DNA of 39,601 nucleotides, from the NCBI GenBank assembly GCA_012517875.1, contig JAAYUB010000051.1, positions 1 through 39,601 on the forward strand, in the 5' to 3' direction. The DNA comes from Acidobacteriota bacterium. Lineage in GTDB: Bacteria; Acidobacteriota; JAAYUB01. A model generated the notes under the pieces. That model made no database searches. It was not told the origin of the DNA and saw only the letters and a program-made list of their open reading frames with translations. This document shows positions 1-39,601 of the stretch, piece after piece. Position numbers and translations under genes: made by a program. Within the stretch, counting starts at the first letter, position 1. Each line of letters begins with the position of its first letter.

Positions 1-816
1 CGCCGCCGTCGCCGCGCCGGGCCGGCCGACGGCCTGCCAGTAGGCTTCGGCGAACGGTGCCGCCGCCTCGCGCCAGCCGGCGTACGACGAGTAGACCAGC
101 CGGGCGGCGGAGCCCGCCAGCGGCGGGGCGAACGGCTCCGTCGCCGCGGCCGGCACGTCCCGCACGAAGAAGGAGTGCAGCACGCGGCCGCGCTCGCTGT
201 GGCGGAGGCTCTGGATGAAATCGCCGTTGAAGGCGTGATACGCCAGGGCGGCGCCTTCGGGCAGCCCGATGTGGAGGCGCTTGTCCCGCAGCGGATCGTC
301 CGCCTGAAAGAACTCGACGCCGCTGAAGCCGCGGGGCGCGGCGGCGGTGGTCCGCTCCATCCGCACCTCGAGCAGCCGGCCGGGCGCCACGTCGGGCAGC
401 GTCACCACCCGCTCCAGCACTTGGTGGTAGGCGGGGTCGGCGATGCCAGCGGGCACGCGGTCGCCCGTCGCCGCGGCGTCGGCGGGTACGAACTCGTTGG
501 CGTTTTCATAGGTGACCGCCTTGAGAAGCCGAAGCTGCTGGTCGGCGGGTCGCCAGAACATCCGGTAGACGCGGTACTTTTCTGCGGCCGGGGCCTGCAG
601 GATGTGGACGAAGGTGTGGAAGTCCTCGGTGAGCCGGCCGTCGGGATGCCACACCACGGTCTTGCGGGCGCGGAGTACCACCGCGTCGGCGCCGGGGAAA
701 TCCCGAGCAGACGCCAGCTGGGGGAACGGCTCCGTCTCCTCCGCCGGGACCGGCGCCGCGGCCAGCGCGGCCGCGAGCACCCAGCCGGAGATCCACCACC
801 GCCTCCGGGTCTTCAT
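1..816 (-). CDS. Secreted DUF3857 (transglutaminase-associated) protein, 3' part missing
   Basis: The open frame runs from an ATG at 816 off the left edge, 272 codons with no stop. It begins with a signal peptide (basic MKTRRRWW, then an Ala/Leu-rich core ending near APVPAEE) and continues as a beta-rich region typical of the DUF3857 domain, which precedes transglutaminase-like domains in exported proteins. The expected transglutaminase core would lie beyond the window. Its ATG overlaps the TGA of the upstream gene (ATGA), with GGAGGTGG three bases before the start, so the two are translationally coupled. The two proteins share fold and length class and look like tandem paralogues. The biological role of such pairs is not established; export to the periplasm or cell surface is inferred from the signal peptide. 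Confidence 0.8.
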   Translation of the reverse strand, partial: MKTRRRWWISGWVLAAALAAAPVPAEETEPFPQLASARDFPGADAVVLRARKTVVWHPDGRLTEDFHTFVHILQAPAAEKYRVYRMFWRPADQQLRLLKAVTYENANEFVPADAAATGDRVPAGIADPAYHQVLERVVTLPDVAPGRLLEVRMERTTAAAPRGFSGVEFFQADDPLRDKRLHIGLPEGAALAYHAFNGDFIQSLRHSERGRVLHSFFVRDVPAAATEPFAPPLAGSAARLVYSSYAGWREAAAPFAEAYWQAVGRPGAATAA

Positions 817-2756
817 GACCCACCTCCCGGTTGCTGCTCCAGAATGATCAGGCTGCGCTGGCTCCGCACCCAGCGGTCCAGCAATTCGCGGAGCTGTTCG
901 TAGTCGGCCGGTGAGAGCACGGAGCGCTCCAAGCTGAACTCGCTGCTGAACACCACGCGCTCCCCCTCCTGCCGGCAGCTCAGCTGCAGGCGCGCCGGAC
1001 CCGCCGCGAACTCCACCGGATCGGGCAGCGCCAGCACCGTGCAGCCAGGCGGCGGCGTGATCCGCTCGGATTGGATGACCTGGACCGGCGCGAACAGGTC
1101 CATGGGATAGCGCCGCGGCCCCGGAGCCATCATTCGGGGCAGGCCCAGCGAGTAGAGCTCGAAGCCGTTGGTCATGAGGCACGGGCGCAACAGCAGGAAG
1201 CGCCCGGCGGCCAGCGCGTAGCCCGGCGCGTCCATGTCGAACGCCACCGCGAACGGCACGGCCAGGTCGGCCGCATCGCTGACCTGGAACTCGCGGACGC
1301 GGGCGCCGGCGTGCACCCGGCCGGCCAGCTCCTGCCACACCTGGATGAACTGCGGACCGCTGAACCGACGCCCCAGGCCGCGCAGGATGAAATCGTAGTA
1401 CCCGGCGCCCTGGATGCCGATGCGGGTGTGCGCGCCGCCGTCGGTGTCCACCTGGGTGTCGGCGTCGAGCCGGCCCAAGCTGCGCGCGGCCGGGCCGGTG
1501 GGCACGGTCTCGAGGCCCGCCCCGTCCGCCGTCAGTCGCAATACCGGCCGGCCGCCGGCGTACGTCTCGCCGAGGGTGCCGTGTGCACCGAAGGCCGGAT
1601 CCAGGTACGCCGTGCGTCCGTCGGACAGGCGCACGGCGCACAGCGACCGCTCGAAATAGACGGAGGGGATCTCGGGATCGGGTGCGCGCGACACGTTGAT
1701 CAGCGCCTCGTCGGCTTCCAGGCCCAGCGCGCGCAGCATGGCTGCCAGCAGAACCGCCTTGTCTCGGCCCACCCCGTAGCCGGCGGCGAGCACCTCGGCG
1801 GCGGCGTGGGGCTCCAGGAAGGCGCCCACATCCAGCGACGCCTCCAGATAGCCGACGTCGCCGGCGACGAACCGGACCAGGGCCAGAATCCGGCTCTGCT
1901 CGCTTGTCAGGCCCTCGGTCAGCTCCCGCGCCTTTTCGGCCAGCACCTCGTCCGGCTCAAGCTTCCGCCGGCTCTGCGCCCAGCCCTGCCGCGACAGTTC
2001 CGGCCAGCCGGCCATGGTGCTCACCACCACCCGGCAGGCCACCTCGGGCAGGCCCGGCATGCCGGTCTCACGGAAGATCATGGGCAGATCACGGCCCGTC
2101 CAGGTGTAGACGATCCGGTCACCCTCCCGGCCTTGGGTGAACGTCAGCGCACCGTCCCGGACGGCGTGGCGCAGCGGGCGCGACGCCGGACCGCGGATCA
2201 CCAGCCGCTTGCTCAGGATGGGGCTCTCGTGCTGGAAGAGGAAGAAGTCGGCGTAATGCCCGGGGATCTGGGCGTCCGATTCGATCCGCACCGTGGTCTC
2301 GAGCGTGTCCTGCACCTGAAGGTCCGGGTGGCGGACCACCAGCCGGCGGTACGGCTGGTCGAATGCATGGGCGGTCGCGCCCAGCGGCTCTTCGTGCGCG
2401 CGGGCGCGTTCCAAGGGGATGGTCTCGCCGGTGGGCCGGGTGATCCGTCCGCCGAGGAATGCCACCCGGGCTTTCGGCTGGAAGAACGCCAGCTGGTCGG
2501 CGGCATAGGTCTGGAGGCCGCGCTCGTCCAGAATCTGGACCCGGCGCCGGATCTCCTGGGTGTAGCGGCCGTCGGCGTCAAAGGTGACCGCGACCTCCTC
2601 GTCCAGCACGACAGCCGGTGCGCCGCGGGTCAACTCCACGTTGTCCGGCGCCGCGGGGACGTCCGCGCTCCGGGCGGCCGCCGGTCCGATGGCCGCAAGC
2701 ACCGCCGCCGCCAGCGCCAGTCGGCTCATTCCCATCGTCCAGCGTCGTGTGTGCAT
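813..2756 (-). CDS. Secreted DUF3857/transglutaminase-fold protein with degenerate active site
   Basis: This is a 647-residue exported protein with a signal peptide at residues 1-30. Residues about 45-250 match the DUF3857 pattern and about 270-400 form a transglutaminase-like core, followed by a C-terminal beta domain. In active relatives the core reads G-x-C-[KR]-D-K-A; here residues 328-334 are GVGRDKA, so the catalytic Cys position is Gly330. The usual F-N-H is FER at 368-370, while the Asp of YLDP (D386) is kept. The protein is therefore probably a binding or structural pseudoenzyme. I chose the ATG at 2756 because GGGAGG lies just upstream and a good promoter lies at 2785-2814. Its stop overlaps the start of the next DUF3857 gene. 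The family assignment rests on motif recognition. Confidence 0.82.
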   Translation of the reverse strand: MHTRRWTMGMSRLALAAAVLAAIGPAAARSADVPAAPDNVELTRGAPAVVLDEEVAVTFDADGRYTQEIRRRVQILDERGLQTYAADQLAFFQPKARVAFLGGRITRPTGETIPLERARAHEEPLGATAHAFDQPYRRLVVRHPDLQVQDTLETTVRIESDAQIPGHYADFFLFQHESPILSKRLVIRGPASRPLRHAVRDGALTFTQGREGDRIVYTWTGRDLPMIFRETGMPGLPEVACRVVVSTMAGWPELSRQGWAQSRRKLEPDEVLAEKARELTEGLTSEQSRILALVRFVAGDVGYLEASLDVGAFLEPHAAAEVLAAGYGVGRDKAVLLAAMLRALGLEADEALINVSRAPDPEIPSVYFERSLCAVRLSDGRTAYLDPAFGAHGTLGETYAGGRPVLRLTADGAGLETVPTGPAARSLGRLDADTQVDTDGGAHTRIGIQGAGYYDFILRGLGRRFSGPQFIQVWQELAGRVHAGARVREFQVSDAADLAVPFAVAFDMDAPGYALAAGRFLLLRPCLMTNGFELYSLGLPRMMAPGPRRYPMDLFAPVQVIQSERITPPPGCTVLALPDPVEFAAGPARLQLSCRQEGERVVFSSEFSLERSVLSPADYEQLRELLDRWVRSQRSLIILEQQPGGGS

Positions 2757-2784
2757 CCGCCCTCCCGATCGCGATCGATGCCCC

Positions 2785-2814
2785 TTTATACACAGGGATC
2801 CGGAACCCCGTCAA
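2785..2814 (-). promoter_or_regulatory. Sigma70-type promoter for the DUF3857 pair
   Basis: On the minus strand TTGACG (2809-2814) is followed after 18 bases by TATAAA (2785-2790). Transcription would start near 2778, leaving a leader of about 20 nt with the GGGAGG ribosome site of the gene starting at 2756. Confidence 0.65.
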
Positions 2815-2861
2815 GCTTTTCCCCCGCCGCCGCGCCCCGCGGCGACTCCGCCGCAAAACCG

Positions 2862-2889
2862 TTGCATTCCGCCGATTTTTGATTATAAT
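2862..2889 (+). promoter_or_regulatory. Sigma70-type promoter for tRNA-Thr
   Basis: TTGCAT (2862-2867), a 16-base spacer and a perfect TATAAT (2884-2889) lie 17 bases before the mature tRNA 5' end. It diverges from the promoter at 2785-2814. Confidence 0.75.
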
Positions 2890-2905
2890 ATCGCCCTTTG
2901 AGCGG

Positions 2906-2980
2906 GCCAGCGTAGCTCAGTGGTAGAGCAGGCGATTCGTAATCGTCAGGTCAAGGGTTCGACTCCCTTCGCTGGCTCCA
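2906..2980 (+). tRNA. tRNA-Thr (anticodon CGT)
   Basis: A complete cloverleaf is visible. The acceptor stem GCCAGCG (2906-2912) pairs with CGCTGGC (2970-2976). The D-stem is GCTC/GAGC. The anticodon stem GGCGA/TCGTC holds loop TTCGTAA with anticodon CGT, and the T-stem AAGGG/CCCTT holds loop TTCGACT. The discriminator base is T and the CCA end is encoded (2978-2980). It reads the ACG threonine codon. It has its own promoter and stands alone between minus-strand genes. No integrase or att-like duplication is seen at its 3' end. Confidence 0.96.
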
Positions 2981-3009
2981 GTTTTTCTTCAACAGACACC
3001 ACGAACAAA

Positions 3010-3041
3010 CCGGCCGGGCCTGCGCCCGGCCGGATCGTTTT
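3010..3041 (+). terminator. Intrinsic terminator between converging tRNA-Thr and the 3060-6005 gene
   Basis: A perfect 10-bp GC stem (3010-3019 with 3024-3033, loop CTGC) is followed on the plus strand by ATCGTTTT. On the minus strand the stem is followed by TTTGTTCG, so it may work in both directions, ending the tRNA transcript and the converging propeller-protein gene. Confidence 0.6.
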
Positions 3042-3059
3042 CCGCCGTACCCGTCACCG

Positions 3060-6005
3060 TCACATCGTGGGGATGATGGCGATCATCTCGGGCGAGTTCT
3101 GGACCGACTTGGCCAGGAAGGGCCGGCCGTTGGTGCTGTGGGCCTTCATGTAGCCCACGAAGTCGTCCAGGCCGCCCGCGGGTCCGAAGATGTCCGGATC
3201 CCCGAGGAAGAACACGCGGGCGCCGAGGGGCGGCACGACGATGTCCGCCAGCGACACGGCCACCGGCAGGCCCTGGGGGTCGAGGATCTCCAGAGCCACG
3301 GTCACCGGTTCGTCCCCCGGGTTGTACAGAACGTAGGAAGTCTCGAACGGGGCGATGGTGATGGTATAGGGGAAGACCAGATCGAGCACGGCGTCGCTGT
3401 CCAGGGGGGTCGCGTCGGCGGCCATGTTCCGATACTGAAAGTAAGGAGGTATCGTGCCGGTCGCGTCCGGATCCGGGGGGTTCCACAACTGATACGAGAA
3501 CGCGCTGCAGACGTTGTCGTGGTCCACGGTCAGGACGATCGAGCCGGTGTGGAAGACGGTGTCGAACCGGTCGAGGTCGAGGGCGTCCTCCTCGGACAGG
3601 TACACTTCGAACCGCGACTGGTTGTCGAAATCGTACTCCCGCGTGGTCACCAGGTTGCCGTCGAAGTCGTAGAAATCCATCCGGACGTGGGTTTGCAGAA
3701 TCTCCGGGTCTTCCTCTTCCTCGTCCTCCTCGGCCACCCGTTCGTTGGAGCTGATCAGGATGACGGACGTGTCGAAGCCGTTGCCCACCGCGTAGTACGG
3801 CACATGGAACGTGTGCGAGGCGGACGGGAGCACCGGATTGAGCGGCGGGCACGTCATCACGAAGGAGTTGTCCGGATCGGTGTTCTCCATCGTCAGGTAC
3901 GCGTACGTGATCAGGTTGTCCAGGTTGAACAACCGCATATAGCCGTTGAACGGGAACTCGAGGAGGACCTGGTCGATGCCGCCCACTGAGGCGAGATCGA
4001 AGGAGGTGTTGCTGTCCGATACACCGGTGGGGTTGAAGAGGATGCGCTGGATCTTCATTTGGTTGTAGTACGGGTTGACGAAGTGGATGGTCGTCTCGAC
4101 CCGCTTGTCGGCGAGTTCGGACGTGGTGTTGCTGAAGGAGAACGGGAAGATGACGTCCTGGGCCATGGGCTGGTCGATCCGCAGGTAGTCGCCCCGGATA
4201 ATCGTGGCGCCGTCGTCGCCGATGGTGCCGTTGTAAATGAGCCCGGTCAGGGACAGCTCGGGGTGGACCGCCTTGATGAAGCCGTGCTGGTTGACCACCT
4301 TGTCATAGTCGGGGATCAGCTCCTTGACCATCTGGACGAGCTGCTCGCCCGGCTGCAGAGTCACATCCACGGGATCGATGATGTGGGCCACGTCGTCGTC
4401 GTCCACCCAGTAGAAAGGGAGCCCGGCGGCGCTGTCATCGTCCGAGTAGGACGTGTTGTTGGTCTGATACGACTGGAGGCCGAAGGTCACCGCCTCGTCC
4501 AGGAGGTTGATGAAGCTGACGGCGGAGAACCGCCCTTCCTCGAGGTTGACGCTGTACCCGCTGGAGAACACCGGCTTGCTCGGCTGGCCCACCACGCTGA
4601 TGGTCCCGGTCAGAAAGCTGGCGACGCAGAACCGGTCGGTGCCCGGCACCGCCGCCACGGCCACCGGAATCTCCCGCTGGCCGCCGTCGCCCAGGGGCAG
4701 CAGGCCGGTGGTGCTGACGCGGAAGTCCAGCGGCGCCCGGACCAGCGGCTCGTTGTCGGGGATGTCTTTGGTCGGCACATAGTTGCTGAATGACGGGAAT
4801 ACCAAATCGTAGGTGCCGTCAGGGTTCTCGAGGAAGGCCGTCTGCGTGGTCCGGGCCATGTTATATGTCTGCGCCTTGTACCGCAGGATCTTGTACAGCT
4901 CGAGGGACGGCCACTTGAAGACGGCCACGGTGGGGAACCCATAGTATTCCGAGTAGTTCACCGCATCGTGCGACGTGATCTGGACGCATAAGAATTCGCC
5001 GGTTGGATCCAAGAAGATGGCCGCCGGGTCGTTTTCCACGTAGAGGGTGATGTCCTTGCCGTTATCGTCCTTGATCTTCTGGCCGGTGGCGGGATCGAAC
5101 AGATACACCCGGTCGTTCAACAGGAAGGCGGAACCGGAACTCAGGCCCGCCGAGGCGATGAGGCCGATGGTGTCGTCCTCGCTCAGCAGCACGTTGTTCC
5201 GGAAGGTGAAATTGGCGATGTGATCGGCGACGGCTTCCGCGTCATGGAAGTTCACCTGGCGGCTCTCGGTGAATGTGGCGGTATCGATCACCGACACGTT
5301 ATCGCTGAACGAATTCACACTGCAGAGGAACGACCCGTCGTGGCTCATCGTCAGCCAGGTGGGGCCAACGGAGGTGTAGTAATACGGATTGGTCGAAACG
5401 ATCTTCAGCGCGCCGATGACGGTGTACGTGGCGGTGTCGATCTGGAGCACCTCGTCGCTCTGGGTGGCCGAGATATAAGCGCGGGAGGCGTCGGGTGCGA
5501 ACACCACGTTGCTGCCGAAACCAAAGACGTAATTCGGTGTCGCGATGGTCTGCACCACCTGCTGCGAGGCAACGTCGATCACCGCGATGGAACAGCTGGA
5601 GTTGAGGTTGAAAAACTTGCCCAGATTGACCACCCAGATTTCAGTCATGGCCGGATTGAAGAACATGAGCGCGGGCCGCTCGCCCACCGGGATGGCCTTG
5701 ACAATCCGCTGGGCGGGATCTTCGGCCAGCGGGCGGAAGACCAGCACGTAGCCCTGGTGCTCCTGGTTGGCGGCAATCGTGTAGTTCACGAAGCCGAACT
5801 GCCCATCCGGCGTCACCAGGATCGAGGGGGCGACGATGTCGTACTCGTTGATCCGGAAACTCAGCCCGAGCGACCGGACATCCGCCGGCGCGGTATCCGC
5901 GTTGGGATCGATGATGACCGCGTCATTCTGGGCGAACGCCATCCCGGCAAGCAGCAGCATCACCAGTCCCGCCGCCCGTACGCCCTTGCGAACCCACTGA
6001 GTCAT
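3060..6005 (-). CDS. Large secreted beta-propeller (YVTN/YncE-like) protein with C-terminal repeat modules
   Basis: This 981-residue protein has a signal peptide (residues 1-25, ending MAFAQ). Residues about 55-480 carry propeller-blade strands of the YVTN/YncE type, such as segments reading R-A-Y-I-S and V-L-Q-I-D-T-A-T, as in secreted seven-bladed propellers. The C-terminal 380 residues hold three copies of a ~100-residue beta module (F-P start, N-x-G/N-P turn, D-x-x-G hairpin) shared with the proteins starting at 26941, 29684 and 33309. One copy contains an acidic run of Glu/Asp near residue 755. The start at 6005 follows GGGAGG by five bases and an extended -10 at 6042-6050. Binding partner and function are unknown; a surface or extracellular scaffold role is inferred. 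Confidence 0.85.
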   Translation of the reverse strand: MTQWVRKGVRAAGLVMLLLAGMAFAQNDAVIIDPNADTAPADVRSLGLSFRINEYDIVAPSILVTPDGQFGFVNYTIAANQEHQGYVLVFRPLAEDPAQRIVKAIPVGERPALMFFNPAMTEIWVVNLGKFFNLNSSCSIAVIDVASQQVVQTIATPNYVFGFGSNVVFAPDASRAYISATQSDEVLQIDTATYTVIGALKIVSTNPYYYTSVGPTWLTMSHDGSFLCSVNSFSDNVSVIDTATFTESRQVNFHDAEAVADHIANFTFRNNVLLSEDDTIGLIASAGLSSGSAFLLNDRVYLFDPATGQKIKDDNGKDITLYVENDPAAIFLDPTGEFLCVQITSHDAVNYSEYYGFPTVAVFKWPSLELYKILRYKAQTYNMARTTQTAFLENPDGTYDLVFPSFSNYVPTKDIPDNEPLVRAPLDFRVSTTGLLPLGDGGQREIPVAVAAVPGTDRFCVASFLTGTISVVGQPSKPVFSSGYSVNLEEGRFSAVSFINLLDEAVTFGLQSYQTNNTSYSDDDSAAGLPFYWVDDDDVAHIIDPVDVTLQPGEQLVQMVKELIPDYDKVVNQHGFIKAVHPELSLTGLIYNGTIGDDGATIIRGDYLRIDQPMAQDVIFPFSFSNTTSELADKRVETTIHFVNPYYNQMKIQRILFNPTGVSDSNTSFDLASVGGIDQVLLEFPFNGYMRLFNLDNLITYAYLTMENTDPDNSFVMTCPPLNPVLPSASHTFHVPYYAVGNGFDTSVILISSNERVAEEDEEEEDPEILQTHVRMDFYDFDGNLVTTREYDFDNQSRFEVYLSEEDALDLDRFDTVFHTGSIVLTVDHDNVCSAFSYQLWNPPDPDATGTIPPYFQYRNMAADATPLDSDAVLDLVFPYTITIAPFETSYVLYNPGDEPVTVALEILDPQGLPVAVSLADIVVPPLGARVFFLGDPDIFGPAGGLDDFVGYMKAHSTNGRPFLAKSVQNSPEMIAIIPTM

Positions 6006-6041
6006 TTGTCCTCCCTCGGACTGCCCGAATCGAAAGGGTTT

Positions 6042-6050
6042 ATTGTATCA
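6042..6050 (-). promoter_or_regulatory. Extended -10 promoter of the propeller-protein gene
   Basis: On the minus strand TGATACAAT (6050 to 6042) has the TGn extension typical of promoters with a weak -35. No good -35 hexamer is seen. It would give a leader of about 30 nt. Confidence 0.4.
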
Positions 6051-6114
6051 CCGAACGGGTCGGAAATCCATGCCGAAATCTTCGCCGCCGGCCCGAACGG
6101 GGCCCCGGCCCCGA

Positions 6115-6555
6115 TCATTCCCGCAGGCTTGCGGCGAGCGCCCGGGTGAAGGCCTCCCGCAGGCGGGGATTGTCGATGGCGGCCGCGCACCGGTCAATCC
6201 ACTCCGAATCGACTGCCCCGGTGGGTGCGGTCGGCCGCCGGCGGGCCGACGGTCCGGGGACGGGAAACTGCTCCGGTGAAACCCGAAGCACCACCTGCTG
6301 CACCACCGCCGGAGGGATGAAATCCGCAATCCGGCGGACGATATCCGCTTTCAGCGTCTCGAGTTGCGTTTTCCAGTACCGGCTCTTCACGTGTACAACC
6401 AGAACACCGTCCGCCAGATCGCCTGGACGGCTGAGCGGCGCCAGGCGGTCCCCCACCAGCCGCGGCCAGATGCCGCCGAGCAGGCCGGCATAAAAAACCG
6501 GCAGCACATCGCCGGACGCCGCCCATTGTGTGAGGATTTCCTGCAACATCCGCAT
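6115..6555 (-). CDS. DUF721 / DciA-like protein
   Basis: This 146-residue cytoplasmic protein shows the DUF721 pattern in residues about 15-95: W-x-x-x-V-G near the N-terminus, a D-G-V-L-V-V-x-V strand, W-x-x-x-L, then a helix and a V-V-L-R-V strand. The C-terminal 50 residues are Pro/Arg-rich and then helical. DUF721 includes DciA, the replicative-helicase loader partner of DnaA and DnaB in bacteria without DnaC, so a role in helicase loading is plausible but not proved here. The start at 6555 is preceded by GGAGG about ten bases upstream; a second ATG two codons later at 6549 is possible. It lies divergent to maf. Confidence 0.8.
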   Translation of the reverse strand: MRMLQEILTQWAASGDVLPVFYAGLLGGIWPRLVGDRLAPLSRPGDLADGVLVVHVKSRYWKTQLETLKADIVRRIADFIPPAVVQQVVLRVSPEQFPVPGPSARRRPTAPTGAVDSEWIDRCAAAIDNPRLREAFTRALAASLRE

Positions 6556-6667
6556 GCAACACCTGCCTCCGTTTGGGCCCGATTATCTCACATTTGATCC
6601 CACCCCCGGACAGATAGTTCACCCCGCACCCCACCCGGCGCCCCCCCCGTACTCCGGGGCGGATGCT

Positions 6668-6695
6668 TTGCTTTTACCCGCCGACCGTCTATAAT
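6668..6695 (+). promoter_or_regulatory. Sigma70-type promoter for maf
   Basis: TTGCTT (6668-6673), a 16-base spacer and TATAAT (6690-6695) place the transcript start near 6702. This rules out the in-frame ATG at 6663 as the maf start and supports GTG 6726. Confidence 0.7.
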
Positions 6696-6725
6696 GGATC
6701 GATTGCGGCGGAACGGCGGTTTATC

Positions 6726-7352
6726 GTGCGATTTTTCCTTGCCTCCACGTCTCCCCGGCGCCGGGACATCCTGCGCAGGCTCGGCCTGGACGTCACGGTC
6801 ATTCCGTCGCGCCACGAGGAGGAGGCGGCCGATCCCGGTCCCCGATCTCCCGAGATGCTCGCCGCACACCACGCCCGGGAGAAACTGCGGCTGGCTGAAC
6901 CGCCCGCCGACGACGGGATCGTCATCGCCGCCGACACCCTGGTGTACATCGACGGCGAGATCCTCGGCAAGCCCGCCGGCGAAGCGGACGCCCGCCGGAT
7001 GATCCGGACGCTGGCAGGCCGCACCCACCGCGTGGTCACCGCGGTGTGCGTGCGCGACCTGGCCGCCGGCCGGACCGCGGAGGGGCACACCGTGTCCGAG
7101 GTGACGTTCGAGCCCCTGGCACCCGAGACCGTCGACGCATACATCGGCTGGAACGAGTGGACGGACAAGGCGGGTGCCTACGGCATCCAGGACCGTGCGT
7201 CCCTGTTCATCCGGAGCATCTCAGGCTGCTACTTCAACGTGGTGGGTTTCCCCGTCAACCTGTTCTACAATCTGCTGCGGCAGGTGACAACCGGGAGCGG
7301 CACGGTGCTCCCCCAGGCGATGTTCCCACACACAAGGCGGATAGAATCATGA
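6726..7352 (+). CDS. maf: Maf family nucleotide pyrophosphatase
   Basis: This 208-residue protein hydrolyses non-canonical or selected NTPs to NMP and pyrophosphate (house-cleaning; YhdE-type Maf enzymes prefer dTTP/UTP). The N-terminus LASTSPRR, the D-T-L-V motif with catalytic Asp70, G-K-P at 81-83 and the W-T-D-K-A-G-A-Y-G-I-Q segment are all family hallmarks, and the length is normal. I chose the GTG at 6726 because it gives the canonical Maf N-terminus and lies downstream of the TATAAT at 6690; its ribosome site is weak. The stop overlaps the next ATG (ATGA), so maf and the TPR gene are coupled. Confidence 0.93.
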   Translation: MRFFLASTSPRRRDILRRLGLDVTVIPSRHEEEAADPGPRSPEMLAAHHAREKLRLAEPPADDGIVIAADTLVYIDGEILGKPAGEADARRMIRTLAGRTHRVVTAVCVRDLAAGRTAEGHTVSEVTFEPLAPETVDAYIGWNEWTDKAGAYGIQDRASLFIRSISGCYFNVVGFPVNLFYNLLRQVTTGSGTVLPQAMFPHTRRIES

Positions 7353-9382
7353 AGCGATTGCTCACGGTATTCGGCATCGTAGCGGGCGCCGCGCTGGCGG
7401 CCGACGCCGGCGGAAGCGGCGGACTCCGGGCCCAGGAGGCCCCGACGGCGCCGCCGCCCGCGGCGGCGGCCGACCGGCCGTCGGTGTCGGCGGATCCGGC
7501 CCAGGCCTATTTCTACTATTTGCTGGCCCGCAACGACCTGCTGGCCGAACGGTACACCGAGGCGGAACGGAATCTGAACGAGGCGCTACGCCACGATCCC
7601 ACCAGCCAGTTCCTGCAGGTGGAGCGGGCGCGCTTCATGCTGCAGGCGCAGAAATACCGGGACGCCCGGGAGGAACTCGAGCGCCTGGTCCGGGAGAACC
7701 CCGGTAATATCCATGCGCGCAAGCTGCTGGCCGGCATGTACCTGTCCATGCTGGGCGAAGGGCCGTCGGCGGACGAGAACGGCCAGACGCTCCTCCAGCA
7801 GACCATCGACCTGTACCGGGCCGTCCTGGAGACGACCCCCGACGACTCGGACAGCCTGTTCGCCCTGGGCCGGATCCTGTTCCGCCAACGCCGCCTGCCC
7901 GAGGCGGAGGAGATGCTCCGGCGCTACACCGAGTTGAATCCCTCGGCGGCCGAGGGCGCCTATTTTCTGACCCTGGTATACGCCGAGCAGGGGAAATACG
8001 ACGAGGCCCTCACCACACTCCGCGTGGTGGAGCAGCAGCGCCCTCCCTCTGTCCAGATCCGCATGCTGCGAGCGGACATCTTGGAGAAGATGGGCCGGCT
8101 GGATGACGCCGCGCAGATCCACCAGCAGGCCATCGAGCAGGCCCCCGACGATTCCCGGGCCTACCTCAACTACGCCCGCTTGTTGCTCAAGAGCGGGAAA
8201 CCAAAAGCGGCGCTGGCCGTGCTGAGCAAATCCCGCGAGAACGGCGTAATCAGCGGCGACGTGCTCATGTACTCCGGCCAGATCCATCGGGATCAACTGC
8301 AGTTCGACGAGGCGGTCCAGTGCTTCAAGGACGCCATCGCCCTCGAACCGGCGGTGCCCGACTACCGCTTCCAGCTCGGGTTGACCTACTCCCAAATGGG
8401 CGACGCCGCGGCAGCCATCCCCATGTTTCAAGCCCTCATCCGCGACACGCCGGTCGCCGGAGCCGACACGCCGCCGGAGATCGCCCGCAACCGCCGCCTG
8501 TTCATGCTGAACCTGGGCTACCTCTACCTGGAGCAGCGACTCCCGGAGAAGGCCCTGGAGGTGTTCACCCAGATCCGCCGCGAGTATCCGGATGATCGCG
8601 ATCCACTGGCTCACGTGCAGATCGCCGCGATCCTGCGCGCCCTGAAACGCTACGACGACTCGCTGGCCGCGGCACAGACCGGCCTCGGCGTCCTGCCCGA
8701 CAATCCTCGCCTCATCGCCGAGAAGGCACAGACCCTGGCCTCCGCCGGACGGATCGACGAAGGCGTGGCGCTGCTCCAGGATCGGCTGACCGCCGAGCGC
8801 GAGGACGACATTCCGCTGTACCTGGGCCTCGCCGCCATCCACGTCGAGGGGCAGCGTTGGGATGACGCCCTCCACGCGCTGGAGACCGCTCTGTTGCGGC
8901 ACGCGGGGGATGCCCAGTTACTGTTCCAGCACGCGGCGGTGCTGGAGCGCGCCGGCCGCTTCGGTCCGGCCGCCGACGCCTTCCGGCGCCTGCTCGCGGA
9001 GGATCCCGACAACGCCACCGCGCACAACTACCTGGGGTACATGCTCATCGACAACGACCTGGACGTGCAGGCCGGTATCGGATACGTGCAACTGGCCCTG
9101 AAGCGCGAGCCGAAAAACCCCGCCTACCTGGACAGTCTGGGCTGGGGCCACTACAAGCAGAAGGAGTACCGCAAGGCGCTGAACCTGTTGCTGCAGGCCG
9201 CCCGGGCGCTGCCCACCGACCCCACGCTCCAGGAGCATCTCGGCGACGTCTACCGGGCGCTCGGCCGCACCCACGACGCCCGCGATTGCTACGAGAAAGC
9301 TCTGTCCTTCTCGCCGGAGGCGGACGCGCTCCCCCGGCTCAAGGACAAGCTGAAGAAACTCAAACCCCGCCTGCAGAAGTGA
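7349..9382 (+). CDS. Exported TPR-repeat protein
   Basis: This 677-residue protein has a probable signal peptide (residues 1-29, ending GLRAQEA) and then almost continuous tetratricopeptide repeats from about residue 50 to 660. Typical repeat segments read A-x-x-x-Y-x-x-A-L-x-x-L and L-x-x-x-P-D-N-x-x-x-H-N-Y-L-G-Y-M. A Pro/Ala-rich linker follows the signal peptide. The C-terminus is Lys-rich. TPR arrays scaffold protein complexes; the partner is unknown. The ATG at 7349 overlaps the maf stop, with AAGGCGG eight bases upstream. The protein may act in the periplasm or be outer-membrane attached, but there is no clear lipobox Cys. Confidence 0.88.
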   Translation: MKRLLTVFGIVAGAALAADAGGSGGLRAQEAPTAPPPAAAADRPSVSADPAQAYFYYLLARNDLLAERYTEAERNLNEALRHDPTSQFLQVERARFMLQAQKYRDAREELERLVRENPGNIHARKLLAGMYLSMLGEGPSADENGQTLLQQTIDLYRAVLETTPDDSDSLFALGRILFRQRRLPEAEEMLRRYTELNPSAAEGAYFLTLVYAEQGKYDEALTTLRVVEQQRPPSVQIRMLRADILEKMGRLDDAAQIHQQAIEQAPDDSRAYLNYARLLLKSGKPKAALAVLSKSRENGVISGDVLMYSGQIHRDQLQFDEAVQCFKDAIALEPAVPDYRFQLGLTYSQMGDAAAAIPMFQALIRDTPVAGADTPPEIARNRRLFMLNLGYLYLEQRLPEKALEVFTQIRREYPDDRDPLAHVQIAAILRALKRYDDSLAAAQTGLGVLPDNPRLIAEKAQTLASAGRIDEGVALLQDRLTAEREDDIPLYLGLAAIHVEGQRWDDALHALETALLRHAGDAQLLFQHAAVLERAGRFGPAADAFRRLLAEDPDNATAHNYLGYMLIDNDLDVQAGIGYVQLALKREPKNPAYLDSLGWGHYKQKEYRKALNLLLQAARALPTDPTLQEHLGDVYRALGRTHDARDCYEKALSFSPEADALPRLKDKLKKLKPRLQK

Positions 9383-9434
9383 GTCCGCGGTTCGGCGCCG
9401 CCCGCCGCGGGCCGCAGCCGGGGGCCGGAGAGCC

Positions 9435-10085
9435 ATGATGCAGCGCGTCCGGATTCCCTCACCGGCCGGATCTCTTGAAGGCCTGCTGGAACTGCCGCCG
9501 GCCTACGTCGGCGCCGTCGGCGTGGTGCTGGCCCATCCCCATCCGCTGCACGGCGGGTCCATGCGCAACAAAGTGGTGGTCCGGGTGGCCCACGGGCTGC
9601 TCGAGGCAGGCGCGGCGGTGCTCCGCTTCAACTTCCGCGGCGTGGGGGAGAGCGCGGGCGTCCACGACCGCGGCGACGGCGAGCGCGACGACGTGCTGGC
9701 TGCGCTCCGGTTTCTCGACGATGCGGCCGCGCCGCGGGTGCGGATGCTGGCGGGCTTCTCCTTCGGCGCCTGGGTGTCGGCCCGGGTGGCGGTGAGCAGA
9801 CCTGACATTCCGTGGGTGCTGTCCGTGGGCACGCCGCTGGCAGCCTATGATTACCGCTTCATCGCCGACTGCCCCCAGGCCATTGTATTCATCCAGGGCA
9901 GCCTCGATTCCTTCGGCAGCGTCGCGGATGTCGCCCGGCTGTGTCCTCCCGACAATCCGGATCGCGCGCTGGTGGCCATTGCCGGTGCCGATCACCTGTT
10001 CACCGGCCGCCTGCGCCCCCTTCAGGAAGCCGTCCGACGGCATTATCAGCCGCTCTTCACCGCGATCGCGGGAACGCCGCCATGA
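9435..10085 (+). CDS. Alpha/beta hydrolase (COG2945-like)
   Basis: This is a 216-residue cytoplasmic hydrolase of the alpha/beta fold. The H-P-H-P-L-H-G-G-S-M-x-N-K-V-V oxyanion segment (residues 34-48), the nucleophile elbow G-F-S-F-G (Ser109), an acid at Asp158 and His187 in G-A-D-H give a full catalytic triad. The close relatives are small uncharacterised hydrolases of the COG2945 type, so the substrate is unknown. GGAGAG lies two bases before ATG 9435 and five before ATG 9438; the second Met may be the real start. The gene ends in an ATGA overlap with queG, which couples the two genes. Confidence 0.85.
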   Translation: MMQRVRIPSPAGSLEGLLELPPAYVGAVGVVLAHPHPLHGGSMRNKVVVRVAHGLLEAGAAVLRFNFRGVGESAGVHDRGDGERDDVLAALRFLDDAAAPRVRMLAGFSFGAWVSARVAVSRPDIPWVLSVGTPLAAYDYRFIADCPQAIVFIQGSLDSFGSVADVARLCPPDNPDRALVAIAGADHLFTGRLRPLQEAVRRHYQPLFTAIAGTPP

Positions 10086-11098
10086 CCGGAGCCGACGCAC
10101 ACTGGGCGCACGTCTGCACGGCAGCTGCCGCCGCGGGCGTCCCGCTGGTGGGCGCCGCCGCGCCCGACGCGCTGGACGAACCGCACCGGCACTGGCGGGA
10201 ATGGGTGACCGCCGGTCGTCATGCCGGCATGAGCTGGCTGGCCGCTGACGGCGATGTCCGGCGGGAACCGGCCCGCTGGTTCGATGGATGCCGCTCCATC
10301 GTGGTCGGCGGTTTCCCCTACGCCGGCGAACCGCTGCCGGGCCCCCTGCGGATCGCCCGCTTCGCCCGAGGCGAGGATTACCACCGCGTGGTCCGCCACC
10401 GACTGCAGACCCTCCTCAGCGAGCTGCAACGGGAGGATCCCGCCGTCCGTGGTCGCGTCGCGGTGGACACCGCGCCCCTCATGGAAAAGCCGCTGGCCGT
10501 TCGGGCCGGTCTTGGCTTCATCGGCCGGAACACCTGCCTGATTCACCCCGGGCACGGCTCCTACCTCTGCCTGGGCGTCCTGCTCCTGAACATTCCCCTG
10601 CCCACCAGCCCGTCGGCGGACGCCGGCGGCTGCGGGGATTGCCGCCGGTGCCTGGAGGCCTGCCCCACCGGCGCCCTGGCCGAGCCCGGCGTGCTGGACG
10701 CCCGGCGCTGCCTGGCGTACCTCACCATCGAGCACCGTGAGACGATCCCCCCCGAATTTCGCGGGCGGCTGGCCGGGAACCTATTCGGTTGCGACCGCTG
10801 CCAGGAGGCGTGCCCGTTCAACCACGGGCCGAGCCTGCCTCCCGTGCCGGAGCTTGCCGGCGCCGAAGATGCGACCGTCCCCACGCCAGCCGAACTGACC
10901 CGGATGAGCAGCCGGGAATTCCGGCGGCGCCTGGGCCGGACGGCACTGGCCCGGGCCGGTCGGCGCGGCCTGTTGCGCAACTGGGCGGCGCTGATCCCCG
11001 AGCTGCCATCCCCCCCGGATCCGGAAACCCTCGCCATCGCCCGGCAGCGTCATCCCTTGGTGGACCGGCAGATCACGGCATTCGAACGGACCCGGTGA
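10082..11098 (+). CDS. queG: Epoxyqueuosine reductase QueG
   Basis: This 338-residue enzyme carries out the last step of queuosine synthesis, reducing epoxyqueuosine in tRNA to queuosine with a cobalamin cofactor and two [4Fe-4S] clusters. The cluster ligands are visible: C184, C187, C190 and C194 in the first CxxCxxCxxxCP, then C210, C237, C240 and C244. The V-D-T-A-P-L-M-E-K-P segment (Asp129) is the conserved cobalamin/catalytic region, and G-L-G-F-I-G-R-N is a family signature. The ATG at 10082 overlaps the hydrolase stop. The C-terminal HEAT-like extension of some QueG proteins is shortened or absent here. No other queuosine genes are in the window. Confidence 0.94.
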   Translation: MTGADAHWAHVCTAAAAAGVPLVGAAAPDALDEPHRHWREWVTAGRHAGMSWLAADGDVRREPARWFDGCRSIVVGGFPYAGEPLPGPLRIARFARGEDYHRVVRHRLQTLLSELQREDPAVRGRVAVDTAPLMEKPLAVRAGLGFIGRNTCLIHPGHGSYLCLGVLLLNIPLPTSPSADAGGCGDCRRCLEACPTGALAEPGVLDARRCLAYLTIEHRETIPPEFRGRLAGNLFGCDRCQEACPFNHGPSLPPVPELAGAEDATVPTPAELTRMSSREFRRRLGRTALARAGRRGLLRNWAALIPELPSPPDPETLAIARQRHPLVDRQITAFERTR

Positions 11099-11143
11099 TC
11101 CCGGTCGCCCGCATTGCCGACCGGCGCGGTGCGGCCGGTCCCC

Positions 11144-11176
11144 AAAAAAGGAATGCTCCCGCTGGATCGCGGGAGC
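11144..11176 (-). terminator. Intrinsic terminator of the coiled-coil protein gene
   Basis: On the minus strand an 8-bp stem (GCTCCCGC with GCGGGAGC, 11155-11162 and 11169-11176, loop of six) is followed after five bases by six Ts (11144-11149). It lies 34 bases past the stop at 11210. Confidence 0.7.
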
Positions 11177-11209
11177 GGCGAGCAAGCAACGGACGACAGC
11201 GGCCGCAGC

Positions 11210-13411
11210 TCAGGCTTTCAGGCTGATGCGCAGCTTCTCCAGCTCTTCCCGGAGAAAGTCCCGCTGGGCGATGAGTTCGCCGGACACCTTCTCCCGGAAA
11301 TAATCTTCGGACCGCTTGATCTGGTTTTCCAGGATCTCGTAAAAATTCCGCTGGTTGGCGGCGGTGTTGAGGATTTCTTTGTTATACAGGATGATGTCGG
11401 ACACGATGACCCGCGCCAGGCGTTGGGCTTTGCGCTGGGCGGGATCGAGCTCCTCCACTTTTGCTTCGGCGGCGGGGGCGATGGTGCCCTCCTCGACCAC
11501 CTCATACACCGTGTCCCGTGACGTGAGCAGCACGGGCGGCGCCTCCGCAGCGGCGCGTTCCAACCGGCCCAGTTCCTCTTCGATGGCGGATTTTTCCTCC
11601 CGCGCCGCGGTTAGACGCTGCTTCGCCTCCAGCAGTTTCGTTTTCTCGGCCGCGGCGGCCTGGTCGCGCTTCTCGCGGGCGGCTTGCGCCTCCGCCATCT
11701 CGTTCCGCGTCTGCTCCAGTCTCTGCCGCAGGGCATCCTTCTGTTCCTGCACCTCACGGAGCTCGGCTTCCAGCTCCGTCACCCGGCGGGCTGCGGCTTT
11801 CTGCTCCTGGGCCGATTGTTCAGCCGCCTCCTCGGCCACGCGCAACTCCTCGACCGCCTGCTCCAGCTCCTGCAACAGGGTGTCCCGCTCCTGGCTGGAC
11901 GCGGCGAGCTGCTGCTCGATGGCCGCGGCGGCCTTGGCCGGCGACCGCTCAGCCGTCACCGCCTTGAGCTGGCGGTCCAGTTCCTCGCGCTGGGCGGCCA
12001 ACTCCGCTCGACGCGCCTTGAGCTGTCCGATCTCCTCCTGGACACTGGCGAGACCCTCCTGGATCATCCGCAGATTGTCGTCGCCTTCGGCGAGATGCGC
12101 CTGTTTGTCCGCCAGCTCCTGTCTGGCCATTTCGAGGAGCTGCTTTTCTTCGTCAAGTTTCTCCTCGAGATGGCCGCGCTCCTCCAGGAGCACGCGGAGC
12201 TCCTCTTCGAGTTCCTCGAGCCGCTGGGCATCGGAGACCGAGCTGTCCTCACGGGTCTTCCGCTCGTTTTCCAGCGCCCCCTGGGCCTTGCCCACCTCAT
12301 CGATCTCCGCGCGCAAGGCATCCAGGGCGCGGTGGACCGCTTCGATTTCACCCTCCAGCCGGGTGATCTGGGCCTGAGAATCCTTCCGGGATTTCTCGGA
12401 CATGGCGATGTCGTCGGCCAGGCGGCCCTTCTGGCGCAGGGCGGTCTTGAGCTGCTGGTCAAGGCCGTCGCGTTCCTGTTCGATGCTTTGAAGCGACGCC
12501 TGCAGGCTCTCGACGGTGGACTCTGTTTCCTCCTTCTCCTTGCGAACGCTCGCGAGGGCCTCCCGCAGCGCGGCTTTCTCCTCCTCGACATCCTGGATCT
12601 GGCTCTCCAGGCCCGATTTGGCCTCCATGGTGCTCTGGATCTTCTCTTCCATCAGCGAGATCTGGGCTTCGAGATTCTGCCGCGACGCGTTGACGGAGTC
12701 GATCTCGCGCTCCAGCATCTCCTTCTCGGCCTGCACCTTCCGGCGCAGCTCGACGGACTTATCCCGGGTCCGCTGGATCTCCTCGAACTGGTTCTCCAGG
12801 ACCGCGAGGCGCGTCTCCTTCTGCTTCTTCACGCCCTCCACCTGGATCAGGATCTGGCGGGTGCGGGCGATATAGCCACGGATCTCATCCGAAAGATCCA
12901 GCGATTTTTCACGGATCAGGCCCAGGAGCGTCTCGAGGTCGGCGGGATGTGAGGCGGACTCCACCAGGTTGATTTCCGACGCCAGCAACTCGTCGATCTC
13001 ATCGAGGGTCTTGCGCTTGTCCTTGCCGGCCAGCACGTCGAACGCCTGCCCCAGAATGCCCTGCGTCTGCCGCAGGTCGTCGAAGATCTGGCGGTCCTTC
13101 TCGCCGAATTCGGCGGTCAGCTTCTGGATGCGCTCGAAGTCATCGAGCACCTGTTGGCGCACGTTCATCATCTCGCGCCACACCGCCTGCACCTGCTGCC
13201 GTTCGTCGGCCAGCACCTGCGCTCGCTGTGACTGGGGCTGCGGCGCGGCCGCCGCCGGTTCCGGAAGCACCGGCGGTTCGCCGGCGGACGGTTCAGCCAG
13301 GATGATCTCCTGCGGCTTCTCCGGAGAGACGGCCGGGGCCGCTTCGGCCGCCTGGGTGATGGACAGCGGTTTTTCATCCGCCTTCTTCAAGAGCTTTTTG
13401 AAAAAACCCAT
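11210..13411 (-). CDS. Long coiled-coil protein with conserved C-terminal helical domain
   Basis: This 733-residue protein has no signal peptide and no membrane segment. It starts with a basic amphipathic N-terminus (MGFFKKLLKKADEK). A Pro/Ala-rich linker to about residue 70 follows, then an almost unbroken Glu/Gln/Lys/Arg-rich heptad coiled coil to about residue 650. The last 70 residues form a distinct helical piece beginning R-L-A-R-V-I-V-S-D-I and containing L-Y-N, a motif I associate with C-termini of assorted delta-proteobacterial and acidobacterial proteins of unknown function. The role may be structural or cytoskeleton-like, by inference only. The ATG at 13411 follows GGAAGGA; an upstream in-frame TTG at 13474 overlaps the promoter and is rejected. 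Confidence 0.82.
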   Translation of the reverse strand: MGFFKKLLKKADEKPLSITQAAEAAPAVSPEKPQEIILAEPSAGEPPVLPEPAAAAPQPQSQRAQVLADERQQVQAVWREMMNVRQQVLDDFERIQKLTAEFGEKDRQIFDDLRQTQGILGQAFDVLAGKDKRKTLDEIDELLASEINLVESASHPADLETLLGLIREKSLDLSDEIRGYIARTRQILIQVEGVKKQKETRLAVLENQFEEIQRTRDKSVELRRKVQAEKEMLEREIDSVNASRQNLEAQISLMEEKIQSTMEAKSGLESQIQDVEEEKAALREALASVRKEKEETESTVESLQASLQSIEQERDGLDQQLKTALRQKGRLADDIAMSEKSRKDSQAQITRLEGEIEAVHRALDALRAEIDEVGKAQGALENERKTREDSSVSDAQRLEELEEELRVLLEERGHLEEKLDEEKQLLEMARQELADKQAHLAEGDDNLRMIQEGLASVQEEIGQLKARRAELAAQREELDRQLKAVTAERSPAKAAAAIEQQLAASSQERDTLLQELEQAVEELRVAEEAAEQSAQEQKAAARRVTELEAELREVQEQKDALRQRLEQTRNEMAEAQAAREKRDQAAAAEKTKLLEAKQRLTAAREEKSAIEEELGRLERAAAEAPPVLLTSRDTVYEVVEEGTIAPAAEAKVEELDPAQRKAQRLARVIVSDIILYNKEILNTAANQRNFYEILENQIKRSEDYFREKVSGELIAQRDFLREELEKLRISLKA

Positions 13412-13445
13412 GGCGCGTCCTTCCAGAAAGTGTTCAGATGCCGCT

Positions 13446-13474
13446 AGAATAACGACAATGGCCGGTAAAGACAA
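13446..13474 (-). promoter_or_regulatory. Promoter of the coiled-coil protein gene
   Basis: On the minus strand TTGTCT (13469-13474), a 17-base spacer and TATTCT (13446-13451) give a start near 13439 and a leader of about 28 nt. Confidence 0.55.
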
Positions 13475-13484
13475 CAGAAAACTT

Positions 13485-13499
13485 GACGCTGCAAGCGTC
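13485..13499. promoter_or_regulatory. 15-bp palindrome GACGCT-N3-AGCGTC, possible operator
   Basis: This perfect 6-3-6 inverted repeat lies between the divergent promoters at 13446-13474 (minus) and 13513-13540 (plus), eleven bases behind the minus -35. Position and symmetry suit a regulator-binding site; no regulator is identified. Confidence 0.35.
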
Positions 13500-13512
13500 C
13501 CAACAAAAGGAC

Positions 13513-13540
13513 TTGATTTTTAATCAAAAGCCCTTATTAT
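13513..13540 (+). promoter_or_regulatory. Promoter of the candidate small RNA, with overlapping palindrome
   Basis: TTGATT (13513-13518), a 16-base spacer and TATTAT (13535-13540) predict a transcript start near 13546. The -35 is half of a perfect palindrome, TTGATT-TTT-AATCAA (13513-13527), which could be an operator. Confidence 0.5.
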
Positions 13541-13545
13541 AGATT

Positions 13546-13614
13546 CAGAGTCTTCCCCCTATACTTTGCAACACGCTCCGGATAGTTCCCCCCTTACCTA
13601 TCCGGAGTTTTTTT
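13546..13614 (+). ncRNA. Candidate small RNA with two C-rich loops (6C-like), ending in a terminator
   Basis: Hairpin 1 pairs CAGAGT (13546-13551) with ACTTTG (13563-13568), including one G-U pair, and its 11-base loop holds five Cs. After a 7-base linker, hairpin 2 pairs ten perfect bases (13576-13585 with 13598-13607); its 12-base loop holds six Cs and seven Ts follow (13608-13614). A promoter sits directly upstream. Both neighbouring genes are on the minus strand, so this plus-strand terminator serves no protein gene. The layout of two hairpins with C-run loops, the second a terminator, resembles the actinobacterial 6C RNA, whose C loops pair with G-rich ribosome sites. The resemblance is architectural; homology is not shown. 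The remaining stretch 13615-13813 shows nothing I can support. Confidence 0.5.
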
Positions 13615-13813
13615 CGACATCTTCGTCATTTCGAAAACCCGCCGGGCATGGTCGGATCGCGGGGGAGGAATCCAGTCGCGCCGGGGGGCTTGGGAAATTT
13701 CAGGCCGGGGCGCGACTGCACACATGCAAACACCACCACGTCGCGGCACCGGTCCGGCCTGACCGGCCCAGGACGGCGGCCGGTAGGCGCCGGTTGCAGG
13801 GCCGGTCGCCGGA

Positions 13814-15343
13814 TCAGGCCGATGGCGCCTTGGCCGGGGAGGAGATTGAAGCCGGACGGGGCTCGCGCCGGGCCATGATTTTCTGGTAGAGCTCCACATA
13901 CCGGCGGGCCGACCTTCGCCACGAAAAGTCCTGCCGCATGCCGTTCCGCATCAGGCGCGTCCAGATGCGCCGGTCGGGGTAGAGGTAAGTGGCCAGGTCA
14001 ATCTGCTCCAGCAGGGCCTGGCTGGAATAAGCGGAAAAGACGAAACCGGTCCCCCGCCCGGTATCCGGCTGGAACGACGTGACCGTATCGGCCAGACCGC
14101 CGGTGGCGCGGACGATGGGCACCGTACCGTAGCGCAGGCTGTACATCTGGTTCAGGCCGCACGGCTCGAATCGGGACGGCATCAGGAACAGGTCGCTGCC
14201 CGCCTCAATGAGATGCGCCAGCCGGTTGTCGAAGCCGATCCGAACGCCCAGGAATCCGGGATGGCGGCGCTGCGCGTCGAGCAGCTGCTCGTGGTAGCGC
14301 GGCAGGCCCGTTCCCAGAATGACCAGGTACAGACCCATCCCGGCAAGCTCGTCAAGCAGCGGCATCACCAGGTCCAGCCCCTTCTGGTCCACCAGGCGGC
14401 CCACCATGCCGATCACCGGGCGGTCCGGCTCCACCGCCGCGAAACCATAGGTCTCGAGCAGGACCTGCTTGTTCGCGCGCTTGCCGGCCAGGTCGTCCAG
14501 GCTGAAGCGGTGCGGGATGAGGCTGTCCGTCTCGGGATTCCACTCGTCGTAATCGACCCCGTTCAGGACGCCGTAGACGTCCGCGGCGCGCTGCCGCAAG
14601 ACGCCTTCCAGACCGCAGCCGTATTCCGACGACTCCTGGATCTCCTGGGCGTAGCGTACGCTCACCGTGTTGATCAGGTCGGCGAAGTGGATGCCGATCT
14701 TCAGGAAGTTCACCTGCCCGTAGTATTCGAACGGGCTGTAGGGAACGCTCATGCGCTCGGGGATCCCCAGCGCCGGCAGCACGGTGGCTGGATACAGGCC
14801 GGGATAGGCGATATTGTGGATGGTGAGCAGGGTGCCCGGCCGCCGGGACGTCAGCGGGTCGGCGTCGGCCTCCCGCAAAGCCAGCAGGGCCGGCAGGGTC
14901 GCGGTGTGGCTGTCGTGGCAGTGGATGATGTCCACATCCGGCTTGACCTGATCCAGGTATTCCAAGCAGGTCCGGACGAAGCCGATGAACCGGTACGCGC
15001 CGTCGACGTACTCCTCACCGGTGGCCGGGTCGGTGTAGATGCCGTCGCGCTGGAAGAAGTGGGGGTTGTCCACGAGGAAGACCGGGACATCCGCACCGGG
15101 CAGGCGGGTGCGCCACACCGTCACCGGATGCACGCCGCCGGGCCCCAGGTCGATCTTCGTCCCGAACACCTTGACCGGCGGCTCCGGCAGCTTGCTCCGG
15201 TCGATCTGGCCGTAAGCCGGCGTCATGACGGACACCCGGACGCCCTCGGCCACCAGCGCCCGCGGCAGCGCGCCCACCACGTCGGCCAGCCCGCCCACCT
15301 TCGACAGCGGCACGACTTCGGCTGATACCATCAGGACATCCAT
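13814..15343 (-). CDS. glgA: Glycogen synthase (GT5)
   Basis: This 509-residue enzyme transfers glucose from ADP- or UDP-glucose onto alpha-1,4-glucan. It has the two-domain GT-B fold. The N-terminal K-V-G-G-L-A-D-V motif contains Lys15, the nucleotide-sugar contact, at the same residue number as in E. coli GlgA. The C-terminal domain has the P-S-R-F-E-P-C-G-L-N-Q motif with the catalytic Glu pair, and the T-G-G-L-A-D-T-V loop. The ATG at 15343 gives the canonical N-terminus and has GGAGA about six bases upstream. It is the last gene of a four-gene minus-strand operon, 14 bases after the galT-like gene. The C-terminus is slightly longer than in E. coli (477 residues). Confidence 0.95.
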   Translation of the reverse strand: MDVLMVSAEVVPLSKVGGLADVVGALPRALVAEGVRVSVMTPAYGQIDRSKLPEPPVKVFGTKIDLGPGGVHPVTVWRTRLPGADVPVFLVDNPHFFQRDGIYTDPATGEEYVDGAYRFIGFVRTCLEYLDQVKPDVDIIHCHDSHTATLPALLALREADADPLTSRRPGTLLTIHNIAYPGLYPATVLPALGIPERMSVPYSPFEYYGQVNFLKIGIHFADLINTVSVRYAQEIQESSEYGCGLEGVLRQRAADVYGVLNGVDYDEWNPETDSLIPHRFSLDDLAGKRANKQVLLETYGFAAVEPDRPVIGMVGRLVDQKGLDLVMPLLDELAGMGLYLVILGTGLPRYHEQLLDAQRRHPGFLGVRIGFDNRLAHLIEAGSDLFLMPSRFEPCGLNQMYSLRYGTVPIVRATGGLADTVTSFQPDTGRGTGFVFSAYSSQALLEQIDLATYLYPDRRIWTRLMRNGMRQDFSWRRSARRYVELYQKIMARREPRPASISSPAKAPSA

Positions 15344-15357
15344 GGCGTCTCTCCTCG

Positions 15358-16434
15358 CTAGCGGTTTCCGTTGTGGTTGCGCTGCATGAGTTCCAGCTGC
15401 AGCAAATTGATCTCCCGGAGGAAGCGGGCCGCGTCCTCGGGCGGCGTCGGGTTGATGTAAAAGCCCGTCCCCCACTCGAACCCGGCCATCCGGGTCAGGC
15501 GGGGCAGGATCTCGATGTGCCAGTGGTAGTCCCACTCCACCGTGTCCCAGTGGGACAACCGCTGCGGTTTGGCCGCGGTGTTGGGCACGGTGTGGATGAC
15601 GAAGTTGAACGGCGGATCCTTCAGCCCGATCTTGATGCGCAGGAGCGTGTCTTTGAGGATCGAGGCGAGGTCGGCGGCCTGGCGGCCGTCGATGCGGGCG
15701 AAGCTGTGGCTGTGGAACCGGGGCAGGATCGTCACCTCGAACGGGAAGCGCGCCGCGTACGGGGCGTAGGCGACGAAACTGTCGTTGGTGCTGATGATCC
15801 GCTCCTGGCGCTCCAGTTCGTAGTCGAGGATGTCGCAGAACAGGCAGCGCTGTTTGAGCTGGTAGTGGGCCCGCGCCGAGTCCAGCTCCAGCGAGACGGT
15901 GCGCGGTGTGACCGGCGTGGCGATGAGCTGGGAGTGCGTGTGCCGCAAGGAGGCGCCCGCGGCGCTGCCGTGGTTCTTGAAGATGAGGATGTATTTGAAC
16001 CGCTCGTCGCGGCTCAGGTCGAGCCAGCGCATCCGGTAGATGTCGATGATGCGCGCCAGGTATTCCACCGGCATGTCGGCCATGCTCAGGACGTGGTCCG
16101 GGCTCTCGATGATCACCTCGTGCGCGCCGATGCCGCGCATGCGGTCGTAGACCCCGGCGCCCTTCTTCTCCAGTTCCCCCTCGATCATGAGCGCGGGAAA
16201 CTTGTTGGGCACGACCCGGACTTCCCAACCCGGCGAGTTGGGGGCGGCGTCCGGCGGGCGGACGGCGTAGATCTCGGGTGGCGTCTTGTCCTCGTTCCCC
16301 GGGCAGAACGGGCAGAACGCGCCCGGCGGCTCCACCTCCTCGCGGGGGATGATGAAATCCCCGGGACGCTTGCCCCGCTCCACCGAGATGATCACCCACC
16401 GCTGCTGGATGGGATCGTGTCGCAGTTCCGACAT
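15358..16434 (-). CDS. galT: Galactose-1-phosphate uridylyltransferase family protein
   Basis: This 358-residue HIT-superfamily nucleotidyl transferase has Zn ligands C41 and C44 (CPFC) and His114, and the active segment H165-T-H167-S-Q169, where His167 is the nucleophile equivalent to E. coli His166. A second CLFC pair lies near residue 192. The classical reaction swaps UMP between UDP-glucose and galactose-1-phosphate. Its place between a GH57 glucanotransferase and glgA, with no galK or galE nearby, suggests it instead links glucose-1-phosphate and nucleotide-glucose in glycogen turnover, as in the ADP-glucose phosphorylase branch of this family. That is inference. ATG 16434 has GGGAG upstream; an in-frame ATG at 16449 lacks one. 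Confidence 0.87.
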   Translation of the reverse strand: MSELRHDPIQQRWVIISVERGKRPGDFIIPREEVEPPGAFCPFCPGNEDKTPPEIYAVRPPDAAPNSPGWEVRVVPNKFPALMIEGELEKKGAGVYDRMRGIGAHEVIIESPDHVLSMADMPVEYLARIIDIYRMRWLDLSRDERFKYILIFKNHGSAAGASLRHTHSQLIATPVTPRTVSLELDSARAHYQLKQRCLFCDILDYELERQERIISTNDSFVAYAPYAARFPFEVTILPRFHSHSFARIDGRQAADLASILKDTLLRIKIGLKDPPFNFVIHTVPNTAAKPQRLSHWDTVEWDYHWHIEILPRLTRMAGFEWGTGFYINPTPPEDAARFLREINLLQLELMQRNHNGNR

Positions 16435-16483
16435 GTGAGCTCCCTGCATGCAGTTGCGTGTCGGTATCCGCCGCTCCGGCCCG

Positions 16484-18535
16484 TCACAGGGCCTGAAGCT
16501 GGACGTTGAGGCGCCAGCGCTGCCGCCGCCCGGTGAGCCGGAACAGGAAGCAGACGGAGAGTCCCTGGTAGGTCCTCTCCATGGCGTCGATGGCCAGGGA
16601 TACGGTCTCCACCGGCCAGTAACAGACGGTCACCGGCTCCGAACACCGGAAGTGCACGGCGTAGCCCTCGCGGCGGTTCTCCAGGCTCCAGCCGTCCACT
16701 GCGTCCCAGCAGCCCGGCCCGCCCAGGCCGCGGGCGGCGGCCCGGTCCGCGGACGGGAAGCAGCACTTTTCGGGATCGTCGCCGCCGGCGATGCCGAGAT
16801 TCCACTCCACGCCGAGCCACCCCGGCCGGTGTTCGGCTGGCGACCACTCGTAGTCAAACTCGAGGCGGGGGGCGTCGGCCGGCGCCGCCAGCGTCTTGCA
16901 GTAGGGAAACCGCTCGTGGACCAGCCGCAGGTCGACCCGTCCGTCGTCCCGCACCTCGGCGGCGAACGCGTAGTCCCAGAACGGGACGGCGCCGTCAGTC
17001 CGGCCCGTCCGCAACGCCTCGGGATCCGGCAGTTCGGGGTAGAACGTTTCCCGCAACGAATGGCGCGGGTGGTCGTCGAACGACAGGTCGCCGGGCGCGC
17101 CGGTGTCGCCCGCCGGTTCGCCGGCCAGACGCACCACCTTGCCGGCCGGGGCGGCCAGATGGTACTTCTCGCGCCAGCGGGCAAGCACGTTGAGCAGGTT
17201 CACGCCGACCGGCTTGAACGACAGCTCGGGGATGGCGCCACCGTGCGCCGGCGCCAGCACGCAGAAATAGTCGCGGTGGTTGACCAGGATTTCGTCGCGG
17301 AAATCGAGGTCCAGGTCCGCCCGGACGATCTCGGGCGGCCGGTCCGAATCCGGCTGTCCGTGCCGCTCCAACCCCCGCTGCGCCTCCAACAGGTGGCGGT
17401 AGGCGGCGTGGCGCAGGTGCGGCAGGTACAGGCCGCCGAACACGCCGTGCCAGAACACATCGTTGCACTGGGCCTGCAGCAGGTGGTCGTAGGCGGGGAG
17501 CGCCCGTTTGGCGTCAGTGTCGAACCGGCGGCTCAGGTGCAGGATCCGCTTGTGCAGGTAGTTGCTCTCGGGATATTTGACCAGGAAATTGCGCCAGATC
17601 CCGCCGCGGACGAACGGCTTGGCCTCCGCGGCCAGGCCGTCCCGCTCCAGGCGGCGGGTCAGGGTTTCGTACTGGAGCGCCCGGCCCGCCGGGAGCGCCC
17701 ACTGCCCCATCTCGGTGTAGGAGGCGCCCGGCAGGGCGGCCCGCCCGCGCGGCGCATGGTCCCGGCTGAAGTCGGCGAAGGTCGTCGTGGTCACCAGCTC
17801 CGGATGCGTCTCCAGCCAGACGAAAAAGTGCTCCAGCCATTGCCGCCCGAACACCCAATCGGAGGTCCCGGGCCAGGAGCCGAATTTCTCGGCGTCGTCC
17901 ATCATGACGGTGAGCCGCTGCCCGCCGTCCTGCATCAGCCGGAACGCTTCCTCCACCCGGGGCAACTCCGCCCACGGGATGAGGTAGCGCATCGTTTCGC
18001 TGATGGGGAACACGCCGACGGCGTGGTCCAGCTCCTCCACGGTGAAGTAACCGTCCAGCTCCTCGGGCGTCAGGCCGGCGGCGTAGAAGTGATAGTCATC
18101 CAAAGACACGTAGCGGACGCCCGCGGCGGCCAAATCCTGAACCATGCCGGGCTCCCAGACCCGCTCCGCCAGCCAGACGCCTTGCGGCGCACGGCCGAAG
18201 CGGCCCGCCACCAGCTCCGACAGCCGGCGGATCTGCTCAGCCCGGTCCGCCGGCGGGATGACCGGGAAGATGGGCTCATACATCCCCCCCGACAGCGGCT
18301 CCACGCGGCCCGTCGCCACCAGCCCGGCCAGCAAGTCCAGATAATCGGGATGGTGCGCCTCCAGCCACTGGAACAGGAAGCCCGAGCAATGCCATACCAT
18401 CCGAAGCGAGGGGAAGCGACGGAAGGTGTCCAGGAAGGGACGGTAGGCCCGCTGGTAGGACTCTTCCAGCACGTGATCGAAATTGCCCACCGGCTGGTGA
18501 AGGTGAACGCCGAGGACCAACTGCACCGGCTGCAC
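16484..18535 (-). CDS. GH57 4-alpha-glucanotransferase / alpha-amylase
   Basis: This 683-residue cytoplasmic glycoside hydrolase of family 57 matches the Thermococcus-type 4-alpha-glucanotransferase in length and layout: an (alpha/beta)7 barrel (residues about 1-280), a helical region, and a C-terminal beta domain (about 390-680; DUF1925/DUF1926 type). The catalytic nucleophile is Glu124 in W-L-A-E-R-V-W-E-P and the acid/base is Asp213 or Asp214 in M-M-D-D-A-E-K-F-G, the same numbering as TLGT E123/D214. N-terminal H-L-H-Q-P is the family's first motif. It would shorten, extend or debranch-associate linear alpha-glucans. It starts eight bases after the upstream GH57 gene ends and belongs to the same operon. 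Confidence 0.9.
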   Translation of the reverse strand: MQPVQLVLGVHLHQPVGNFDHVLEESYQRAYRPFLDTFRRFPSLRMVWHCSGFLFQWLEAHHPDYLDLLAGLVATGRVEPLSGGMYEPIFPVIPPADRAEQIRRLSELVAGRFGRAPQGVWLAERVWEPGMVQDLAAAGVRYVSLDDYHFYAAGLTPEELDGYFTVEELDHAVGVFPISETMRYLIPWAELPRVEEAFRLMQDGGQRLTVMMDDAEKFGSWPGTSDWVFGRQWLEHFFVWLETHPELVTTTTFADFSRDHAPRGRAALPGASYTEMGQWALPAGRALQYETLTRRLERDGLAAEAKPFVRGGIWRNFLVKYPESNYLHKRILHLSRRFDTDAKRALPAYDHLLQAQCNDVFWHGVFGGLYLPHLRHAAYRHLLEAQRGLERHGQPDSDRPPEIVRADLDLDFRDEILVNHRDYFCVLAPAHGGAIPELSFKPVGVNLLNVLARWREKYHLAAPAGKVVRLAGEPAGDTGAPGDLSFDDHPRHSLRETFYPELPDPEALRTGRTDGAVPFWDYAFAAEVRDDGRVDLRLVHERFPYCKTLAAPADAPRLEFDYEWSPAEHRPGWLGVEWNLGIAGGDDPEKCCFPSADRAAARGLGGPGCWDAVDGWSLENRREGYAVHFRCSEPVTVCYWPVETVSLAIDAMERTYQGLSVCFLFRLTGRRQRWRLNVQLQAL

Positions 18536-18543
18536 GTCGCCCC

Positions 18544-20787
18544 CTAGACCAACCAGTAGTATTTCTCGAGATCGTCGATGGCGATTTTCTGGGCCAGGAA
18601 GCCCTGATGGGGCATCCGCTCGGCCAGGTTGTCGCCGATGAAGATCTTGAGTGCGAACTCGATCACCTGGTTCTCATGGATCCCGATGTCGGCCAGCGGC
18701 ACGCCCAGTTCCACGATCTGGCGGACGCCCACCAGCCCGCACGGCCGGCGGGCGGCTTCGGTGCCGCTGTCGTCCACCGTGACCTGCTCGTAGACAAGCT
18801 TCTTCCGGCGGGTGTCCTTGACCATGCGGTAGAACAGGTCCCCCGGCTTGCTGAAATGGATCTCGATGCGGAACGGGTATTTCTTGTCGTTGAGGATGGC
18901 GGTCTCCACGTCCAGGCGGATGTACAGGTTGTGATGGTCGAATCCGAAATGGAATCCGTTGAAGATCTTGTGCACCTGCTGCATCGTCGTGAACGCGTAC
19001 TGGTTGGAAAAGTACCCCGCCGCCAGCCATTCGAAATAGTCGGTGATGAACCCGTCGAGCACCGGCGTCAGGAGCTCGAAGGGGCGCTGCACCTTGAACC
19101 GGCTCACCTTCTGGATGATGGGCGCGGCCAGCTCGTCGGGCGGCTGCAGGCCGAGCTGGCGCCAGGCCTTCTCGAGGTGGGCTCGGAAGAGCTGGTCGAA
19201 CTCCCGATCGTACTCTGAGAAATGGTCTTCGCCGTACCACCAGAACCAGTCGCTCCCTTCGGCCACCATCACGTGCTCCAGCGCCCGCTGAAAATCGCGC
19301 CGCCGGGCGGCGTCGTCCGCGGGGAGCGTGAGCGATACCTCGGCGAGCTTCTTGCGCGTGGCCGCCAGCAGGTCCCAGCCGCGGTTCTTCTCCGGGTGGC
19401 CCACCCAAGTGGAGAACGAGCCGAAGATCCACGAGCCGGCCCGCACCTTCGGCAGGACCGGGGCCGCCTCGCCCAGCGCGAGGTGCTCGGAAAAGCTCAC
19501 CGCCTTGAGAAACGGGCTCCGTTCCAGCCGCGCGTACAGGGCGCGCAGGAAGGGCACTCCGTTGTCCGCGTAATGCTCCCAGGCGTTCTCGCCGTCCAGG
19601 ATGATGGGCACGGCAAAGCGCCGCGCATCATCGGGCAGCAGCTTCCGGATCAGCAGCAGCCGGCTGACCAGATCGTCGGCCGCCGCCTCGCCGTCGTACG
19701 TCGAGTAGGTGAACCCGATCATGTCGGAGAGCAGGTGGTCGCGGAAGAAAATGTGGACCGAGTCGGCGGCGTCGCCGCAGCGGTACTGCAGGTACTTGCG
19801 CTCCGGCAGGAAGGGATCGCCCTCGCGCAGGAGTCCGGACCGGCGCAACGAGGCGTGCAGGATCTCCTCGTCGGTGGCCACCCAGCGGATCCCCTCGGCG
19901 CGGGCGATGGCCAGCATCTCCTCGGAGACAGAGCCCTCCGACGGCCACATCCCCGCCGGCCGGGCGCCGAAGAGGCGCTGGTGGGCGCGGACCGCCTGCT
20001 GGACATGCCAGACGGCGTCCTCGGGATGGTGGAAATCGTGCCGGGGCAGTTCGATGTTGGGCAGGGCCTCGCGGGCGGAGTTGATGTCGCACAGGAGGGG
20101 CAGGATGGGGTGATAGTAAGGTGAGGTGGAGACCTCGACCTGCCCGCGCGCCGCGGCCGCCTGGTAGGCGGGCAGCACCTGGCCGATGAACCGGCGCTGC
20201 GCCTCGAGCAGCCGCCGTTTGTCGGCCTCGCTGAAGTTGCGCCCCTCCGACAGGAGCGTCTGGATCTCCGGCGACTGCTGCAGGCGGTGGCCGCACCAGG
20301 CCAGGTTGAACCACACCTGGAGGTCACGGTAGTCCGGCTCGGTGAACAGGGCGGTCTTCTCGCGCAGCTTGTCCAGGTCGCCGACGTGGCCGCGTTTTTC
20401 GAACAGCTCCTTGTAGCGCGCGTACGGCTGGACCATCTGGTCGAAATTCAGGGAAAAGAAATTCTTCAGCAGGAACAGCCGATCGTCGGCGGTCAGCTCA
20501 GCGGCCGGCTTAAGGCTGAGGTCCAGAAACGGGTCGGTGGCGTCCCGATCGGCGTAGTCCTGGATCTGCTCCATGAGGGAGGGGACCAGATTGAAGGTGA
20601 CGTGCACGCCGGGGAAGTCGGCCAGCACGTCCACCATGTCGTAGTAGTCCTTGAGCGCGTGGAGGCGGACCCACGGCAGGAGGAACCCGCCGTCGCCCAC
20701 GCCCTTGTAGATGGGCTGGTGCATGTGCCACAGGATGAGCACGTGCAGCGGGTCGTTCCGCTTGGGCTGAATTTCCATGCTGTCCAT
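18544..20787 (-). CDS. GH57 alpha-amylase/amylopullulanase-like protein (COG1449)
   Basis: This 747-residue GH57 enzyme has no signal peptide. It carries W-H-M-H-Q-P near the N-terminus, catalytic Glu284 in M-W-P-S-E-G-S-V-S, and Asp398 in I-L-D-G-E-N-A-W. The sequence between them is longer than in the neighbouring GH57, as in the COG1449 group. The C-terminal 200 residues form a beta domain that may bind glucan. It probably hydrolyses alpha-1,4 (and possibly alpha-1,6) bonds in stored glycogen. The ATG at 20787 has GAGGGGTGG just upstream; a further in-frame TTG at 20808 is unlikely. It heads the glycogen operon; a lone TATTAT at 20815-20820 on the minus strand is a possible -10. Confidence 0.87.
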   Translation of the reverse strand: MDSMEIQPKRNDPLHVLILWHMHQPIYKGVGDGGFLLPWVRLHALKDYYDMVDVLADFPGVHVTFNLVPSLMEQIQDYADRDATDPFLDLSLKPAAELTADDRLFLLKNFFSLNFDQMVQPYARYKELFEKRGHVGDLDKLREKTALFTEPDYRDLQVWFNLAWCGHRLQQSPEIQTLLSEGRNFSEADKRRLLEAQRRFIGQVLPAYQAAAARGQVEVSTSPYYHPILPLLCDINSAREALPNIELPRHDFHHPEDAVWHVQQAVRAHQRLFGARPAGMWPSEGSVSEEMLAIARAEGIRWVATDEEILHASLRRSGLLREGDPFLPERKYLQYRCGDAADSVHIFFRDHLLSDMIGFTYSTYDGEAAADDLVSRLLLIRKLLPDDARRFAVPIILDGENAWEHYADNGVPFLRALYARLERSPFLKAVSFSEHLALGEAAPVLPKVRAGSWIFGSFSTWVGHPEKNRGWDLLAATRKKLAEVSLTLPADDAARRRDFQRALEHVMVAEGSDWFWWYGEDHFSEYDREFDQLFRAHLEKAWRQLGLQPPDELAAPIIQKVSRFKVQRPFELLTPVLDGFITDYFEWLAAGYFSNQYAFTTMQQVHKIFNGFHFGFDHHNLYIRLDVETAILNDKKYPFRIEIHFSKPGDLFYRMVKDTRRKKLVYEQVTVDDSGTEAARRPCGLVGVRQIVELGVPLADIGIHENQVIEFALKIFIGDNLAERMPHQGFLAQKIAIDDLEKYYWLV

Positions 20788-20890
20788 GCTGCCACCCCTC
20801 GCCTTCAAGCGTCAATAATACCATTGAACGCGCGACCCGCCGCACCAAAATCTGCAGCGCCCGAACGCCGGTCCGAATCACGACCCAGCC

Positions 20891-20935
20891 AAAAAAAAAA
20901 AAAAAAAAAAAAAAACCCGGCGGAGAACCGCCGGG
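20891..20935 (-). terminator. Intrinsic terminator with a 25-nt U-tract
   Basis: On the minus strand a perfect 8-bp stem (20916-20923 with 20928-20935, loop of four) is followed by 25 uninterrupted Ts (20891-20915). It would stop minus-strand transcripts from the secreted-protein block before the GH57 operon. The rest of 20788-21030 shows only the possible -10 noted for the GH57 operon. Confidence 0.85.
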
Positions 20936-21040
20936 TGAGTAAAGAACGCAGGGGATCATGGGGTCGGTCGGGTATGACTTGTCCTCCCTACTGATAATTG
21001 CAGATGTACGGCAAGATCCTTCATCAGGCAACGAAAGTAG

Positions 21041-21075
21041 CCAGGCGCAGCCCCGCAAAGCGGGGCAGCGCCTGG
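21041..21075 (+). repeat. REP-like palindrome, left
   Basis: CCAGGCGC-A-GCCCCGC-AAA-GCGGGGC-A-GCGCCTGG, written in its parts. It is preceded by GTAG at 21037-21040, the tetranucleotide recognised by TnpA_REP in characterised systems. Confidence 0.8.
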
Positions 21076-21098
21076 ACAACGGATACAATAGTTTAGAG

Positions 21099-21120
21099 CG
21101 CGCCCCAGAGACGGGGCGCG
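21099..21120. repeat. Inner palindrome, left
   Basis: An 8-bp stem CGCGCCCC/GGGGCGCG with a 6-base loop lies between the left REP and the transposase gene. It resembles the palindrome at 21653-21674. Confidence 0.6.
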
Positions 21121-21198
21121 AGGAAATGACGCCACAACTTCGGAAATTTTCCATCCAGAACGTTTGTATATTCGAAACTATATTCTTGGAGGGAAAAT

Positions 21199-21645
21199 AT
21201 GCCCAACACTTATTTCAATCTTCAGTTTCATCTGGTGTTTTCCACTCAGGGCCGTCACCCTTGGATTTCCGATGATTGGCGAGAGGCCATGTGGGCCTAT
21301 ATGGGTGGCATCTGCCGTAATCGGGGTGCGATCGCCCTTGCGGTCGGCGGCATCGCGGAACATGCCCACATGCTTGTGGGATTCAAGCCCACCCATCGAC
21401 TTTGTGATCTAATCCGGGAAATCAAGGGTGGATCATCTGAATGGGTTCACACAGTTCAAAACGCACCATGGTTCGACTGGCAAGACGGCTATGCGGCGTT
21501 TTCCGTCAGCGCCTCACAGGTGCCGGCTGTTCGAAAGTATATTCTGAATCAGGAAACGCACCATCTGACCGTCTCACCACGAGATGAACTACTCCAGCTG
21601 ATCCAGCGACACGGCATCTCATTGGACGCCCGCTTTATTCTATAA
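21199..21645 (+). CDS. REP-associated tyrosine transposase (Y1/IS200-like, RAYT)
   Basis: This 148-residue single-strand DNA nuclease of the Y1 HUH family has the metal-binding pair His55-x-His57 in E-H-A-H-M-L, the catalytic Tyr114 in V-R-K-Y-I, and Gln118. In IS200/IS605 enzymes the Tyr attacks DNA at a hairpin foot. The inverted GTAG-REP palindromes around it point to the RAYT group, whose members are usually single-copy and domesticated. A clear GGAGG lies seven bases before the ATG. The element sits between the stop of the FN3 giant gene and a minus-strand terminator, so it probably inserted there. An accessory tnpB is absent. Confidence 0.85.
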   Translation: MPNTYFNLQFHLVFSTQGRHPWISDDWREAMWAYMGGICRNRGAIALAVGGIAEHAHMLVGFKPTHRLCDLIREIKGGSSEWVHTVQNAPWFDWQDGYAAFSVSASQVPAVRKYILNQETHHLTVSPRDELLQLIQRHGISLDARFIL

Positions 21646-21652
21646 TCCTCTC

Positions 21653-21674
21653 CGCGCCCCCGACTGGGGGCGCG
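21653..21674. repeat. Inner palindrome, right
   Basis: A 9-bp stem CGCGCCCCC/GGGGGCGCG with loop GACT starts seven bases after the transposase stop. It could be a transcript-end hairpin or a second REP class; no U-tract follows. Confidence 0.6.
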
Positions 21675-21694
21675 CATCGTCTAACAAAGAGCAA

Positions 21695-21729
21695 CCAGGC
21701 GCTGCCCCGCTTCGCGGGGCTGCGCCTGG
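21695..21729 (-). repeat. REP-like palindrome, right (inverted copy)
   Basis: This is the inverted partner of 21041-21075, differing only in the loop, with CTAC (GTAG on the minus strand) at 21730-21733. Confidence 0.8.
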
Positions 21730-21835
21730 CTACTTTCGTAGTAATATTTTCGATTTTGCTCCAGGCCCACTCAGTTCATAACGTTCCTATAACATCCTCC
21801 GGATGGGCCTCTATCCGGATGACAGCGCGTGGGCC

Positions 21836-24800
21836 CTATTCGGCGCTGCTCCGCAGGCCGATGTAGGCGCTGAGCCGGGTCAGATCTTCCGAGAAGTAGA
21901 ACAGGTCGCCGATCAGCTGCTGATCCGATTCGACCTGGATCCAGACGATCTGGGCGAAGACGTCGGGGAAGATCGTCTCCAATCCCTTGTCATACTTGCC
22001 CAGCGGCGGGATGACGTCGGTGACGGTTCCCAGCAGGGTGCCGTCGGCCGCGTACGCCTCGATGGCGAAGCCATTGTCGCTGGCGGCGATGTTGGTCAAC
22101 CGGATTCGGCTGAACCAGTCCGCCCCGGTCCGAACCAGCGGGAAGTGATGCAGGGTGGCCCCGCTGCCCACACCGATGACGCCGTCGAACTGGAACGGCG
22201 CCTCGAGCTCGTCGGCCGTCCAGAAGAGCTCGAAGCCCAGCAGCTTCTCGGTGGCGCCCACCTTGAGATAGGCGGCGCCTTCGGGCAGCGCGTTGTCGAA
22301 GAAGTTTTCGATGTACCGGGTCATCTGCTCGAGTACGGCGACGGGCCGGTCGTTCTCGGCCAGCAGATCGCCGTTGGCGTCGTAGAGCGACAGATGCACT
22401 TGGACGGCCTGGGTGCCCAGGTTCGAGAAGGTGATGCCGGTGTCGTAAAACGCCCGCTCGGGGATCTCGTTGTAGTACACCCGGTAGGGGTAATCCTGCT
22501 GCCCCTGGGCCAGGGTGGTGACCAGGATCGGCGTGGTGGATTCCGACTCCTCGTTGCCTTCATTGACCGCCTGCAGCGAGAACCGGTACGTGGTCTGCGG
22601 CGCGAGACCGGACCGGGTGTAGTGGGTCTGGTCGGTGGTGGCGATGAGGTTGGGGACCGGGCCGTCGTTGCTGTAAATGGCGTAATGCTTGAGGTCCGGC
22701 TCGGGATTGGGATTCCAGCTCAGGTAGATTTCCGACTCGGAGATCGCCGTCCCCTCAAAGCCAGTGGGCCGGCTGGGCCGGGTCAACGGCAGCTCACCCT
22801 TTGCTTCCGGCTTGGCTTCAGCCTTGAACAGCTCCACCGTGGGCGAGAACCCCGGCAGCCCGGCCAGGCCCTTGTCGATGAAGGAGCCGAACACCTCAAA
22901 GCCGATGAGCGCTTTGTCGGACTCCACGCTCAGGAACTTGATGTCTTCCGGATGCTCGATGGCGAAGATCTGGTTCACCAGGCAGACAAACTTGCCGTTG
23001 GCGGGAATGCTGACCACTTTTCCGGTCAGGTATTCACCCTTCTCGGTATACGCATTGATGAACGGACTCGCCTGGTCAGCACCGGTGTTGATCAGGGTGA
23101 TGCCGGTGTACCAGATGTCCGTCGTGACCACATACGGGAAGATCAGGTCCGCCGCGCCGCGGGCGAACATGGGAATGGTCACCAGCGATTCGTCGTCGCG
23201 CGTTCCGAAGGTGAGCACGCCGCGGAGCTTGGATTCGCTGGAAATCTTCACCCAGATGTCCTGCGCCAGCGTTTCCGGCGCGAACACCGCGTCGGCGTCG
23301 AGGTCCAGGGCCGCCTGGGGCGCCAGGGGATCGGCCTCGTGGGTTTCCAGCAGCGTGCCGTCCGCGTTGAAGGCGTAGAAAACCACCGGCTTGGCTTCAT
23401 CCCCGATGTTGATCAGGGTGAAGCGCGTCTTCCAGTCGGCGGTGCTGGTGACATGGGCGCACATCAGGTCGTCGGTGAGGCCGAACGTGGCCGCCTGGAC
23501 GGCGGGGCTCAGGCCCGACACATTGCCCGCCTTGTCCCGCGCCTGGATCTGGAAGCTGTAGACGGTGGCGGGCTGCAGGTTCTCGACGACGCTGCTGGTG
23601 GTCGTGGTGGTCGTCAGCAGGTTGCCGTTCAGGAACAGCTCGTAGCCGGCCAGACCGCTGCCGCCGGTGTCGGTGACCGCATCCCACGTGACCCGGATGC
23701 TGATGGTGCTCAGCGGGCTGGCCGCCAGGTTGGCGGGAACAGGCGGCGGCGTCGGGTCATCCTGCGTGGTCATGACCACCAGCGCGGGTGTGGACATCTC
23801 GGAGATGCGGCCGGCGCTGTCGCGCGCCCGCGCCTTGAACTTGTATTCGGTGTTCGGTGAGAGCCCTTCGTACCGGAACGCGAGCAGCGGACCGCTGTAG
23901 ATCCAATAATAGGACTCGCCCCAGGGATTGACAATGACCTTGGCCAGGTCGTACTGGGCGATGGTGGAACCGGGCGGCGGAGTGGACGCATCCCAGGCCA
24001 GCTCGATATAGGTCCCGCCCACCGCCGTGTTCCGGAGGTTGGTCGGCGCGGTGGGCAGCAGGGTTTTGGTGGTCACCGAGATCCGTTCGCTGTGATCGGA
24101 CTCGACATACAGCGTCGACAGCGCGGTGACGGTGAAGTAATAGGTGGTGCTGTGCATGAGATCGCTCACCGTGGTGCCGGTGCTCGTCACGATGTCGACA
24201 AGGGTGCCCGAACCCACCGGCGAATCCATGGAGCTGTGGCGGTAGACGCGGTAGTTCTGTATGGTCGTCCCGTTGGGCAACGGGGGATCCCAAGCCAGGG
24301 TGATGCTCGAGGCGGTGCGATCCGTATACCGCAGATCGTTCGGCGGGTTGGGCTTGCCGGCCGGCGGCAGCGTCTGCACGGTGGCCGGGGCCGATTTAGC
24401 CGATTCGTTGTTGGCGTTGTCCACCGCGCTCACCTGGTAGACGTAGGACGTGCTGGGGCTGAGGCCGGTGTCAACGTATGACTGGGCGGTGGTCTCGTAG
24501 ATAGGCGTTGTGCCGTAGTCCCGGTAGACGCGGTACAGTTTGAGTCCGGTGCCGCCGTCCGTGGACACGCTCCAAGTGATCTGGATGGACGAGCTGGAGA
24601 CGGCTTCGCTGGTCAGGATCTGGGGGACGGTGGGCGGCGTCGTGTCGGTGGTGCGGTCGGCGACGGCCTCCGCGCTCCAACCCGAACCGTTCCCCGAAAA
24701 ATCCACCGCCTGGAGGCGGTAGTAGATCTTGTAGCCGGGATAGCTCCTAATGTCGACCAGCGAGACCGTCGGATGATACACGATCTGGAAGGGTTCATAG

Positions 24801-26941
24801 AAGGCGTCGCCCAGCTTCCGCTGGACCTCGTAATAGCGGACGCCGGACAGGTCGTCGGTGGACGGGTACCAAGACACCGTGATCTGGGTGTATTCGGCGT
24901 TGTAGACCGCCTGCACCCCGGTGGGCACGGTGGGCGGCACGGTGTCGTACAGGGTGGTGGCGGTGATGGCGACGGCGCCAGGATCGGCCACTTCGGTCTC
25001 ATTGCCCACGGCGTCCACGGCGGTGACGTAATACATGTAGGACGTGCCGGCGGTGAGGTTGGTATGGTTAAATACATACACCGTCCCGGACAGCGTGGCC
25101 AGCAAGGCGTACCCCGGATCCGCCGCCTTTTTACCATACACCCGGTACGAGCCGATGCTTGTGCAGGCGTCAACGGCGGCGTTCCACCGCACATTGATGG
25201 AGGTCATGGTGATTTCGTATGCCGGCGCCCGGAGGTTCCCCGGGAGCGGAGGGGCCGCACGATCGATGGTCACCGTGCTGCTCGAGCCTGTCTGCGGGAT
25301 GGTCGGGCCACCGACCACATGATGTTCGGCAGTCACATAGACCTGGAACGGGAAGCAGGTTTCCAGCCGTTCGTTGGGACGATACGTGACCTGGAATTCC
25401 CGCGTGTCGACGTTGTTGAACACAGCCTCTTCCAGGTCCAGACCGGTCGCCAGGTCAACCAGGGGGAAACCGGCGGGGGTGCCGCCCACATAGACCGTGA
25501 AGGTGACGTTCGGATCGCCCGAGGTCGGATCGGGGGAAATTGCGTACGGCATGCCGTACTGGTCCACGGTCTCGACGGTCAGCGTCATTGCGTTCGGAGA
25601 GGCGGACGGCGACAGCTCGACGTGCACGCCGCTGAACTCCGGCGGCGCGACAAAGTACTCGGCGGTGTCCGGAGTTTCCGCCTGATTCCCGGCGTAGTCC
25701 TGGACAATCAGGGTGTAATAATACGTGTTCCCGCCTTCCAGCGCGGCGTCTCGGTAGTAGTAGATGTCGCCTTCGATTTTGAACTTGTCTCCGCCTTCAC
25801 CGAATTCCGGCACATAATCCGGAAAATGACCGGACGGATAATGCACCCAGATGCAGTTCGACGGGCCCGGGATAAACCCGGCCTGCGTGGACCGATGCAA
25901 GGAGTACAGTTTCACGCCCGAGCGATAGCTCGTCGTGGCGTCGTCGAACACCCTCGGCCAGCTCAACACACAGGCGTTGGATTCGCCGTCCACGCTCACC
26001 GCCGGGATATTGAGCACCGGCGGCGCGTCGTCGACATCGTTCGGTCCGACCTGGGTGACCTTCCAGATCGGCTCGAACAAGCCGTCCGCGTGCGAATAGT
26101 ACAGATCCAGGAAGCCGTCATCGTTGAAATCCGCCAGGAACGGGCTCACCAGGCCGCTGGGCGGCATGTCGTACGGCCAGGTCTGCCGGGCGGCAAATTG
26201 ATTGTAAACGGAAGGGGAGCCGTTGTTCAGGAACAGAGTCATCGTCAGCGACATATCTCCAACGACCAAGTCGAAATCGCCGTCGCCGTCCACGTCGCTC
26301 CAATGATGTTTGACGGAGTCTCCCCCGCAGTCGGCGACGGGCAGGCCGGTGGTCAACTTGAGGAAGCCGGCTCCCTTCCCGTCCACCCAGCCGTCGTGCT
26401 CACGGTCGCGATTGATGTAGTAGCGCATGTCCCCCAGTTGCTCGTTGAAGACCAGGTCGCGGTCGCCGTCGCCATCGAAATCCACGAAGGACATCGCCCA
26501 CACGCCAAACACAGCTTCAATGCCTGCAAAGGACGTCGCCGCGCTCGTCCCCGCGTAGACAACCTGGGACCAGTCGGGACTTTCCGGTGTGCCGATGTTG
26601 CGGCGGTACCCCACGTTGCCGTTTTGTGTGCCGAAGAACAGGTCCAGGTCGCCGTCCAGATCAATATCCACAAATGCGCCGCACAGGCGCGTGGGGAGAG
26701 ACGCCGTTGGCATTGAGTACAAGAGCGTGAACACGGGCGGGATCTCGGACTCCGTGCCACTGCTCAAATAGACATCCAATATTTGAAGATCACCCAGTAT
26801 CAGGTCGAGGGTGCCGTTGTTATCGACGTCGGCAAACGAAATTTTCGTTTTCAGTGTATTGGGAGACTGTGCGTAGACATAGCCGATGGGGACGCACAAG
26901 ATAATTGCCATCAGGATTAATAATTTAATGAGTTGTCGCAT
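21836..26941 (-). CDS. Giant secreted protein: VCBS/FG-GAP repeats, FN3 domains and C-terminal modules
   Basis: This 1701-residue exported protein has a signal peptide (residues 1-24, ending YVYA). The first 300 residues contain five Ca-binding-type VCBS/FG-GAP repeats, with motifs such as D-V-D-N-N-G-T-L-D-L. Residues about 300-570 hold further beta domains. FN3 domains 1-6 span about 574-1156. Two ~100-residue modules follow (1157-1372), then a Lys/Glu/Ala linker, FN3 domain 7 (1388-1478), and two more modules to the C-terminus (1479-1701). The modules recur in three other secreted proteins of the window. The architecture suggests an extracellular adhesin or matrix protein. ATG 26941 has AGGAGG five bases upstream and gives the best signal peptide; an in-frame codon 16 codons earlier lacks one. 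Confidence 0.88.
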   Translation of the reverse strand: MRQLIKLLILMAIILCVPIGYVYAQSPNTLKTKISFADVDNNGTLDLILGDLQILDVYLSSGTESEIPPVFTLLYSMPTASLPTRLCGAFVDIDLDGDLDLFFGTQNGNVGYRRNIGTPESPDWSQVVYAGTSAATSFAGIEAVFGVWAMSFVDFDGDGDRDLVFNEQLGDMRYYINRDREHDGWVDGKGAGFLKLTTGLPVADCGGDSVKHHWSDVDGDGDFDLVVGDMSLTMTLFLNNGSPSVYNQFAARQTWPYDMPPSGLVSPFLADFNDDGFLDLYYSHADGLFEPIWKVTQVGPNDVDDAPPVLNIPAVSVDGESNACVLSWPRVFDDATTSYRSGVKLYSLHRSTQAGFIPGPSNCIWVHYPSGHFPDYVPEFGEGGDKFKIEGDIYYYRDAALEGGNTYYYTLIVQDYAGNQAETPDTAEYFVAPPEFSGVHVELSPSASPNAMTLTVETVDQYGMPYAISPDPTSGDPNVTFTVYVGGTPAGFPLVDLATGLDLEEAVFNNVDTREFQVTYRPNERLETCFPFQVYVTAEHHVVGGPTIPQTGSSSTVTIDRAAPPLPGNLRAPAYEITMTSINVRWNAAVDACTSIGSYRVYGKKAADPGYALLATLSGTVYVFNHTNLTAGTSYMYYVTAVDAVGNETEVADPGAVAITATTLYDTVPPTVPTGVQAVYNAEYTQITVSWYPSTDDLSGVRYYEVQRKLGDAFYEPFQIVYHPTVSLVDIRSYPGYKIYYRLQAVDFSGNGSGWSAEAVADRTTDTTPPTVPQILTSEAVSSSSIQITWSVSTDGGTGLKLYRVYRDYGTTPIYETTAQSYVDTGLSPSTSYVYQVSAVDNANNESAKSAPATVQTLPPAGKPNPPNDLRYTDRTASSITLAWDPPLPNGTTIQNYRVYRHSSMDSPVGSGTLVDIVTSTGTTVSDLMHSTTYYFTVTALSTLYVESDHSERISVTTKTLLPTAPTNLRNTAVGGTYIELAWDASTPPPGSTIAQYDLAKVIVNPWGESYYWIYSGPLLAFRYEGLSPNTEYKFKARARDSAGRISEMSTPALVVMTTQDDPTPPPVPANLAASPLSTISIRVTWDAVTDTGGSGLAGYELFLNGNLLTTTTTTSSVVENLQPATVYSFQIQARDKAGNVSGLSPAVQAATFGLTDDLMCAHVTSTADWKTRFTLINIGDEAKPVVFYAFNADGTLLETHEADPLAPQAALDLDADAVFAPETLAQDIWVKISSESKLRGVLTFGTRDDESLVTIPMFARGAADLIFPYVVTTDIWYTGITLINTGADQASPFINAYTEKGEYLTGKVVSIPANGKFVCLVNQIFAIEHPEDIKFLSVESDKALIGFEVFGSFIDKGLAGLPGFSPTVELFKAEAKPEAKGELPLTRPSRPTGFEGTAISESEIYLSWNPNPEPDLKHYAIYSNDGPVPNLIATTDQTHYTRSGLAPQTTYRFSLQAVNEGNEESESTTPILVTTLAQGQQDYPYRVYYNEIPERAFYDTGITFSNLGTQAVQVHLSLYDANGDLLAENDRPVAVLEQMTRYIENFFDNALPEGAAYLKVGATEKLLGFELFWTADELEAPFQFDGVIGVGSGATLHHFPLVRTGADWFSRIRLTNIAASDNGFAIEAYAADGTLLGTVTDVIPPLGKYDKGLETIFPDVFAQIVWIQVESDQQLIGDLFYFSEDLTRLSAYIGLRSSAE

Positions 26942-27146
26942 CGACGCCTCCTGCAAATTTTCACGAATAAACTGTAACAAATTTTTCACACTTGAAAGTG
27001 ATTCCCGTCACCAACTCCCGTTTTCTGTGACGCCGGGTGAGATCCTGTGTGGCGGGCAGCAATACCCCACTGCCGCCGCCGATCCCGGAAAATCCAGGAC
27101 AAGCACATGATAACATGTAATTTGCCGATTGCACAACGTTCTTCCT

Positions 27147-29684
27147 CTACTGATAATCCAGCGGGATCACAATCGTGCCCTGCCCGGCCTGAATAACTTC
27201 CTGCCACAGGTGGATGCTCTTGCCGGATGTCCACCGCAGATAGGCCGTTCCTGCCGGTATGGTTCCGCCGAACAGACTGGCCGGATCCAGCCGTTTGATG
27301 GTCCGGATGGAGACGGCGCCCGATGAAGCGGTGCCCAGGGTCGCGCCGCCGGCATCGCAGGCCGCCAGGCTCACTGAGGTGGTGTTGGAACCGGTGGCGT
27401 TGCTCACGATGAGGCGAGTGCCGTCCAGCCATGGCACGATCCCCTGCTGGCGCAGCTCGCGGTCACCCGCCAGCGGGTAGCCGCACAAGATGCCCTGCTC
27501 GAAACTGCCGTACAGGACGAATCCCATCACCGGCCGGAGCGGCACGGTTTCTATCTTCAACCACACGATGGGACCGTTGGGGGGATTGGTGAAGATCTGA
27601 TCCACCAAGGCGACGAATTTCTGGCGGCTGGTGAGTGTAACAGCATAGTACTGGAAATCGGGGTCCGAAGCGTACGCGTTGATGCCGCTGGCATTGTAGG
27701 CGGTGATCCGCACTTCGGTGTACCCCGGATTGGGGTTGACGACGGAGATTCCGGTCCACCAGCCGCTCTCGGCGGGGATGTAGGCGGTGCTGAGGGCCGT
27801 CTGCCCCTCGACCTGGAGGGGCACCCCCTCGAAGAGGCTCAGATCGTTGGTTCCGAACAGCTCGAAACCCACCACGTCTCGGCTGGCGTTGATCTCGATC
27901 CAGCCGGCCTCCGCGAGAGTCTCGGGCGGGAACGCCGTTCCCAGCATGTTGATGTACCGGCACCCGGGCAGGATATCCAGTTCCAGCGGATCGCCCACCG
28001 CCTCGCCGTCGCTGCGGTACGGCTGCAGGCTCACCTGGGCGGAATTGTTGATGTCGGGATTGGCGATGCTGATCCCGGTCCACCAGGTCGAGTCCACGGC
28101 CAGGTGATTGAAGTACATCTTGCGGGCGCCGGCGGCGGCCAGCGGCACGGCGGCCAGATTGCCGCCGAACGCCGTGTTCGAGAACAGAAAGGCGCCCGAG
28201 AGCTGGCGGTCGGACCGGATCCGCAGCCAGCGGCCGTTGTCCGGGGTGATGTCGGGGAAAATATCCTCCAGCAAACCCATCCGATAGCCACCCCCCTCCA
28301 CAGTGGCCAGGGTGGTGGCGAACTGCTGCTTCTCGTAGCCGCCCTCGGTGCTGCGGTAGAAGTGAAAGAACACCTCGGCCGGATCCGCTTCCTGGTCCAC
28401 CAGGGCCATGCGGGTGGTCCAGCCGTCGGCGTTGGCCAGGTGCGGCATGAAGAACGACAGGCTGTCCCGGTTGATTTCGAGGCCGTAATTGCGGAAGTTG
28501 GTCTGCGGCGCAGCCGGGATCAGTTCCAGATAGAGATCGCCGTCCTCGTACTGCTTGCCGGCGTGGATGACCCGGTAATTGTCGACGGTCTCCACGGTGC
28601 CCACAGGCGTGCCCTGGCTGTCGGTGAGGGTCGCGGTGACGGCCTTGTCCAGCTTCTCCGGGTGAACGGCCACGTCCACGGTCTCGCCCGCCTCGACCGG
28701 AAGCCGGAAATAGTCGGGATCGAGCAGGCGCCCGAAAAAGACCGGCTGGCCGAGGGCGACGGCGGTTTCGCGGGTGTCGTTCGGCTCGCGCGCATCATCG
28801 GTGGGCGCGGCCGGCAGGACCGCGTCCGTGAGCAGGCGCGCCCGGTCATAATCCAGGTATGGATTGGCGGAGTAGCGGGCCACGGGCTCCCACATGAAGT
28901 GCGGCCGGCTCGTCGATGTCCAGGTGCCGCCGATGATCGTCTCGCCGTCCATCTCCAGATCGTACTGATAGGTGTTCCGCCGCACGTAGGTGGATGTGGA
29001 GTCCGGGGATTCCATGTCGCGGCCCAGGTACACGACGGTGGTGACCTGCCGGGTGCTGCCCACGTCGGTCCAGGTCATCTCGTAGCGGTAGCAGGGGAAA
29101 TTCCAGACCTGGGGCCCCGGACTGGTCTCGATGATGATGGGCTTGGCCAGGTTCTTGATGAATTCCACCAGCGTCGTATGGAACAGGACCGGCGAAATGG
29201 GTTCCACCAGCGGATCCTCGGGAAACACGCGGGAGGCGTCTCCCTGGTGGGCTTCGGTCAGGAATGCCTTCTTGTCGCCCACGCGAAGATAGACGGCGTT
29301 GTATTCGCCGGGAACCGTCGGTTCCACCTCCAGCGCCGACGCGGCGGCCCATCCGTTGCAGTGGCCGTACCAGTCGGCCCAGTCGGGATCCACCGGATCC
29401 TCGGGCGTCCCATGGTATTGCAGCTCCCAGGCCCAGAGATCTTCCCGGGGAGGTTCGCCCAAGGCCAGGTTGTACTTGTCGAATGGGGCGAAGAATCCCT
29501 CCCAGTCGGCGTAGGGCGTACCGTACGGCTTGTTGGCCCGGCCGGTGGCCATGGCGGCGTCGACGAACGGCCACCAGTGGCCGTTCCACGCCTGGTAGGA
29601 AAGTTGGGCGGAATCGGAGCCCGCGAGCAGCACGCCGGGGCAGAGCCCGAACAGGATCATGACGAAGACCCGCCTAGTCCACAT
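27147..29684 (-). CDS. Secreted transglutaminase (elicitor-type) with PPC-like domain and four repeat modules
   Basis: This 845-residue protein has a signal peptide at residues 1-22. The N-terminal domain (about 35-290) resembles the transglutaminase-elicitor family: Cys109 in W-Y-G-H-C-N-G-W-A-A-A, His169 in F-H-T-T-L-V-E, and an acidic residue (Glu186) before P-Q-V-W-N-F-P. This group would crosslink Gln and Lys side chains, but activity here is untested. Residues about 300-405, beginning E-P-N-D-T, resemble a pre-peptidase C-terminal beta domain. Residues 410-845 are four tandem copies of the module shared with the neighbouring secreted proteins. ATG 29684 follows GGAGG by eight bases and overlaps the end of the upstream gene by 11 bases. 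The 205-base gap to the next gene shows a possible promoter (TTGTGC-18-TATCAT, minus strand). Confidence 0.8.
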   Translation of the reverse strand: MWTRRVFVMILFGLCPGVLLAGSDSAQLSYQAWNGHWWPFVDAAMATGRANKPYGTPYADWEGFFAPFDKYNLALGEPPREDLWAWELQYHGTPEDPVDPDWADWYGHCNGWAAASALEVEPTVPGEYNAVYLRVGDKKAFLTEAHQGDASRVFPEDPLVEPISPVLFHTTLVEFIKNLAKPIIIETSPGPQVWNFPCYRYEMTWTDVGSTRQVTTVVYLGRDMESPDSTSTYVRRNTYQYDLEMDGETIIGGTWTSTSRPHFMWEPVARYSANPYLDYDRARLLTDAVLPAAPTDDAREPNDTRETAVALGQPVFFGRLLDPDYFRLPVEAGETVDVAVHPEKLDKAVTATLTDSQGTPVGTVETVDNYRVIHAGKQYEDGDLYLELIPAAPQTNFRNYGLEINRDSLSFFMPHLANADGWTTRMALVDQEADPAEVFFHFYRSTEGGYEKQQFATTLATVEGGGYRMGLLEDIFPDITPDNGRWLRIRSDRQLSGAFLFSNTAFGGNLAAVPLAAAGARKMYFNHLAVDSTWWTGISIANPDINNSAQVSLQPYRSDGEAVGDPLELDILPGCRYINMLGTAFPPETLAEAGWIEINASRDVVGFELFGTNDLSLFEGVPLQVEGQTALSTAYIPAESGWWTGISVVNPNPGYTEVRITAYNASGINAYASDPDFQYYAVTLTSRQKFVALVDQIFTNPPNGPIVWLKIETVPLRPVMGFVLYGSFEQGILCGYPLAGDRELRQQGIVPWLDGTRLIVSNATGSNTTSVSLAACDAGGATLGTASSGAVSIRTIKRLDPASLFGGTIPAGTAYLRWTSGKSIHLWQEVIQAGQGTIVIPLDYQ

Positions 29685-30411
29685 GGGAACGGCCTCCGGG
29701 ATGCCAGGCGACAAGGCGGGAGGTCTGGCCGGGCGTGCGATACTCCAGCCACCACGGCAGCTCGCGGTCCCAGGTCATCAGCCGCTCATCGTCCGGCGCC
29801 AGGGAGTCGGTGATCCGATAGGTAAACCAGGGTGCGGCGGCCGCCGGACCGTCGGCCGCCTTCCAGGCTGCCTGGGTGGCGGCGTCGGGCGCGGCGGCGG
29901 TGATGCTCAAGGATCGCCGGACGGCCTGGCCGGACGTCAGAGGGGAATCCCGGCTCACGATGCGTCGGCTCTCCCCGCCTGTCTTGCCGGCGGCGCCGGC
30001 GCGGCCGATAAAATCCAGCGGAATGATGCCAAAGGGCATCAGGAACACGTCCGTCGGCTCCTCCGCCAGCACCGGAAACGCGTGCCAAGCGTCCCGGAAG
30101 AACTCCCGGATGCTTACCGAACCCAGCCGGCCCGTGTCGGGCTGCAGCCGAAAATCGGCCTCGACCCGAAACTGTCCGTCGTGACTGCGCACCTGGACAA
30201 GCCACCACTTGCCGTCGGCGCCGGCTTCCTGCGCCACCACCTCAAACCGCCACCGGGCGGTGATCGTGGCCGCACCGGGCAGCCGGGCATGGTATACCGT
30301 CTCCACCTCCCAGGCCGGGCCGGCCGCGGCGGCGGCGTACGGAACGGTGCCGCCGGCCAGGATCATCCCCAGCATCATGGCGACCAGCGCTACACGGATC
30401 GGCTGCTTCAC
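29674..30411 (-). CDS. Secreted protein of unknown function
   Basis: This 245-residue protein has a signal peptide (residues 1-29, ending YAAAAA) and a beta-rich body with many Trp. I do not recognise a family. It starts at a GTG (30411) preceded by GAGGA. Its end overlaps the start of the transglutaminase gene by 11 bases, so the two are probably co-translated and may act together, for example as a cofactor or inhibitor of the transglutaminase. That link is inference from the overlap alone. Confidence 0.7.
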   Translation of the reverse strand: MKQPIRVALVAMMLGMILAGGTVPYAAAAAGPAWEVETVYHARLPGAATITARWRFEVVAQEAGADGKWWLVQVRSHDGQFRVEADFRLQPDTGRLGSVSIREFFRDAWHAFPVLAEEPTDVFLMPFGIIPLDFIGRAGAAGKTGGESRRIVSRDSPLTSGQAVRRSLSITAAAPDAATQAAWKAADGPAAAAPWFTYRITDSLAPDDERLMTWDRELPWWLEYRTPGQTSRLVAWHPGGRSHVD

Positions 30412-30497
30412 AAGTCCTCGCGTATCGGCGCCGGCCTTCTCCCAAACGGGTGGACCGGCCTGCTATACAGATGCGCCGGGATCCGGAATGGCGTCAG

Positions 30498-31301
30498 TTA
30501 AATTCCCGGCGGCGGATCTTTCTTTTGTTTGTCAGCGGACGTTCCGCTTTGCGTCGCCGGCGCCGGTTTCGCCTTGTCGGCGGCGGTGCCTTCGGCGGTC
30601 TTGGTCTTGTCATCCGCTGCGGTCTTGGGTTTTCCGTCGGCGGCCTTCTGCTCCGGCGCGGCGGCGCCGTCGGTCTTGGCCGTTTCGGCCGGTTGCCCGG
30701 CCGCATGCACCGGCGCCACAGGGGTGCTGCTCACGGCCTCGGACAGCGACGGGCTCTGGCCGTACTTCTGCCGGATCCGGTTGATCGCCGCCCGCTGTTT
30801 CTCCAGTTCAGCATCAGTGATCCCGCTCTTGGGTATGGAAGCCGCCGTGGCGGCCTGTGCCGCGCTCCGGTCAAAGGGGGTGCGGCTGGCATAGACGCAA
30901 CGCCACACGTCCTCCTCCAGAAGCCACTGCTGGCGGCTCCGGAGGTTGCTCAACTTTCGCCCCATCGCGTGAATGTCACACCGGATCTCCACCAGGGCCC
31001 GGGTGGAATCCTGCGCATTGATCTGAATCGCGTCGACGGTGTAGCCGAGTATCCGGGTATTGTTCCGGCGGATATAATCGACCATGGTCATGTTCTCCCG
31101 GCTGGCCCGGGTGAGCATGTCATAGCATACATCCAGTTTCCGTTCCTTCTTGGCGGTCCAGAACGATTCCACTCGGGTCTTCAACCGGGCATCCGCCGAT
31201 TCCGGCACCGCCGGCGGCGGGGGCGCGGCGTCCTGGGCCGCTGCGCCGATCATCCACACCGCAAAACACATCCAGAGCACACCGCTGGCCACTCGCCTCA
31301 T
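30498..31301 (-). CDS. Exported protein with NTF2-like domain and disordered Ala/Lys/Thr tail
   Basis: This 267-residue protein has a signal peptide (residues 1-23). A compact alpha/beta domain (about 35-145) resembles the NTF2/SnoaL fold, ending W-L-L-E-E-D-V-W-R-C. From about residue 180 the chain becomes a low-complexity Ala/Lys/Thr/Pro tail without predicted structure. ATG 31301 has GAGG five bases upstream; a Met nine codons earlier lies inside the upstream terminator hairpin and is rejected. It follows the double terminator of the cysteine-rich gene, so it needs its own promoter or read-through. Function unknown. Confidence 0.72.
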   Translation of the reverse strand: MRRVASGVLWMCFAVWMIGAAAQDAAPPPPAVPESADARLKTRVESFWTAKKERKLDVCYDMLTRASRENMTMVDYIRRNNTRILGYTVDAIQINAQDSTRALVEIRCDIHAMGRKLSNLRSRQQWLLEEDVWRCVYASRTPFDRSAAQAATAASIPKSGITDAELEKQRAAINRIRQKYGQSPSLSEAVSSTPVAPVHAAGQPAETAKTDGAAAPEQKAADGKPKTAADDKTKTAEGTAADKAKPAPATQSGTSADKQKKDPPPGI

Positions 31302-31312
31302 GTTCGCCTCAT

Positions 31313-31347
31313 AAAAAACGGGTAGCATTTCATTGGAATGCTACCCG
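31313..31347 (-). terminator. Second terminator after the cysteine-rich protein gene
   Basis: A perfect 11-bp stem (31319-31329 with 31337-31347, loop of seven) is followed on the minus strand by six Ts (31313-31318). Confidence 0.85.
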
Positions 31348-31356
31348 GTAGAATCG

Positions 31357-31385
31357 AAAAAAGAGGAGGCTCGCGCCTCCTCTTT
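31357..31385 (-). terminator. First terminator after the cysteine-rich protein gene
   Basis: A perfect 11-bp stem (31360-31370 with 31375-31385, loop TCGC) runs into six Ts (31357-31362) on the minus strand, ten bases past the stop codon at 31396. Confidence 0.85.
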
Positions 31386-31395
31386 CCCAGCAGTC

Positions 31396-33309
31396 TTACT
31401 TGGTGCCTTTCTTGGCCCAGCCCGGCGCGCGGCCAGGCGCATCGTTCCAGATCTGGGCGCCGTCCACGTGACGGGCGGTGTAGCCGTAGGCCTGCTCGTA
31501 GTCGCCCATCAGAACGAACGCGTCGATCCCGGCGATGGCGCCGTTATCCACAAAGTTGCCCGCATAGTTGGGCGGGTAGTCCACGTCGACCACCGTGTAG
31601 ACAACAAGGCCGCTCATCGCTTCGTCGCCCCAGAGCGTGTCGGAATAGCCGGGGCTCAGCACGGCCGCCTGGAAATCCGGATCGGAGAGGTTGCGGAGCC
31701 ACATTTCGTGCGCACCAAGCGGCGGAAGAGCGATCGAGTACTCGTCGCCATCCTCTTCCCACATCCAGAAGACGCCGTGTTCAGTAGCCTGGGCGGCGTA
31801 GTTGGTCAGCGCCACACCGCACCACCAGTTGACATTAGGATTGTTGACCGGAGCCAGGAAGGGGAACCACAGATACAGGTCGTACTCGACCGGCTCGGGA
31901 TCCGGCTCGAGGCAACCGTAGATGTAGGCAATCGTGAACGGCGGAGTCGTGGCCGGCTTGTAGCCGCAGTTGTATCCGGCCGGCTCATAGTCCACAGTCA
32001 CTCTCAATTCGAACACATCATCGGTGTACCAGCTCAGGAGGCAGCAGGTGTTGATGCGGATCGAATCGACGTCCACCAGGACGCAGTATGCGCCGTAATC
32101 CGGATCAAAGGTGGTCCAGGTGGCCTCGTCGGGCAGAACGAACTCGAGCACCTTGTTGGTGACACGCGTTCCGAGGAAGGGGCCATAAATGCCACCCGGC
32201 GCATCGGGATCAAACAGGTAGAAGCTGGGCGTGATACCAGCCAGAAATTCCGGGTTCAAGCCGGTGCAGGTATAGCCGTCCTCATTGTAAGGGGCACCCA
32301 GCGTGACGGTGATGGTGCCGCCAGGTGAGAAGGCGTAGTAGCCGGTGGGGCAGTCTTCCGCGATGCTGAACATGTGACCCTGGCCGAACTCGATGTCATA
32401 GAGTTCGTTGATCCACACCGTGGCGCCGGAGCAAGGGGTGATGACTGTGCCCTGGTCCGGAGGAGGCGGGGTGGGGCACACATGGACTTCGGGAGCTTCC
32501 ATGCAGCCGACGGTCCAGTCTTCAAACACGCACGGATCGCCCTTGCAGGGCCAGTACAGTTCGAGGTCGCAGACCTGGCCGGGAGCGCCCTTCTGAGCCA
32601 GCGAAGGATCGGAGGGCTGGAAGTTCACGCTGTAGCGGGGACCCAGCACACCGTTCGGATCGGAATAATAGACCGACAGACCCACGCGCCAGAAATCGTC
32701 GTAGGCGAATTCGGTGGAGGACGTGGAAAAGTTCAGGCAGAGGATCGTGTCTTCCTGCTTGTCGTCGGCATCGCCGTCGTCGTCGCAATCATAGCCGCTG
32801 CCAACAAAGTTGTTGAAGCCGGCAGCGGTGGTGGGGGTGACGCACGCCGGGGTGCCGATGGTGCACCGCAGACGGTCGGTGATGGTCAGGCCCAGGTCGG
32901 ACATGTCCCGGAGGAACAGCAGGTCCACGTAATCCGGCTCGGCCCGGACCACACGAATGGACGTGTAATCAACGGGCAGGACCGGGGTGCCGGCATCGAT
33001 TTCCCACGCAATGGGGATCCAGGTGCCGGTGGGGCTGAGGGTGCCCACGGGGTGCGATCCCAGCTTGACGAGCTTGATGTTCTTGGACATCTGGATGCGG
33101 ACCAGGAAGTACCCTTCGGTATCCGGCCAAACATCCATGTCGTCAATGAATTCAGGAGCGGAGAAGATCAGACGGAAGGATCCAGCTCTCTCCATCGTGC
33201 CGTCGGGATTGACCAGCGGGGTCGTGGTCTGGACTTCGATAGTCGCCATGGACCAGACGGCCAGCAGAGAGATGATGGAGAGGGTCGCGAACAGCTTCAA
33301 ATGTTTCAT
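31396..33309 (-). CDS. Cysteine-rich secreted protein, probably highly expressed
   Basis: This 637-residue protein has a signal peptide (residues 1-22, ending SMA). The body shows about twenty Cys, including P-C-K-G-D-P-C and T-C-C-L, and an Asp-rich stretch (DCDDDGDADD), so disulfides and metal binding are likely. I recognise no family in residues 25-480. The last 160 residues contain one copy of the module shared with the other large secreted proteins, starting near W-F-P-F-L-A-P. A consensus promoter, a 150-nt leader, and two tandem terminators argue for strong, insulated expression; a surface-layer or sheath component is a reasonable guess. ATG 33309 follows GGAGG by eight bases. Confidence 0.82.
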   Translation of the reverse strand: MKHLKLFATLSIISLLAVWSMATIEVQTTTPLVNPDGTMERAGSFRLIFSAPEFIDDMDVWPDTEGYFLVRIQMSKNIKLVKLGSHPVGTLSPTGTWIPIAWEIDAGTPVLPVDYTSIRVVRAEPDYVDLLFLRDMSDLGLTITDRLRCTIGTPACVTPTTAAGFNNFVGSGYDCDDDGDADDKQEDTILCLNFSTSSTEFAYDDFWRVGLSVYYSDPNGVLGPRYSVNFQPSDPSLAQKGAPGQVCDLELYWPCKGDPCVFEDWTVGCMEAPEVHVCPTPPPPDQGTVITPCSGATVWINELYDIEFGQGHMFSIAEDCPTGYYAFSPGGTITVTLGAPYNEDGYTCTGLNPEFLAGITPSFYLFDPDAPGGIYGPFLGTRVTNKVLEFVLPDEATWTTFDPDYGAYCVLVDVDSIRINTCCLLSWYTDDVFELRVTVDYEPAGYNCGYKPATTPPFTIAYIYGCLEPDPEPVEYDLYLWFPFLAPVNNPNVNWWCGVALTNYAAQATEHGVFWMWEEDGDEYSIALPPLGAHEMWLRNLSDPDFQAAVLSPGYSDTLWGDEAMSGLVVYTVVDVDYPPNYAGNFVDNGAIAGIDAFVLMGDYEQAYGYTARHVDGAQIWNDAPGRAPGWAKKGTK

Positions 33310-33464
33310 TGAGCAAACCTCCATCGGTTGAGATTAATAAAGTTTTGAAAAAAAACGGTTTGTCGATTTTCGACGCACGTCACGTCACAGTATAGAGTGA
33401 TCGGGGAGCAAAAAGTTGCTAAGATTTTTGTCTCCGCTCATAGCTAAGGATTGCGGACAGCGTA

Positions 33465-33493
33465 ATATTAGTGAAAAGGGCAAGGCCTGTCAA
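33465..33493 (-). promoter_or_regulatory. Near-consensus sigma70 promoter of the cysteine-rich protein gene
   Basis: On the minus strand a perfect TTGACA (33488-33493), a 17-base spacer and TAATAT (33465-33470) predict a start near 33458, leaving a leader of about 150 nt. The rest of 33494-33590 is AT-rich with no further feature. Confidence 0.8.
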
Positions 33494-33590
33494 CAGACTT
33501 TTTTGTCGCGTCGGCATATTTCACCGCTAAATATTCGTTTTGTGTGACAGAGTTCACAAAATGTATCGGGCTCCCCCGCCGCTCTCCGCC

Positions 33591-35573
33591 TCACGGCGTC
33601 CGCAGCCGCTTCAACAGGGCTGCGGCGTTCTCCCGGTCGGGCGCGGGCAGGTCCAGCTTCAGCGCCCGCTCCAGGTGTCCGGCGATGCGGTCGGCGGGCG
33701 CATCCTGGCGGGCCAGCAGCATCGCCAGGTTGTACCAGGCCTGGGCGAAATCCGGACGGATCCGGATCGCCTCCTCGAGGCATCGCCGGCTTTCATCGAG
33801 CCGGCCCTGCTCGGCGTGGACGGCGGCCAGGTTGGACCAGGCCATGTGGTTCTGCGGGTCGTCGGCCACCGCGCGCCGGTACCAGCGGGCGGCGTCGTCC
33901 CATCGGCCGGTGCGGGCGTACAGGTTCCCGAGGTCGTTATAGAACATGTCCGCCAGCGCCCCGAACCGACTGCCGCCGAGAAACAGGTCGATGGCCTGCT
34001 GATACTCGCCGCGGGTCTCGTAAATGTGTCCGAGCTGGCGATAGGTGGTCAGGTACATGGCCAGATCGCGCTGGACGTATTCCCCGCGCCGCCGTTTCTG
34101 GACCTGGGCCAGACGTCGGCGCTCGGCGGCGGTGAGCTGCTCCCGCTCGAACAGCGGGGGCACCGCCAGAATCCGCTCCAGATAGGTCGCCGCCAGGTCG
34201 AATTCGCCCCGGTCCAGATGATGCTCGGCCAGCACCCGATTGGCGCGGACGCAGCGGGGCGCCTTGGCCGCCGTATCGGTGAACAGCGAGACGTTGTCGC
34301 GGTACACGGGGTTGTGGACCAGCAGCACCACCGCCAGGAATGCCGCCGCACCGGCGCCCGCCGCCCACGCCAGCCGGCGGTTCCGCCCATGGAGCCACGC
34401 CAGCCCGAGGCCGCCCAAGCCGCAGGCGCCGAGCGACGGCAGCAGCAGGTAATGTTCGGCCAGCAGCTCATGATGGGGCACGAGGTGCGACATGGGCAGG
34501 CTGGCGACAAAAAACCAGAGGCCCCAGAATGCCGTCTGGCGGCGGCCGGTGGCGGCGAGCCACGCCAGCGCAGCCAGGAGCGCGGCGACGAACACCGCCG
34601 CGGCCAGGCCCAGCGGATCCGCCCAGGTGTAGGCGATGGGAAACCCGTCGTACGAATAATCGGCCCGCAGGGTGAGCGGCAGCACCATCAGCCAGAGGTC
34701 GTACGCCAGCACCTTCGCCACCGTCAGCAGGTTCGTGACGAAGCTGCCGCCCCACCAGCTCAACTTGGCGCTCGTGGCGGTCAGGAACACCTTGTAGAAG
34801 GCCAGGCCGGCGCCCAGTGCCGCGATGGGGAACCAGTACCACCAGCCGCGGCGCAGGGTGCGGCGGACCCCCGCGCCCATCCGCCGCCAGGGTCCGCCCT
34901 CGGCCGCCGCCGTCTCCTCGACCCACTCGTACAGGAAGATGAGCGCCGGCACCACGATGCCCAGCTCCTTGGCCATGAACGCCAGCAGGAAGCCGGCCAG
35001 CACCGCCGCCCACCACCAGACGCGGCGGGTCCGGCGGAACTGCAGGTAGGCCCAGAACGCCAGCAGGACAAACAGCGCCGACAGCAGATCCCGGCGCCCG
35101 GAGATGTAGGTGACCGCGTCCACGTGAACCGGGTGCACCGCAAAGAGCCCCAGGGCCGCCAGCGCCGCGCCGTCGCCCAGGCCCGCCGCGCGGAGCACCC
35201 GCCAGGCCGCCGCCAGCAGCAGCGCGAACCAGACCAAGTTGGACAGATGAAACACGAACGGGTCCATGCCCCCCAGGGCGTGATCCAGCGCGTAGCTCAA
35301 CGTGCGCAGCGGGCGGTAGGCGACACCCTGCACGGTCGCCCGGGCGGCCTGCGCCAGCGACTGGACCGCCGGGTTGTTCCTGACCAGCGCAAAATCGTCG
35401 AAGACGAAATCGTACTCCAGGCCGGGCGCGTACAGCAGGACGCCCGCCAGGATGATGACGGCGGCCCACCCGCCCGCACCGACGGCCGGCCGGGCCGGCG
35501 TCGCCGTGGGTTGCGGCGCCGGTGGGTCCGGCCGCTTCCGGCGGTCGGGCTTACTTCCCTTTCCCGCCGCCAT
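33591..35573 (-). CDS. TMTC-like multi-membrane protein with C-terminal TPRs
   Basis: This 660-residue protein has a short basic, Pro-rich N-terminus. About ten membrane segments follow between residues 35 and 430, and then TPR repeats (about 450-650). The first periplasmic loop holds F-V-F-D-D-F, the paired acidic residues typical of GT-C transferases. H-P-V-H-V-D-A-V-T-Y-I-S-G-R-R and A-E-H-Y-L-L-L-P-S match the bacterial relatives of TMTC O-mannosyl transferases. It may transfer a sugar from a lipid carrier to exported proteins, by family analogy. It overlaps the end of the upstream DUF1573 gene by 23 bases and lacks a strong ribosome site, so translation is probably coupled. Confidence 0.82.
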   Translation of the reverse strand: MAAGKGSKPDRRKRPDPPAPQPTATPARPAVGAGGWAAVIILAGVLLYAPGLEYDFVFDDFALVRNNPAVQSLAQAARATVQGVAYRPLRTLSYALDHALGGMDPFVFHLSNLVWFALLLAAAWRVLRAAGLGDGAALAALGLFAVHPVHVDAVTYISGRRDLLSALFVLLAFWAYLQFRRTRRVWWWAAVLAGFLLAFMAKELGIVVPALIFLYEWVEETAAAEGGPWRRMGAGVRRTLRRGWWYWFPIAALGAGLAFYKVFLTATSAKLSWWGGSFVTNLLTVAKVLAYDLWLMVLPLTLRADYSYDGFPIAYTWADPLGLAAAVFVAALLAALAWLAATGRRQTAFWGLWFFVASLPMSHLVPHHELLAEHYLLLPSLGACGLGGLGLAWLHGRNRRLAWAAGAGAAAFLAVVLLVHNPVYRDNVSLFTDTAAKAPRCVRANRVLAEHHLDRGEFDLAATYLERILAVPPLFEREQLTAAERRRLAQVQKRRRGEYVQRDLAMYLTTYRQLGHIYETRGEYQQAIDLFLGGSRFGALADMFYNDLGNLYARTGRWDDAARWYRRAVADDPQNHMAWSNLAAVHAEQGRLDESRRCLEEAIRIRPDFAQAWYNLAMLLARQDAPADRIAGHLERALKLDLPAPDRENAAALLKRLRTP

Positions 35574-36525
35574 CGCGCGGCACGACCTTGCAGGAGATGT
35601 TCAGCCACACGTCTTCGACATCGGTGACGATGTGCAGGTTCCCGTCACACATGTCCGGGGGCAGGTCGTCCTTGAGGGTGAGTTCGATGACCGCGGTCTC
35701 GCCCGCCGCCTGGGCCACCGTCACGACAAAATAGTCCCGCGACGGTTCCGCGCGCAGCACCTTCAGCGGCTGACCGTCCCGGCGGGCGACGGTGATCCGG
35801 CGCACCGGCGCCCGGTCGCCCTCACGAACCCAGAAGTTGACCCGGCTCGGCGTCAGCCGCAGCGGCGAGGATTTCTGGAAGTAGACCGGCAACTGGAGCA
35901 GCGGGAAATCCTGGCTGTTCGATTCCACGCACAGCGTCGCGACACGGCGGAACGCGGCCCCCGGAGGAAGCCGGAACAGAACCTCCCAATCCTTCCCGGG
36001 GAGCGCCCGCCATTCGGCCTGGAGGAAGCCGGTGGGGTCGTACACACGTTTCGGCTGGATTCCATCCGCGGCCCGGAACGTGATCCGGCCCTGGAAATCG
36101 GGCGCCACCGGCCAATCCAGGGCGAACGTCCGCGGGCTCCACTCGATGTCCCCCTTCACTGAGGCAGTGACATACAGCGTGGTTTTCGGCGTGGCCGGAT
36201 CGTCCGTGGTGAGATCGATGCTCTTCGACACATCCTCCGGCAGGTTGCCCGCGGTGTATTTGATCGACAGGTGGGACTGGCCTCCCGGCGGGACGATCCG
36301 GTCGGTCAGGCGGGTCACGGTGCAGCCGCAGTGCGCCTTCACGCTGAGGATGCGCAGGGGGGCGTCGCCGGTGTTCAGGATGACGAATCGGCCCGGCGTG
36401 ACGGAATTGGGGCGCACGACGCCGAGATCCAGAGTCTGGTTCATCACCTCGAACCGCGGGGTCCCGGCGGCGGCGTGAGCCAGGCACAGGACCCCGATCA
36501 GAATCAGGAGCGGCCAGCGGCGCAT
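35551..36525 (-). CDS. Secreted DUF1573 protein (second of pair)
   Basis: This 324-residue protein has a signal peptide (residues 1-20) and a DUF1573 immunoglobulin-like domain, with L-G-V-V near residue 33, an N-T-G-D turn, and the family's H-C-G-C-T motif. A second beta domain follows. The start at 36525 shares a base with the upstream TGA (TGATG) and has GGAGA seven bases before it. Such proteins are widespread in Bacteroidota, Planctomycetota and Acidobacteriota, with no settled function. The fixed order with a TMTC-like protein suggests that these exported beta proteins could be its glycosylation substrates; this is inference. Confidence 0.85.
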   Translation of the reverse strand: MRRWPLLILIGVLCLAHAAAGTPRFEVMNQTLDLGVVRPNSVTPGRFVILNTGDAPLRILSVKAHCGCTVTRLTDRIVPPGGQSHLSIKYTAGNLPEDVSKSIDLTTDDPATPKTTLYVTASVKGDIEWSPRTFALDWPVAPDFQGRITFRAADGIQPKRVYDPTGFLQAEWRALPGKDWEVLFRLPPGAAFRRVATLCVESNSQDFPLLQLPVYFQKSSPLRLTPSRVNFWVREGDRAPVRRITVARRDGQPLKVLRAEPSRDYFVVTVAQAAGETAVIELTLKDDLPPDMCDGNLHIVTDVEDVWLNISCKVVPRDGGGKGK

Positions 36526-37577
36526 CAGCGGTCTCCGGCTGAGCCGATCGGTGTCGGCGTGGCGGCCGCATCGCCGATCCGGGCGCGCACCGGAACGGCC
36601 ATATGCCGGGCGCCCATCCGGACGGTGACCGTGGCGTTGCACAGCCCGGCCGGCGCCTTGGCGTCGATGACGATCTTCACCACATTGGCCGCTTCGCCGT
36701 TGCGGACGACCTCGGCCCGAACGAACGGATTGCTGGACTCGACGGCGGTGATCTGGAACGCGACGCCCTTGTTGCTCTTGACGATGACGTCGCGGGTGGC
36801 TTCGGTGCCCGCCTTCAACCCGTACATCATGAGCCGGGCCGGAACGACGGCGAACTCCTCCTGGAACTTGATGTAGACCGGAAGCTGGATGACCGGGAAG
36901 CTCTCGCTGTTGGTTTTGGCCCGGACGGTGGAGTTGAGATAGCCGCGGTGGTCGGCCGTGACCTGCTCCGGCACGAAGGCCACCTTGAGCTCGAAGCGCC
37001 CGTCGTCGGTCCGCCGCCAGTCGCAGCGGAGAAACGGGTCGTCGGCCTTCAGATCGGTCAGCTTGAAGGCGTCGGGATCCTTGGCCATGAAGAAGACCGA
37101 CGCCTCGGCCGCCGCGTCAACCGGAATATTGTCGAACCGGATGTAGGACGGGTTGAATTCCAGATCGGTCTTGATCGCCGCCCGGATCGTGAGCACCGAT
37201 TCCGCCTGTTCCGGATCGTTTGAATACACCAGGATCTTCTTTTCGGACACGCCCGCGGACCGCCCGGCGTGGTAAGTGATCTTGATGACCGACGACTCGC
37301 CCGGCGCCAGCAGCTTCTTGCTCGGCGCGACCGCGGTGCAGCCGCAGGTGGACTGCACTTTAGTGATTTCGAGAATGGCATCACCGGTGTTGGTGAAGGC
37401 GAACTCGTGGGTGACTTCGTCGTTCGGCTTGAGCTCGCCGAAATTGTGGACGGGCTGCGCGAACACGATTTTGGGCGTCCCCGTGGCCGTCGCCGGCGCC
37501 TCGCCCTGGCCCAGGGCGCCGGATCCCAGCACCAGCAGGACAACGAGCCCCGCGATGATGGCACGCAGTAGATTCAT
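36525..37577 (-). CDS. Secreted DUF1573 protein (first of pair)
   Basis: This 350-residue paralogue of the downstream protein has a signal peptide (residues 1-23, ending GALGQ). A DUF1573 domain follows, with F-G-E-L, F-T-N-T-G-D and S-T-C-G-C-T, then a second Ig-like region and a Pro/Thr tail. The two Cys of C-G-C could form a disulfide or bind metal. ATG 37577 has GGAGG four bases upstream. It heads the three-gene overlapping set and is divergent from the glycosyltransferase gene across about 200 bases. Confidence 0.87.
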   Translation of the reverse strand: MNLLRAIIAGLVVLLVLGSGALGQGEAPATATGTPKIVFAQPVHNFGELKPNDEVTHEFAFTNTGDAILEITKVQSTCGCTAVAPSKKLLAPGESSVIKITYHAGRSAGVSEKKILVYSNDPEQAESVLTIRAAIKTDLEFNPSYIRFDNIPVDAAAEASVFFMAKDPDAFKLTDLKADDPFLRCDWRRTDDGRFELKVAFVPEQVTADHRGYLNSTVRAKTNSESFPVIQLPVYIKFQEEFAVVPARLMMYGLKAGTEATRDVIVKSNKGVAFQITAVESSNPFVRAEVVRNGEAANVVKIVIDAKAPAGLCNATVTVRMGARHMAVPVRARIGDAAATPTPIGSAGDR

Positions 37578-37779
37578 GTGGCCTCCTTCTTGATCCCCGG
37601 CGCGAACGTCGCGGAATCGGTGGAACAGAATACCTTATCCATTTTCAGCCGGCGGTTCAACTGATTTCGCATCGGTCGGCCGTGCCGGCGTCTTGCGCTG
37701 GTCATCGGCCCCGCGATCCGGTATAGTGGATGGATGGCGCCGGCGATTCATGCGATATATAGATGACGGAAACACCCGG

Positions 37780-38733
37780 ATGGACGAACAGCGATCACCT
37801 GATGTAGCGCCGCCACGCGTCAGCATTGTCATCCCGTCCTACCGCAGCGGCCGGACGCTGGGGGACGTGCTGGCCGCGCTCCACCGCGAACTGGCCGGGA
37901 TGTCCCACGAGATCGTCGTGGCGGACGGCGCCGCCCGCGGCGACGCCGCCGCCGCCGCCCGGCCCTACCCGACGGTCCGGGTGGTGGAGCGGGCGGAACG
38001 GCTTTCCTGCGGGGCCGCCCGCAATACGGGCGCCGCCGCGGCCCGCGGCGACCGGATCCTGTTTCTCGACGCCGACTGCATCCCGCAGCCGGGCTGGGGT
38101 CGCGTGCTGGCGCGGCTGCTCGACGAGGCGCCGGCTATCGTCTCCGGGGTGATGGCCAACGGGACGCCCCGCTCGTGGGCGGGCTCGTTGCAGTACTGGG
38201 CGGAGTTCTCGCGGTTCGTCCCGTCCGGCCGGCCCGGCCAACGCCTGTTTCTGCCGTCGTTCCAGCTGCTGATCCCGCGGGAGCGGCTCACCGCTCTCCC
38301 GCCCTACGCGCCCGAATTCATCATCGCCGAAGACATCCTGTTCTCCGCCCACATCACCCGCGCGGGGCTCCCGGTGCGGTTCGAGCCGCAGCTTGTTGCC
38401 GCCCATCGGAACAAGGAGCGGCTGCCCGACGTGCTGCGTCACCTGTGCCAGCTCGGCTATGGCAGCGGACGCACCCGCCGCCTGTACCCCGGCCTCCGGA
38501 AGGAGACCGTCCGCTTCGTGCCGTTCCTCGCGCCGGCCGTGCTGGCCTACTCCTGGGCCGGCCTCGCCCGGCGAATGCTCACGGCCCGGCCCAGCCCGGG
38601 CTGGCGGACGCCGGTGCTCCTGGCCCTGGCGGTCCCGGGCCTGGCGTGCTGGCACGCCGGGTTCTGGGCGGGATTGTACTTTCCCCGAGCGACTCAGTGG
38701 CCGTATCGCCGGTTCATGGGGATTTCCCACTGA
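37780..38733 (+). CDS. Family 2 glycosyltransferase with C-terminal membrane segments
   Basis: This 317-residue GT-A protein has V-S-I-V-I-P-S-Y at residues 14-21, an acidic F-L-D-A-D-C motif for nucleotide-sugar and metal binding, and I-I-A-E-D-I-L-F, the ED acceptor motif. Two hydrophobic segments follow near residues 245-300, so it works on the inner face of the membrane. It would extend a lipid-linked or envelope glycan; the sugar is unknown. Start choice is uncertain: ATG 37780 keeps the family N-terminus, ATG 37750 is also in frame, and TATAGT at 37722-37727 is a candidate -10 that rules out starts further upstream. Confidence 0.85.
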   Translation: MDEQRSPDVAPPRVSIVIPSYRSGRTLGDVLAALHRELAGMSHEIVVADGAARGDAAAAARPYPTVRVVERAERLSCGAARNTGAAAARGDRILFLDADCIPQPGWGRVLARLLDEAPAIVSGVMANGTPRSWAGSLQYWAEFSRFVPSGRPGQRLFLPSFQLLIPRERLTALPPYAPEFIIAEDILFSAHITRAGLPVRFEPQLVAAHRNKERLPDVLRHLCQLGYGSGRTRRLYPGLRKETVRFVPFLAPAVLAYSWAGLARRMLTARPSPGWRTPVLLALAVPGLACWHAGFWAGLYFPRATQWPYRRFMGISH

Positions 38734-38835
38734 TTCCGCCACCGGCGGCCCGCCGGCGTTCCCCAGGACCGCGATCCCGACAACCGGAGACCATTCACGC
38801 TGGATTTACCCGGCGAACCGGTTTATCTTGAGGCC

Positions 38836-39601
38836 GTGACCAACAAACGGACAAGCACCCCACCGCGTCACCCCGTGCTCGATTTCATCACCGACCTGTT
38901 CGGGGGACGGAAGCGCGACGCCAAGGGCGTGCGGCACGTGGTCTTCGGCCTGAACGCCCGCCTGACAGCGCTTCTGGTGCTGCTGCTGCTGGCGCTGCTG
39001 GCGGGCGCGGCCGCAGTGATCTACTGGGCCGAGACCCCAGCCGCGCGGCAGTCGGCGGCGGAGCTGGAGCAGATCGGCGTGCTGCCCGTCCGCTGGCTGT
39101 CGCTGTTCGTGGCTGCGGCGGCGATTGCCGGCGGAGCGGGGCTGCTCCTGTTCTCCGGCTACATCCGCGGCGTGGTCCGGCGCCTGCGCCGGGTTCAGGC
39201 GGCGGCGCTCGCCATCGGTGACGGCGACTACGACACGCGCATCGCGCTGGCGGGCCGCGACGAGGTGGGCCAGCTGGCCGACGTCCTGAACCACATGGCG
39301 GCGGAGTTGAAGGAAAAGGACGCGCTCAAGCGGGAAAAGGGAACCATGGAGAAATTCATCTCCAAGTCCGCTCGGACGATGATCCAGAAATCGGGCAGGG
39401 ACGGCGAGACCGTGAATCTTGGCGAATGCCAGGAGATCGACCTCAGCTTTCTGTTCGCCGACGTCCGGGGTTTCACCGCCTTCGCCGAATCCCATCACCC
39501 CATGGAGGTCATGGCCACCCTCAATGCCTACTTCGACCTGCAGTTCCAGGCCATCCGGAACCACAGCGGCGACGTGGACGACTACGTGGGCGACCAGGTG
39601 A
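38836..39601 (+). CDS. HAMP-domain class III adenylate/guanylate cyclase, 3' part missing
   Basis: The frame runs off the right edge after 255 codons. Two membrane segments (about 40-62 and 87-108) enclose a short periplasmic loop. A HAMP linker (108-162) with D-E-V-G-Q-L-A-D-V-L-N follows, then a coil, and the class III cyclase domain begins at about 203 with F-L-F-A-D-V-R-G-F-T. Asp209 and Asp253 (Y-V-G-D-Q) fit the two metal-binding Asp residues. It would make cAMP or cGMP in response to a membrane signal; substrate specificity residues lie beyond the window. GTG 38836 is the first acceptable start after an in-frame stop; GAGG is only two bases upstream, so the start is tentative. Confidence 0.82.
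   Translation, partial: MTNKRTSTPPRHPVLDFITDLFGGRKRDAKGVRHVVFGLNARLTALLVLLLLALLAGAAAVIYWAETPAARQSAAELEQIGVLPVRWLSLFVAAAAIAGGAGLLLFSGYIRGVVRRLRRVQAAALAIGDGDYDTRIALAGRDEVGQLADVLNHMAAELKEKDALKREKGTMEKFISKSARTMIQKSGRDGETVNLGECQEIDLSFLFADVRGFTAFAESHHPMEVMATLNAYFDLQFQAIRNHSGDVDDYVGDQV

Follow-up and report, generated by a model that had tools for sequence, protein, structure and literature searches.

The segment at positions 13513-13614 of the window, i.e. the whole 39,601-nucleotide stretch of acidobacterial DNA analyzed here, is, as judged from its sequence and its conservation, a gene for a small RNA (sRNA) and not a product of chance. The best explanation, and one that we consider probable, is that it encodes a trans-acting antisense sRNA whose 5' end acts as a seed that pairs with mRNA-leader sites of the GGGGGAAGAC type. 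This orphan gene is a member of a previously undescribed family, limited here to one acidobacterial family; in the literature searched, no published description of the sRNA was found. Regulatory sRNAs of uncultured Acidobacteriota are nearly undescribed, and as its promoter, ends, seed, copies and candidate targets are defined, the sRNA is directly testable by reporter assays.

Transcript layout and conservation

All elements of the gene are read on the plus strand. The promoter is sigma-70-like, with the -35 hexamer TTGATT (13513-13518; 100% kept in both congeners), a 16-nt spacer and the -10 hexamer TATTAT (13535-13540); this promoter (13513-13540) is the sole match within 13300-13950, where 0.2 are expected. 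It is followed by a weak hairpin 1 (13546-13568; arms 13546-13551 and 13563-13568) with the loop CTTCCCCCTAT, a 7-nt linker (CAACACG) and an intrinsic terminator (13576-13614), which consists of a perfect 10-bp stem (arms 13576-13585 and 13598-13607), the loop TTCCCCCCTTAC and seven Ts (13608-13614). Direct reading places each of these parts exactly where the preliminary description had put them. Its statement that both flanking genes lie on the other strand also holds: they are a coiled-coil ORF (11210-13474) and glgA, with its end at 13814, both on the minus strand. Start and stop deduced from the sequence delimit a transcript of about 68 nt (~13547-13614). The proposed orphan sRNA gene, about 70 nt long, with its own terminator and outside Actinobacteria, is borne out by the relatives holding the same RNA, which are Acidobacteria/Acidobacteriota metagenome-assembled genomes and in which the transcript is conserved. 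An own promoter, an own terminator and no conserved reading frame are the marks of a trans-acting antisense sRNA, and all three are found here.

For the 71-nt segment, the predicted folding energy is -19.4 kcal/mol (z = -5.6), a value that none of 200 shuffles equals. The likely start is A13547, 7 nt past the -10 hexamer, which leaves five weak pairs in hairpin 1; when the RNA is folded from this nucleotide, hairpin 1 is only about half formed. Hairpin 2 is the only solid structure. Loop 1 contains five C and loop 2 contains six. The conserved 5' seed AGAGTCTTCCCCCTA (13547-13561), which is kept in all copies and has complements in gene leaders, is the probable antisense region. An inverted repeat, TTGATT-TTT-AATCAA (13513-13527), overlaps the -35 hexamer; it is kept in the genus and absent from the second genus, and it resembles FNR-type half-sites, but with a gap of 5 nt instead of 4 nt, so that it might represent an operator.

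Conservation was assessed in four genomes, two of which are close congeners (G001 and G002) of the window's own 4.0-Mb draft genome (G000), and one of which represents a second genus (G003). Positions 13547-13614 are identical in G001 and G002 (68/68), whereas the stretch directly downstream agrees at just 67-82%. For G003, 67 of 69 transcript positions are identical, while the promoter and the upstream and downstream stretches reach 41-53%, compared with 45% for shuffled sequence. The promoter hexamers nevertheless hold their position although the surrounding sequence changed; the second genus has TTGCAT as the counterpart hexamer. Because the terminator loop of G003 carries a one-base insertion, a conserved reading frame is excluded, and the resulting frame shift rules out a small protein.

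Beyond these relatives, two models of the RNA, R1 and R2, were run against 396 genomes of the phylum. Outside the family they returned marginal matches only, with E-values of 0.0015-0.1 per genome, in line with expectation for a search of this size. The top match among them shows a UCCGGA terminator and a C-rich stretch, yet no clear promoter. This locus of a distant acidobacterium (L205 in G349, 1501-1561) consists of CUCUUCCCCCUCCCUCC and then a UCCGGAGCACCCC-stem terminator; its R2 match is marginal (E 0.0015 per genome) and its kinship unproven. When 84,980 species were scanned with a gapped pattern, 25 stretches were obtained, among which the three known relatives are the only real ones; most of the others are without the terminator layout. 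Candidates with a similar 15-mer in two further genomes (G004 and G005) were discarded for want of a terminator, and no match was obtained from the viral contigs searched.

Gene copies in the second genus

G000, G001 and G002 contain a single copy each, and G003 four clear copies in total. The extra ones, at C84:188-248, C80:1231-1291 and C80:730-790, score 72.8-79.8 bits with R2, scores that are not independent, as these three copies served to build that model. R1, built solely from the window-type RNA, found two of them (E 2e-4 and 0.025 per genome), and a 15-mer search recovered all three independently of R2. The C80 array also contains two weaker, degraded copies (1740-1800 and 2480-2541). 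Each of the three clear extra copies shows TTGACA, 17-18 nt, a -10 hexamer, 6-9 nt, AGAGTCT and the UCCGGA-stem terminator; across all four G003 copies the promoters read TTGCAT or TTGACA, a 17-18-nt spacer, and TATATA, TAGAAA, TACTAT or TATGAT at the same place.

What is kept across copies is the 5'-end sequence AGAGUCUNCNCCC, followed by the UCCGGA-stem terminator, and the invariant part of the alignment is the 5' sequence. The view of the 5' end as the pairing region is supported by this comparison. All three G003 paralogues lack the 9 nt making up the 3' arm of hairpin 1; hence, hairpin 1 is not a family feature. Two pairs of the terminator stem are changed on both sides in paralogues (C-G to A-U and U-A to C-G), which is modest evidence, as this covariation comes from five sequences and does not exceed every shuffle. 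An alignment of relatives had been suggested as a check on both stems and both C loops: the terminator stem came through it with compensatory changes, while hairpin 1 and one C-run of loop 2, that of the C84 copy, are lost in paralogues. Directly downstream of the C84 copy (L107, 1-110) lie short tandem repeats (CAAGCATCCTGCTTGCAATCCCTCAAGCTGGAAGCTTGAACTACCGTGG) that resemble repetitive extragenic palindromes.

The copies also bear on the interpretation that the sRNA is a cis-acting antisense RNA to the neighboring coiled-coil gene, overlapping the 5' leader of its mRNA. In all four genomes, from both genera, this gene starts about 70-130 nt from the sRNA on the other strand, and the minus strand over the shared -10 hexamer also reads TATAAT. 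Yet there is no good minus-strand -35 hexamer upstream of the sRNA, and the copies on C80 and C84 have kept the seed without being located beside the coiled-coil gene. We therefore judge cis-action distinctly unlikely.

The array on C80 (L106, 700-2600, minus strand) is a separate observation: sRNA copies alternate with small DUF1488-like ORFs, and the seeds and the leaders adjacent downstream appear to change together. Three ORFs of about 100 aa each are interleaved with the copies; DUF1488 is matched above the cut-off by one of them and below the cut-off by another, and the third is without a Pfam match, though its layout is similar. Immediately behind an sRNA terminator starts the leader of one DUF1488 ORF; this leader includes GGGGGAAGAC, and its ribosome site GGAGGACUCUAUG is also able to pair with AGAGUCUUCC, with one G-U pair. 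The second copy carries the seed GUCUACACCC, and GGGGAGUAGAC is found in the sequence past its terminator. Cognate duplexes of copy and leader are predicted at -19.7 and -17.9 kcal/mol versus -13.8 and -13.1 kcal/mol for the crossed combinations (shuffles: 19/2000 and 11/2000). Since no reading frame follows the second copy, this second seed-leader pair may be a decayed module. A possible, still doubtful, interpretation is that each copy's seed co-evolved with the leader just downstream (GUCUUCCCC with GGGGGAAGAC, GUCUACACCC with GGGGAGUAGAC), i.e. that these are diverging sRNA-target pairs born by duplication, of which the window gene would be a stand-alone trans-acting member. If confirmed, the tandem copies and their matching leaders would show sRNA-target pairs arising and diverging through duplication.

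Candidate targets of the 5' end

According to the mechanism we propose, the sRNA would have a sigma-70-type promoter of its own, with transcription beginning near A13547 and stopping at the hairpin ending at 13614. Its working part would be the 5'-end AGAGUCUUCCCCC, which would base-pair with GGGGGAAGAC(UC) sites in mRNA leaders and block translation where the site overlaps the ribosome-binding region; the UCCGGA-stem terminator would provide the 3' end and stability. Hfq may assist pairing, and its domain (PF17209) is found above its cut-off in G000-G004.

In the three congeners, the 10-mer GTCTTCCCCC is present 39 times and its reversed control 12 times, counts that take in orthologues and the three sRNA genes; the corresponding numbers for G003 are 14 and 16. 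When sites were read in context, about ten independent ones turned out to be situated in the leaders of real genes, the mRNA carrying the G-rich strand, and among the seed-complement sites read none is found in a leader with reversed orientation; for the control motif, about one leader site is seen in each orientation. Two of the candidate targets are outer-membrane receptors that combine CarboxypepD_reg and beta-barrel domains. Three come from a single G001 locus, namely a MacB/FtsX permease, an ABC ATPase and a LytTR regulator. The others are a carboxymuconolactone decarboxylase; an exported protein with a methyltransferase domain, whose site is kept in two species; the DUF1488 gene beside an sRNA copy in the relative; and two genes of unknown family. 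At four of these genes (LytTR, MacB permease, methyltransferase and a gene on G003:C112) the site occupies the ribosome-binding position, the start codon following 11-14 nt after the site start. The receptor sites are 110-130 nt upstream of the start codon, and only two of about five checkable outer-membrane receptors of this class in G000 have one. The main candidates are envelope genes, namely those for outer-membrane beta-barrel receptors, MacB/ABC export proteins and the LytTR regulator.

Seed complements of at least 8 nt weakly exceed those of shuffled seeds in samples of gene starts: 51 of 300 shuffles reach the observed value in G000 (428 genes) and 41 of 300 in G001 (269 genes), the latter sample being non-random, as it included a region chosen for having sites. 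Purine-rich leaders favor such matches. The target evidence for the 5' seed is suggestive only. Repression of envelope genes, brought about by the sRNA covering their leaders or ribosome sites and perhaps involving Hfq, is what we infer, as we do the direction of regulation and the physiological role.

Two further matches were set aside. A sequence on G000:C77 was considered as a paralogous sRNA gene, but it has no terminator; we interpret it as the leader of a receptor gene containing a complement of 24 positions, one mismatch and two G-U pairs included. A seed complement near 13661, downstream of the gene itself, is weak (38/1000 shuffles) and absent in G001. Beside the seed-complement site in an outer-membrane receptor leader (L035 and L036, ~3120-3135) we noticed a perfect palindrome, CCAAAATTTTGG, possibly a regulator site; G001 has a second copy further upstream.

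Within 7 kb, one locus of G001 (L200 on C153, 9700-16530) has GGGGGAAGAC four times, with three of these sites belonging to gene leaders; it codes for export (MacB/ABC), LytTR and a two-component regulator. Such clustering in an export/two-component locus would favor an interpretation without an RNA regulator, the segment being a DNA element or leftover terminator and GGGGGAAGAC a transcription-factor site common to this locus and other promoters. Against this stand the conservation of the entire transcript, terminator and loop 2 included, the covarying terminator stem and the single orientation of the leader sites, and we regard it as highly improbable.

The preliminary description had assigned the contact with G-rich ribosome sites to the C loops. 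Complements in the leaders of several genes do exist for the 5' seed, while loop 2 is not supported as a second seed: complements of at least 8 nt occur in 0 of 428 leaders in G000, where 5 are expected from shuffles. An RNA in which both C-rich loops jointly bind G-rich ribosome sites, as in 6C or LhrC, would fit the two C-runs exposed in the fold and the UCCC motifs that Listeria LhrC uses in loop, linker and terminator loop (PMC4132741). We consider it unlikely given the null result for loop 2, the terminator loop without a C-run in the C84 copy and the ribosome sites of the genome, which read AGGAGG and match either C-run poorly. Because of this last property, a general anti-Shine-Dalgarno action of the C-runs is unlikely and the role unsupported.

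Comparison with known RNA families

The conserved RNA is, on present sequence comparisons, not the actinobacterial 6C RNA. A 6C RNA has two stem-loops, in each of which six C are typical (PMC4046766); the distribution of these RNAs is Actinobacteria-specific (PMC9569102). The likeness consists in a small, orphan, terminator-ended RNA with C-runs (PMC4046766, PMC8628891, PMC9569102); the differences are the five C in loop 1, paralogues without hairpin 1, a source in Acidobacteriota instead of Actinobacteria, and the lack of a covariance-model match. The suggested kinship with 6C is not supported, and the two-hairpin plan of 6C is not the part of the RNA that has been conserved: the Rfam scan of the window at the gathering score gave no 6C match, and 6C is not among the matches for 13350-13750 up to E=10. 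No Rfam family could be assigned to the sRNA in these scans. Two candidate noncoding RNAs have been described from Acidobacteria, Acido-1 and Acido-Lenti-1 (RF01686, RF01687; PMC2864571). Neither family matches within the window. A 6C-like layout was encountered in an alphaproteobacterium, Magnetospirillum fulvum (L054, 7803-7875, minus strand), as an intergenic element without relation to the sRNA; it has two hairpins with C6 loops, of which the second is a terminator: GACCGTC-TTCCCCCCA-GACGGTTC; CCCTCGCG-TTCCCCCC-GGCGCGAGGG-TTTTT.

RybB, MicA and OmrA/B are Hfq-class sRNAs that repress outer-membrane proteins by means of a 5'-end seed and end in an intrinsic terminator. The acidobacterial sRNA resembles them in its 5'-end seed, its terminator, its duplicated copies and the envelope genes among its candidate targets; it differs in the phylum and in the lack of sequence kinship, and its dependence on Hfq is putative.

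We class the sRNA as a new family of a known kind, the trans-acting C-rich antisense sRNAs. Listeria LhrC is a multicopy RNA of this style (111-114 nt, five near-identical copies, CUCCC motifs), whose C-rich motifs, placed in a loop, a linker and the terminator loop, block the ribosome site of lapB (PMC4132741). Common features are several copies in one genome (four clear ones in G003), C-rich motifs in the 5' loop and the terminator loop, and an Hfq that is present but possibly dispensable (PMC4132741). LhrC blocks the ribosome site of an envelope-protein mRNA, whereas the same action is only presumed here; there is no sequence relation and no Rfam match, and the conserved part of the acidobacterial RNA is the 5' end, not the loops. 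By analogy, LhrC is the nearest known system in working style, although unrelated by sequence.
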